Shown: positions 1-46,496, counted from the first letter of the stretch. The stretch is 46,496 nucleotides of DNA from Campylobacterota bacterium (GCA_013151055.1 JAADIZ010000143.1:1-46496), one strand, 5' to 3'. The notes: generated from the sequence alone by a model not told the origin. Program-made: numbers and translations.

Positions 1-1414
1 AAAATCTCTCTTTAAAGTCAAACTCATCATCTACTTCTTCTAAGCCTACATATCGCCCTGGAGTTAGTACATAGTTTAGCTCTTTTACTTCGTCTAAACT
101 CGCACTTTTACAAAATCCCTTTATATCTTTATACTCTTTTTTGTTTTTCCAGTTATGATAAGTTTTTGCTATGTAGTCTGTGTCATCATGAGAGAACTTC
201 TTTGTTCGTCTGTTGATGAGCTCACCCCTATTTCTCGCATCTATAAATAGTATATTTTTGTCTGCTCTTCCTCTTTTCATAAACCATATAGAAGCTGGTA
301 TCTGTGTGTTTAAAAAGAGTTTTGAGGGTAGATTGACGATGCAGTCCACTAGGTTTGCCTCTATGAGTGCTTTTCTAATTTTTCCCTCGTTTGAAGTGTT
401 GGAAGTCAAGCTCCCTTTTGCCAGTACAAATCCTGCCGTTCCTGTTGGTGCTAAGTGGTAAAGAAAGTGTTGTATCCAAGCATAGTTTGCATTTCCCTCT
501 GGCGGAGTTCCATATTTCCATCTTCCATCATTTCTCAGCAAATCACCGCTCCAGTCTGAGACATTAAAAGGCGGATTTGCTATGATGAAGTCTGCTTTTA
601 AATCTTTGTGGGCATCATTTAAAAATGAACCTTCATTGTTCCATTTTACCTGAGAAGAGTCAATGCCTCGAATAGCAAGATTCATCTTAGCTATCCGCCA
701 TGTTGTTTGGTTTGACTCTTGACCGTAGATAGATATATCGTTTATACGACCTTGATGTTCACGCACAAACTTTTCAGACTGGACAAACATACCGCCACTA
801 CCACAACACGGGTCAAAGACTCTGCCTTTGTAAGGCTCCAACATCTTTACAAGAAGCTCAACAACACTTTTTGGAGTATAAAACTGTCCACCCTGCTTAC
901 CCTCAGCGAGTGCAAACTCTCCTAAAAAGTATTCAAATACATGACCTAACACATCGGCACTTCTAGCTTTGGCATCTCCAAAAGCGATATTGCCTATAAG
1001 GTCTATGAGTCCGCCAAGAGACTTGCTGTCTAGATTATCTCTTGCATAAACTTTAGGGAGCACCCCTTTTAGAGAATTGTTTTCTTTTTCTATGGCGTCC
1101 ATAGCCTCATCAACAATCTTTCCGATGTTTGGCAGTTTGGCATTTGCTAAAAGATGTGACCACCTTGCGATGGATGGAACAAAAAAGACATTTTCAGCTT
1201 TATACTCATCTCTATCTTCAGGGTCTGCTCCCATCTCTTTTTCAGCCTTTAGTGTGCTATAAAGTTCTTCAAAACTATCTGAGATATATTTTAAAAACAC
1301 AAGCCCCATCACCACATGTTTATACTCTGCGGCATCTATATTTTTTCTTAGTTTATCTGCGGCTTTCCATAGCTGTTTTTCTATCAGTTCTTCTCGTTTT
1401 TTTTCTTTTGCCAT
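1..1414 (-). CDS. hsdM: Type I restriction-modification DNA methyltransferase subunit M, 3' end beyond window
   Basis: Host-side gene read from ATG at 1414 down to the window edge, 471 residues visible of a family usually near 500. The N-terminal helical HsdM domain is followed by the N6-adenine methyltransferase core: the SAM-binding motif DPCCGSGG at about residues 201-208 and the catalytic NPPF at 280-283. HsdM works with HsdS and HsdR to methylate or cut DNA; neither partner is in view, but both could lie left of the window. It starts 137 bases outside the prophage attL, so it is either resident DNA or part of an older island in the same tRNA locus. Confidence 0.95.
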
Positions 1415-1451
1415 TATTAACTACCAAACCTAATATAAATTATTTTGCTTT

Positions 1452-1515
1452 ATTATAGCTTATATTATCAAATTGCGAGATTAAACAGATAACTATCATT
1501 TAAGACAATCTGTTT
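1452..1515 (-). promoter_or_regulatory. Probable hsdM promoter with upstream inverted repeat
   Basis: On the minus strand a TATAAT hexamer (1457-1452) lies about 40 bases before the hsdM ATG. No good -35 is visible, as is common in this phylum. Just upstream is an 8-bp inverted repeat, AAACAGAT at 1483-1490 and ATCTGTTT at 1508-1515, 17 bases apart, which could bind a regulator. The rest of 1415-1550 shows nothing else. Confidence 0.45.
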
Positions 1516-1550
1516 CTAATTATTTTAATTGAAGATTTTTTAAGAAGCTT

Positions 1551-1578
1551 TACATGGTGCGACCAGCGAGAGTTGAAC
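1551..1578. repeat. attL core (tRNA-Leu 3'-end copy)
   Basis: A 28-bp sequence identical to 34473-34500. It reproduces the T-loop, T-stem 3' half, acceptor stem and CCA end of tRNA-Leu plus four bases beyond. No tRNA body precedes it, so this is the displaced fragment made by integration. Confidence 0.95.
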
Positions 1579-1620
1579 ATTTTATTAAAACCCTATTTTT
1601 AGGGAATGGTAGTTATTTTA

Positions 1621-1641
1621 TTACTAAATGCGTTACTAAAA
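1621..1641. repeat. Left arm-type repeat near attL (putative integrase/Xis site)
   Basis: Twenty-one bases identical to 34347-34367 at the other end of the prophage. It contains GCGTTACTAAA (1630-1640) preceded 12 bases earlier by TTACTAAA, so it is itself a tandem of two half-copies. The position, 43 bases inside the core, suits an integrase arm site. Confidence 0.5.
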
Positions 1642-1648
1642 TGGTATT

Positions 1649-1677
1649 TTTATACATCTATTTATTTTGGGTATAAT
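1649..1677 (+). promoter_or_regulatory. Promoter for the attL-end membrane gene
   Basis: A TATAAT (1672-1677) with a weak TTTATA 17 bases upstream (1649-1654) lies 38 bases before the ATG at 1716. It would work in the lysogen, since no repressor operator is near. Confidence 0.5.
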
Positions 1678-1715
1678 AGTGTGTTAGATTTTAAATTATA
1701 GAGAAAGAGGTGCCG

Positions 1716-2131
1716 ATGGAAATATTATCAATAGCGCTAATGGTCTTAATTGTATTTTTAGTATATAAATTATTTAGTGGCTCAAAAGTGCTTGCAAAGG
1801 AAATAGATAAAAATATAAAAAGTGAAAAAAAAGTTAGAATTGAAGAGTATGTTTCTAAAGTGGGGAAAAGTAGAATTTCCTCTTTTGTTTTAACTCTTTT
1901 GTTTTAACTCTTTTGTTTGGTCCATTTGGGTTGTTTTACTCCTCTATTGCTGGAGCGATTATAATGATAGTTGTGTCTGCATATTTTGTTTCCTCTATAA
2001 CGCTTATAGCCACACCAATAATATGGATATTGTCAATAGCACTAGGGGATTATTTTACATATAAATATAATCAAAAAATTGCAATACAGGCTGAATTTAT
2101 GAACGATATAAGCAAATCATCAACTCATTAA
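1716..2131 (+). pseudogene. Membrane protein gene interrupted by a 14-bp tandem repeat (attL-end moron)
   Basis: Not recognised by function. The first frame starts at ATG 1716 behind AGAGG (the GTG at 1710 is less likely), gives one N-terminal membrane segment and a charged stretch, then stops at 1905-1907. The continuation is in another frame and adds two or three membrane segments, ending at 2131. Removing one 14-bp unit restores a single 133-residue protein whose join reads FVLTLLFGPFGLFY, a natural membrane segment, so the second unit is an insertion. It lies on the opposite strand to the lysis genes with its own promoter, typical of a lysogenic-conversion gene. It may be dead or reversibly switched. 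Confidence 0.75.
1881..1918 (+). repeat. 14-bp direct tandem repeat, 2.7 copies
   Basis: Unit TCTTTTGTTTTAAC at 1881-1894 and 1895-1908, then a partial copy 1909-1918. Fourteen is not a multiple of three, so gain or loss of a unit shifts the reading frame of the membrane gene. Confidence 0.95.
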
Positions 2132-2144
2132 TCTAAAGTCGCCA

Positions 2145-2540
2145 TTAATTATTTCTTTGAAAATGAGGTACATCGTGAAAACTTGTCCAGTTACCACCCC
2201 ACTCGTTTTTATCTGTTAAACTCTCCCAAAAATCACCTAGAGTTTGTATATCCTCTTTCTTGTATGTTAAATTTCCATCTATAAAGAAGTTAAAATCCAT
2301 CGCGAGGCGTTCTAGGTGTTGGGATTTCATAGTTTTACTTTTTACAGGTGCATCTATAAGCTCTATCTTGCCGTCTATCTTTGCGATAGTTTTACCATAT
2401 ACATAACTAAGCTCTTGACACTCTGTTCTATAAGCTTCGCCTGCCGTCATAACTATATTTAGCTCTATCGCCTTATCTATAAGTAAGGCTATATCTCTTA
2501 AAAATAACCACTGTTGCTCTACCATGCTCACCATGCTCAT
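2145..2540 (-). CDS. Endolysin, M15 peptidase (L-alanyl-D-glutamate type)
   Basis: A 131-residue zinc peptidase that should cut the peptide stems of peptidoglycan at the end of infection. The M15 signature is visible: His75 and Asp82 in a SxHxxxxAxD-like motif, and His126 in DVPHF near the C-terminus as the third zinc ligand. No signal peptide is seen, so it needs the holin to reach the wall. It is the last gene of the leftward operon and overlaps the upstream coiled-coil gene by four bases. The start could also be Met3 or Met6. Confidence 0.88.
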   Translation of the reverse strand: MSMVSMVEQQWLFLRDIALLIDKAIELNIVMTAGEAYRTECQELSYVYGKTIAKIDGKIELIDAPVKSKTMKSQHLERLAMDFNFFIDGNLTYKKEDIQTLGDFWESLTDKNEWGGNWTSFHDVPHFQRNN

Positions 2541-2821
2541 CTGATTCTCCTTATAAACTTAACTTTCTCTTCTAGTTTTATAACTCTCCCGTCTATTTGA
2601 TGCTCACTATCTTCTATCTTAATTATTCTATCTGTTACTCTATCAAGCGTAGAGTTAAGTCTATCTACCGCCTTAACAACAGCAACATTTGTACTAGCTA
2701 AGCGAATATTTTGTTTACTATTAGATAGTGTTTGCGTACCAACCCAGCTAAATATTCCTGTTATAAAAAAGATAAATATTGCCATTAGGGCAGACCCTAA
2801 TTGAAATCCTTTTAACATCAT
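2537..2821 (-). CDS. Small membrane-anchored coiled-coil protein, spanin-like
   Basis: Ninety-four residues: one membrane segment (about 9-29) followed by a mostly helical, heptad-like tail with alternating charges and hydrophobics. This layout and the place between holin and endolysin fit an inner-membrane spanin (Rz-like) that helps disrupt the outer membrane. No lipoprotein partner (Rz1) was found in it. It could instead be a holin accessory protein. Start Met1 or Met2 cannot be told apart. Confidence 0.5.
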   Translation of the reverse strand: MMLKGFQLGSALMAIFIFFITGIFSWVGTQTLSNSKQNIRLASTNVAVVKAVDRLNSTLDRVTDRIIKIEDSEHQIDGRVIKLEEKVKFIRRIR

Positions 2822-3387
2822 TAGTATTTTTCCTCTGTTGCTGGCTTAATTGCTGATTTAGCCCTGCCATACGCAGCCATTATTTTTGTTTTTATACTAC
2901 TGCCTTCGCTTGAGCCAAAAAAGTATCTCATTACTGCGCCAAATTCTGCTCCTAATATACCTAGAAGCATATATACAATATTGCTGCTTTCTTGGGGAAT
3001 TGGTATAAACATTGTAGTACCAACTACTGTAAAAAAACCCAGCACCACCATCCAAGCTAACACATACAGATTGATATCACTACCTCCTGTAGCTTCTTCG
3101 TGTTTGTTTTGTCTGTTTCTTGCAGAGTCTGTGTCTTTTAAACGCATACTTATCTCATCTAGTTGCATTTGTTGTAGTCTTTCGGTATGTAGCATTTCGT
3201 ACTGTTTAAGCTTTACCAATGCCTGCGGGTCTGCTTTTAAAGCACTGATTACCGCGTCTGGTTTGTTTTCGACTCCCAATATTCCAGAGATTGCTGTGCC
3301 AATTGTTCCGCCTATAGGTCCTCCTATTAGAGTTCCGAGCAAAGGTGCGGCTGTTCCTATTGCTTTGCTTACATCTTTCCAGTTCAT
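2821..3387 (-). CDS. Holin of the 3-TM (GTA-type) family
   Basis: A 188-residue protein with a glycine-rich hydrophobic N-terminus (about 10-38), a charged helical middle (60-100) and two strong membrane segments (107-128 and 137-157). This matches the holin family named from gene transfer agents (GTA_holin_3TM). It should form the timed membrane lesion that releases the M15 endolysin coded two genes downstream. The stop overlaps the next start, so the lysis genes are probably translated together. Confidence 0.7.
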   Translation of the reverse strand: MNWKDVSKAIGTAAPLLGTLIGGPIGGTIGTAISGILGVENKPDAVISALKADPQALVKLKQYEMLHTERLQQMQLDEISMRLKDTDSARNRQNKHEEATGGSDINLYVLAWMVVLGFFTVVGTTMFIPIPQESSNIVYMLLGILGAEFGAVMRYFFGSSEGSSIKTKIMAAYGRAKSAIKPATEEKY

Positions 3388-3405
3388 TTCAATTCCTTTT
3401 CAAAA

Positions 3406-3582
3406 TCACGATGGTGTTAAGGTTGATATAAAATAAAAACCTAAGCCTATTAAAACTAAAATATAAAGAGGTAGAAAAACCCAGCCCCAACTTATAATGA
3501 GATTTACAAATAATTTGAGTGTTAATATTACTATTTGAGTAATTACTAAACCTATAGCTAATAGCACCAGTCCTTTTATCAT
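3406..3582 (-). CDS. 58-residue two-TM membrane protein of the lysis cassette
   Basis: A short ORF starting at ATG 3582, which overlaps the stop of the upstream gene as ATGA (3582-3579), strong evidence of translational coupling. The product is almost all hydrophobic, with membrane segments at about 4-27 and 33-53 and a short SWGW turn between them. The size and place next to the 3-TM holin suggest a second holin or an antiholin, but no family is recognised. Confidence 0.7.
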   Translation of the reverse strand: MIKGLVLLAIGLVITQIVILTLKLFVNLIISWGWVFLPLYILVLIGLGFYFISTLTPS

Positions 3583-3917
3583 TTTAACTCCTTTTCGAAT
3601 TCATCTAACTCCAAATTATCGTGCTTAATTTCATCTTTGTAGCTTCTCTCACAATGGTTTTTTTCAAACAAAAAATCTATCAATTCCATAAACATAAAAG
3701 TGTTATTTTTTCTATATAGATAATATGTATAGCTGCTTATTGTAAAGTTCTCTTGACTATAAAGCACGCTCCCACCTGCTTGATCATACCCTAGAGCACA
3801 AGTTTTTGTGTATTTGCTTTTGTCTTTAGCTTTTACAAATTTATAAATAAATACAAATGGAGTAAATACAACTACTACTACATATGCAATTACAAACAAT
3901 ATAAAGTTTCTTACCAT
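3579..3917 (-). CDS. Hypothetical membrane-anchored phage protein
   Basis: Function not recognised. The 112 residues begin with one long membrane segment (about 5-28), followed by a basic patch (KAKDKSK), a middle rich in Tyr and Ser, and an acidic C-terminus. Overlaps of a few bases with genes on both sides put it in the fibre-lysis transcript. It could be part of the lysis set or a cell-surface protein affecting other phages. Confidence 0.65.
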   Translation of the reverse strand: MVRNFILFVIAYVVVVVFTPFVFIYKFVKAKDKSKYTKTCALGYDQAGGSVLYSQENFTISSYTYYLYRKNNTFMFMELIDFLFEKNHCERSYKDEIKHDNLELDEFEKELK

Positions 3918-4600
3918 GCTATCTTTCCTAAAGCTGTTTTAGTCGTTGCACTGTTTGCTTGTGCTTTTAGTGTGTTTACTTTTTGCAGCAAGGATAGTTT
4001 ATATGCTTTTCCATCATTCAATACTTGTTTAAGTTGAGTTATAGTGTGCAACTTGTATTCCCAAGTAGTTGTGTTTCCAGAACCATCGTCAAGACTACAT
4101 TTGAAGTAGTCATCTACTCCTCCCGCTACCATGCCAATTAAATTTAATTGGTCAACTTGTTCACTCTGATAGTGATAAACTGAACCTAAAGCATTTGAAG
4201 TAAAACCTGATAATATATCTTTTTTACATAAGTTGTTTAAGTTAGATATTTTATGAACTTTAACTAAACTTAAGTCTGTTACCCACTTAGCACCCTCCCA
4301 CTTGTCATAATTTTTTGGCACTAATTCGGTAAAATCTTGTTCTATATCACCGAGATAGTTTATAATTTTTGACTCTTTATTAAGAATATTATAAACTAAA
4401 CTTCCTCTGCTATCTTTTATATATTTCCATCTTTTAGTTATTTCGTCAAAGATTTGTGAATATCCCTTTTTAGATGCAAGAGGGGCTACCTTTGTAGCAT
4501 TTGCAGGTATTAAAAACTTATTTTTTTCAAGAGGATTTATACTTGCTTCTGTTTCTGATGTAAACTCTTTTGTGCCTTTGTCGTAATGGTATAATTTCAT
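3911..4600 (-). CDS. Tail-fibre-associated protein with DUF4376-like C-terminus
   Basis: The 229 residues start with a short tail-fibre-assembly-like segment (KLYHYDKGTKEFTSE) and end with a region (about 125-229) resembling DUF4376: a GFTSNALG segment, a hydrophobic IGMVAGG stretch, then the pattern HTITQLKQVLNDG and a terminal IAW. Such proteins are coded directly after tail fibres and act as fibre chaperones or fibre tips. It follows the collar-domain fibre gene by eight bases, which agrees. Confidence 0.6.
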   Translation of the reverse strand: MKLYHYDKGTKEFTSETEASINPLEKNKFLIPANATKVAPLASKKGYSQIFDEITKRWKYIKDSRGSLVYNILNKESKIINYLGDIEQDFTELVPKNYDKWEGAKWVTDLSLVKVHKISNLNNLCKKDILSGFTSNALGSVYHYQSEQVDQLNLIGMVAGGVDDYFKCSLDDGSGNTTTWEYKLHTITQLKQVLNDGKAYKLSLLQKVNTLKAQANSATTKTALGKIAW

Positions 4601-4608
4601 TTTAGCTC

Positions 4609-5724
4609 CTAGTATTTAATGCAATGCATCATTGCAATATTTTTAACTCTAGTTTCTGTTCCGCCAGTTAAACCTATTGTTATCACTGTTCCGGAACCGG
4701 GGCTGTCATATCCTAAAGAAATAGCGGTTCCGCCAGCTGGTGCACCTTGTCCTCCGTATTCTAGACCGTGCGTATGACTTTTAAAATCATCATTTTGGTT
4801 GCTTCCTATTGTTCTGCCTACATCTACTCCAGCACCATTGTCAAACCCACGAATAAACTCTCCTCTGAGGTCAGGAATATTAAAAGTTGTACTTCCATCC
4901 CCAGCACCATAAATAGTTCCTAAAACTATAAACAACCTTGAATATATTGTCCTAGATATAGCTGCTCCATTACACTCTAAAAACCCTGATGGTACAGTAG
5001 CTGTTGCAAAAGGTAGAACATGCCCAGTAAACTGTCCAAAGGGTATGGCTTCTGTCGGATTAATTGCATCAGCAACATTAAATGTTTTGGTATTATCGCC
5101 ACTCGCGTGTGCAAAAGCATCTTTAATAATACTATGCTCTACACTCACAAGAGTAGCATCTAAAATAGCATCTGTGGTAGTTACATTTGTTATGTCGTTT
5201 GTACTATCATAAGTAGCACCTACGACTGTACTTTGTGCAAATGTTGTGGAAAGATTTATTTTTAGATATCTGTTTGCAACATAAATATCTAATTGACTGC
5301 CATTCACACTAAAATGTGTGCTATCCACATAAGTAAATGTTAAACTCGGTAATATCCACTCGCTTTGGTATGCTGTAATATTTGCCTTCAGTGTTCCATC
5401 TTCGTTAATTGCAACATCAAGTCGTTGATCAAGTGTTGGTTTAGTTCCTCTGCTATTTACAACCTCTTTGCCTATTGTTGCATTTTCCGTATCTTCTATC
5501 CATCCGCTCTCACCGACTGTTGTATCGCCTGTAAAAATATACTTTAGCCCATTGGTACCTCTATCACTTCGCCAACAGTTTTGACCTGGAGTGGGGCTAG
5601 ATGGAAAAGATGAGCCTGAAAAGTTGCTCCTAAGAGCTTCATCTTTATCCTTAATAACTTGATAAAGCTCCCCGAAAGATGTAACACCGCTTGTCGGTTT
5701 TGTGCTATCATAAATTTGTGCCAT
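4609..5724 (-). CDS. Tail fibre protein with phage tail collar domain
   Basis: A 371-residue protein. The N-terminal half carries a GQNCWRSDRGTNGLKYIFTG segment and beta-rich sequence. The C-terminal part from about residue 225 has the collar domain pattern: GHVLPFATATVPSGFLECNG, a YGAGDGSTTFNIPDLRGEFIRG stretch split by other residues, and the later SHTHG. This fold is found in short and long tail fibres and binds the host surface. It lies immediately after the J-like gene, as side or tip fibres do. Confidence 0.88.
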   Translation of the reverse strand: MAQIYDSTKPTSGVTSFGELYQVIKDKDEALRSNFSGSSFPSSPTPGQNCWRSDRGTNGLKYIFTGDTTVGESGWIEDTENATIGKEVVNSRGTKPTLDQRLDVAINEDGTLKANITAYQSEWILPSLTFTYVDSTHFSVNGSQLDIYVANRYLKINLSTTFAQSTVVGATYDSTNDITNVTTTDAILDATLVSVEHSIIKDAFAHASGDNTKTFNVADAINPTEAIPFGQFTGHVLPFATATVPSGFLECNGAAISRTIYSRLFIVLGTIYGAGDGSTTFNIPDLRGEFIRGFDNGAGVDVGRTIGSNQNDDFKSHTHGLEYGGQGAPAGGTAISLGYDSPGSGTVITIGLTGGTETRVKNIAMMHCIKY

Positions 5725-8700
5725 TTAAAATCCTTGTATCATAATATCAACTACCCCCGACACTTTTGCATTTGAAGTGTTGTAAAGGTCTATATGAAAA
5801 CTGTTTAAAGTTTTATTTGTTATATCTGGAGCTATATTTGCCCCACCGTTTATCACTGTAGCTCTCACTGTTGCCTCCTTGTAAAACTGTTTGCCGTAAT
5901 CTGCAAAAACTATATCGCTTCCTGTCGTGCCAATTGAAAAATTTGTAATATTCAATTTTGTGTCAAGCACATCCAAGATATAATGTAACTCGTTTAGAGT
6001 TAATTTTGTGTGTATGTCAAAATTAAATGAAACTTTTATCTTTAGATATCTAAAAGTTTCATTTACGACTTGCATATACTCTGTATAATTTGTATAGGTT
6101 ATATTGTCCTCGCTATAGCTTATATAGATTTTAGGAGTAATTACAGCTGTTATATCTATATCCGTATCAAGAGGGTATGATGTATCTACTCTGTTTTTTA
6201 TCTGCAAATCAGTAATATTTTGCAAAATAGCATCATATATAGTGTTTATTCTTATACCTGTATCTCCGACTAAAAGAGTATCTATCGCATTTGTCTCATA
6301 CTCACAAAAAAGCGGATTATCGCCTGTGTAGTTTGATATATATACATCTGTTTTTGTCGGTAGGTCTGTGTCAGCAAGCCCTGCTGTGTTTATAAGAGTG
6401 TTGCCTACGGGGGTAAAGTTTACAAAAGTCCCGTCAAAAATATCTACTATATCAAGTACGGCATTCAAATGTTCATTAACACCTGTTATTGAAATGATTG
6501 CTTTTGTTGCATTTTTACTATAGACATTTGATGTATCTATCGCTTTTATCATATACTCATATGTCCCGTTCATTGCAGCTGGGGTGTCAAAAGAGTTGTT
6601 AGATATATCTGTAGCTATAATTTTCCCACTATCCCAGGCTATACCTCTTCGTATCTCATAGCCTTTTTTATCAACATCTAATATATTGTCCCAGCTAAAA
6701 TGCAGTTTATCGCTTTGCTGGAGGACTTTAAAATTTTGCACATCTTGTGGAGGATATTTTTTACCGAGAAAAGTGTATAAAAAAGCTTTTGCAGTGCTTA
6801 TACTTCCATAGCTTCCAAAATTTGTTTTGCAAATAGCTTTAAATACATATTGTTTGTTTTCTAAAAGTCCTAGCGATAGATATGAATATTTATCTGTAGC
6901 TAAATCTTTTACTATTTCAACATAACTGTTTCCATCATCTTTAGATACATAAATTGCATATTTCGTAGATATAGTTTTTGAATCTGATATCAATTTAAAA
7001 TCCAAAAATGGAATTATAGTTCCATCAACTCTTTTTTCAAGATGTTCATCAAAAATTATATTTGTAACTTTTGGATTAACTACTAGTTCGCTTTTTGATG
7101 GCGATGGATAAACATCGGGTACATCGGATACTACTTTTTCAGAGTATTCCACCGCTTTTATGCTTCTTGTGAAGTCATTTTTTCGAGTTATAGAGGTTAT
7201 TCTGAAAAGATTTATGCCAAAAGGTTTTTCTATTAAAGAGTAAATATCATATTTTGCTGGGGGAGTTGTAAAAATTCCATTTATTACTATATTTGTAGTC
7301 GTTTGAGTGCCTGTAAAAGTTATGTCAAAAGTTTCAAAACTGTTATCATTAAGCCGTACAGTCAGCTCATACGAGCTTGTAGCATACAGAGTTACTTCTT
7401 TATCAAGAATTACCGTGTTTGTTGTTGCACTTACAAGTCGTCCACTCTCTCCCCAAGCAGGCACATCGTGGCTTATGCCTATAACATCACCAACTTCACT
7501 GTCAAGTGCGTCTAAACCTACATCAAATTCAGCTGTTCGCCTTGTGTTTCTGTTGTTATTTAAAAAGTACCTGCCCACCCTATATGCCTGTGTTGCACTT
7601 GTTATACCCATTTGGTTTATCGTAGATTTTTTGACCTGTAAATCTGTGTTAAACCACTCTGGCACTACTACAGACAAGGTATCGTTTGTATAATCTTTAT
7701 CTTTATTTGTAAATTGTATCTCTACTTCATTTGCCAAATCTTCTTGAGATATGTAAGAGATTTTTAAAGAACTTTTGACAATATTTCCCATGTTAAATAT
7801 TTGTGTCATTGTAGTTAGTTTGTCAACTACAACAGAGTATTTTGTACCTCTTATGATGGGGCTTGCTCTTCCTACAGTTGCCACTTTTACAAGAGCGTCC
7901 CAAATGTTTCCTTCAAAATCAAAAACGCCATTAAATTTATATCTAGTCTCACTACTATTTATAATTTGTGCAGGAACTAGCTCATCACACCAATTTGCCC
8001 AATCTTGCACAGCATTAAAATCAACCCTGTCATATGCCAAGCCATAGCCATACAAAGGATTTGTGAGTATATCCCAGAATACCCAAGCAGGGTTATCAAG
8101 GCTCTTAAATCCTTGAGAGATTCCACTCTCATCAAAAACTTCTATGTCTTTTCGCTCAACATCAGTTAAAACAGTAACCTCGCCACTCAATTGTCCTGTT
8201 GCTTTTATCCTCAATCCCAAAAGTGCCACAGTAGGATATGCCAGGTCATCCAAAATAATCTCACCCATACCAGCCCAATGGCAAGTAGTTTGTTCTCTTG
8301 GGTCTGTAGATACTGCGGTTACTCTTGTTATTTGTATCTCATATTGATTTGGAGATAAATTTGGAATTCTTATCTCTTTGCTAAACGAGGTAGTTTGTGC
8401 TGCCCCATAAGTGTAATCTCCGAAATAAATCCAAGATGTTGCACCTTTAGCTCTGTATTCAACTTTTAACTCCACATTCCTTGTATCAAGACCGCCTTTG
8501 TCGTTTTGATAGTATAATCCGTTTGGAAATTGGAAAAATATTCTTATCGCTTGGTTTGCATTGCCTATTGTTTCTCTCACAACTGGGATACTTTCAAGCG
8601 TTACATTAAAATTATTTGGAGTTTCTATATCCGCGAAATACGGCATAACTTCTTGTGCCATTCCGCCAACTCTATAAAAGTATTCTACATCTTCGTAATC

Positions 8701-9315
8701 GATTAGAGGAGAGTTGTTTATAAGTATATCTGCTGACGCAATGTCTTTAATCTCTCCCATACACAAAGCTAATTGCAAGTTTAGATATTCATCATCCCCA
8801 ACATAATCTATCTTTCTTTGTATTATGTTTCCTGCTAGTCTGTGTCGTCCATAAAGTACAGGTATAGGACTACCTGTTCTTGGCATAGTCTTTGCAGGAG
8901 CCCAAGAATAAGTAGAACTCTCTTTTATACCCTGGAGCGATGAATTAGGTATTTGAGGAGCTAAAAGAGAACTTAATAAAGAGCTTCCCGCCATAACTAC
9001 CGCAGCGGCGGCAACATACGCCAAAGCACTTCCGACAGTCATAGTCGCCAAAGTTGTAGCTATCATACCTCCGCCAAAAAGAGAGAAGATACCTGCTGCA
9101 ATTGCACTTACTTTTTGTTTTGGTGAAAAAATAATTTCAGATTTATCAGGCGGTATATATTCTAAATCCTCGATACGGTTTTGATTTACATAAACAATTA
9201 GGTCATTTAATGGTGCCATATATGCACATAGAGGTTTGCCTTGCCATTCTACCTCTTGTACATCGCGGTCTTTTTTTATGTCAAAAGGATTGTTTATATA
9301 TGTAATTTTAAGCAT
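5725..9315 (-). CDS. Tail tip attachment protein J, apparently fused to an I-like N-terminus
   Basis: At 1196 residues this is the largest gene in the window and corresponds to lambda gpJ, which forms the central tail tip and host-range spike. The signature segment with GSPIPVLYGRHRL and later repeated fibronectin-like beta domains (about 740-950) are visible. Residues 70-120 are a long hydrophobic segment like that of lambda gpI, and no separate I gene occurs between the K-like gene and this one, so I and J look fused. The C-terminal 300 residues probably determine receptor choice. Confidence 0.9.
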   Translation of the reverse strand: MLKITYINNPFDIKKDRDVQEVEWQGKPLCAYMAPLNDLIVYVNQNRIEDLEYIPPDKSEIIFSPKQKVSAIAAGIFSLFGGGMIATTLATMTVGSALAYVAAAAVVMAGSSLLSSLLAPQIPNSSLQGIKESSTYSWAPAKTMPRTGSPIPVLYGRHRLAGNIIQRKIDYVGDDEYLNLQLALCMGEIKDIASADILINNSPLIDYEDVEYFYRVGGMAQEVMPYFADIETPNNFNVTLESIPVVRETIGNANQAIRIFFQFPNGLYYQNDKGGLDTRNVELKVEYRAKGATSWIYFGDYTYGAAQTTSFSKEIRIPNLSPNQYEIQITRVTAVSTDPREQTTCHWAGMGEIILDDLAYPTVALLGLRIKATGQLSGEVTVLTDVERKDIEVFDESGISQGFKSLDNPAWVFWDILTNPLYGYGLAYDRVDFNAVQDWANWCDELVPAQIINSSETRYKFNGVFDFEGNIWDALVKVATVGRASPIIRGTKYSVVVDKLTTMTQIFNMGNIVKSSLKISYISQEDLANEVEIQFTNKDKDYTNDTLSVVVPEWFNTDLQVKKSTINQMGITSATQAYRVGRYFLNNNRNTRRTAEFDVGLDALDSEVGDVIGISHDVPAWGESGRLVSATTNTVILDKEVTLYATSSYELTVRLNDNSFETFDITFTGTQTTTNIVINGIFTTPPAKYDIYSLIEKPFGINLFRITSITRKNDFTRSIKAVEYSEKVVSDVPDVYPSPSKSELVVNPKVTNIIFDEHLEKRVDGTIIPFLDFKLISDSKTISTKYAIYVSKDDGNSYVEIVKDLATDKYSYLSLGLLENKQYVFKAICKTNFGSYGSISTAKAFLYTFLGKKYPPQDVQNFKVLQQSDKLHFSWDNILDVDKKGYEIRRGIAWDSGKIIATDISNNSFDTPAAMNGTYEYMIKAIDTSNVYSKNATKAIISITGVNEHLNAVLDIVDIFDGTFVNFTPVGNTLINTAGLADTDLPTKTDVYISNYTGDNPLFCEYETNAIDTLLVGDTGIRINTIYDAILQNITDLQIKNRVDTSYPLDTDIDITAVITPKIYISYSEDNITYTNYTEYMQVVNETFRYLKIKVSFNFDIHTKLTLNELHYILDVLDTKLNITNFSIGTTGSDIVFADYGKQFYKEATVRATVINGGANIAPDITNKTLNSFHIDLYNTSNAKVSGVVDIMIQGF

Positions 9316-9682
9316 ATTTATAAAATCCTACAACTCTGTTTTTCCACTGCGGATGAGTTATCTTATTAATTCGCACTCCGCTTGATTTCATGATATGTAT
9401 AAAATCTGTTTTATTTAGCATAAGCCCGATATGGGAGATATATCCATTTACTCTCAATCCCACGACTGCACCTTTTTGTGGCTCACTTCTCTTCCATCTG
9501 CTGTCTTTTAAATGCTCATAGTAGAGTTTTTCATTTCCAACATCATCAGCTTTTTGGTAGATAAAATCTATCATATCTACACCATTGTGTTTTTTATAAA
9601 AATATTTCACAAAGCCGTAACAATCAAAATACGGGTATTCTCGTCCGCCATCTTTATATATACAATTAAACATACATTGCAT
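9308..9682 (-). CDS. NlpC/P60 tail assembly peptidase, gpK-like
   Basis: A 124-residue cysteine peptidase domain. Cys21 lies in FDCYGFV, His84 in ISHIGL and a third polar residue is His96, the usual NlpC/P60 triad order. In lambda, gpK is needed for tail-tip assembly and may act on peptidoglycan during entry. The gene overlaps L at its 5' end and J at its 3' end, giving the lambda order M-L-K-J. It lacks the N-terminal Mov34-type domain of lambda K, so it is a short version. Confidence 0.85.
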   Translation of the reverse strand: MQCMFNCIYKDGGREYPYFDCYGFVKYFYKKHNGVDMIDFIYQKADDVGNEKLYYEHLKDSRWKRSEPQKGAVVGLRVNGYISHIGLMLNKTDFIHIMKSSGVRINKITHPQWKNRVVGFYKYA

Positions 9683-10289
9683 TTGTAGGTATCCCAGGGA
9701 AAGCTAAAAAAGGTATAGTAGAAGCACCATAAAACTTTTGTCTGCAAGCTTGTATAGTCTTAGTACAGCTTGTATCCGCTCCCTTATAATCACATCCACC
9801 GTGTCTAAATCGATGTTGACAAGAGTTTGGGAGCATTCTAATCCTCGGAAATTGGTATCTAAGTGGATTTTGCATGGAACAAGAAAATACAACACTAGAT
9901 TCATTTGCAGTTGCACCCATTGTTATAAAATCATATTGGATTTCAGCTATTGCATTTGCTAACGCTGTATTATGCACTATATCAACATGAACATTCCAGC
10001 CGCTCCCCAAATCAGGGTCCTGTTCTACATAAGCCTGTACAATCCTATCGACATTAGAAAGTGTTATATTTATCTTTGGCAATTCTCCTTTGTTGCTCTC
10101 AGTAATAGTATCAATTTGAAAAGGAAATGCTTTAAAAGTTTCACCTCCAAAGACAACATCTTCAGGGTTGTTTATAACTCGTATCATAACACTTGCATTT
10201 TTATTGGTAAATGTCAGCAAAACAAGCCACTCGCCACTATCAAAAAGTGCATTTTTAAGCTCTTTGTTGCTGATAGATAAAGGAATCAT
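9666..10289 (-). CDS. Minor tail protein L (tail tip, iron-sulfur type)
   Basis: A 207-residue tail-tip protein matching lambda gpL in place and layout. The C-terminal domain holds four cysteines at 157, 166, 175 and 182 with spacing (C-x8-C-x8-C-x6-C) like the four that hold the 4Fe-4S cluster in lambda gpL, plus the RFRHGGCDYKG context typical of the family. It should form the ring between tail tube and J. Translation is coupled to M by a four-base overlap. Confidence 0.85.
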   Translation of the reverse strand: MIPLSISNKELKNALFDSGEWLVLLTFTNKNASVMIRVINNPEDVVFGGETFKAFPFQIDTITESNKGELPKINITLSNVDRIVQAYVEQDPDLGSGWNVHVDIVHNTALANAIAEIQYDFITMGATANESSVVFSCSMQNPLRYQFPRIRMLPNSCQHRFRHGGCDYKGADTSCTKTIQACRQKFYGASTIPFLAFPGIPTNAMYV

Positions 10290-10624
10290 ACTTCTTCCAT
10301 TTTTAGAGTTACAGCATATATGTTTGGCATTTTTGCATCTGCTTTTATAGTAGGCATATCTGCATATCTTACGCTATATGTTATGTTTGTATCCGCATGC
10401 ACCCAAGCAAAAGGAGTACTCCCTCTCACTGCGTCCAGGTGTGCGAGTATCAAATCTTTATCGGCTTTTGGTAAAGTGGGGTAGGAGACTGTAAATTTCT
10501 TTAAATCTCGTGTGTTTCTCTCTCTTGTCTGCTTGTACCCACCATCAAACTCTACAGATATGGTATTGGATGCCTTTTTTTCTGCTATCGTTGTCGGGTT
10601 AAGCGAAAGTATTGGAAAACTCAT
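10286..10624 (-). CDS. Minor tail protein M-like
   Basis: A 112-residue beta-rich protein lying between the tape measure and L genes, as lambda M does. It shows the FDGGYKQTRERNTR and TPFAWVHAD features seen in the M/tail-tip hub family. It should form the first ring of the tail tip below the tape measure C-terminus. Both ends overlap neighbours by four bases. Confidence 0.75.
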   Translation of the reverse strand: MSFPILSLNPTTIAEKKASNTISVEFDGGYKQTRERNTRDLKKFTVSYPTLPKADKDLILAHLDAVRGSTPFAWVHADTNITYSVRYADMPTIKADAKMPNIYAVTLKMEEV

Positions 10625-12927
10625 CTTACCCCCTTAATCGCTTGTCTAAAATCAGGATTTCTCTCAAGTGCGTTCATCACGATACTTATAGTTTTTGTTC
10701 CGTCGTCACTCATCGCTTCTGATATTTGCTTCATGTCAACTGCTGTTCCGCTTTGGTTTTCAATGTTTATGATCACATTTGACGGAGTGGATTTTACTCC
10801 CAAATCATTTCCAACTCTTGTCAAAGGCATAACTGCCTCACTCCCAGCTTCGCCCATAACTCCAAGATTACCACCAAACGACCCGCCATAAGCAAAAGGT
10901 GTCGGCTCTGAAATTATAGAGTTCGTAAATGCTCCACCTGTTGCAAAAGGTGTCGCACCAAATACATCACCGTGTGCATAGCCTTTTAAGCTCAAAGCCA
11001 AATTTGGTGCTACATTTGTAGGGGTAAATAAACTTGTGATGCCTCCCATAATTCCACCCACGAGTGGGTTTATCACACTAACTCGCATAATCTGCATATA
11101 AACATCATGAAGTACCGTTGACGCTAAATCCCCAAACTTCATAAAACCTTTTGAACTATAATCAAAAAAGTTGTCAAAAGAATTTGTCAATGATTTATCC
11201 ATAGTGTCAAATATTCTTTCCATATAAGACGCAGTAGTTTTGCTCATATTTTCAAGAGGTTTGAAATAGTCGCTTTTATACTTAGCTACTAAGTTATCTA
11301 TCTCATCGGGACTCAATAACCCTGCATATTTTGTTCTTAAATTGTCCTCTTTTAAAACCCACGCACTCGAATAAGCTCCTATGGATGTATAATAATCAAG
11401 ATATGCCCTTTTCTTTTTGTCATTTTGAGCATTTATAGCTTTAAGATCTCCCAATGGATTACTTAAATATCTACCTATGTTGTATGTGTCAATTTTTTTT
11501 GCTGCTTTATTTTTTAATTTTGTGAGTGGATCAAGAAAGCCATCTTTATAACTCTTTATATACTTATCAAAATCCGCACCTTTCAAACCTAAAAGTATCG
11601 CATTGTCATATGCTTTGACTCTGTCATCACTCACAAGCCAAGCAGTCTGTATATCGCCTAATCTCTTATAATAATCTTCCCAAACTTTTAAACTAGCACC
11701 AGTGCTCTTTTTTATCACTTTCGCTTTTTTTACTAAAGAGTCACCTATACCGCCACCTATGTTTTTAAGAGTTCTCACTAACTCAGCTGGCATCATACCT
11801 AACTCATATCTTGTCTTTTTGTAAGAGTTAGTCAGTATCTCACTTTGTTTTTCAAGTATCTTTATCTCTGTTTGATATGCTTTTATATTGTCTTTTGTCT
11901 TTTTGCTTAGCCCAAATGTAACCGCATTTGCTATCTTTGCATTATAAAAAGCCACTTTTGTCGCTGCTAACTCTATATCTACAACATATCCGTCTATTCT
12001 TGTAGCAAGTAAATCAAATGCTCTCTCTACATCTGCGGTAAAAATAACCAAACCGTCTCTATTGTTATTTAGAAATTTTGTCAAACCTTTTATCTCTTGT
12101 TTTGATGTCTCAAATGCTGACTTTGTCATCTCTCCTGTTAGTTGTTGCCATGCATTGCTTAGATTTGAGATAGCAACAGTCATTGTATCCAGTACTTTGA
12201 AGTCTTTTAGCTTAGATAAAATCAAAGCTACAACATTGCTACTATTTTTTAAAACCGTGTTAGATAGACCTAGAGAGGTTATAAATCTCCCTAAATCACT
12301 ATTTGCCAAGACCGTACCAGTTGCAAGACCATCAACGCCTGCTAAAAGTCTGCGAAATTCGATTTGTCCCGCTCCTGCGGCGATAGATAGTTTTTCGGTT
12401 AACTCTATCATCTGTTTGCTTGACGCACCTACATTTTTCATACTCGCATACATAGTCTTGTATATCATAGCCGTTTGGTTTAGTGTATATGGAGTTTGTG
12501 CGTTGATTTTTACTAAATCTTGCATAGTTTTTTTAGCTTCAACGCTTGCTAAATTATACTTTTGCATTATATTTAGATGTTTGCCTAATGCAGAAGTATT
12601 AGAAGATGTAGCAACTGCTAAAGCTGTGAGTCCTCCTATAGAATCTTCAATATTTTTATTAAATTTAAATCCAGTTCTTATGATGTTTCCCAAAGTCGCT
12701 TCTAATGTTTTAAAAACCAAAAAACCTTTTGCCATAGAGATAATAGAATTTTTTATACCACTTGTACTTCTCTTCATAGAACTTTCGGCTCGGTGCATAC
12801 TGTCTTTCATTTTTATCGTATCTCTTTTGACACCATAAAGTGCTTTTTTAACTTTTTGCATATCAGATACTAGATGTGTAACATTTGCTTCCATGTCAAT
12901 TACCGCTGCACCTATTACTCTGCTCAT
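10621..12927 (-). CDS. Tail tape measure protein
   Basis: A 768-residue, largely helical protein with a basic Ser/Lys N-terminus, hydrophobic stretches in the middle third and a glycine-rich C-terminus containing GVMGEAGSEAVMPLTR, the closing motif of lambda-family tape measures. Its length sets tail length; at about 1.5 angstrom per residue a tail of roughly 110-120 nm would follow (an estimate from the general rule). It starts within the last codons of the T part of the GT chaperone gene, as in lambda. Confidence 0.92.
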   Translation of the reverse strand: MSRVIGAAVIDMEANVTHLVSDMQKVKKALYGVKRDTIKMKDSMHRAESSMKRSTSGIKNSIISMAKGFLVFKTLEATLGNIIRTGFKFNKNIEDSIGGLTALAVATSSNTSALGKHLNIMQKYNLASVEAKKTMQDLVKINAQTPYTLNQTAMIYKTMYASMKNVGASSKQMIELTEKLSIAAGAGQIEFRRLLAGVDGLATGTVLANSDLGRFITSLGLSNTVLKNSSNVVALILSKLKDFKVLDTMTVAISNLSNAWQQLTGEMTKSAFETSKQEIKGLTKFLNNNRDGLVIFTADVERAFDLLATRIDGYVVDIELAATKVAFYNAKIANAVTFGLSKKTKDNIKAYQTEIKILEKQSEILTNSYKKTRYELGMMPAELVRTLKNIGGGIGDSLVKKAKVIKKSTGASLKVWEDYYKRLGDIQTAWLVSDDRVKAYDNAILLGLKGADFDKYIKSYKDGFLDPLTKLKNKAAKKIDTYNIGRYLSNPLGDLKAINAQNDKKKRAYLDYYTSIGAYSSAWVLKEDNLRTKYAGLLSPDEIDNLVAKYKSDYFKPLENMSKTTASYMERIFDTMDKSLTNSFDNFFDYSSKGFMKFGDLASTVLHDVYMQIMRVSVINPLVGGIMGGITSLFTPTNVAPNLALSLKGYAHGDVFGATPFATGGAFTNSIISEPTPFAYGGSFGGNLGVMGEAGSEAVMPLTRVGNDLGVKSTPSNVIINIENQSGTAVDMKQISEAMSDDGTKTISIVMNALERNPDFRQAIKGVR

Positions 12928-13711
12928 TTACCATCTCCAAATGCACTTATAAGTGCTGATGCTATATTTTTTGGATCCATTTTGTTTTGCTTTACGGACT
13001 CTTTAGCAAAATCTTTTTCGTCTAAAGCCATAAACCTGCCAATGCCCATGAGAATGTGAATATAATGTTTTATTGATAGATTGTTCCATCTTAGGTTATC
13101 TTTTACACTTGCGTACATATATCCGACTACTCCATTAAATCCATATTCATATTCACATCTACTCGCTACTTTTGATAAAATTACCTCAAAAGATTGCAAC
13201 TCTTCGCACTTAGCCCTCTTTCTTAGGCAGCTGGCTACTCTCCATATTGCTTTTTTTCAAACTCTGCTTTTTGCCTATCTAAAACACTTAAAATAGGGCT
13301 ATAACCTTTTATTTCGGCATAGCCTCTTAGCTTTTCTTTATCTTTTCCACCTACTAGAAAATTAAATCTTTTTCTTGCGATATCCTCTTCGAAAGAGTCT
13401 CCGCCTAATGCTTCCATCTCGCATTCCAACTCTTCTGTTTTGCACGCAAGTGCTTCTTTTCTTTCTGTAAACTTAAAAGCTTTTTCAAACTCTTCCAATT
13501 TCTCACAAAGCTCTATTTTTTTATCTAAAATCACTTCTTCTTTAGAGAGTTTGTCTGCTTTTTCAAATAACTTTTTAAATTTAGCAACTATATTTTCTAA
13601 ATCTTTTCTCTCTTTTCTTGTAAAATCTCTATAAAAAACTTCTAAATTCTCTTTTGTTTTTCCTCCCTCTTGAATTTCGAGGGGGATTTTTACATCAAGA
13701 GCTATCTTCAT
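12924..13711 (-). CDS. Tail assembly chaperone GT, made by -1 frameshift from G
   Basis: Predicted 262-residue fusion: residues 1-154 of the G frame, then a -1 slip at A AAA AAG (13256-13250), 17 new codons and the 91-residue T frame ending at 12924. The T frame is open from the slip site onward and has only a TTG with weak ribosome-binding signal as its own start (13199), so independent translation is unlikely. In lambda, G and GT coat the tape measure while the tail assembles and the ratio is fixed by frameshifting. The place, just before the tape measure gene, agrees. Confidence 0.85.
13235..13711 (-). CDS. Tail assembly chaperone G (zero-frame product)
   Basis: A 158-residue, highly charged helical protein ending four codons after the slippery site. 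The middle (about 28-100) is a lysine/glutamate-rich helix. It lies between the tail tube gene and the tape measure gene. It is the major product when ribosomes do not shift. One base separates it from the tail tube stop, so it shares that transcript. Confidence 0.82.
   Translation of the reverse strand: MKIALDVKIPLEIQEGGKTKENLEVFYRDFTRKERKDLENIVAKFKKLFEKADKLSKEEVILDKKIELCEKLEEFEKAFKFTERKEALACKTEELECEMEALGGDSFEEDIARKRFNFLVGGKDKEKLRGYAEIKGYSPILSVLDRQKAEFEKKQYGE
13250..13256 (-). other. Programmed -1 frameshift slippery site A AAA AAG
   Basis: In the G frame the codons read GAA AAA AAG CAA, so the heptamer fits X-XXY-YYZ exactly and is the same as the one used in E. coli dnaX. The G stop follows 12 bases later. 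A weak 5-bp stem (TAGCC with GGCTA) can form just downstream; a stronger stimulator was not seen. Confidence 0.85.
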
Positions 13712-13712
13712 G

Positions 13713-14126
13713 TTACGCCGCCGCTGTTACAGCTGGTTTTCCATTAAGGGCAACGGTAAAAGAGGCAAGAACATCGCCATCTTCTTCCTGATTTAGTTCA
13801 AAATCAGAGATAACCGCACCAGTCCATCCAAAAGTTGTACCATTTACACCTAGTGTATCTGATAATTCAATCTCAAATGGTACTGTGGCACCTGTGTTAA
13901 AAGCAGTTTCTAGCTCTTTAGCCCCAGCTGTATCCGCAGGGGCATACAGCACACTTATCGCAATTGGGTCTGTTTTGATATTTCCAATCGCTTGGACCAC
14001 GACTCCTGTGTTGATTGCTTCGTATTCTTTTACATTTCGTTTTTGCTTAATACTTCCGATTGACTGCAAATCTCCAGCATCTTTAGTATTTACTCTGACG
14101 ATATGTCCTGATGTTTTAATTCCCAT
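13713..14126 (-). CDS. Major tail tube protein
   Basis: A 137-residue beta-rich protein with the tail tube pattern: a short N-terminus, LQSIGSIKQKRNVKEYEAI, and DTLGVNGTTFGWTGAVISDFELN near the C-terminus. It should stack as rings to build the non-contractile tube around the tape measure. It lies between the terminator-like gene and G, the lambda V position. Confidence 0.8.
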   Translation of the reverse strand: MGIKTSGHIVRVNTKDAGDLQSIGSIKQKRNVKEYEAINTGVVVQAIGNIKTDPIAISVLYAPADTAGAKELETAFNTGATVPFEIELSDTLGVNGTTFGWTGAVISDFELNQEEDGDVLASFTVALNGKPAVTAAA

Positions 14127-14127
14127 T

Positions 14128-14460
14128 TTATGTCCTTTTTATTTTAAAATCTATTAACTCTCTAAAGAGTTCTAGTTGGTCTTCATAAAGGTCTTGAGCG
14201 GAAATGCTCCCTCCCTTTAATCCAATCACCTCATTTACAATCGCATCCTTAAGTGTTTTGGCTTCGCTATAACTACTAGCCCAAACATCTACTTGAAATC
14301 TCACACTTCTACTCATCAGATTCCCATTTGTGGCCTGGTCTTGCCCATCATAGATGACCATATATGTGATAGTCGGATAAATTGCGTCCTCGGGCATCTT
14401 GATTGGATAAACTCTATCGCATACTGTCTTTAGTGCGATGTATAAGTCTTTTTCAATCAT
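14128..14460 (-). CDS. Tail terminator/completion protein, DUF3168 family
   Basis: The 110 residues match DUF3168: an N-terminal helix, the PTITYMVIYDGQ strand and RFQVDVWASSYSEAKTLKDAI, the hallmark core of the family. These proteins form the ring that ends tail tube growth and joins it to the head (lambda gpU role). It is coupled by overlap to the HK97 gp10-like gene upstream. Confidence 0.8.
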   Translation of the reverse strand: MIEKDLYIALKTVCDRVYPIKMPEDAIYPTITYMVIYDGQDQATNGNLMSRSVRFQVDVWASSYSEAKTLKDAIVNEVIGLKGGSISAQDLYEDQLELFRELIDFKIKRT

Positions 14461-14933
14461 AACTTTGCCAACTCCCTATCTATCCTTTTTCGCATATACT
14501 CTCTCGCATAGTCAATAGTTTCGTGTGCTTTTTTCTCAAAGGCAGGTCTCATAAAAGGGTGATGAGTAATGCCAAATCCTTTGGCTACTATTTCTTCTCT
14601 TCTTTTGCCACGCTTGCCTTTGCTTTTTCTAACAAGGGAATGATCTAGCTTGGCATAAGTGCCAAACTCTATAAATCCTCCGTAAAAACCGCCTTTTTTA
14701 TTTAGTGGGGCTATCGAATAGTGGATGATATTTGGATTTTCGCTCTTTCTCTTAACCACATCTATACTCATTTTCAGAATGCCTAGGTTTTCAGGTGCCA
14801 AAGCTCTTGCTTCCTTGATGATTGGCTTAGCCGCCGCCCTTACTGCTCCGCTTAAAACACTCTTTTTTATTTTTTGCGGTAATTTGTCTAATTTTCTTAG
14901 TATTTCATCCATACCAGTAATTACTTCACTCAT
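14457..14933 (-). CDS. HK97 gp10-like tail completion protein
   Basis: A 158-residue protein with the gp10 pattern: a helical start with GMDEILRKLDKLPQKIKK, an AAAKPIIKEARALAP segment and GGFYGGFIEFGT near the middle, then a basic tail. Such proteins complete the head-tail joint. I chose the ATG at 14933 because GGAGGTG lies seven bases upstream and it overlaps the previous stop as TGATG; an in-frame ATG at 14951 lacks such a signal. Confidence 0.82.
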   Translation of the reverse strand: MSEVITGMDEILRKLDKLPQKIKKSVLSGAVRAAAKPIIKEARALAPENLGILKMSIDVVKRKSENPNIIHYSIAPLNKKGGFYGGFIEFGTYAKLDHSLVRKSKGKRGKRREEIVAKGFGITHHPFMRPAFEKKAHETIDYAREYMRKRIDRELAKL

Positions 14934-15247
14934 CAGAGCACCTCCGTGCATATCAAGACTAAAGATTTGTTTGCTTCACGAGGATTTAAGGCACTTTGGA
15001 TATCAAAAACTCTTATACCGTATAGAATTCTCATCTTAGATTTAACGCCAACTACATATCTAATCCCTATCTTGTGTGTGGCTTCTGCCTTGGTCCCTGA
15101 TTTATAAAACTCTTTTGCACTTATGGGGGTTATGGAAGCATAGGCTGTTTTAAAATTAACCCATCCTTTTATAACTTCACCAAAGCCATTCTGAGTTTCG
15201 GTATAAGTCTGTATAATTATCTTATGTTTTAGGCTACCTGCTCTCAT
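14933..15247 (-). CDS. Head closure (head-tail joining) protein
   Basis: A 104-residue small beta-barrel protein of the SPP1 gp16/HK97 joining family, recognised by the opening RAGSLKHKIIIQ, the QNGFGEVIKGW segment and YASITPISAKEFYKSG. It closes the connector under the portal and takes the tail. It abuts the connector gene upstream (shared base at 15247) and the gp10-like gene downstream. Confidence 0.85.
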   Translation of the reverse strand: MRAGSLKHKIIIQTYTETQNGFGEVIKGWVNFKTAYASITPISAKEFYKSGTKAEATHKIGIRYVVGVKSKMRILYGIRVFDIQSALNPREANKSLVLICTEVL

Positions 15248-15795
15248 CAGAACTCTTTTATCTTGTATGGATTTAAAAGATTTTCAATAAACTTATCGCT
15301 AGGTGTAGCGATAGTGCCAATCAAGAACTCTTCTCTAAATTCATAGAAAGTTGCGATTTTTACTCTTATATATGCTAAGATGGGTTCTGGAATAGTTGCA
15401 TATCCGCATGTAAAAGTAATTTTTACAGCTTTTTTGTGTGTTGTCGGCAGTATTGGCAATGTCACATACTCAATCTTTCCAATCTCTAAATCCTCATACA
15501 AATAATAAAGAGAGTTGTCTAAAACTATGTAGTTTTGATTTGCATCCATATACTCAATCTTCTGTATCGATTGGATTGGGTTTTTTGGCATTTTTTGCTC
15601 AAAACTATCACTATATAGTTCATAAGTAGCACTGACCAACTGCCTATTTGTAAGATTTTCGACATGCTTGGTTGCTTGGACTATCATAGAGGCAATCAGA
15701 ACATCATCATCGGTGCTTAGCACTCTTAGAAACCCCTTTGCATCGTCTAAAGTTATAGCCATAGTCGCTGGCGCTACTGTTTGAACTAATTGCAT
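15247..15795 (-). CDS. Head-tail connector, HK97 gp6-like
   Basis: A 182-residue protein with the gp6 pattern: MAITLDDAKGFLRV, then DDDVLIASMIVQATKHVENLTN, and a beta part with FTCGYATIPEPI before the C-terminal helices. It forms the 12- or 13-mer ring beneath the portal. It is placed between capsid and head closure genes as expected. Confidence 0.87.
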   Translation of the reverse strand: MQLVQTVAPATMAITLDDAKGFLRVLSTDDDVLIASMIVQATKHVENLTNRQLVSATYELYSDSFEQKMPKNPIQSIQKIEYMDANQNYIVLDNSLYYLYEDLEIGKIEYVTLPILPTTHKKAVKITFTCGYATIPEPILAYIRVKIATFYEFREEFLIGTIATPSDKFIENLLNPYKIKEF

Positions 15796-16095
15796 CTACT
15801 CTTTGTCCTCACCTAAAGTTTCATCTATTTGAGCTATTCGCTTCAAAAGTTTCTCTTTTTCGGCTTTTAACTCGTTTTCGTACATGATCGATTCTATTTC
15901 TCTTTGCTTTTTTTGCTCTGCCTCTTCTTTCTCTGCTAGTTTTTTCAGAACAGCGTCATATTGCTTTTTATTTACGGGTATAGCAATTTGAGCATCTATG
16001 AGCCTGATGGCCTCTGCATCTTCTATATCTGCCTTGTCTCCAAAGTGGTGAACGAAATCGCCACCACTTAAAGATTGCAAAAATTCAATTTTCAT
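15796..16095 (-). CDS. Hypothetical head-region protein with coiled-coil tail
   Basis: A 99-residue protein. The first 45 residues resemble the short N-terminal fold seen in proteins between capsid and connector in HK97-like phages (DFVHHFGDKADIEDAEAIRLIDAQIAIPV). The rest (50-99) is a lysine/glutamate-rich coiled coil. It may bind the capsid or the connector. Function is not recognised. It starts ten bases after the capsid stop. Confidence 0.65.
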   Translation of the reverse strand: MKIEFLQSLSGGDFVHHFGDKADIEDAEAIRLIDAQIAIPVNKKQYDAVLKKLAEKEEAEQKKQREIESIMYENELKAEKEKLLKRIAQIDETLGEDKE

Positions 16096-16105
16096 GATTT
16101 AGCCT

Positions 16106-17281
16106 TTACGCATTTTTAATAGTTTTTACTGCTTCAGATAAAGTTAAAATCCCATCATTTCTGGTGTCAACTTGAAAACCTACTTGTCCATTTCCTGCAT
16201 ATAGTTCATTTAGTCTCAGCATAGACATTTGCCCTCTATCAGCGATTTCATAGTAACTAAAGTCACCAAATGCACCAAAGATTGAACCTGTTGCCAATGC
16301 ACCTAACTTTGTAAGTGTTTCAACTGGTCTTCCCAATATCATATCTGGTGCTTTTCCAAAGCCATCCGCCCAAATATACTGACCGTTTGCATCTTTGAGT
16401 TTTCTAATCGCCTTACACGCAATGTCTGAAAAGGTGAAGGTCGATTTTGCTCGATATGGTGCTTTTACTGAATAGTAAAGATCTAAAATCTCATCTGATG
16501 TTACTGCTGCTGTACCTGCCGTTGTTACACCAACACCAGCTGTGACTGTGAAGCCTGTTGGTTTCGCTGTTCCATTACCTGTCACAAAACTTCCCTCTTC
16601 CAACTCTGCAAGTCCTGCCGTAGCTAAGCCCCTGATATATGTTTCAACATCTATAAAAGCATCATTTAATAATTCTCTTGATGCCAAAATTGTCCCGCCT
16701 GCTTTATAGGCATCTAAGCTAACTTGTCCAAACTTTACATCTGTTTCAGGATATGCCCCATTTTCAGAAATATATGCAAATGTTGGTTTTGCCCCAGCTA
16801 ATGGAATCTTGGTTGTTGAACTTGTTCTGATAACTGTGCCAAGTCGCCTCATAGCTACTGTGTCATTTAATGCGGATATGACAGTTGTTTGAAATTCTGT
16901 CGGCACTAGATAACCACCATCCGCAGAAACTCCTGTTTGTAAAACTCTTACTTGCTCACTTCCTAATCTATCAAAACCTCTTGCAACTCCTGTAAAAAAT
17001 GCATCTCTATATGCTTTTTTTGCTTCATCTTCGTTTGGCTTAGTGGCATCACTTGCACGAGATGGAGTTGATGTAGGAGCTTCTAACTCAACTTGTAGCT
17101 TTGCAAGTTTTTCTTCCCTTTCTATAGTTGCTTTAGTATTGTCAAAGTCTTTCTCCATCGCATCATACTTTGCGACTTCTTCTGTTGTTAGCTCTCTTGC
17201 TTGAGTACCCGCCTCATCTAACAAACCTCTCATCTGTTTTTGCAAACCGCCTAATTTTTCTCTTAGTACTTGAATTCTCAT
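16106..17281 (-). CDS. Major capsid protein, HK97 fold
   Basis: A 391-residue precursor. Residues 1-110 form a helical, charged delta (scaffold) domain that the protease coded upstream should remove. The HK97 core follows: VSADGGYLVPTEF, the RRLGTVIRTSSTTKIP E-loop and ELEEGSFVTGNGTAKPTG. It should form the icosahedral shell. The gene directly follows the prohead protease, one base apart. Confidence 0.95.
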   Translation of the reverse strand: MRIQVLREKLGGLQKQMRGLLDEAGTQARELTTEEVAKYDAMEKDFDNTKATIEREEKLAKLQVELEAPTSTPSRASDATKPNEDEAKKAYRDAFFTGVARGFDRLGSEQVRVLQTGVSADGGYLVPTEFQTTVISALNDTVAMRRLGTVIRTSSTTKIPLAGAKPTFAYISENGAYPETDVKFGQVSLDAYKAGGTILASRELLNDAFIDVETYIRGLATAGLAELEEGSFVTGNGTAKPTGFTVTAGVGVTTAGTAAVTSDEILDLYYSVKAPYRAKSTFTFSDIACKAIRKLKDANGQYIWADGFGKAPDMILGRPVETLTKLGALATGSIFGAFGDFSYYEIADRGQMSMLRLNELYAGNGQVGFQVDTRNDGILTLSEAVKTIKNA

Positions 17282-17923
17282 CTATATCTCCTTGATTTTT
17301 AATTTTAATTTACGCTCTAAAACACTACGAGGTACAACCTCATAAACTTCTTCTACTTTTTCTCTTTCATCAGCTTGTTCTCCTTCGTTTTGTTTTAGTT
17401 TGACTGCTCCTATATCAGCACCTTTCCAAACTGCGCTTAATTCAACTATTGTATAATCCGTAACAAGCACATGGTTTGGCTCGTCTTTTTTAGATGTTTC
17501 AACAAAATAATTGATCATATAACCGATAGAAACATCAGTCAAGATGCCCTCTTGATACTTTTGCTTGACGACTTGCGAATCAAGGTCTGATGCAAATATA
17601 ACATCAGCTAAAAGTTCTGATTTTTTTACTCTTTTATTTTCAATGCGACCAATTGCTGTATCAACTCTAGGGTTATGGTCTTTAAAAAATGTTTTTAACT
17701 GCGAATAATCAGCACCTTTGATATCTAACTCTTCTATATAAGTTTTATCTTCCCAAAAATCATATCTTTCAACAGCATTGTCCGTTGAAATAAGTATAAA
17801 AGTAGAGGCTTTAGTATCACTACTTGGATTTGCTCTCTCTTCGGTATAAGTTTTGCCTTGGCAGATTGTTGCATTTCTGTAGAAAACTCTTCCAACTATC
17901 TTTTCTCTAAGTTTTTTTTCCAT
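17282..17923 (-). CDS. Prohead protease, U35 (HK97 gp4) family
   Basis: A 213-residue serine protease that matures the capsid. His83 in KDHNPRVDTAIGR and Ser132 in LTDVSIGY are the expected catalytic pair, with Glu161 in IVELSAV as likely third member. The C-terminal 35 residues are charged and probably removed. It overlaps the portal reading frame by 17 bases, so portal and protease are normally translationally coupled; the portal frameshift could thus reduce protease synthesis. Confidence 0.92.
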   Translation of the reverse strand: MEKKLREKIVGRVFYRNATICQGKTYTEERANPSSDTKASTFILISTDNAVERYDFWEDKTYIEELDIKGADYSQLKTFFKDHNPRVDTAIGRIENKRVKKSELLADVIFASDLDSQVVKQKYQEGILTDVSIGYMINYFVETSKKDEPNHVLVTDYTIVELSAVWKGADIGAVKLKQNEGEQADEREKVEEVYEVVPRSVLERKLKLKIKEI

Positions 17924-19110
17924 CTGGTCCCTTTCCTGCTTCTCCCATATTTAATGGCTGTAAGTAAACATCTCCGTTGTCTATCGGATTCATATCCTCT
18001 TTTGCTCTTATATCATTTGCACTCAATACTCCCATATTGCGACCCATGTTGTAAGCTTCATAGCGAGACTTAGTGTCTCCTCTTAGAAGAGCATCTATGT
18101 TAAATTTTACATAATAATTTTTTTGCTCTGCCGATGTTAAAAGTTGGGTATTGATTGATTGTTCAATTCTAATAAGATAAGGTCTTAGGGAGTGGGTCAC
18201 AAAATCTATAGATTGCTGTTCTATGTTACTAAAAGTTGCTTTTTCTAAATCTCCTATGAGGTGCGGAGGCACTCTATATATCCCGCATATCTCACTTTTC
18301 TGGAATTTTCTAGTTTCTAAAAACTGACTGTCTTCATTTGACATGCCAACTTGATGCCATTTTGTGCCCCCCCTCTAAAATTGCCGTCTTATGCGCATTA
18401 CTTGCGCCTTGATGTCTCTCTGCCCAACTATCTTTCAATCTCTTGTATGCAGTCTCACTTAATTCGGCTGGTATTTCCAAGACACCTCCAGGGGTTGCAT
18501 TATTGTTAAATAATTTCGCTCCATGTTTTTCAGTAGCTTTACTTAATCCTAATGTTTCCCTTTGTAAAGTAATAGGGGATACTCCTACAAAATTGTTTAG
18601 AGAAAATCCCATCACTTCAAATATCTCTTCTTTGGGAAATATCCATTTTTTACCAACTTCATCTATGTAAAAAAACTTAATAGTTCCATCTATTAGTCTT
18701 GTTTTTTGCATATTGATTGGATTTAATGCGATTAACTCTATGATTTTACCTGCATGATTTCTTATAATCTGAGAGTAATGATTTCCTCTTATCGCTATGT
18801 GTGCCACTATCGTTTCATAATAATTAAAAGCTATCGTTTCAGAATTTGGTTTTGCATGAATTAAATTGTATAGACTATGTGTTTTAGCTTTTATCTTCTT
18901 GTTGTCTTTTGCTTCATATAGATGAATAGGTAAGCCGCCAACCGACTCGCTTAAAACCCTAATACAAGCAAAAACAGTTGAAATCTCAAGGGCATTTGAC
19001 AGTGTTATAGTTATTCCACTATCTGTTGTGGGTGCGAATAATTCACCTGTAGTCGCGTTTGATGCCTGAGTAACTTTTGCACGACCAAAATTGATACCAA
19101 ATATTTTCAA
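17907..19110 (-). pseudogene. Portal protein (HK97 family), split by a one-base frameshift
   Basis: Two overlapping frames together make a normal portal. The first (19110 to 18334) gives the N-terminal 240 or so residues and runs out of frame after AILEGG; the second (18344 to 17907) resumes with GMSNEDSQFLETRKFQ, a well-known portal segment. The break falls at seven G on the coding strand (18373-18367). With six G the frame is continuous and codes 400 residues, the usual length. The portal is the DNA channel and is essential, so this is a lesion, a switch or a sequence error. Confidence 0.9.
18367..18373 (-). repeat. Homopolymer G7 tract at the portal frameshift
   Basis: Seven C on the plus strand, G7 on the coding strand, directly at the frame break. 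Poly-G tracts switch many genes in Campylobacterota by slippage, though usually they are 8 or longer, and homopolymers are also common error sites in sequencing. Confidence 0.9.
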
Positions 19111-19146
19111 CGATAAGCCTTTTTTGAGTTTCTTAGGGTATTGTAC

Positions 19147-19176
19147 AAAAAAGTTTAATCGGTTATCCGATTAAAC
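19147..19176 (-). terminator. Terminator-like hairpin between terL and portal
   Basis: A perfect 10-bp inverted repeat, GTTTAATCGG (19153-19162) and CCGATTAAAC (19167-19176), with a 4-base loop. On the minus strand it is followed at once by six T (19152-19147). It lies in the only sizeable gap (71 bases) of the late operon. The stem has four G-C pairs, so it should end only part of the transcripts. Confidence 0.6.
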
Positions 19177-19181
19177 AGAAA

Positions 19182-20798
19182 TTAAATATATCTTATTCCT
19201 CTCTCTTCATATACACTTGTAATCTCTTCCGTCTTGCTTGATATCAGATATGCTAATACATTTATAAACGCAGCTGGTCCGTCTATCTTTGCATTTGGTC
19301 TTGATTTATTTGGTTTTATGTTACCGCTAGCATCGGTTAGGATTGATAGGTTGCTTATCATCCAGTTGAAAACTGGGTTGTTTGGGTGTATGATTTTTCC
19401 ATCTCTAACCAAATCAAGAAAATACTTTGTAGGGGTTGAAAGTGTCAAAAAACCTTGCCTAATAGGGATACAGCTGTCAAATCCAAACTCTTTTTCTAGT
19501 TTATTTACTATGACACCAGCTTTGTATGGGTCATAACAAAAAGCTTCACATGTAGGCAATTGTTTTTCTATGTCTGCACATATGAAATCATAATCTATGC
19601 TGTCGCCGTGGGTTGCAGTTATATATCCGTCTCGCACCCAGGCAGACAATGGCACTCTTAACTCTCGCTCTCTCTCGTATATCCTATTTTTAGGGATATA
19701 AAACTTTGGATTTAGATATATATACCCATTTTTTTCATATACAAAAACGCTAGAGCTAAAATCATCTGTGATGGACAAATCCTCTCCTATGATATTTGTC
19801 TCAAAAGGCACCATATCACCTGCACAGTCCATCCATTTATCATAAGGCAGATATGATTGTGCTGCATTGGTCCAACGATTTAACCTTTTTACCAAAAAGT
19901 TGTTAAGTTTTTCTGGCCGCTCTTTTGCCTCTTTTGCTGCTTGCGCAAATTCATCTTTACTGATGCTTATGCCATAATTTGGATTTGCATCCTCCCAGGT
20001 ACTCTCATCAAAAGGGTCATCTTTTGCCCTAGCCTCTGCTATAAAAGCAAAAAAGTTATCATCTTCTATAACTCCATCCAAAATCTGCTTTGCATATATA
20101 TACAGATTGTAAGCTGGTGATTCTATATGAAACCCTGCGGTCGTGATAGACATCATGAGCGGTTGCTTTCTCGCACCCTGGGAACTCTTCACAACATCCC
20201 AAAGCCTGTCATCAGGATGTGCGTGATGTTCATCTGCTACGCCTACAGTTACATTTAAACCGTCTTCCGTTTCGCTATCTCGCCCTAGAGTTGAAAATGT
20301 TGTCTCATTTTTGGTAAAAGTTAGTTTAGAGTATGCTTCTTTTACATACTCTTTTAGTTCCTTATTGGAAGTTAGCATCTTCTCTGTGCCGTCCCAAGCT
20401 AATTTAGCTTGAGACCTTTTAGTTGCGAAAAATACAACCTCGCCACCCTGTTCTCCTCTGACGATACTATCTGCGATGCTTATACCACTAACGAGAATAG
20501 TTTTGCCATTTTTTCTAGGCAAAAAGAAAAATACAGTATTAAATCTCCTTACCCACTCGCCTTTGGAGTTCAATTTTTCCCAGCCAAAGGCTATCATAAC
20601 AACTTTTTTTTGCCAATCTTCTAGCTTGATATATGTGCCTGCCCACTCTCCCTTGTAGTGTTTAAGCTGCTCGATGATTGCTATGTAAGCAAAGCCTAAC
20701 TTTTTATTAAATCTAAGATTTGGCTTTTTACCACTTGCAACATCTGCTAAATCTTTTTTGTGTCTTAAAAATGTTTTTTCGTAGTAAGGTTTAGACAT
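19182..20798 (-). CDS. terL: Terminase large subunit
   Basis: A 538-residue packaging motor of the Terminase_1 family. The ATPase domain shows Walker A PRKNGKT at 94-100 and Walker B with Asp189-Glu190 (GVADEHHAH). The nuclease domain starts near 345 with GEDLSITDDFSS, whose acidic residues bind metal, and FCYDPYKAG follows. It cuts concatemers and drives DNA into the prohead through the portal coded downstream. It overlaps terS by eight bases. Confidence 0.95.
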   Translation of the reverse strand: MSKPYYEKTFLRHKKDLADVASGKKPNLRFNKKLGFAYIAIIEQLKHYKGEWAGTYIKLEDWQKKVVMIAFGWEKLNSKGEWVRRFNTVFFFLPRKNGKTILVSGISIADSIVRGEQGGEVVFFATKRSQAKLAWDGTEKMLTSNKELKEYVKEAYSKLTFTKNETTFSTLGRDSETEDGLNVTVGVADEHHAHPDDRLWDVVKSSQGARKQPLMMSITTAGFHIESPAYNLYIYAKQILDGVIEDDNFFAFIAEARAKDDPFDESTWEDANPNYGISISKDEFAQAAKEAKERPEKLNNFLVKRLNRWTNAAQSYLPYDKWMDCAGDMVPFETNIIGEDLSITDDFSSSVFVYEKNGYIYLNPKFYIPKNRIYERERELRVPLSAWVRDGYITATHGDSIDYDFICADIEKQLPTCEAFCYDPYKAGVIVNKLEKEFGFDSCIPIRQGFLTLSTPTKYFLDLVRDGKIIHPNNPVFNWMISNLSILTDASGNIKPNKSRPNAKIDGPAAFINVLAYLISSKTEEITSVYEERGIRYI

Positions 20799-21351
20799 CT
20801 ATATCCCCGATTTGCAGATTTATATCTGCAACAAAATCAAAGATACTTGGTTGATCACCTCTCTTTTTACCTAATTTTATATTTAGATTTTTTCTACTTA
20901 TCATAGATAAACCAAGTTGGTTCGCATAAGTAAGCAATGTCTTTTGCGTCATCTGAAGTGCGTTGAATTTAGGATTTAGATAAGTAGCTAAAGTTTTAGG
21001 TGATCTAGATATAACATCTTCACGACTTAGCTCTGTCTCTAACTCTAGATATCTCTCATAAGCTTTTGCATATACAACTATCAAAGGTTCATCAACTGGG
21101 CTATAATGCTCCCCTAATTCCTCTTTTATCTCATCTATTTTTCTAAGAGCAATTTTACCCAAAATTTTTACATGTGCTTTCTTTTCCATGCTATTTGTGG
21201 AAACCCTGACAGCAGGCACATAACGCTTAAATTCTCCACTTTTGATTTTTTTGTTGATGGATGTATGGCTCACCCCAAACTCTTTAGCTATAGAGCGAAT
21301 AGATGCAGAACTTCCCCCAACTCTGTCTTTTATAGCATCCCAATCAATCAT
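20791..21351 (-). CDS. terS: Terminase small subunit with N-terminal HTH
   Basis: A 186-residue protein. Residues 14-40 form a helix-turn-helix (SIRSIAKEFGVSHTSINKKIKSG) for recognition of the packaging site; helices in the middle would form the ring, and the C-terminus (GDQPSIFDFVADINLQ) likely contacts TerL. Place and length fit a small terminase. It sits between the HNH gene and terL, overlapping both. Confidence 0.8.
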   Translation of the reverse strand: MIDWDAIKDRVGGSSASIRSIAKEFGVSHTSINKKIKSGEFKRYVPAVRVSTNSMEKKAHVKILGKIALRKIDEIKEELGEHYSPVDEPLIVVYAKAYERYLELETELSREDVISRSPKTLATYLNPKFNALQMTQKTLLTYANQLGLSMISRKNLNIKLGKKRGDQPSIFDFVADINLQIGDIDV

Positions 21352-21782
21352 CTAACCCTACCCCCTCGTGTAGAACTTTGTAAAAACTTGACACGGAGCT
21401 CGGTGCTAGCGTGTGAGAGCTGTGGAGATTTTACCACCCCTACCCTTGATTGTTTTTGGTTGTTTGTTTTGATATTGTGGCAGGAAGTGCAGAGACTTTG
21501 TAAGTTTTTTAGAGATAACTTTACTCCACCATCTTTTATTTCTTGGATGTGATCTACTATGTTGGCGGGGTGGCCGCACATCTTACAAAGTGGAAATCTT
21601 GAGAGTTGCAAACCTCTTACTCTTCTCCACTCTCTGCTATGATAGAACTTATCGCTCTCTTTGTTTCGGTAGTTCTTGTCATACTCTCTTGTTTTTGTTT
21701 GCTTACACTTTGGACAGCCACTTTTATTATCTTTTGTCTTGGTATATAATCCGTGTATCAGACATATTCGTTTTACAATCAT
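21348..21782 (-). CDS. HNH endonuclease next to the terminase genes
   Basis: A 144-residue HNH nuclease. CPKC (23-26), CKMC (66-69) and CTSCH (98-102) supply zinc ligands, and the active site is Asp77-His78 with Asn93. In HK97-like phages an HNH enzyme coded before the terminase works with it in cutting DNA for packaging. I chose the ATG at 21782 because it overlaps the previous stop as ATGA; the in-frame start at 21803 would intrude into that gene. Confidence 0.87.
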   Translation of the reverse strand: MIVKRICLIHGLYTKTKDNKSGCPKCKQTKTREYDKNYRNKESDKFYHSREWRRVRGLQLSRFPLCKMCGHPANIVDHIQEIKDGGVKLSLKNLQSLCTSCHNIKTNNQKQSRVGVVKSPQLSHASTELRVKFLQSSTRGGRVR

Positions 21783-22054
21783 TTCCAAAATCCTATCGTA
21801 CAATTTTTCGATAATTTATATTTATAATCATATTTTTGAGAATCACCATCTTCTATCTTGTAAGAGATAAACCCTTGTTCAATCAGCTTTCTAACCTCTG
21901 AAATAACTTTTACAAAGATAAATCCATTAACTTCTCTTATCTGTGCATTGAGCTGAGTACCTTGTTTATATGCTATTCTAAAGTATTCTTTATTCAATCC
22001 AAAATATCCTGCAAGATAACTCCCTAAAACTTCTCCATCTAAAAAAGCACTCAT
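21779..22054 (-). CDS. Hypothetical 91-residue phage protein
   Basis: Not recognised. A small mixed alpha/beta protein with no membrane segment or clear motif. The middle (REVNGFIFVKVISEVRKLIEQGFISYKIEDGD) looks like a winged-helix core, a helix followed by a beta hairpin, so DNA binding is possible. It lies between the putative initiator and HNH genes with four-base overlaps on both sides. Confidence 0.6.
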   Translation of the reverse strand: MSAFLDGEVLGSYLAGYFGLNKEYFRIAYKQGTQLNAQIREVNGFIFVKVISEVRKLIEQGFISYKIEDGDSQKYDYKYKLSKNCTIGFWK

Positions 22055-22851
22055 GCTACTCTCATCTTTTTGGTGATTATAATCTCTCCAAGTGCTAACA
22101 TCTTTGTAAACCTCTCTTTGCTTATAGTGTATTTGATATTGTCATCTGTGATTACTGTACTTTTTTCTTGATCGTAATATCCAACTATCAGCTTGCCATC
22201 TTTTTTTATTTTGATTTGGGGATTGAGATAGTTTAGATATGCTTGTTGCTTCATAAAGTTTGTGAGATTGTATGTTTTACCATTTATCCTTGGGTCATTT
22301 GCATGTAGCATGTATGCGTAAGCCATATCGTTATAAGATATATGCAAATGATTTTTTATATATTCCTGATATGCTAACTCTTTATTGCCTGTAAACTTAC
22401 AAGAGAATCTACATCTTAGATACATATCTTCAAAATCTTTGTCAAAAAAATTAACTTGGTCTTTATTATTATATATATTAAATACTTTGTTCGGTTGGTG
22501 TTCGGTGCCTTCCTTTAATTCCCCTAAATATTGGGTTTTGTGGGTGTTCGTTTCGTTCGGTTGCTGTTCGGCTTGACTTTGAGCGTAGTTATAGTGTTGT
22601 CTGTTTTTTATACTCCAGTGTGCCAAAAACAAATCTATCTCTTTGTCAAATTCATTTATCCAACTATGTGCTGTAGAAGAACTTATTTCCCACGAGGTTG
22701 CATAAAATCTAATACTATTGTGGTCACCATGCTCCATATCGTCCCAGTACTCCATAAATGCACGAGCTTTTTTCCTGCCTCTTACACCTCTTTTCATCTT
22801 TAGTTGCTGTATATAATCTGTTGGGTATGTTTTATAATTCAATCTCATCAA
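22051..22851 (-). CDS. Putative phage replication initiator or helicase loader
   Basis: A 266-residue protein next to the DnaB-type helicase gene. The N-terminus is basic (RGVRGRKKARAF), followed by a helix-turn-helix-like stretch at about 45-70 (FYATSWEISSSTAHSWINEFDKEI). A polar linker rich in Gln and Asn (90-130) joins it to a C-terminal domain. No Walker motif is present, so it is not a DnaC-type ATPase. HTH-linker-helicase-contact is the layout of lambda O-like and DnaD-like initiators. Function is inferred from place. Confidence 0.55.
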   Translation of the reverse strand: MMRLNYKTYPTDYIQQLKMKRGVRGRKKARAFMEYWDDMEHGDHNSIRFYATSWEISSSTAHSWINEFDKEIDLFLAHWSIKNRQHYNYAQSQAEQQPNETNTHKTQYLGELKEGTEHQPNKVFNIYNNKDQVNFFDKDFEDMYLRCRFSCKFTGNKELAYQEYIKNHLHISYNDMAYAYMLHANDPRINGKTYNLTNFMKQQAYLNYLNPQIKIKKDGKLIVGYYDQEKSTVITDDNIKYTISKERFTKMLALGEIIITKKMRVA

Positions 22852-24188
22852 ATCACACCGCCCATGTTTAGAACTTTGCCTTCATACTCGTACACTTGGA
22901 CGGGTACATCTGTAAAGCAAGTATGAGGACCATCGAAGAAGCATCTAGCACAACCACTTCTGCCGTCTCTGTTTTTTAAAACGATTATCTCTGCTGGGTT
23001 TATGGGCTGTTCTGGTATGCTTGGGTCGTTTCTGTTGTAGTAGCTCTCTCTGTGGAGGGCTAAGACTATCTCTGCGTCTTCTTCTACTGCTCCACTCTCT
23101 CTTATATTACTTAGAAGTGGGCGTTTATTTTGTTGAGTTTCATTTGCTCTATTTAGTTGAGAAAGCAAGAAGACAGCTACTCCGTACTCTTTTGCTGTTT
23201 TTTTGATTAGTTTTGTTATCTCACTTACCTCTTGTGGGATATTTTTGCCATCTTTTTTGATGTATCTTAGGTGGTCTATGATCCAGTACTTTACATGTGG
23301 GTTTTTTCTAAAAACTATGCTTGCTTTTGCTACAAGCTGGTGGATGCTGATGTAGCTTTCATCGTGGATGATGATGTTTTTGCTATATCTTAATTCTTTT
23401 AGAGATTTTGCAAATCTTGCAGGATTTTTCATCAATCCTCTTTTTATGTCACTCAAGCTTTCATCTGCTCTTTGGGCGTGCAGTCGGCGGATTATCTGCG
23501 TGTCGCTCATCTCTAGGCTGTCAAAAAGGACACCATCGCCGTTTTTATCGGCATAATTTGTTATAGTGGTAGCAAAGCTAGTCTTTCCCATGCTAGGTCT
23601 TGCCGCTACTACTACCAAATCACCTGGACTAAAAGCACCGACTATGTTGTCAAGTGAGCCAATCCCACTTTTATATCCAACATAATCTTTATATTCGCGT
23701 GCTTCTTTGAATTCTTTTTCAAATTCGTCAACTATCTTTTTTATATTTTTCGACTTTTTAGAGATGGATTTGTCAGCGATTTCATTTATAGTTTTGCTCA
23801 TAAAGCCTAGTATATCGTACACCTCTTCACTTGCACCTAGCTTGTTCTTGACCTCGCTCATCATCTCGACTGTCTCTCGTCTTTGGCTTTTATCTCTCAA
23901 TTCTTCTATATATCCATCTAGGTTTGGGAGTGGATTTGTCGAGGTTATCTCAAGCATAGCATTTTCATCCCAACGGTTTTGCTTTTGCAGCTCCATCGCG
24001 ATGAACTCTTCATCTATGGGTTTTTCTGCTTTTTCGAGTTCAACCATCGTCTCATATATATAGCGGTGAGCTGGCAGATAGAAGTCATCGGCGGAAAGTT
24101 TGTGCAAATTTAGCAAGAAAATATTTGGATTGAAGAAAAAAGAGGACAAAACTGCTCTTTCTATGTTTATATTGTGCAAATTATTCAT
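22848..24188 (-). CDS. Replicative DNA helicase, DnaB family
   Basis: A 446-residue hexameric helicase, full length for DnaB. The N-terminal helical domain (1-105) is followed by the RecA-like ATPase: Walker A ARPSMGKTS with Lys202-Thr203, Walker B at YWIIDHL, and the sensor-like LLSQLNRA. It has no intein. It should unwind phage DNA at the phage origin with host primase. It overlaps genes on both sides, within the leftward replication block under PL. Confidence 0.93.
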   Translation of the reverse strand: MNNLHNINIERAVLSSFFFNPNIFLLNLHKLSADDFYLPAHRYIYETMVELEKAEKPIDEEFIAMELQKQNRWDENAMLEITSTNPLPNLDGYIEELRDKSQRRETVEMMSEVKNKLGASEEVYDILGFMSKTINEIADKSISKKSKNIKKIVDEFEKEFKEAREYKDYVGYKSGIGSLDNIVGAFSPGDLVVVAARPSMGKTSFATTITNYADKNGDGVLFDSLEMSDTQIIRRLHAQRADESLSDIKRGLMKNPARFAKSLKELRYSKNIIIHDESYISIHQLVAKASIVFRKNPHVKYWIIDHLRYIKKDGKNIPQEVSEITKLIKKTAKEYGVAVFLLSQLNRANETQQNKRPLLSNIRESGAVEEDAEIVLALHRESYYNRNDPSIPEQPINPAEIIVLKNRDGRSGCARCFFDGPHTCFTDVPVQVYEYEGKVLNMGGVI

Positions 24189-24430
24189 CTAACACTTCTA
24201 GAGAAATGGATTCTGTTTTTTTCTAACTTATCGGGCGGTATGAGGTACTTGCAATACTGTTTGCCCTCAACTGGCACGGATTCGACATCAAAACCCTGCT
24301 CTAAGAGTTCAGGTACTCGGCTTCGTAGATTGTTGGATATAAATCTCTGGCACGCTTCGGCTGCACTTAGTGGTCCTTGATTTAAAAGGTGTTGTACTAT
24401 CCTATATGCTTCACTATCTCTTTTTATCAT
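24185..24430 (-). CDS. Small helix-turn-helix protein
   Basis: An 81-residue protein resembling phage winged-helix proteins: AYRIVQHLLNQGPLSAAEACQRFISNNLRSRVPELLEQGFDVESVPV is a helix-turn-helix with following wing and a conserved RVPEL recognition-helix pattern. It starts after AAAGGAGG and overlaps dnaB by four bases. It may regulate or assist replication. Confidence 0.7.
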   Translation of the reverse strand: MIKRDSEAYRIVQHLLNQGPLSAAEACQRFISNNLRSRVPELLEQGFDVESVPVEGKQYCKYLIPPDKLEKNRIHFSRSVR

Positions 24431-24535
24431 CTTACTGCCTCCTTTAGCCTTTTTCGTAGGTAGGTAATCAAAATTATCTTATCACTTGTGTTTTTTGCTG
24501 AATTTTTCACAGCTTGAATTTGTGATAAAATCTTT
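24431..24535. other. Short intergenic region before the HTH gene
   Basis: 105 bases with AAAGGAGG for the next gene and inverted TTATCAC/GTGATAA and TCACA/TGTGA arms. These may mark a promoter or a phage origin, but no iteron array is visible. Confidence 0.3.
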
Positions 24536-25042
24536 TCAACCGATAAATTCATCTAGTTTATTTTCTATCGCTCTTAGTTGTTTTCGCATATCCATGGCAA
24601 TTCTCTTTATCCTTTTTGCCTCTTTTTCGTCTATCACCCCGTCTTCTAGGTCAGCTACTACTTCATCAGCTAGAAGTCCTAACATTCCTTGTATCTCAAG
24701 TACTCCTATCTGCATAGATACTTCTACGGCTTGGATAGTTTCATCTGCTTTTGGCGTTGGCTTGATAAAAAAGCCAAATTTGCTGACAAGAGCGTCTAGG
24801 ATGCTCTTTTGCTCCTCTTTGTCCATCTCGCCTAGCATGATGAGCAGTTCGTCAAGTTTTATGAATTTTGTAGTTTCGTTTGAGGAGAGTCTTTTGTAAA
24901 GCTGTATGTTTTTGGTTTTTCCGCATAGTCCTAGGACTTCCGCCATGTAGCTCACGCCATTGATATCGTTCTTTTTTCCAAATGCCGTTATATTCTCTTT
25001 GATGATATCGTAGAGAAACGGATCCTTGTAAATGTTGTGCAT
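24536..25042 (-). CDS. CII-like phage regulatory protein (first gene of the PL operon)
   Basis: A 168-residue protein from ATG 25042, chosen because AAAGGG lies seven bases upstream; an in-frame upstream start at 25078 falls inside the leader hairpin. The N-terminal half resembles the CII/CP76 family of phage regulators: a divergent helix-turn-helix (about 30-65) ending in a TKFIKLDELLIML segment. The C-terminal half (105-166) is a helical hairpin with many charges. It would activate or license replication or lysogeny genes. The family match is by eye and moderate. Confidence 0.5.
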   Translation of the reverse strand: MHNIYKDPFLYDIIKENITAFGKKNDINGVSYMAEVLGLCGKTKNIQLYKRLSSNETTKFIKLDELLIMLGEMDKEEQKSILDALVSKFGFFIKPTPKADETIQAVEVSMQIGVLEIQGMLGLLADEVVADLEDGVIDEKEAKRIKRIAMDMRKQLRAIENKLDEFIG

Positions 25043-25055
25043 ATCCAACCCTTTG

Positions 25056-25115
25056 TGATACTTCAAGACAACCTGCAAAAGGGTTGAAAAATTTGCAGGC
25101 TGACTTGAAGTATCA
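25056..25115 (-). promoter_or_regulatory. Large hairpin in the PL leader RNA
   Basis: Two nested inverted repeats share one centre (25085.5). The outer arms are 12 bp (TGATACTTCAAG at 25056-25067, CTTGAAGTATCA at 25104-25115); after a 4/4 internal loop the inner arms are 8 bp (CCTGCAAA at 25072-25079, TTTGCAGG at 25092-25099), with a 12-base loop. The structure ends two bases before the AAAGGG of the CII-like gene, so it can affect its translation or transcript stability. Confidence 0.75.
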
Positions 25116-25148
25116 AAAATTTACAAATGTTTCCACTTGCATTTTGGA

Positions 25149-25190
25149 ATTATAGACAGTTTTGTCTTTTTTGTCAAGACATAATGTCTT
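25149..25190 (-). promoter_or_regulatory. PL promoter with repressor operator
   Basis: On the minus strand TTGACA (25177-25172), 17 bases, TATAAT (25154-25149): a full sigma-70 consensus. A perfect operator, AAGACAT-A-ATGTCTT (25176-25190), covers the -35. A second dyad, AGACA-4-TGTCT (25154-25167), fills the spacer and has one extra base at its centre. The predicted start of RNA is near 25142, about 100 bases before the CII-like gene. Confidence 0.85.
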
Positions 25191-25288
25191 TTATTCTAAT
25201 ACAAAATGTTATTTTTTTGAGAAAAAAGCCTGTTTATTGTTTGTTTAATGATTATTGAAGTAAAATAAAAAGAAAAGGGGTTGCAGAT

Positions 25289-25345
25289 ATGGAGTTTGAA
25301 AATCAGATTAAAAAGTTATCGGACAGAATAGAAATAAGTAAGTAA
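25289..25345 (+). CDS. 18-residue ORF before the DUF4760-like gene
   Basis: An ATG nine bases after AAAAGGGG opens a charged 18-residue frame (MEFENQIKKLSDRIEISK), stopping one base before the next ATG. The sequence resembles the very start of restriction-enzyme N-domain proteins (HSDR_N type), so it may be a remnant left by gene replacement, or a leader peptide coupled to the gene after it. A weak promoter, TTGTTT-N18-TAAAAT (25237-25266), lies upstream. Confidence 0.4.
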   Translation: MEFENQIKKLSDRIEISK

Positions 25346-25346
25346 A

Positions 25347-25967
25347 ATGAATGATAAAATTGAATGCTCTAAGCACGTTATTAAATATATTACTAATCAT
25401 ATACATCTTCAAAGTATATTTTATATGGCAGCAATGATTTCGGTTGTCATTGTTGCATCACAGTTTAGATATACTACCAAATGGAATAAAAAACAATTGA
25501 CTATAAAAATGTTATATGAACTAAAAGATAGTTTAAAACTTCATTTTGACTTCTTGCATAAAACTTTTAAATATAGAGATTTAACAGAACCTATTAGTTG
25601 TAAAACTATACATAAAGCAATGGGTGAATTTTTAGAAGATGAGGCAAGAACTGAAGAAGATTGTAAAGCAAGTGAAATAGTAAATATTTCTGGTAGAAAA
25701 TTTGTTTATCATAGCGAGGATAACGAAGATGGAAAAAATATAAAGCTTAAGCTAGGACATTTTTTAAATGATCTTGAAGCATTTGCAACAGCTGTAAATG
25801 ATGGAACTTTTGACGAGAAACAGTCTAAAAGATTGATGAGAGGCATAATCGTAAGAGCTTATAAATATTTTAAACCATATGTCATACATCTAAGAGGTGA
25901 CCACAAAGAGGTCAGCCAACTTGCGTATAAAGAGTTGTTTATGTTGGGTGAAAAATGGAGTGAATAG
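25347..25967 (+). CDS. DUF4760-like membrane protein (accessory)
   Basis: A 206-residue protein with one membrane segment (about 23-39), then a cytoplasmic helical domain. Features such as FLNDLEAFATAVNDGTFDEKQSKRLMRG are like DUF4760, a family of unknown function often found in mobile elements. The DNA is richer in A+T than the neighbouring replication genes, and the gene runs against the PL operon from its own promoter region, so it is likely expressed in lysogens and was probably acquired. A role in superinfection exclusion is only a guess. Confidence 0.6.
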   Translation: MNDKIECSKHVIKYITNHIHLQSIFYMAAMISVVIVASQFRYTTKWNKKQLTIKMLYELKDSLKLHFDFLHKTFKYRDLTEPISCKTIHKAMGEFLEDEARTEEDCKASEIVNISGRKFVYHSEDNEDGKNIKLKLGHFLNDLEAFATAVNDGTFDEKQSKRLMRGIIVRAYKYFKPYVIHLRGDHKEVSQLAYKELFMLGEKWSE

Positions 25968-26038
25968 ATTATACTTAAGCTTTAATTTAGTTAAATTAGC
26001 TTAAAATATGGAAGATGGATACATAAAAAAGGAGTTGA

Positions 26039-26104
26039 ATGATGTACTTATACACAGACAGTAAAAACTTAGGCAGGATAATTGAAGAGTGGCCATCGTG
26101 CTAA
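26039..26104 (+). CDS. 21-residue ORF in a stand-alone short transcription unit
   Basis: A strong AAAGGAG lies four bases before tandem ATG codons (26039 and 26042); the frame of 21 residues is polar, ending in EEWPSC. A hairpin-prone A+T-rich sequence with TAAAAT (about 26002) lies upstream and a strong terminator follows 17 bases after the stop. The unit could be a tiny gene or a small RNA whose ORF is incidental. No family recognised. Confidence 0.4.
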   Translation: MMYLYTDSKNLGRIIEEWPSC

Positions 26105-26120
26105 TCCACTAAACTATAAA

Positions 26121-26158
26121 AAACCTCAGACTGGTTAAAATCGGTCTGAGGTTTTTTT
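26121..26158 (+). terminator. Strong bidirectional intrinsic terminator
   Basis: Stem AAACCTCAGAC (26121-26131) with GTCTGAGGTTT (26144-26154), 11 perfect pairs, 12-base loop, then a T run on the plus strand. On the minus strand the stem is also followed by T residues, so it can end transcripts from both sides: the DUF4760 unit and the convergent Abi gene. Confidence 0.92.
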
Positions 26159-26398
26159 GTTTTAAAACTCCGAAAATACAAAAGATATATACAACTACAG
26201 AGAAAAAATCATAAAAAGTTTAGAGATATTTGAAGTGGAAAAAGGATTGATAAATTAAAGTGTAAAATATAAAATGTGTTTTGACCAGCTTCTCAGCTGG
26301 TCAAAACTGGTAATATCAGAAATGCTAAAAAACAAATGTTCAATTACCGTACTTAGACTGTGAGTATACCATAAAATTTATAAAATAGATATAATACT
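26159..26398. other. Non-coding stretch with a second hairpin and a possible gene remnant
   Basis: 240 bases without a supported gene. A perfect 12-bp hairpin (GTTTTGACCAGC at 26278-26289, GCTGGTCAAAAC at 26296-26307) lies about 90 bases beyond the Abi stop and may end or protect that transcript. An open frame lacking a start ends at 26259 with a lysine/glutamate-rich sequence (EKIIKSLEIFEVEKGLIN), possibly the tail of a lost gene. Confidence 0.5.
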
Positions 26399-27526
26399 TT
26401 ACTTACTTATTTTATAAAAGTGTATCACTGTTTTTATAATCATCATAAATGTAAGATTTATAGTTTTATTTTCTACATAATAGCTTTTGTTCCTTTGCAC
26501 TCTTTTGCTTAAAAGAAGTAAATCTTTATACCTATGGTATTTTATTTTTCTACTATTGCTTATGTAAGTCAAGGCGAGCAAGGAGCCAATAAAATTGTGG
26601 ATAAATCTGTTTGTCAACAGGTCTTGAATATGAATTTTTTTGATTTTTTTATCAAAACAGTTCAAATATAAATAATCAACAACTTCTCTTGTAGGCCGCT
26701 TTAGTTGTCCTACATTAAGATTATTAATTAAACAACTATTATGAGATACTGAATTGCGAAGTTTTATAATACACGATGACAAAGATCTAATTTTTCTGTA
26801 ATTAGTGCTCCTTCTTGTATGCTTTTTGTAAAAAAAATCACATAATTTAAATAATTCTCCCAGAGTGATATCTTCAGCAATTTGCCAAATTGATTTATTT
26901 TGTAACTGTTCAGCTCTTTCAGGCTGCATAGGGTATTGTTCAAGTCCTGTATCGTGTAATGTAAATTCATTGATAATTTTGTATCCATCTTCTGGTGACA
27001 AATCAAAATCTCTTAACAGTTGTGTTTTTAATGCATGTTCTATGCATGAACATATCTTGAGAGCTTCATTTGATATATGCATATCAATAACTGATAAATC
27101 CACTAAATATGCAAAATCTAAATCTTTATACTTTTCATCTTTTTTTTCAAAGTTTTTTCTATATGCAGTAAGCTTATAGTAAAATGTATTGTTTGTTAAA
27201 AAATCTTTTGCCGATGTTTCATCCATTTCTATAAATCTAACACCTTTTCTCTTTAGTTTTTCCACTTGTTCCGATATACTCAACTTGGGTTTTAATATAG
27301 GGTTAAAGAGGATAAGGTATTTTCGCTCAAACACTTTCGTACTTAAACGAAAATCAAGAGCCAGCACTTCTAATGTTTTTTCTATTTCTCTTATGATATC
27401 ATTTGGATATTTACGATCCAATGCTTTTTTTTGTATTCTACTTATCTGTTCACTGCTTATTTTCTCAAAAACTTTAGAAAGATTTGGAGTATTGCTTTCT
27501 GAGATGTCTAAAAAAAGATGCTGCAC
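26399..27526 (-). CDS. Abi_2-family abortive infection protein (HEPN domain)
   Basis: A 375-residue protein of the AbiD/AbiF (Abi_2) family. From about residue 82 it shows SISEQVEKLKRKGV, FYYKLTAYRKNF, the IEHALKTQLL helix and the HEPN RNase signature Arg257-x4-His262 in LRNSVSH. The first 80 residues are extra compared with the usual 300-residue form and may sense the trigger. Such proteins stop phage growth by killing or arresting the infected cell. It starts with GTG behind AAGGA and has its own TATAAT, so it should be made in the lysogen and defend it against other phages. Confidence 0.85.
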   Translation of the reverse strand: MQHLFLDISESNTPNLSKVFEKISSEQISRIQKKALDRKYPNDIIREIEKTLEVLALDFRLSTKVFERKYLILFNPILKPKLSISEQVEKLKRKGVRFIEMDETSAKDFLTNNTFYYKLTAYRKNFEKKDEKYKDLDFAYLVDLSVIDMHISNEALKICSCIEHALKTQLLRDFDLSPEDGYKIINEFTLHDTGLEQYPMQPERAEQLQNKSIWQIAEDITLGELFKLCDFFYKKHTRRSTNYRKIRSLSSCIIKLRNSVSHNSCLINNLNVGQLKRPTREVVDYLYLNCFDKKIKKIHIQDLLTNRFIHNFIGSLLALTYISNSRKIKYHRYKDLLLLSKRVQRNKSYYVENKTINLTFMMIIKTVIHFYKISK

Positions 27527-27557
27527 AAAAGTCCTTTTATTATTTTAATCTTCTTGT

Positions 27558-27563
27558 ATTATA
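27558..27563 (-). promoter_or_regulatory. -10 element of the abi gene
   Basis: TATAAT on the minus strand, 32 bases before the GTG start, in the 65-base gap after the repressor gene. No clear -35. No operator copy is seen, so expression should not depend on the repressor. Confidence 0.5.
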
Positions 27564-27591
27564 TAACAATTTAAAATTTTAGAAAAGTCGC

Positions 27592-28170
27592 CTATACTAT
27601 ACTCCTTAACACTTTACCAAATATCCTAAAAGTGCTTTGGTCGTCTAGGGATGTGGTGTAGCTTTCGTAGTCTTTGTTTGTGCTTATGATGCGAAGATGG
27701 CCCTCTTCGTTTATCTGTAGGAGTTTTACCATGAGGGTGTTTCTGAAGTTTAGCACATACAACCCCTCTCCTGCATAGTCTTTGATGGTGCTATCGAAAA
27801 CGACCCAGCTGTCAGAGAAGAGCAGAGGAATCATACTGTAACCATCCACCTGCATAGCAAAGAGAGACTTTGGCGGAGTAGTTTTAAATATAGCCAAATC
27901 CAAAATCAACTCACCTATCTTTTCCACACTATCTATCGACTCTACATTTACACCACCGCCTGCTCCAACTTTTGGAGATAGTTTTGTAACTTTAACAATA
28001 TTTTGTGCGTTTTGTCTTAAATCTTTCCATATTCTAGCTGGCACACCTCTTTGCTTCCACTTTGCAACAGTATTTTCATTTTCTCCTAGCTTTGATGCAA
28101 CCTCTCTGGGAGTCTCTACTTTTAGGACTTGGCAAAGGGCTTCTAAACTATCTTCTTTATTTATTTTCAT
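27592..28170 (-). CDS. Prophage repressor, CI/LexA-like S24 peptidase
   Basis: A 192-residue lysogeny repressor. The N-terminal domain has a CI-type helix-turn-helix (about 20-45: PREVASKLGENENTVAKWKQRG). The C-terminal S24 domain has Ser112 (DGYSMIP) and Lys149 (TLMVKLL), with the self-cleavage bond at Ala70-Gly71 in VGAGGG. RecA-stimulated cleavage after DNA damage would release PL and PR. It starts at ATG 28170 behind GAGGG, next to three operators, so it probably controls itself. Confidence 0.93.
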   Translation of the reverse strand: MKINKEDSLEALCQVLKVETPREVASKLGENENTVAKWKQRGVPARIWKDLRQNAQNIVKVTKLSPKVGAGGGVNVESIDSVEKIGELILDLAIFKTTPPKSLFAMQVDGYSMIPLLFSDSWVVFDSTIKDYAGEGLYVLNFRNTLMVKLLQINEEGHLRIISTNKDYESYTTSLDDQSTFRIFGKVLRSIV

Positions 28171-28186
28171 AGTTATCCCTCAAAAA

Positions 28187-28244
28187 AAGACATTAGGTCT
28201 TGACATAAAAGACATAATGTGCTAGAATTTCGACATTAGGTCAT
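28187..28244 (+). promoter_or_regulatory. PR promoter with three repressor operators
   Basis: On the plus strand TTGACA (28200-28205), 17 bases, TAGAAT (28223-28228). Three copies of the 15-bp operator are seen: AAGACATTAGGTCTT (28187-28201, over the -35), AAGACATAATGTGCT (28209-28223, in the spacer) and TCGACATTAGGTCAT (28230-28244, at the RNA start). Their centres are 22 and 21 bp apart, two helical turns, which allows cooperative binding on one face. The repressor gene diverges from here, so its own promoter overlaps. Confidence 0.88.
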
Positions 28245-28269
28245 ATTTGCATTATCATAATGCAAATAT
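28243..28269. promoter_or_regulatory. Perfect 27-bp palindrome next to the PR operators
   Basis: Arms ATATTTGCATTAT (28243-28255) and ATAATGCAAATAT (28257-28269) around one C. The sequence is different from the repressor operator, so it may be the site of a second regulator such as the Cro-like protein, or a hairpin at the 5' end of the PR transcript. Confidence 0.85.
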
Positions 28270-28315
28270 AGTAAAAGTATATTACAAAAAGCCTTAAATA
28301 TGAAAGGAATATGTC

Positions 28316-28558
28316 TTGAAATTTAGCCAAAATGTCTCATTTTTGAAAAACATCGAGTTTGGATTGTGGGAGAGTAACAAATCTTTAGAAGATTTGTGCA
28401 GCAATTGTGACGCCAAACTCTCCAGCGTAAAGACCAGACTATACATGATAAACCTATACAAAAAACTACCAACTCCACTAGATAAAAAATTAGACAGCTA
28501 TCTAAAAGAGAACTGCACAGGATACAAAGAATGGGCAAAAGAGATGATATGTGGATGA
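28316..28558 (+). CDS. Cro-like small DNA-binding protein (first PR gene)
   Basis: An 80-residue protein starting at TTG 28316, seven bases after AAAGGA; the nearby ATG at 28311 leads to a stop after two codons. Residues 24-42 (LEDLCSNCDAKLSSVKTRL) match the spacing of a helix-turn-helix, and the place, divergent from the repressor, is that of Cro. No named family is recognised; the HTH call is by pattern. Confidence 0.6.
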   Translation: MKFSQNVSFLKNIEFGLWESNKSLEDLCSNCDAKLSSVKTRLYMINLYKKLPTPLDKKLDSYLKENCTGYKEWAKEMICG

Positions 28559-28617
28559 TATATGTATTTATCGCGGGACTTTTCATAGGGTTTATCTTAC
28601 CCATAATGCTTGGGTGA
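28555..28617 (+). CDS. 20-residue membrane micro-ORF coupled to the Cro-like gene
   Basis: Starts as ATGA over the stop of the Cro-like gene and codes 20 residues, nearly all hydrophobic (IYVFIAGLFIGFILPIMLG), enough for one membrane helix. The coupling supports translation. Function unknown; several similar micro-ORFs occur further along this operon. Confidence 0.5.
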   Translation: MIYVFIAGLFIGFILPIMLG

Positions 28618-28821
28618 AAGTGATGAGTTTAATAAAGCTTTACATGTAGAGTTTTATTAAGCGTATCGAGCTTAAAAGTTTTTTAATTTACCCCTCGCTT
28701 TCCACGACCAAAGCGAGGCACTTTTGAAGTGATGTCACGATGAACACATAACCCAAGCTTGGGGATGGAAGCTTGAGGAACTTTTTATACCTGCTTATAG
28801 AGTAGGCAGATGTAAGGAGTT
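28618..28821 (+). other. Structured non-coding stretch in the PR transcript
   Basis: 204 bases without a gene but with successive hairpins: 15 pairs with two G-U at 28629-28660; 9 perfect pairs (CCTCGCTTT/AAAGCGAGG) at 28693-28718; and CAAGCTT/AAGCTTG at 28754-28775, which can alternatively fold as the palindrome CCCAAGCTTGGG (28752-28763). No T run follows any of them. This could be an antitermination, processing or regulatory RNA. Confidence 0.55.
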
Positions 28822-28884
28822 GATGATGGATTACTGGTTTATCATATTTTTAGTGGTTATGACACTATGGTTATTTGACGACTA
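28822..28884 (+). CDS. 20-residue membrane micro-ORF
   Basis: Starts at one of two ATG codons (28822, 28825), with AAGGAG three bases before the first. It codes a hydrophobic segment with a Trp at each side and a C-terminal Asp-Asp, like a single-helix membrane peptide. A short G-C hairpin (28886-28903) follows. No family recognised. Confidence 0.5.
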
Positions 28885-28907
28885 GAGGGGGTGTGTGCCC
28901 CCTTGAC

Positions 28908-29048
28908 CTACTTTTTGGTAGCAGGTTTTTTGTTTGGCTTGCTGGGAGCTGGCTTCTTGACCTTTTGTTTAGGGCGAGTATCTTCGTTGTAGATACCTCG
29001 GGTACTATTCCCACCTGTATTGACAGTATCGATAGGCTTGTCACTCAT
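28908..29048 (-). CDS. 46-residue Lys/Pro-rich small protein (with the membrane gene upstream)
   Basis: Starts at ATG 29048 six bases after a near-perfect AAGGAGGTGA, so it is surely translated. The N-terminal half is polar; the C-terminal 20 residues are lysine, proline and alanine rich (PKQKVKKPAPSKPNKKPATKK within two short blocks), a disordered basic tail that could bind nucleic acid or membrane. It is 18 bases downstream of the 168-residue membrane gene, forming a two-gene unit on the strand opposite to the early operon. Confidence 0.75.
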   Translation of the reverse strand: MSDKPIDTVNTGGNSTRGIYNEDTRPKQKVKKPAPSKPNKKPATKK

Positions 29049-29066
29049 CTAGCATCACCTCCTTTG

Positions 29067-29573
29067 TTAGTTAGATAGTATGAAAGCTAGATATATGACA
29101 TTTATGATGCTAAATATCGTAGCTATATTTGTTAAATCACTTCTTCTGTTTTGGTTTTTTGTATTGCTATCTATGGCCACTCTAGTGGAACTTAAAAAAT
29201 CAAATAGAGCTTGTGATTTAGTCCATTTATTGTCTTTGTATTTTGACATTGCTTGTAAATCATTTAAACCACCTAACTGAATATCTCTAAAAAATGCCAT
29301 AGCAACCAAGCAGATGATGATAGAAGATACAGCCAATACAACAAAACCCGTAAGAGATTGACTCCAAGACGAGCGGTATAGCTGGGCTATTATGCCAAGC
29401 ATCAAGAAGTTTATCCATAAGATAGTCTTTATGATTGATATTTGATTTGGCATCACCGTTCTTGTAAGGGCATCTAACACTCTGTTTTCAGATGCAAGAT
29501 GAAGTTTAAGATTGTGTTCATAATCTAAAACTTCTCTGTTTTGTTTGATTTTTTTTGACTCTCTAGTATTCAT
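29067..29573 (-). CDS. Three-TM membrane protein (accessory, antisense to early operon)
   Basis: A 168-residue protein with a charged cytoplasmic N-terminus (1-45), membrane segments at about 47-65, 74-95 and 147-166, and a 50-residue soluble loop between the last two. The layout resembles small membrane effectors of defence or exclusion systems, but no family is identified. Its ATG follows AAGGAG, and an extended -10 promoter lies upstream. Position and strand mark it as a moron likely active in the lysogen. Confidence 0.7.
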   Translation of the reverse strand: MNTRESKKIKQNREVLDYEHNLKLHLASENRVLDALTRTVMPNQISIIKTILWINFLMLGIIAQLYRSSWSQSLTGFVVLAVSSIIICLVAMAFFRDIQLGGLNDLQAMSKYKDNKWTKSQALFDFLSSTRVAIDSNTKNQNRRSDLTNIATIFSIINVIYLAFILSN

Positions 29574-29595
29574 GTTAACTCCTTAAATTTAGTTT

Positions 29596-29638
29596 GGAGT
29601 TGTTGTTTGTTTTAGTTGACATATTATACCACAACTCC
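29596..29638. promoter_or_regulatory. Divergent promoter region with inverted repeat
   Basis: On the minus strand an extended -10 (TGGTATAAT, TATAAT at 29628-29623) serves the membrane gene. On the plus strand TTGTTG-N16-TATTAT (29600-29627) could restart the early operon. Both lie inside GGAGTTGT (29596-29603) and ACAACTCC (29631-29638), inverted arms that could hold one regulator controlling both directions. Confidence 0.5.
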
Positions 29639-29684
29639 ACAGTAAACTTTAAAGAGTAGATAAAATCAACAAAAAGGGGAACAG

Positions 29685-29774
29685 ATGAAAAACATAGTCA
29701 AGTTCTTGCTACTTCTAATAGGAGCAGTTACATACAGCAAAAAAGAGTTGGACCAAGCAGGAGTGGAGTTATGA
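29685..29774 (+). CDS. 29-residue small protein with N-terminal hydrophobic segment
   Basis: ATG preceded by AAGGGG; the first 17 residues are hydrophobic after a short basic start (KNIVKFLLLLIGAVTY), then a polar KKELDQAGVE tail. It looks like a tiny membrane-anchored or exported peptide. No family recognised. Confidence 0.45.
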   Translation: MKNIVKFLLLLIGAVTYSKKELDQAGVEL

Positions 29775-29808
29775 GAGTAGATAGTTTAAATTTTAAAAGG
29801 AGGACAAT

Positions 29809-30138
29809 ATGTCTGAAGATACAGTAGTTTTACCACCCCAAGTGGAGGCATTTGTAAATGCTTTTCAAGCACTAGGTGGAGGTGATTTATCTATACAAGC
29901 GGGAGATAATCTCTCAAAAGCCATCAAGGCGACTATGATAGAGGGTAAAAAATCAACAGTTACCATCACTCTTGGCATAAGTAGAACAAATGACGAGATG
30001 ATAACGATAGATGGAGCAGTGAAAGCAACACTTCCAACTCCAAAAATCACAGGTGCTTTCTTTGTGGATTGCCAAAACTACTTACCAAGTAGAAACAGAC
30101 CAAACCAGCAGGTTTTAGATTTAAAAACAAGGAGATAA
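29809..30138 (+). CDS. Hypothetical early phage protein
   Basis: A 109-residue protein starting after AAAGGAGG. Features are an acidic start, a glycine-rich GGGDLSIQAGDNLSKAI stretch, a beta-rich middle (KSTVTITLGISRT) and a basic end. It sits one base before the DUF2303 gene and small proteins with this profile usually accompany that family in phage early operons. Function unknown. Confidence 0.7.
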   Translation: MSEDTVVLPPQVEAFVNAFQALGGGDLSIQAGDNLSKAIKATMIEGKKSTVTITLGISRTNDEMITIDGAVKATLPTPKITGAFFVDCQNYLPSRNRPNQQVLDLKTRR

Positions 30139-30139
30139 A

Positions 30140-30898
30140 ATGTTTGAAAAATTGATAAAATTGGTACAGAGACCATCAGAGCAGCTAAATGGTAGAGTTC
30201 TAGTTCATAAGGACTATGAAATTAAAGCGGATACTAACTATAGACCACCTCTAGCTAGAAATGTGATTGCACAAAGCATACTAGATAAGTATGATTTTAT
30301 AGAGTTCGTAAATGAGTACAAAGAAGAACAAACCAAACTCTTTTATAATGAAAACCAAATCAAAGCGGTATTTAACTATCCACTTGTGGATGAAGCGGAC
30401 TATGGTGACTCTTTTTGTGTTATGGGGCTTAGATATACAAATGATTTTAGTAGGTTTTCGTCAATGTTAGAGAAAAAAATGAGCCAAAAAGAGTTCATAA
30501 TGATGTTAAAAACTTTGGAGCCTTACATAGTAGGTTTTGACGGTAAAGAAATAGAAAATATGGACATAATAGAGATTGCCGAAAATCTACAGGCTACTAA
30601 AAACATAAACAGCATACAGAGAAACACGCAACAAAAGTTCACACTAGATGTGGAGATTAGCACAGGGCATAGTGAGATGACTATACCTAGATACATATCG
30701 TTTGAGTTCCCTATCTTTAAAAATGATTTGCAACTTAAGACCAGATTTGAAGTTGAGTTGTTTCTGGGTGGAAGTGATGATGGGTTTGAAGCTGTGCTTA
30801 TGTGCTACAAGCTAGAGCAACAAAAAGAGGAGGCACTAAAGGAACTAACCAAAGAGGTGCAAAACGGGCTAGATGGAGTAGATAGTTTTATGAGTTAA
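30140..30898 (+). CDS. DUF2303 (YfdQ-like) phage protein
   Basis: A 252-residue protein matching DUF2303 in layout: the early DFIEFVNEY, AVFNYPL, a Tyr/Phe-rich W-less middle with KKMSQKEFIMMLKTLEPYI, and C-terminal beta strands with ISFEFPIFKND and RFEVELFLG. The family is common in early regions of tailed phages and may act in DNA metabolism, but its function is not known. It is the largest gene of the PR operon. Confidence 0.7.
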   Translation: MFEKLIKLVQRPSEQLNGRVLVHKDYEIKADTNYRPPLARNVIAQSILDKYDFIEFVNEYKEEQTKLFYNENQIKAVFNYPLVDEADYGDSFCVMGLRYTNDFSRFSSMLEKKMSQKEFIMMLKTLEPYIVGFDGKEIENMDIIEIAENLQATKNINSIQRNTQQKFTLDVEISTGHSEMTIPRYISFEFPIFKNDLQLKTRFEVELFLGGSDDGFEAVLMCYKLEQQKEEALKELTKEVQNGLDGVDSFMS

Positions 30899-30908
30899 AG
30901 CACATTTA

Positions 30909-30940
30909 ACAGACCTCTAAAGCGTAGAGGTCGATTGAGT
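30909..30940 (+). repeat. Conserved intergenic hairpin, copy 1
   Basis: Stem GACCTCTA (30912-30919) with TAGAGGTC (30925-30932), loop AAGCG. The flanks AACA before and GATTGAGT after are the same as in copy 2 (31230-31261). It lies 10 bases after the DUF2303 stop. No T run follows. Confidence 0.9.
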
Positions 30941-30964
30941 AGAAAACCAACAAAAAGGAAAAAT

Positions 30965-31222
30965 ATGAAAAAAGAAATTAGATTAGGTGACAAAGTAGAA
31001 GATACAGTAACAGGTTTACGCGGTATTGTTACTGCTAGAGTGGAGTATCTGAATGGATGTGTTCAGTTCTGCGTGATTCCTAAAATAAAAGACAAAAGTG
31101 GGAAGTCTTCCGAATACATAGATGTTCAACAATTAAGAAAATTAAAAGGTGGTTTACAAATAAAAGCTCGTGCGGTGGGAGGACACAAGGCAAATACTCC
31201 AAATCCCAGCTATAAAATATAA
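30965..31222 (+). CDS. Small phage protein, 85 residues
   Basis: I chose ATG 30965 behind AAGGA; the upstream in-frame codons from 30935 run into the hairpin flank. The product starts KKEIRLGDKVEDTVTGLRGIVTARVEYLNGC, a small beta-barrel type sequence (SH3-like or KOW-like) recurring in phage early regions, and ends in a basic tail. Function unknown. It is framed by the two hairpin copies. Confidence 0.72.
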   Translation: MKKEIRLGDKVEDTVTGLRGIVTARVEYLNGCVQFCVIPKIKDKSGKSSEYIDVQQLRKLKGGLQIKARAVGGHKANTPNPSYKI

Positions 31223-31229
31223 CCCACTG

Positions 31230-31261
31230 AACAGACCTCTACATGTAGAGGTCGATTGAGT
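31230..31261 (+). repeat. Conserved intergenic hairpin, copy 2
   Basis: Stem GACCTCTA (31234-31241) with TAGAGGTC (31246-31253) around CATG, giving a perfect 20-bp palindrome. The outer 12 and 16 bases equal those of copy 1 while the loop differs, so the stem and flanks are kept. It lies eight bases after a stop. The rest of the gap to 31409 shows no gene. Confidence 0.9.
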
Positions 31262-31409
31262 GTGTTTACTCATGATTTTAAGTTTATCCTTTTTGGAAGG
31301 TGTGCATGTAGCAAAATAGATATGCAACTCTCCTTTAAACTTTTTGCAACGCAGCGCCCACCAAAGATGCCGCATGCACATCGTCCAAAGAGGATATAAA
31401 AGGAAAAAA

Positions 31410-31634
31410 ATGCAGACAAAAAAGATGAGTTGGATAGAGACTGTGACGAGTACGGCAATAGGGTTTATCGTGTCGCTTGTGTTGGTAAACATAGTGTTGC
31501 CAGCATTTGCTTTTAATGTGAGGTTTGCACAAAGTTTAACGATAACAGCAATCTTCACGGTGGCAAGTATCATTAGAGGATATGGAGTACGCCGACTGTT
31601 TAACTATATATACCAAAAAAGGAGTGAGGGATGA
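31410..31634 (+). CDS. Small two-TM membrane protein, DUF7220-like
   Basis: A 74-residue protein from ATG 31410, seven bases after AAAGGA. It reads SWIETVTSTAIGFIVSLVLV and later ITAIFTVASIIRGYGVRRLFN, a strongly conserved small phage membrane protein with two helices (about 10-30 and 38-58) and a basic end. Role unknown; the family is widespread in phage early regions. Its stop overlaps the next gene. Confidence 0.78.
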   Translation: MQTKKMSWIETVTSTAIGFIVSLVLVNIVLPAFAFNVRFAQSLTITAIFTVASIIRGYGVRRLFNYIYQKRSEG

Positions 31635-31840
31635 GAGAAGAGAGAGTTTATAGTCAGCAGAGAGTCGCGCGGATGAGTGAAGATGAGAGGAAGTGGGCTA
31701 TTGATATGGTGAAAACTTCAAATTCTCTCACTCCACAGGAGAAAGAGGAGAATTTGCGAGTATTGCAAAGAGACATAAAAGCCGAAATCCAAGCAAGGAT
31801 AGTAGCAGAGTCCGCGGATATAGATAATATAGGAGCTTGA
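31631..31840 (+). CDS. Hypothetical 69-residue helical protein
   Basis: Not recognised. A soluble, charged, wholly helical protein (EDERKWAIDMVKTSNSLTPQEKEENLRVLQ). It overlaps the DUF7220-like gene by four bases (ATGA) and precedes the next gene by one base, so it belongs to the tightly packed early operon. Confidence 0.65.
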   Translation: MREERVYSQQRVARMSEDERKWAIDMVKTSNSLTPQEKEENLRVLQRDIKAEIQARIVAESADIDNIGA

Positions 31841-31841
31841 G

Positions 31842-32075
31842 ATGATAAGTAAAATAGAGTTACTAAGCATAATAGGTGATGAGATGAAACCATCTGTGCT
31901 TGCACTGGTGTCCAAGCTTCCTATCATACCATCAAAATTTGAGATTATAAAAGGCAGAAAGATACCCTTTTATAACAAAACAGAGATGATCCACGCTCTA
32001 AAGATGAGAAAATCAAGAGCAGGAAGCACCGCACACATAACAAAACTAGAGATGATAGAGAGGTTGGAGGGATGA
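31842..32075 (+). CDS. Hypothetical 77-residue basic protein
   Basis: Not recognised. The sequence has a helical start, a proline-containing centre (KLPIIPSKFEIIKGRKIPFYNKTEMIHAL) and a basic C-terminus with a repeated TEMIHAL/LEMIERL pattern. Overlaps the next gene by four bases. The basic charge suggests nucleic-acid contact, but this is only inference. Confidence 0.65.
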   Translation: MISKIELLSIIGDEMKPSVLALVSKLPIIPSKFEIIKGRKIPFYNKTEMIHALKMRKSRAGSTAHITKLEMIERLEG

Positions 32076-32278
32076 ATATAAATTTAAGAGGTGCATATAA
32101 AAATCAAAACAGAGAGTTAATCACCATAAAAAACAAAATAGCAAACACCAACGAAGTAAGTGAGATATTGGAGGATATGGAAAATATAATTGGAGATGCA
32201 CAATGGCTCAACGAACAGCTTTTGGATTTTTTAATAGAGATAAGAGATAGAAAAAAAGAGGGTGAAAAAGGTGATTGA
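32072..32278 (+). CDS. Hypothetical 68-residue helical protein
   Basis: Not recognised. A soluble helical protein with regular spacing of Ile and Leu (ANTNEVSEILEDMENIIGDAQWLNEQLLDFLIEIRDRKK), probably a helical hairpin or oligomer. It is coupled by overlap to the gene before. Confidence 0.62.
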   Translation: MNINLRGAYKNQNRELITIKNKIANTNEVSEILEDMENIIGDAQWLNEQLLDFLIEIRDRKKEGEKGD

Positions 32279-32333
32279 TGAGCTTATAGATGTTTTATGT
32301 TTGGGAGAAACAGATGAAATACCTACTAAATAA
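32271..32333 (+). CDS. Possible 20-residue micro-ORF (GTG start)
   Basis: A GTG overlapping the end of the previous gene, after GAGGG, opens an acidic 20-residue frame that overlaps the following micro-ORF in another frame. Only the spacing supports it. Confidence 0.25.
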   Translation: MIDELIDVLCLGETDEIPTK

Positions 32334-32403
32334 CATAGATATAGCTATAACACTACTTTTAGGATTTATCGCTGTATATATCGTACATGGGGTTATGGGA
32401 TAA
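32314..32403 (+). CDS. 29-residue membrane micro-ORF
   Basis: ATG after GGGAGAAAC (moderate ribosome site). It codes a short polar start and one membrane helix (IAITLLLGFIAVYIVHGVMG). It is the fourth tiny membrane ORF of this operon. Confidence 0.45.
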   Translation: MKYLLNNIDIAITLLLGFIAVYIVHGVMG

Positions 32404-32413
32404 CAAATAAACA

Positions 32414-32433
32414 ACTGTCTTAAAGCGATAGAC
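32414..32433 (+). repeat. Degenerate third hairpin of the AAGCG type
   Basis: GTCT (32417-32420) and AGAC (32430-32433) enclose TAAAGCGAT, sharing the AAAGCG core and the preceding AACA-like bases with copy 1. The weak stem makes this uncertain. Confidence 0.35.
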
Positions 32434-32459
32434 TTTTGGACTGAAAGATTGGAGGAAAA

Positions 32460-32726
32460 ATGAATAAGCAAGATGTGATTGAAAAAGGCGATATCGTTTA
32501 TATTGGAAACAGATATTTAGTTAGACAAGTTGAAAAACTGGAAGTAGTAGATGTTTTACTAGAGCCTAATAGAAAAATGTTGCTACTAAAAACAGAAAAT
32601 GGAGAGCATGTTTTAACAGCATATAGTAATGTAACCAAGGATAGTAGGGCATATAGAATATATATACACAAACAAAATTTAAAAGAGCAGATAGAAAAGT
32701 TAGAAGAAGAATTGAAAAAAATATAA
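32460..32726 (+). CDS. Hypothetical 88-residue protein
   Basis: Not recognised. Starts after GGAGGAAAA. The first 65 residues are beta-rich (KGDIVYIGNRYLVRQVEKLEVVDVLL, like a small SH3-type barrel) and the last 20 are a coiled coil (KEQIEKLEEELKK). Likely a small regulator or DNA-associated protein; function not known. Confidence 0.62.
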   Translation: MNKQDVIEKGDIVYIGNRYLVRQVEKLEVVDVLLEPNRKMLLLKTENGEHVLTAYSNVTKDSRAYRIYIHKQNLKEQIEKLEEELKKI

Positions 32727-32787
32727 GAAGAGGAATATAATGAAAATTAAGTTATATAAAGTTTATGAAAAGGTTGGGAGTTAAAAG

Positions 32788-32964
32788 ATGAAAAAGAGCA
32801 ATATCCTCAAAAACCTTAAAGAAGTAAGTTTGAGGCTGGATGATATTATAGATTTTCTAAAGGAATATCAAGCAAAAAAACAAGAGCAGTTAAAAACAGA
32901 TGAGGACATAAAAGAGTACAGGACACTAAAAGAAGTGATACATCTGCTTGAAGAAGTAGCATGA
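32788..32964 (+). CDS. 58-residue helical protein upstream of xis
   Basis: A charged all-helical ORF starting at ATG 32788 (KKSNILKNLKEVSLRLDD), length just under common cut-offs. The weak ribosome site (GGGAG) lies eight bases upstream. A 14-residue frame (32740-32784) with AGAGG precedes it and may be a leader. Similar short coiled coils often lie near excisionase genes. Confidence 0.5.
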   Translation: MKKSNILKNLKEVSLRLDDIIDFLKEYQAKKQEQLKTDEDIKEYRTLKEVIHLLEEVA

Positions 32965-32995
32965 TGTTTTGATATATATAAGGGGATAAACTTAA

Positions 32996-33190
32996 ATGAA
33001 AATGGAAGATGGATGGATAAGTAAGAAAAATCTAGCAAAGTGGTTGGGCGTGTCGGGTTCTACTGTATTGCGTATGGAAAAGAGCGGGATATTGCCTAAG
33101 GCTTGGAGACCTACCGTAGGGACAACTCTGTTTGACTTTAGTAAGTGCAAAGAGTATATAAAAAGGCACTCCACCAGTGCATCAGCTTGA
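32996..33190 (+). CDS. xis: Excisionase-like MerR/AlpA-type HTH protein
   Basis: A 64-residue winged-helix protein: WISKKNLAKWLGVSGSTVLRMEKSGILPKAWRPTVGTTLFDFSKCKEYI is the AlpA/Xis pattern of helix-turn-helix and wing. It is the last gene of the PR operon and overlaps the 3' end of int by 53 bases on the opposite strand. This arrangement lets early transcription favour excision while repressing int. The start may be ATG 32996 or 33002. Confidence 0.75.
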   Translation: MKMEDGWISKKNLAKWLGVSGSTVLRMEKSGILPKAWRPTVGTTLFDFSKCKEYIKRHSTSASA

Positions 33191-34325
33191 TTCGTTCGGT
33201 GATGTACTCTGCTTTGTTATATACTCCAGCTGTTCCACCCTCTACATGTGCTAACTGTCTCTCTATGGCATCAGATATGACACCGTGGATGTAGATATTT
33301 TCATGCAAGATGGTAGAGGCTGTATGTCTAAAGCCGTGGGCAGTCTGTCTGCCTTTGTAACCAAGTCGCTCCAAGGCTCTGTTCATCGTGGCATCACTCA
33401 TGTTTTTACCTCTGTTTGTCTCAAATACATACTCTTTATCGCCATTTAACACTTTTGCTTTTTTAAGTATCTCTAAAACCTCTTTGGATAGCGGAACTAG
33501 ATGTGCTCTTCTGGTTTTCATCTTCCCAAACTCTATGGTTATCATATTTTTGGTGAAATTTATCTCGTCCCAGCGTAAAAATCTGACATTGTAGGGGCGT
33601 AAAAAAGTGTGAGCAATAAAAAACAAAGAGAGTTTTACCACAGGGGTGATGTTAGCACCTACTATATCACACAATAGTCGCTTGAGCTCTTTTGGACTTG
33701 TCGTATGTGCAAGATTTTTTACTGCTATGCGAGGAATGATGGCTTCTCTATCAACATCATTTGGGATATTATGATCCACATACCCTAGAGCCATACTGTA
33801 ACGCCAAATTCTTTTACAGAGATTGTGTGCTAATTTAACAGTATAGTTCACGCCACGACTATTTACATCCATCAAAAATTGCGCCATCTCAAAACGGGTT
33901 ATATCTCGGATGTCACTCTCTCCAAAATACCGCAGTATATCTCTATCTATAACGCCGCAATTTCTCTTATAAGTTGTAGGTGCCAAATCGCCTTTCATAA
34001 ATGTTTTAAACTCAAGAACTATATCTTTTATTTTTTTTATGTTATCATCTTTTTTAAATTTAGGATCAATACCCTCAAAGAGTTGCTTTTGTAAGTCAAA
34101 TCTTTTATCTCTCGCTTCCACTAGAGATAAAATAGGATATTTTCCTAGTGTAATCTTTTGGTATTTCCCTGTTGCAGGAGATTTGTATCTAAACTCAAAA
34201 ACTTTTGAGCCTGATTTTTTAACAGTAAGCTGAAGACCGCCCCCGTCATAGAGACAAAACTCTTTAGCAGTAGGCTTCAAACTCTTAATCTGGGCATTGC
34301 TTATAGACTTAGTATTTCTAGCCAC
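33138..34325 (-). CDS. int: Tyrosine recombinase integrase (P4-like, DUF4102 N-terminus)
   Basis: A 395-residue integrase. The N-terminal arm-binding domain (DUF4102, 1-90) precedes the core-binding domain (about 100-190) and catalytic domain with Arg243 (FLRPYNVRF), His330 and Arg333 (HGFRHT), His360 (QLAHVE) and the nucleophile Tyr369 (GVYNKAEY). It starts at GTG 34325 behind GGGG, facing away from the tRNA-Leu that it uses as attB. It is on the same strand as the tRNA, so read-through from the tRNA promoter may express it. Confidence 0.95.
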   Translation of the reverse strand: MARNTKSISNAQIKSLKPTAKEFCLYDGGGLQLTVKKSGSKVFEFRYKSPATGKYQKITLGKYPILSLVEARDKRFDLQKQLFEGIDPKFKKDDNIKKIKDIVLEFKTFMKGDLAPTTYKRNCGVIDRDILRYFGESDIRDITRFEMAQFLMDVNSRGVNYTVKLAHNLCKRIWRYSMALGYVDHNIPNDVDREAIIPRIAVKNLAHTTSPKELKRLLCDIVGANITPVVKLSLFFIAHTFLRPYNVRFLRWDEINFTKNMITIEFGKMKTRRAHLVPLSKEVLEILKKAKVLNGDKEYVFETNRGKNMSDATMNRALERLGYKGRQTAHGFRHTASTILHENIYIHGVISDAIERQLAHVEGGTAGVYNKAEYITERIKLMHWWSAFLYTLCTY

Positions 34326-34343
34326 TTAAACCCCTTTTTCTAC

Positions 34344-34367
34344 GCGTTACTAAATGCGTTACTAAAA
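34344..34367. repeat. Right arm-type repeats upstream of int
   Basis: Two direct copies of GCGTTACTAAA (34344-34354 and 34356-34366), 12 bp apart, the right-end partner of 1621-1641. They lie 19 bases upstream of the int start, so integrase binding here could also control int expression. Confidence 0.6.
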
Positions 34368-34472
34368 ATATGAGTACCCTTGGAATACTCTGAAAAGGTA
34401 TGATAACATAAATCCCCATAGAACCGAAGAAAAAAGCATTTTTTGGAAAGACTAGGAAAGCATAGAAAAGGA

Positions 34473-34500
34473 TACATGGTGCGACCAGCGAGAGTTGAAC
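34473..34500. repeat. attR core in tRNA-Leu
   Basis: The 28-bp copy at the intact tRNA end, identical to attL at 1551-1578. Integration kept a complete tRNA gene here. Confidence 0.95.
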
Positions 34501-34561
34501 TCGCACACCCAAAGGCACTACCCCCTCAAGATAGCGTGTCTACCAATTCCACCATGGTCGC
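34477..34561 (-). tRNA. tRNA-Leu (anticodon GAG)
   Basis: Eighty-five bases on the minus strand. The acceptor stem GCGACCA pairs with TGGTCGC; anticodon stem CTATC/GGTAG holds loop TTGAGGG, anticodon GAG; the T arm is GCGAG-TTCAACT-CTCGC; a long variable arm and an encoded CCA are present, as in leucine tRNAs. It reads CUC and CUU codons. It is the integration site of the prophage. Confidence 0.95.
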
Positions 34562-34571
34562 ATTTTAGAGG

Positions 34572-34601
34572 AAAAAAAGGGATTAATTAACCCCTTTTTT
34601 T
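34572..34601 (-). terminator. Terminator between atpE and tRNA-Leu
   Basis: A7-GGG (34572-34581) pairs with CCC-T7 (34592-34601), loop of 10. It has T runs in both directions. On the minus strand it ends the atpE transcript just before the tRNA, so the tRNA probably needs its own promoter or partial read-through. Confidence 0.8.
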
Positions 34602-34609
34602 ATAAATTT

Positions 34610-34915
34610 TTATCCTAAGAATGGATTTGCATATAGTGCAATTAGAGCGATAACAAGTGCATAGATAACTTGTGCTTCAATCATTGCTAGAGCGATAAAC
34701 ATGGTCGTCATCAACTTTCCGCCAAGACCTGGGTTTCTTGCAGTTCCTGCTATCGTAGCAGCTGCAGTATGTCCCATACCGATAGCTCCACCTAGTGCAG
34801 CAAGACCAAGACCCATACCAGCAGCAACTACTGAATATGCCTTAATCATACTGTCACCTTCACCTGCAAATGCCAATCCTGCAAATGCTACCAATAAAAA
34901 AACAATCTTTTTCAT
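34610..34915 (-). CDS. atpE: ATP synthase F0 subunit c
   Basis: A 101-residue proteolipid precursor. An N-terminal signal-like segment (MKKIVFLLVAFAGLAFA) precedes the two-helix hairpin; the polar loop is Arg60-Asn61-Pro62 and the proton-binding carboxylate is Glu80 (AMIEAQVIYALV). The c-ring drives F1 rotation. In Campylobacterota atpE is often apart from the main atp operon and has this leader, which fits. Its start follows AAGGAG. Confidence 0.95.
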   Translation of the reverse strand: MKKIVFLLVAFAGLAFAGEGDSMIKAYSVVAAGMGLGLAALGGAIGMGHTAAATIAGTARNPGLGGKLMTTMFIALAMIEAQVIYALVIALIALYANPFLG

Positions 34916-35026
34916 AAAGATCTCCTTATAAAATTTTACAAAGTCCGTTCGGCTTGCGTATCCCTACTTATCACTTCGTATCGGCGACATTTTAGCTAAT
35001 TTATCGTTAAAAAACGATTAATTAAG

Positions 35027-37267
35027 CTATTTAACCAACCCTAGCTCTATCTTAGCTCCATTTTGTTTTAAAATTTTTACTTTCACTTTTTGATCAACTT
35101 CTAAATAATCACTTACTCTCTCGACTCTATGATCTGCGATTTTTGATACATGTAGAAGTCCATCTATTTCACCTGGTAGCTCAACAAATGCTCCAAAATC
35201 GACAATTCTTTTTACAATTCCATCTACAACTTCATCTTGAACAAATTGTGGAACAGGTTTGCTTTCACGGTGTCCTCCACCTCTTCTGTTGTCTCTTCCG
35301 CCTCTGTTATCTCTGCCTCGTGATGGTTTATTTACAATTTCTACTATATGATTTTTTGCAGCTTCAACTCTTTCTTTATTGTCTCCTGCAATTTTTACTT
35401 CACCTTTATCTCTGTCTAGATCAATAGATACTTCAAATTTTTCTATGATTTCTCTGATAGTTTTTCCAGCTTGACCTATGATATCTACTATTTTTGATGG
35501 GTCTATGCTGAAAAGTTCAAGTTTTGGAAGGATTTTATTGTTTATTTGTATATCTTCACTGGCTTTTTCCATGATTGCTAATATATGATTTCTACCATCT
35601 TTTGCTTGATATAGTGCTTCCCTTAGAGTATCTTGTGAAATACCTCCAAGTTTTATGTCCATCTGTAAAGCTGTAATTCCATCAACTGTTCCTGCAACTT
35701 TAAAGTCCATATCACCATCATGATCTTCAAGTCCCATAATATCAGTCAATATCGCGTGTTTGTCACCTTCAAACACAACACCCATAGCGATGCCAGCTAC
35801 TAATTTTTTAACTTCTACTCCCGCAGCTCTTAGAGCAAGAGAACCACCACAAATTGTAGCTTGAGAAGATGAGCCGTTTGATTCTAATATCTCAGAAACT
35901 ATTCTTATTGTTTGCAATCTATCTATATCTAAAGTTGGCTCCAATGCACGGCGAGCTAGATTTCCATGTCCTAACTCTCTTCTACCTGGTGCTCTTATAA
36001 ACCCTGCTTCTCCAACTGAAAATCCAGGAAAATTATAGTTAACCATAAAATTTTCTGTCAAATTTCCTTTTTGAGTAAGTCTCTCATACATTTGACCATC
36101 TTTGTCTCCACCTAATGTCACAGTTACAAGTGCTTGTGTCTGTCCTCTTGTAAACAAACAAGAGCCATGAGTTCTTGGAAGCAAATTTGTCTCTATAGAT
36201 ATAGGTCTCACTTCAGTTAATTCTCTGCCATCAGCTCTTACTCTGTCTTCAACTATCATTTTTCTTACAATTGTTCTTTTATAATCATTTATAACATTTT
36301 TTATAACATCTGCACTCCACTCTTCTTTTGTGGCTATATCATCACTCAAAATTGTTTTTGCTATCTTATTTAAACCTGTTGCTCTCTCACTTTTTGCCAT
36401 TTGGGAAATAGCTTTTTTGATGTCGTTTTTATAAAATTCATCTATGTAAACCGCAATCCCATCATCTAGTAAATCTTGTTTATACTCTAAAACCGCATCC
36501 TCTTTTTTGATTGGGGTAAACGCTTCTTCATAAGCCATGCAAGCATCAGTAATCGCACTTTGAGCTTTACTGATGGCTTCGAGTATCTCATCTTCACTAA
36601 ACTCGTTTATATTTTGTGTTGCTATTAGATTTTCACTCATGCTAGGGTCCATCATAGGATCAATTGCCATGGCTGGTATAACACTTGTATCCATAGTAGC
36701 GATAGATCTCATCTCTATCATCAACAACTCTTCTTTTGTTCCCGCAACATACAAATCCATGCTAGACTCTTTTAATTGTGAATTTGAAGGATTTATCACT
36801 AACTCCCCATCAAGCCTTCCAATTCTCACTCCGCAAACTGATTTATTTACTGGTATATCTGAGACAAAAATAGCAGCACTTGCAGCATTTAGGGCTGCTA
36901 CTTGAAGATCGACTTCTGGGTCACAACTAAGTACAAAAACTGTTAATTGTGTTGGATATGCATACCCATCAGGGAAAAGTGGTCTTAGACTTCTATCTAT
37001 CACTCTTGAAGTAAGAGTTTCAAAATCACTTGGTTTTGTTTCTCTTTTTATAAAACCTCCTGGATACTTTCCTAAGGCATAAGTTTTTTCTATATATTGT
37101 ACCGTTAGTGGCACAAAATTACCATCTACTTGCTCATCATCTCTTGAAATTGCTGCTAATATTACAGTATCTTTTACTTTTAGTAAAACTGCACCGGCTG
37201 CTTGTTTTGCCACCTTGCCTATGTCGTAAATCTCAAGTTGGTTGTTTACTTCTATTTTATATTCCAT
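35027..37267 (-). CDS. pnp: Polynucleotide phosphorylase
   Basis: A 746-residue exoribonuclease that degrades RNA by phosphorolysis. Two RNase PH domains, the helical linker, a KH domain (about 590-640, [16 protein letters not shown]) and an S1 domain ([26 protein letters not shown]) are present in the usual order. Between KH and S1 is an Arg/Gly/Asn/Asp-rich linker ([16 protein letters not shown]), which may be an extra RNA contact. I chose ATG 37267 with AGGAG five bases upstream; the GTG at 37273 is poorer. Overlaps the previous gene by 11 bases. Confidence 0.96.
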
Positions 37268-37964
37268 TATCACTCCTATTTTTAGAAAAAGGCAAGTACC
37301 TTTTTGAATTATTTAAAACCTCTATTATATCATTTTGCTTTGTCGTTTGCATACTCTTATAATAAAAATCAACATTTACGAAATTATCAATCTTTTTAGG
37401 ACAAAATATTTCATCCACAACCCGCTGTAATGCTTCATGAACATCACTAGCCATTATTGGTGTGCTGTACATAATTGATGATGCGCCTAGCTTAATAGCA
37501 GTTTTTGTACAAGATATTGCTCCAAGTCCAGTTTCACAGCTTACATCAACAAATAAAATATTTCTCCCTTCGATACTGTTAATTAATTCTCCTTTTTTAT
37601 ACTGATAAACTTTTGGTATTATCTCTTTTTCAAACAATCTATGAGCTTGTCCATATATGTAATCTAAGTTTATCGTAAAAGAGTTCATAAGCTCTTCTTG
37701 TATCACTATTTCTTGCGTTTCACTTACCATCGCTACTGTACATTCATCATTGTTGGGCGTAGATATCTTTTGAGTAAAAAGCAGATCAAAACTAAGATTA
37801 AATTTTGAAGCAATTATATTTGCCATCTCTATTGATTGTTCATTTATTGCGATTATCAACCAGTCATCATCTTGCATTCTTTGCTTTGGCAATATATCCA
37901 CTAGCAAGGCTATCGCAATAGATTGATTTTTAAAATAAGAGTTAAAATCTAAATTTACTGGCAT
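37257..37964 (-). CDS. Phosphoribosyltransferase-family protein
   Basis: A 235-residue protein of the PRTase fold. Residues 136-150 ([15 protein letters not shown]) resemble the PRPP-binding loop (hydrophobics, acidic residues, then TG), and [13 protein letters not shown] follows as in such enzymes. The first half is less typical. The substrate is not clear. It lies between the J-domain gene and pnp with overlaps at both ends, so it belongs to the lptD-pnp unit. Confidence 0.6.
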
Positions 37965-38217
37965 ATTCGTCCTGAGGAAATTGCTTGTATATCTCTTCTT
38001 TTGAAAAAGAAAATCTAAAATTTAACATATAATTTTTAAGAAATTTATACGCTTCGTTTATCTTTATGATAGCTTCTTCACTTCCACCAAAATCTGGATG
38101 ATTTTTTTTAGCTAAAATTCTGTATCTATCTTTCAATTCTTGCAAACTGATAAATGTTGGCAACTCTAAGACTTTCAAAGCTTCTTTAATAACCAAAATA
38201 TTATTTTTTTGCATCAA
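37942..38217 (-). CDS. Short J-domain (DnaJ-like) protein
   Basis: A 91-residue protein with a J domain at 16-65; the HPD motif is His40-Pro41-Asp42 in KKNHPDFGG. It has no Gly/Phe or zinc-finger region, so it is a minimal co-chaperone that could stimulate an Hsp70 ATPase at a specific site. It overlaps lptD by four bases (ATGA) and the next gene by 23. Confidence 0.85.
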   Translation of the reverse strand: MMQKNNILVIKEALKVLELPTFISLQELKDRYRILAKKNHPDFGGSEEAIIKINEAYKFLKNYMLNFRFSFSKEEIYKQFPQDEYASKFRF

Positions 38218-40286
38218 TTACCACTTTGCGTAGTACCTGTTTCTTTAGTAAATTTATAATCAATACTTCCAATTGGATACAGATTAAAAAGTATATATAT
38301 GCCTTTTTTATTTATGGAGTTATCACTTGTGCTTGTCAACTGTGGGGTTGTATTTTCACTATACACTATGGAATAATCCCAACATTTTTTCTTCTTTTTA
38401 AACCCAAATGACCATGATTTCGTAAAATTGTCTTTAAAATCATAATTTAAAGTAGCAAAAATATTAAAATTCCTAAAATAATCCGTATTTGCTTTAAGCG
38501 TCAAATAGCTTGAATTTGCAGTTTCACTATTTTCATATGTATGTGTAATACTTGCACTATACATATCATTGCTATAATCTAGTGAATTTTGAATTTTTGA
38601 AAATCTAGAGTACTCATGAGAGTAAAATATCGTATTTGAAAAATTAATTTTATCGCTAAAATATACTTTAATGCTGTTTTCTAAGTCTCCATATTTATAT
38701 CTATAATTGCTGAAAAAATACTGTTGCTTTAGTGTATGACTAACTTTTTTGTCTCCTTCACTATTGTAAAAATACTCCACTAAATTTAGGGATAAACTTT
38801 TTTGTTCAGTATCAACTGGTATAAAATCAGCGAAATATCCACTCTTTTTCTCTTTGCTAGGGACAACATAATCAAGACCAAGATATAAAGTATGATAAAA
38901 ATTATCATACGGTTTTGCCAAATCAGTGTATATTGAAAATTTATGATAATTTCTAAAATATTGTCCAAAACTCCTAGGAGTAGCATCATTCGAATAATCT
39001 ACATAAGTAAGATAAATATTTTCTGAAGCTGAAAATTTTAAATAATCACCTAGCAGTGAATAATAAAATGTAAAAGGAACATTTAGTTCGTATTGTGTAG
39101 CATTTAGCCCTTTACTTCTATCATAATTCTTAGATTTTGCATCTACAGAGTAAAGTAATTTATCTAAAAATATATAGTTAGAAAACCTATGATACTGCAG
39201 TGTTGGCAACTCTTGAAGTGTATCTTTGTTTGATACTTTTGCTGTATCTATATAATACTTTGCATACAACCCATAATAATCTAAATCTTGTTTAAAATAA
39301 TAATTAAAAGTTGAAGTTGCAAGCTTATTATATGAAGCACCATCATTTGTTTTGGTATTTAGATAATCCACATCGTTTAAATAAGTAAAATCCAAGTACA
39401 GCCCATCTTCACTATCAGTGCTAAAATAGCCACTAAAAAGTTTGCTTCTATCATAATTTACTTCAAACCCATAATGTTTGTTATTTATCAATGAATTTTC
39501 TTTCACATATTTACTGTACTCTTTAAATACGCCTGTTTGTATGTTTAAATTAGAATATGGGGAATCTACATATCTAAAAATTGAATTTACACCCACTCCT
39601 CTTTTTGTCCGTATTTGAGGTATGATTTGCAAATCCCAGTTTGTATATGGAGCGATATATAAAGCTTGCGAATAATATAATCCCTCAGAGCTTCCATATC
39701 CCACTTTTGGTCTTAACAATCCTGTTCTTCTTGTTTTGTCCGTTGAAAACGAAAAGTATGGAAGATACAATATAGGAATTTTACCAGCATAAAAAACAGC
39801 ATTATATATACTTAAAAAACTTGTTTTTTTATTGAATTCACCAGAGCTAAAATCTATTTTCCAATCAGGATTTTGCACATTACAACTAGAAACTATAGAC
39901 TTGTTGCTTATATATGAATTAGCACTTGAATTGGCACTTTTACTACTTATCCACAAATTTGAAACATTATTAAAAAAGAAAAGCGGTGCAAATGTTCCTG
40001 CATCACTATTTAGATTTAGTGTTGCTTTCCCAGTTTTTGAGGAGTACTGTAAGCCCTCTAAAATAGTTATATCTCCAAAAAGGCTCAAATCACCTGTCTT
40101 TTGATTGTAATCAGCCCTATCAGCCGTCACTAGATATTTTTGTGAATAAAGAACAACGCTACCTTTAGCATGAATCATAGAACCATTTTTTTTTACAACT
40201 TTTGCCAAAACTTCAACATTTTGAACACCTGCAAAACTAAAACTAAATATAAAAATTAAAAACAGTAGAGGTCTAATAAGCATCAA
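38214..40286 (-). CDS. lptD: LPS assembly outer membrane protein LptD
   Basis: A 690-residue outer membrane protein that inserts lipopolysaccharide with LptE. A signal peptide (1-19, LIRPLLFLIFIFSFSFAG) is followed by the OstA-type N-terminal jellyroll (residues about 25-130, EVLAKVVKKNG, DITILEG) and a long aromatic-rich beta barrel. Cysteines are few, so the disulfide pattern of E. coli LptD is not conserved here. It overlaps the RDD gene by 14 bases. Confidence 0.9.
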   Translation of the reverse strand: MMLIRPLLFLIFIFSFSFAGVQNVEVLAKVVKKNGSMIHAKGSVVLYSQKYLVTADRADYNQKTGDLSLFGDITILEGLQYSSKTGKATLNLNSDAGTFAPLFFFNNVSNLWISSKSANSSANSYISNKSIVSSCNVQNPDWKIDFSSGEFNKKTSFLSIYNAVFYAGKIPILYLPYFSFSTDKTRRTGLLRPKVGYGSSEGLYYSQALYIAPYTNWDLQIIPQIRTKRGVGVNSIFRYVDSPYSNLNIQTGVFKEYSKYVKENSLINNKHYGFEVNYDRSKLFSGYFSTDSEDGLYLDFTYLNDVDYLNTKTNDGASYNKLATSTFNYYFKQDLDYYGLYAKYYIDTAKVSNKDTLQELPTLQYHRFSNYIFLDKLLYSVDAKSKNYDRSKGLNATQYELNVPFTFYYSLLGDYLKFSASENIYLTYVDYSNDATPRSFGQYFRNYHKFSIYTDLAKPYDNFYHTLYLGLDYVVPSKEKKSGYFADFIPVDTEQKSLSLNLVEYFYNSEGDKKVSHTLKQQYFFSNYRYKYGDLENSIKVYFSDKINFSNTIFYSHEYSRFSKIQNSLDYSNDMYSASITHTYENSETANSSYLTLKANTDYFRNFNIFATLNYDFKDNFTKSWSFGFKKKKKCWDYSIVYSENTTPQLTSTSDNSINKKGIYILFNLYPIGSIDYKFTKETGTTQSGN

Positions 40287-40728
40287 CTACCAATGTTTTT
40301 GCAACCTTATCATGCCAAGTTTCTCTTTTGGGATTAGTAAAAGCCCATAAAAAGCCCATATAAAACAGTGATTCACTGACGATTCTTATCAACGCTCTAT
40401 TAATAGAATAAATCATATTAGGATTTCCCAAATCAACAGTAGATATAACTCTTATTTTTAACAACATTTTACCAGGAGTTGCTCCATAAGCCCAAACAAA
40501 AAAAGCTTGATATATGATTTTTAAAAATATTATATAACTAAATAAACCATTTAGCAAATTGATAGTCTCTTCATAACTAGCATCCTGAGGTATCTTTCCA
40601 AAATAAATAATCAAAAAAAGAACCGAAATCAATATTTCATCTATCGTATATGCTAAAGCTCTTCTTTTTATTGAAGCTAAAGAGATATTTTCTCTCTCAA
40701 ATCTTTCTATAATTTGTTCATCTGTCAT
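40273..40728 (-). CDS. RDD family membrane protein
   Basis: A 151-residue protein with the RDD pattern: an Arg followed by Tyr/Asp (RALAYTIDEIL), then three membrane segments and GATPGKMLLKIRVI near the end, with the terminal WHDKVAKTLVV. Function is unknown; some RDD proteins act in ion transport. It shares four bases with purD. Confidence 0.87.
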   Translation of the reverse strand: MTDEQIIERFERENISLASIKRRALAYTIDEILISVLFLIIYFGKIPQDASYEETINLLNGLFSYIIFLKIIYQAFFVWAYGATPGKMLLKIRVISTVDLGNPNMIYSINRALIRIVSESLFYMGFLWAFTNPKRETWHDKVAKTLVVDAY

Positions 40729-41993
40729 TTTTCTAACCCTTGATATGCGATATCATGTCTAAATTGTTTGCCAGCAAAGTGTATTTGTCCACATTGTAAA
40801 TACGCCTTATCTCGTGCCTCTCTTATACTATTTCCTAAACCCACACTAAGTAGCACTCTTCCTCCTGTTGCAAAAAGCTTATCATCTTCCCTGCTCACTC
40901 CTGCAAATGATATATGAGCTTCTTTCAATTGCTCATGAATAGAGTCGTCAATTATAATCTCAGAAGGAGTTGAGCTTTTGTATGGATAATTTTGACTAGC
41001 CATCACAACTGCGACTGCATACTTATCATAAAATTCAATATTTAAGCTATCAAGACTTCCATTTGCTGCTTTATAAAAAAGCTGGCTCGCTGGAGTTTTC
41101 AAGAGTGGCATCAAAACTTCACACTCAGGATCCCCAAATCTGACATTATATTCAAGCACGATAGGCTCACCATGCACAATCATCAACCCTATAAATAAAA
41201 CACCTGTATATGGGCTACCCTCTTCTTGCATGCCTTTAAGTGTGGGCTTTACAACTTTTTGCTCAACTTCTTTATATAGTTTATCATCTATCAAAGGAGT
41301 TGGTGCATATGCACCCATGCCTCCTGTATTTGGACCCAAATCAGCATCTAATAATCTTTTGTGATCTTGAACAGCGGGAAGTATTTTATAATTTTTTCCA
41401 TCACATATAGCAAAAACTGAAAGTTCATAACCATCCAAAAATTCTTCTATAATTATAGATTTACCAGCATCTCCAAAACTTTTTCCACTTAGCATCTCTC
41501 TGGCTGCTTTTTTTGCATCATCTACACTATTTGCTATTATTACACCTTTTCCACCACACAGACCGTCTGCTTTTACGACGATTGGCAAAGAGAGCGTACC
41601 TATAAAATCATATGCAGTTTTTATATCGTCAGTTTGTATGTAAGAAGCTGTAGGGATGCCATACTTAAAGAGAAAATTTTTCATATAAATCTTTGAACCC
41701 TCTAGCCTAGAAGCATTTTTGGTTGAGCCAAAAATCAAAAGTCCTCTTTTTCTAAAAACATCCACAATTCCGTCAACCAAAGGGGCTTCGGGACCGACTA
41801 TAGTTAAATCTATGCCATTTTTTTGAACAAAATCAGCAAGTTTATCAAAATCTTTTATATCTATATTTGTAGCAATTTCGCTTGTTGCACCATTTCCTGG
41901 TGCTAAATATATATTATCCACAGCTTTGTCTTTTTTAAGAGCAAATGCTATAGAATACTCTCGTCCACCACTACCAACTATTAAAATATCCAC
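40725..41993 (-). CDS. purD: Phosphoribosylamine-glycine ligase
   Basis: A 422-residue ATP-grasp enzyme of purine synthesis that joins phosphoribosylamine with glycine. It shows the start DILIVGSGGREYSIAFAL, the ATP-grasp centre KADGLCGGKGVIIA, LGPNTGGMGAYAPTP and EYNVRFGDPECEVLMP. I chose GTG 41993, which follows AGGAG at eight bases and begins exactly at the family start; longer in-frame versions would run into the upstream RNA terminator. Confidence 0.95.
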   Translation of the reverse strand: MDILIVGSGGREYSIAFALKKDKAVDNIYLAPGNGATSEIATNIDIKDFDKLADFVQKNGIDLTIVGPEAPLVDGIVDVFRKRGLLIFGSTKNASRLEGSKIYMKNFLFKYGIPTASYIQTDDIKTAYDFIGTLSLPIVVKADGLCGGKGVIIANSVDDAKKAAREMLSGKSFGDAGKSIIIEEFLDGYELSVFAICDGKNYKILPAVQDHKRLLDADLGPNTGGMGAYAPTPLIDDKLYKEVEQKVVKPTLKGMQEEGSPYTGVLFIGLMIVHGEPIVLEYNVRFGDPECEVLMPLLKTPASQLFYKAANGSLDSLNIEFYDKYAVAVVMASQNYPYKSSTPSEIIIDDSIHEQLKEAHISFAGVSREDDKLFATGGRVLLSVGLGNSIREARDKAYLQCGQIHFAGKQFRHDIAYQGLEK

Positions 41994-42026
41994 TGAAAAA
42001 TCTCCTAAATAAGTGACTAACAAACC

Positions 42027-42216
42027 AAAAAAATAGCAGTATATGAACAAACATATACTGCTAACCCGAGTGGGCGTTCGTTTATTCTTTGGCCCTATCT
42101 AAGCCAACGATGCAAAACTAATCTTATCTTTAGGCTGCAAATTCTAACCTAGCAAAAGGCTCAAGCAAAGACACAGACACACCGACAAAATACTCGTTCC
42201 ACAAAAAACAATATGT
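42027..42216 (-). ncRNA. ssrS: 6S RNA (purD-motif type)
   Basis: A non-coding minus-strand unit before purD, where Campylobacterota carry their 6S RNA (first called the purD motif). A -10-like TATAAG (42228-42223) gives an RNA of about 190 bases. AACGAGT near the 5' end pairs with ACTCGGGTT near the 3' end, and TCTTTG/CAAAGA plus TTGAGCC/GGCTTAG form the inner rod. It ends in a perfect 11-bp terminator (42062-42035) with a T7 run. 6S RNA binds RNA polymerase holoenzyme in slow growth. The exact ends are estimated. Confidence 0.7.
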
Positions 42217-42296
42217 TGGACCCTTATAAAAACGCTATCGCTTCACTCAGATACATTGTAATTATAAATCAATTATGCTTAATATAAGATATAAGT

Positions 42297-42938
42297 TTAC
42301 ACAGCGATAAGACTATTTGCCGTTTGTACACAACTTTTTAGTGTTTGCTCTTTTGCATAAAAAATATCAATGTCATCTGGCATAGCTTTTGCTGTAACCT
42401 TTCCTATAACCACAGCTTTATAACTTTCATCCCAAGTAAAATTTTTAAAAAAACAATTAACTGTAGAGGGTGAAGTGAAAATAATCACAGAGTCTTTTTC
42501 TGGTTTTTTGTGGTTATTATACCTTTGGCAGACAGTTTCATAGACGACAATTTCATCTAAATCTATGCCCAAATCTTTTAAAGTAGTATTTAAATTAGAA
42601 GTAACTTTTTTAGCTCTTAAAAAAAGGATTTTTTTGCCTCTTAAACTCTTGCTTATCTCTTGTGCAAAGCTATCTCCATAAGAATTTTTAGCCGTATAAA
42701 TTGGAGTTGCATTGTGTAATTTAATCTCTTTTGAAGTGCCTTGTCCGATAGAATATATATCTCTGTTTTTCCATTCTTGATTTATCGCATTTATAGCTCT
42801 AATAGCATTTTTAGATGTAAAAATAATTGCATCGTAAAGATCAAGATTAACCACTTTATTAAAGAAATTAATCTTGATAACTGGAAGGTTCATTATATTT
42901 TCAAATTTATCACTATTTAAAAGATAAATTTTACTCAA
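42297..42938 (-). CDS. hemD: Uroporphyrinogen-III synthase
   Basis: A 213-residue two-lobed enzyme that closes the tetrapyrrole ring in haem synthesis. The conserved YDAIIFTSKNAIRAI in the first lobe and SVIIFTSPSTVNCFF in the second, together with IGQGTSKEI and VVIGKVTAKAM, are the family marks. HemD is poorly conserved overall, so these motifs and the length decide. It lies three bases after guaA. Confidence 0.88.
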   Translation of the reverse strand: MSKIYLLNSDKFENIMNLPVIKINFFNKVVNLDLYDAIIFTSKNAIRAINAINQEWKNRDIYSIGQGTSKEIKLHNATPIYTAKNSYGDSFAQEISKSLRGKKILFLRAKKVTSNLNTTLKDLGIDLDEIVVYETVCQRYNNHKKPEKDSVIIFTSPSTVNCFFKNFTWDESYKAVVIGKVTAKAMPDDIDIFYAKEQTLKSCVQTANSLIAV

Positions 42939-42941
42939 ATT

Positions 42942-44492
42942 TTATTCCCACTCTATGGTTGATGGTGGTTTTGAGGATATATCATAAACCACCCTATTTA
43001 CTCCATCTACTTCATTTATAATTCTACTGCTCATGCGTTCAAGTAATTCATGAGGAAGTTTTGCGAAAGTGGCTGTCATACCGTCAACACTCTGCACAAT
43101 TCTGATGCAAATTGTATTATCATAAGTTCTATTATCTCCCATAACTCCTACGCTTTTTACATTTAATAAAACTGTAAAAGCTTGCCAAGTTTTATCATAA
43201 TACCCACTTGACTTCAATTCATCTAGCATCACAACATCAGCATGTCTTAAAAGTGATAAATCTTCATTGTTTACTTCACCCATTATTCTTATAGCAAGTC
43301 CAGGACCTGGAAATGGGTGTCTAGCTATCATCTCTTTTGGGATACCAAGTTCCAGCCCAAGAGATCTCACTTCATCTTTAAAAAGCTCCCTTAAAGGCTC
43401 TATTAATTCAAATTTCATCCACTCAGGAAGTCCACCCACATTATGATGAGATTTGATAGTCTTGCTAGGTCCTTTTACTGAAACAGATTCTATAACATCT
43501 GGATATAAAGTGCCTTGTGCTAGATATTTTATATCATCATGTTTTTTTGCTTCTGCAGCAAATATCTCTATAAAAGTATGCCCTATTATCTTTCTTTTTT
43601 CTTCTGGGTCCACAACACCTTTTAAGCGAGTTAAGTAAGTTTCGGTAGCATCTATAGTAATGAGTGGAATTTTTAGTTTTGTTTTAAACATATTTTCCAC
43701 ATCTTCTCTCTCATTTGCTCTTAAAAGTCCAGTGTCAACAAAAATTGCTACTAACTTATCGCTTATGGCTTCATTTAAAAGAGCAGCTACCACAGAGCTA
43801 TCGACCCCTCCACTAACAGCACACAATACTTTGCCTTTTTTTACGGTTGAGCAAATTTTTTCCATCTGTTCTTTTGCGAAAGAACCCATATTCCAAGTTG
43901 TTTCACATCCACATATATATTTGGCAAAGTTTTTAAGAATAACTCCTCCGTCACTAGAGTGTGAAACTTCAGGATGAAATTGCAATGCATACATCTTTTT
44001 TTCTTCACTTGCAACTGCGGCATAAGGAGAGTTTTTAGAATGAGCAATTTTTACAAAACCATTTGGCAATGTTTCTGCTTTATCAGCATGTGACATCCAT
44101 ACTATTTGATTGTTTTTTGTATCTTTAAAAATGGGGCTGACTTCACCATTTACCTCATCAAACTCTATGTTTGCTTTTCCATATTCATGGTGTAACGCAG
44201 GAACTATTTGTCCACCAAAATAGTCAATCAGCAGTTGCATACCATAACATATACTCAAAATTGGCAAACCAAGTTCAAATATACCTTCATCCATTCTATA
44301 AGCTTCTTCATCATAAATGGAAGCTGGACCACCTGAAAGTATAATCCCTTTTGGATTCTTTCTCTTTATATTTTCTATAGGTTCATTATATGGCAAAATT
44401 TCGCAATAGACTTTTTCTTCTCGCATTCGTCTTGCTATAAGCTGGGTATATTGGGAGCCAAAATCTAAAACGATAATTGGTACAAATTTCAT
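42942..44492 (-). CDS. guaA: GMP synthase (glutamine-hydrolysing)
   Basis: A 516-residue two-domain enzyme converting XMP to GMP. The class I glutaminase triad is Cys82 (ICYGMQ), His173 and Glu175 (QFHPE); the ATP pyrophosphatase has the PP-loop SGGVDSS at 227-233. The C-terminal dimer part ends in PPSTIEWE as usual. It starts behind AAGGA. With purD nearby, this segment gathers purine synthesis genes. Confidence 0.97.
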
Positions 44493-44501
44493 TTATTGTC
44501 C

Positions 44502-45851
44502 TTAAAATTTATGGAATATTTCAAATTGAATATACCATACTGTAACTGAAAGTATATATCCAACTAGCACAGTCCATGCATATTTTAAATGTGCGCCAAA
44601 TGTATAAATTCCTCTCAATTTCCCCATAACTCCAACGCCTGCGGCTGAGCCAAAACTTATCAAACTTCCTCCAATTCCAGCCGTCATGGTCACTAGCAAC
44701 CACTGATCAGCGCCCATATTTGGATCTGCCTTTAAAACTGCACTCATAACTGGCACATTATCTACTATGGCGGACAAGAAACCAACACCAATATTTACAG
44801 CATCTGGTCCAACCATACCATAAAGTTTTGCGGCTAAATCCAAAAATCCGAGAAAATGCAATCCCCCAACTGCTGCTAATATACCAACAAAGAAAAATAG
44901 AGTATCATGTTCAATTCTACTAATAGATTTAAAAATATTTACATCAGTGTTATACTTTCTTTTTAACCTATATGAGTAAAGTTTTAGCAAAGAGAGTCCA
45001 AACAACATTCCCCACATAGCTGGAAGATGAAATAGCTGATGAGATAAAACAGCACTTATGATGGTTGTCACACCTAATACCATAACGAACTTGCCGCCTC
45101 GATACACTTTCTCTTTTTTCTCTTTTGTTGCGTCAAAATGTGGCTTATCTTTGGGTACAAACATAGACAACAGCCAAGCTGTAACCAACCATCCTATAAT
45201 GGCTGGAAGAAATAGATAAAAGAAATCAACAAAGCCAGCTTTTTCAGCTGTCCATGACATTAGTGTTGTTATATCTCCAAAAGGGCTCCATGCTCCACCT
45301 GCATTTGCAGCAACTACTATATTTACAGCACTTGGAACTAAAAAATCTCTCTTTTCTTTCTCTATTGTAATCAAAACAGTTGAAAGTATAAGGGCAGTTG
45401 TTAAGTTATCTGCAACGGGACTTATGAAAAATGACAAAGCGCCTGTTATCCAAAAAAGTTGTTTGTAAGAGTATCCTTTTGAAACAAGGTTATATTTTAA
45501 AGCATTAAAAACATTTCTCTCTATCAGCGTTTCTATATAGGTCATAGCAACCATTAAGAAGAAAAATATCTCTGCAATTTCAAGTATAAGCTCGTTAACC
45601 TCTTTTGTCAATGGTTCTGGATTTAATCCATTTATATAGTAATAAAAACCTGCCAACAAAAATATCAATGTTCCAATAAATAGTGCTGGTTTTGCCTTAT
45701 TTATATGATAATTTTCTTCAGTAGCGATTACATAGTAACCAACAACAAAGATAATCATTGAGCTAATTCCAACCCAAGTTCCAGTAAGAGGTTCTCCAGC
45801 CTCAGCAAATGCACTAAGTGCAAACAACAATAACAAACCTAATACTTTCAT
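44502..45851 (-). CDS. nhaD: Sodium/proton antiporter, NhaD family
   Basis: A 449-residue inner membrane antiporter with about 12 membrane helices. The VVAANAGGAWSPFGDITTLM stretch, with an Asp in the middle of a broken helix, and DNVPVMSAVL near the end are NhaD marks. It exports sodium to support pH and salt balance, as marine Campylobacterota need. A hydrophobic start (LGLLLLFALSAFAEAG) may be a signal peptide. It lies three bases after nadB. Confidence 0.92.
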   Translation of the reverse strand: MKVLGLLLLFALSAFAEAGEPLTGTWVGISSMIIFVVGYYVIATEENYHINKAKPALFIGTLIFLLAGFYYYINGLNPEPLTKEVNELILEIAEIFFFLMVAMTYIETLIERNVFNALKYNLVSKGYSYKQLFWITGALSFFISPVADNLTTALILSTVLITIEKEKRDFLVPSAVNIVVAANAGGAWSPFGDITTLMSWTAEKAGFVDFFYLFLPAIIGWLVTAWLLSMFVPKDKPHFDATKEKKEKVYRGGKFVMVLGVTTIISAVLSHQLFHLPAMWGMLFGLSLLKLYSYRLKRKYNTDVNIFKSISRIEHDTLFFFVGILAAVGGLHFLGFLDLAAKLYGMVGPDAVNIGVGFLSAIVDNVPVMSAVLKADPNMGADQWLLVTMTAGIGGSLISFGSAAGVGVMGKLRGIYTFGAHLKYAWTVLVGYILSVTVWYIQFEIFHKF

Positions 45852-45854
45852 ATT

Positions 45855-46496
45855 TTATCCCCTTTTTGTAATGTAATGTGCCCCCAAAGATTCTTTTCTT
45901 TTTAATGCACTTTTTATTATCTCTTGTGAACTCAAAAGCCTTAGCCTTAAAAGTTTTCCAATCGGTAATTTTAGCATGTCTTCAACTCTATTCAAAGCTT
46001 TTGTCAGTTTTTTTTCACTTCTAACAATTCCTGCACAATTCCACATCAATTTTCTAAGTTCATTTTTTAAGTTTTTATCTATATCTTCAATCAAACTAGG
46101 CTCAATTTCATTAAACTCTATGTTTTTCTTATCCTCTTTAAGCGTTAGTTTGATATCAAGTGCTACTCTTTTTGAAAAAACAAAACCTTCAAGAAGAGAA
46201 TTGCTCGCTAATCTATTGGCACCATGAACTCTTGTATTTGCCGCTTCACCTACGACATAAAGAGAATTTACACCATCAACTCTACCAAAAAAATCACTCT
46301 TAATTCCGCCCATAGCATAATGAAAAGCTGGGGAAATAGGTATCAAATCAATAGGAATATCATATCCTATATCACTCATATTAAAATATATACTAGGGAA
46401 TCTTTTCATAAAAAAACCCTCTTCAAAATTACTCAAATCTAAAAACACTTTTTTGCCACTTTTTAGTTGATAATCAAAGATAGCTTGTGAAACAAT
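45855..46496 (-). CDS. nadB: L-aspartate oxidase, C-terminal part (5' end beyond window)
   Basis: The visible 213 residues are the end of an FAD-dependent enzyme that oxidises aspartate to iminoaspartate for NAD synthesis. PAFHYAMGGIKSDFFGRVDG and VGEAANTRVHGANRLASNSLLEGFVF contain the substrate- and FAD-binding motifs; the C-terminal helical domain follows. The frame is open to the window edge (position 46496), so the start is outside; the GTG at 46448 is internal. Confidence 0.93.
   Translation of the reverse strand: MVSQAIFDYQLKSGKKVFLDLSNFEEGFFMKRFPSIYFNMSDIGYDIPIDLIPISPAFHYAMGGIKSDFFGRVDGVNSLYVVGEAANTRVHGANRLASNSLLEGFVFSKRVALDIKLTLKEDKKNIEFNEIEPSLIEDIDKNLKNELRKLMWNCAGIVRSEKKLTKALNRVEDMLKLPIGKLLRLRLLSSQEIIKSALKRKESLGAHYITKRG

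Follow-up and report, generated by a model that had tools for sequence, protein, structure and literature searches.

The window analysed here, a stretch of 46,496 nucleotides that makes up the whole of contig C178 in a 2.1-Mb Campylobacterota genome of 209 contigs, carries the prophage of a lambda-like siphovirus, and its early region raises the question of whether two divergent promoters 3.0 kb apart, PL and PR, are governed by one repressor through one shared operator. This is the arrangement familiar from lambda, in which a single type of operator serves two early promoters 2-3 kb apart, the promoter next to cI having three of the sites, and in which accessory genes of the exclusion type lie between the promoters and immunity specificity is exchanged as a module. 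The original prediction, which was made from the sequence alone, had proposed a switch of this kind for the window.

The gene map provides the setting. Leftward of PL lie, in order, a CII-like regulator (24536-25042, minus strand), a winged-HTH gene, a DnaB-like replicative helicase (22848-24188, minus strand, by family matches), terminase, the major head protein, the tape measure and a J-like tail fibre. The first of these is assigned to the CII type by matches to PF06892 and phrog_101, and an activating role is predicted for it. Rightward of PR, a gene for a helical protein of 80 amino acids (28316-28558, plus strand) is followed by DUF2303-type genes, including one at 30140-30898 (plus strand, phrog_210), toward the integrase. 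The repressor gene (27592-28170, minus strand) does indeed adjoin PR, with 16 bp separating its start from the nearest of the PR sites, and the accessory genes that had been placed between the promoters are an Abi_2 gene (26399-27526, minus strand), 3' of the repressor in a rex-like position, and, between Abi_2 and PL on the opposite strand, a DUF4760 gene (25347-25967, plus strand, by family match). PADLOC called no defence system among these accessory genes. The repressor has an S24 fold (PF00717, E = 6e-15) with the catalytic residues Ser112 and Lys149 and the AG motif, so that self-cleavage is predicted, while its N-terminal DNA-binding domain is recognized as a helix-turn-helix through weak family matches only. 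In one respect the proposal had to be corrected: PL and PR are functionally reversed in comparison with lambda, where the repressor faces the cro/cII/replication arm. In the window it faces the recombination/integrase arm, and the CII, DnaB, terminase, head and tail genes all belong to PL.

Both promoters have the positions, the TTGACA, the 17-base spacer and the TATAAT-like -10 element that had been claimed for them. PL (25149-25177, minus strand), which drives the CII-like/DnaB/late arm, is an exact TTGACA-17-TATAAT, and PR (28200-28228, plus strand), which drives the recombination/integrase arm, reads TTGACA-17-TAGAAT, one mismatch from consensus. The TTGACA had been taken as unusual for the phylum and as something on which the phage may rely to compete for polymerase. 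The former is in keeping with Campylobacter jejuni, whose promoters mostly lack a -35 box and use an extended -10 and periodic A/T instead (PMC3656092). An advantage in competing for polymerase is conceivable, but the TTGACA does not set this phage apart, since a strong TTGACA-like/TATAAT promoter occupies the same place in 32 non-redundant related repressor loci, and a pattern count of the host genome yields 11 exact matches to TTGACA-17-TATAAT, PL included, where about two would be expected from base composition by our own estimate. TTGACA is a habit common to related phages, not peculiar to this one.

The candidate operator, AAGACAT-N-ATGTCTT, had been described as perfect at PL and as present three times at PR. 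Only the PL copy of the dyad is perfect (AAGACATAATGTCTT, 25176-25190), and it overlaps the -35. The three copies at PR, namely AAGACATTAGGTCTT (28187-28201, overlapping the -35), AAGACATAATGTGCT (28209-28223, in the spacer) and TCGACATTAGGTCAT (28230-28244, over the predicted RNA start), carry one, two and four mismatches, respectively, over the 14 specified bases, and one mismatch each within the ten-base core GACATNATGTC. Their centres, at 28194, 28216 and 28237, are spaced by the 22 and 21 bp first reported. Whether such a motif is equally common in unrelated DNA has a divided answer. Taken as a loose 15-mer with up to three mismatches, it occurs four times across the window against 4.9 expected, with no excess over chance; the signal is in the tight core and its clustering. 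Counted as a pattern, the core with at most one mismatch is found at 57 places in the 2.13-Mb genome, six of them in the window, four of which fall on the two promoters. Because core matches elsewhere in the genome come at about one per 41 kb, four such sites in about 200 bp of promoter sequence have a probability of about 2e-11. With a position weight matrix built from these same sites, the four also take the top four scores in the window, the PL site ranking best. The next-best score, at 29801, was rejected as a fifth operator, as the site is a ribosome-binding site and start codon that is unchanged in the related phage L037 (see below). A motif-free comparison of the window with the 130 bp preceding the repressor gene also picked out PL as the match (30 nt, 93%, E = 4e-8); the two promoters hold the shared site in register, some 8.5 bp upstream of the centre of the -35, and the matching stretch includes TTGACA and the A/T that flanks it. 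The same candidate operator is found at both early promoters.

When we looked, as had been suggested, for the same 15-bp dyad beside the repressors of related prophages, the exact motif was found only in L034, an identical contig, because the DNA-binding half of the repressor differs among relatives. We therefore turned to the co-replacement of operators and repressor half. L037 (IMGVR_UViG_3300026512_000040) is syntenic with the window and mostly 80-98% identical to it outside the swapped blocks, with shared proteins, the repressor excluded, at 81-93%. Along this region, identity stands at 0.98 in the PL leader, drops to 0.57 and 0.54 in the PL operator block, recovers to 0.81 in DUF4760 and 0.86 in repressor codons 61-192, falls again to 0.52 in codons 1-60 and 0.45 in the PR operator block, and returns to 0.93 in the PR leader. 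Both operator blocks and the N-terminal half of the repressor have therefore been replaced together in L037, with DUF4760 and the other half of the repressor retained between them; L037 also differs from the window in having no Abi_2 gene. In place of the dyad, its PL and PR, 2.3 kb apart, share a different 45-nt sequence (87%), which includes promoter sequence and is longer than any other inverted repeat in that region. In this comparison, a single clean swap pair, operator sequence tracks the DNA-binding half of the repressor. The triple swap strongly supports a link between the putative PL operator, the putative PR operator and repressor specificity, and it is because of this swap and of the paired operators found in other phages (see below) that we read the locus as having one operator at both promoters, recognized by the S24 repressor.

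We weighed this reading against three others. Something other than the S24 repressor, either a host protein or the 80-residue product of the PR arm acting as Cro, might read the dyad; the latter is small and helical and sits in the Cro position. However, the dyad swaps with the N-terminal half of the repressor, whereas the 80-residue gene stays 80% identical in L037 with the same N-terminus, and the rest of the host genome shows scattered core matches but no enrichment of the motif beyond these, leaving this reading very unlikely. In lambda, cro travels with the immunity module. Because the gene in the window was not swapped along with the operators, its product is probably not a Cro that reads them; its best match in a structural search was weak (E = 0.7), and no Cro matching the operators was identified in the window. 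An exchanged specificity unit can, then, leave out the first lytic gene.

A reading in which PL and PR are alike only as strong promoters, or by recent copying, with no common regulator, would accommodate the TTGACA and flanking A/T within the shared sequence, as well as the promoter included in the 45 nt of L037. It has little to say about a dyad that lies outside the hexamers and recurs at the second and third PR sites, about the improbable density of the four sites, about the change of both L037 promoters to a new common sequence, or about the unrelated common sequences of L088, L100 and L045, and we find it barely credible. Finally, PR alone might be the switch, with a weak site at PL and a PL arm mainly under the control of its leader hairpin or the CII-like protein, which would suit the single clear dyad at PL and the very stable hairpin directly before the CII-like gene, a structure that recurs in the Nitratiruptor phage NrS-1. 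Yet the PL site matches best among the four, overlaps the -35 and was exchanged with repressor specificity in L037, all of which makes this unlikely. We consider it highly probable, instead, that the S24 repressor binds one dyad at both early promoters and shuts both arms in a lambda-type switch, and that the locus serves a temperate, lambda-like siphovirus as its immunity region.

Paired operators are not confined to the window and L037. Clear pairing was seen in three other lambda-like phages: L088 (41 nt, 83%, 1.2 kb apart, E = 3e-6), L100 (42 nt, 90%, 2.1 kb apart, E = 5e-12) and L045, in which the exact 19-mer TGTACATAATTTATTTACA stands at both ends, 2.4 kb apart, with further copies as well. 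These paired sequences differ in each phage and are unrelated to that of the window. Pairing was weak in L115 (2.7 kb), L116 (2.6 kb) and NrS-1, with part of the PL/PR similarity in L115 and L116, as in L037, being promoter and not operator, and with only a 13-mer common to the two regions of NrS-1. No shared operator was found at the two ends of L117, nor in L044, where the repressor is replaced by an HTH protein and the PR region has no match elsewhere. L045 and L100, both viral contigs, have true lambda polarity, unlike the window, with a small HTH/Cro-like gene of the DnaB arm diverging from their repressor, while the repressor is on the other side in the window, L037, L088, L115, L116 and NrS-1; paired operators thus occur with the repressor on either side. 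As in the window, an Abi_2 gene lies between the operators of L100 (E = 3e-14). The slot between the repressor and the distal promoter is variable, holding Abi_2 in the window and L100 (5818-6975) and an unassigned 152-residue protein in L037 (6631-7089). NrS-1 (AB746912) has the same map as the window (recombination arm, CI-like, accessory genes, CII-like, primase, terminase), together with a TTGACA promoter and a long hairpin before CII, but its DNA-binding domain is different. A paper on this phage makes no mention of operators or promoters (PMC9723563).

A second kind of partner was seen when the PR region of 45 non-redundant repressor loci was compared with the +100 to +300 stretch of the locus's own repressor gene. 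Ten of the 45 reached a score of at least 13, against 0.43 expected when PR was paired with the wrong gene and none in the control stretch from +300 to +500; the comparison is post hoc, because the cut-off and the stretch were set after the first matches had been seen, and its controls are internal. Copies are clearest between +139 and +240, close to the linker that joins the two domains, and the match is 18/18 nt in L081, L092 and Campylobacter phage CAM-P21. Copies of a locus's own PR operator in its repressor gene were noted in L076, L047, L049, L058, L059 and L062, and further in L065, L067, L081, L092 and L095. Nine of the loci with an intragenic site could be typed as Mu-like, having, on the PR side, homologues of the transposase that CAM-P21 encodes. 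Lambda-like loci had no intragenic operator or, in L037, a 12-mer only, and none was found in the window's own repressor gene. The putative intragenic copies are therefore mostly a feature of Mu-like Campylobacterota phages, CAM-P21 included, which suggests that phages profit from a partner operator regardless of their architecture. In the literature library searched, no paper was found that deals with operators in Campylobacterota prophages or with phage operators inside genes.

The leaders bear on how the repressor gene itself might be controlled. Of 23 leaders, nine carry a TATAAT-like -10 on the repressor strand, 17-19 nt further on than the -10 of PR, and this suggests that many relatives have PR and the repressor promoter face-to-face; L009, L046, L057, L058, L059, L066, L067 and L092 are among such leaders. 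No clear repressor promoter was found in the window, and because the only candidate there is a weak TATGAT (28259-28254, minus strand), a face-to-face promoter is no more than inferred for it. This candidate lies within a perfect 27-bp palindrome with 12-bp arms in the PR leader (28243-28269), which is kept when the operators swap and may either serve a separate lytic regulator as its site or form an RNA hairpin. The PR leader of L053, a Nitratiruptor locus, contains a 41-nt stretch with further copies, 80% identical, at 6265-6305 and 7313-7353, possibly as a repeated leader element. In the PL leader, the hairpin directly 5' of the CII-like gene (25056-25115, minus strand; z = -7.3) is almost unchanged in sequence in L037. 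In the window, the loop sequence CAACCCUUU and the bases AAAGGGUUG that precede the CII-like start codon are complementary. Pre-CII hairpins with z of -6 to -7 were recorded in the window, in L037 (8385-8482) and in L094 (8314-8410), and the hairpin of NrS-1 is similar as a structure with unrelated sequence. An Rfam search of the leader hairpin gave no credible match; the hairpin might control CII at the RNA level or act in antitermination.

In a lysogen, then, the S24 repressor would sit on the dyad at the -35 of both PL and PR and would also occupy the two further sites across the PR spacer and start, silencing the PL arm (CII-like, DnaB, late) and the PR arm (recombination/integrase) alike. 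As in lambda, looping may bring together repressor bound at the two clusters, and the operator spacings of 3.0 kb in the window and 2.3 kb in L037 are compatible with this; since PL has only one clear site, looping is a guess. The PR sites may also limit the repressor's own transcription. RecA-stimulated self-cleavage, for which the S24 residues are present, would release the repressor. No LexA above the curated cut-off was found in the host genome, the one weak match being to the C-terminal part (G000 C54:11836-12099), and an E. coli-like SOS regulon is for that reason not evident in this host.

Taken together, these comparisons strongly suggest that the locus works like the lambda switch, with wiring of its own. 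It resembles lambda in its paired operator type, its three sites beside the repressor, its S24 repressor, the accessory genes in between and its modular specificity, and it differs, polarity aside, in the single clear site at the distal promoter, in an operator of unrelated sequence and in that no operator-matching Cro was found. For S24 temperate phages of Campylobacterota more widely, we would tentatively propose a wiring rule, whose parts seem to us rather doubtful when taken jointly. PR operators would often have a partner, either at the second early promoter (lambda-like) or in the repressor gene at about +140 to +240 (Mu-like); repressor transcription would start inside the PR leader, face-to-face with PR, so that repressor bound at the PR and partner sites could limit its own gene by roadblock or looping; and the N-terminal half of the repressor would be exchanged with its operators but without the first lytic gene. 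For the prophages of Campylobacterota, the locus provides a probable lambda-type switch with a predicted operator and, in L037, a natural heteroimmune partner.
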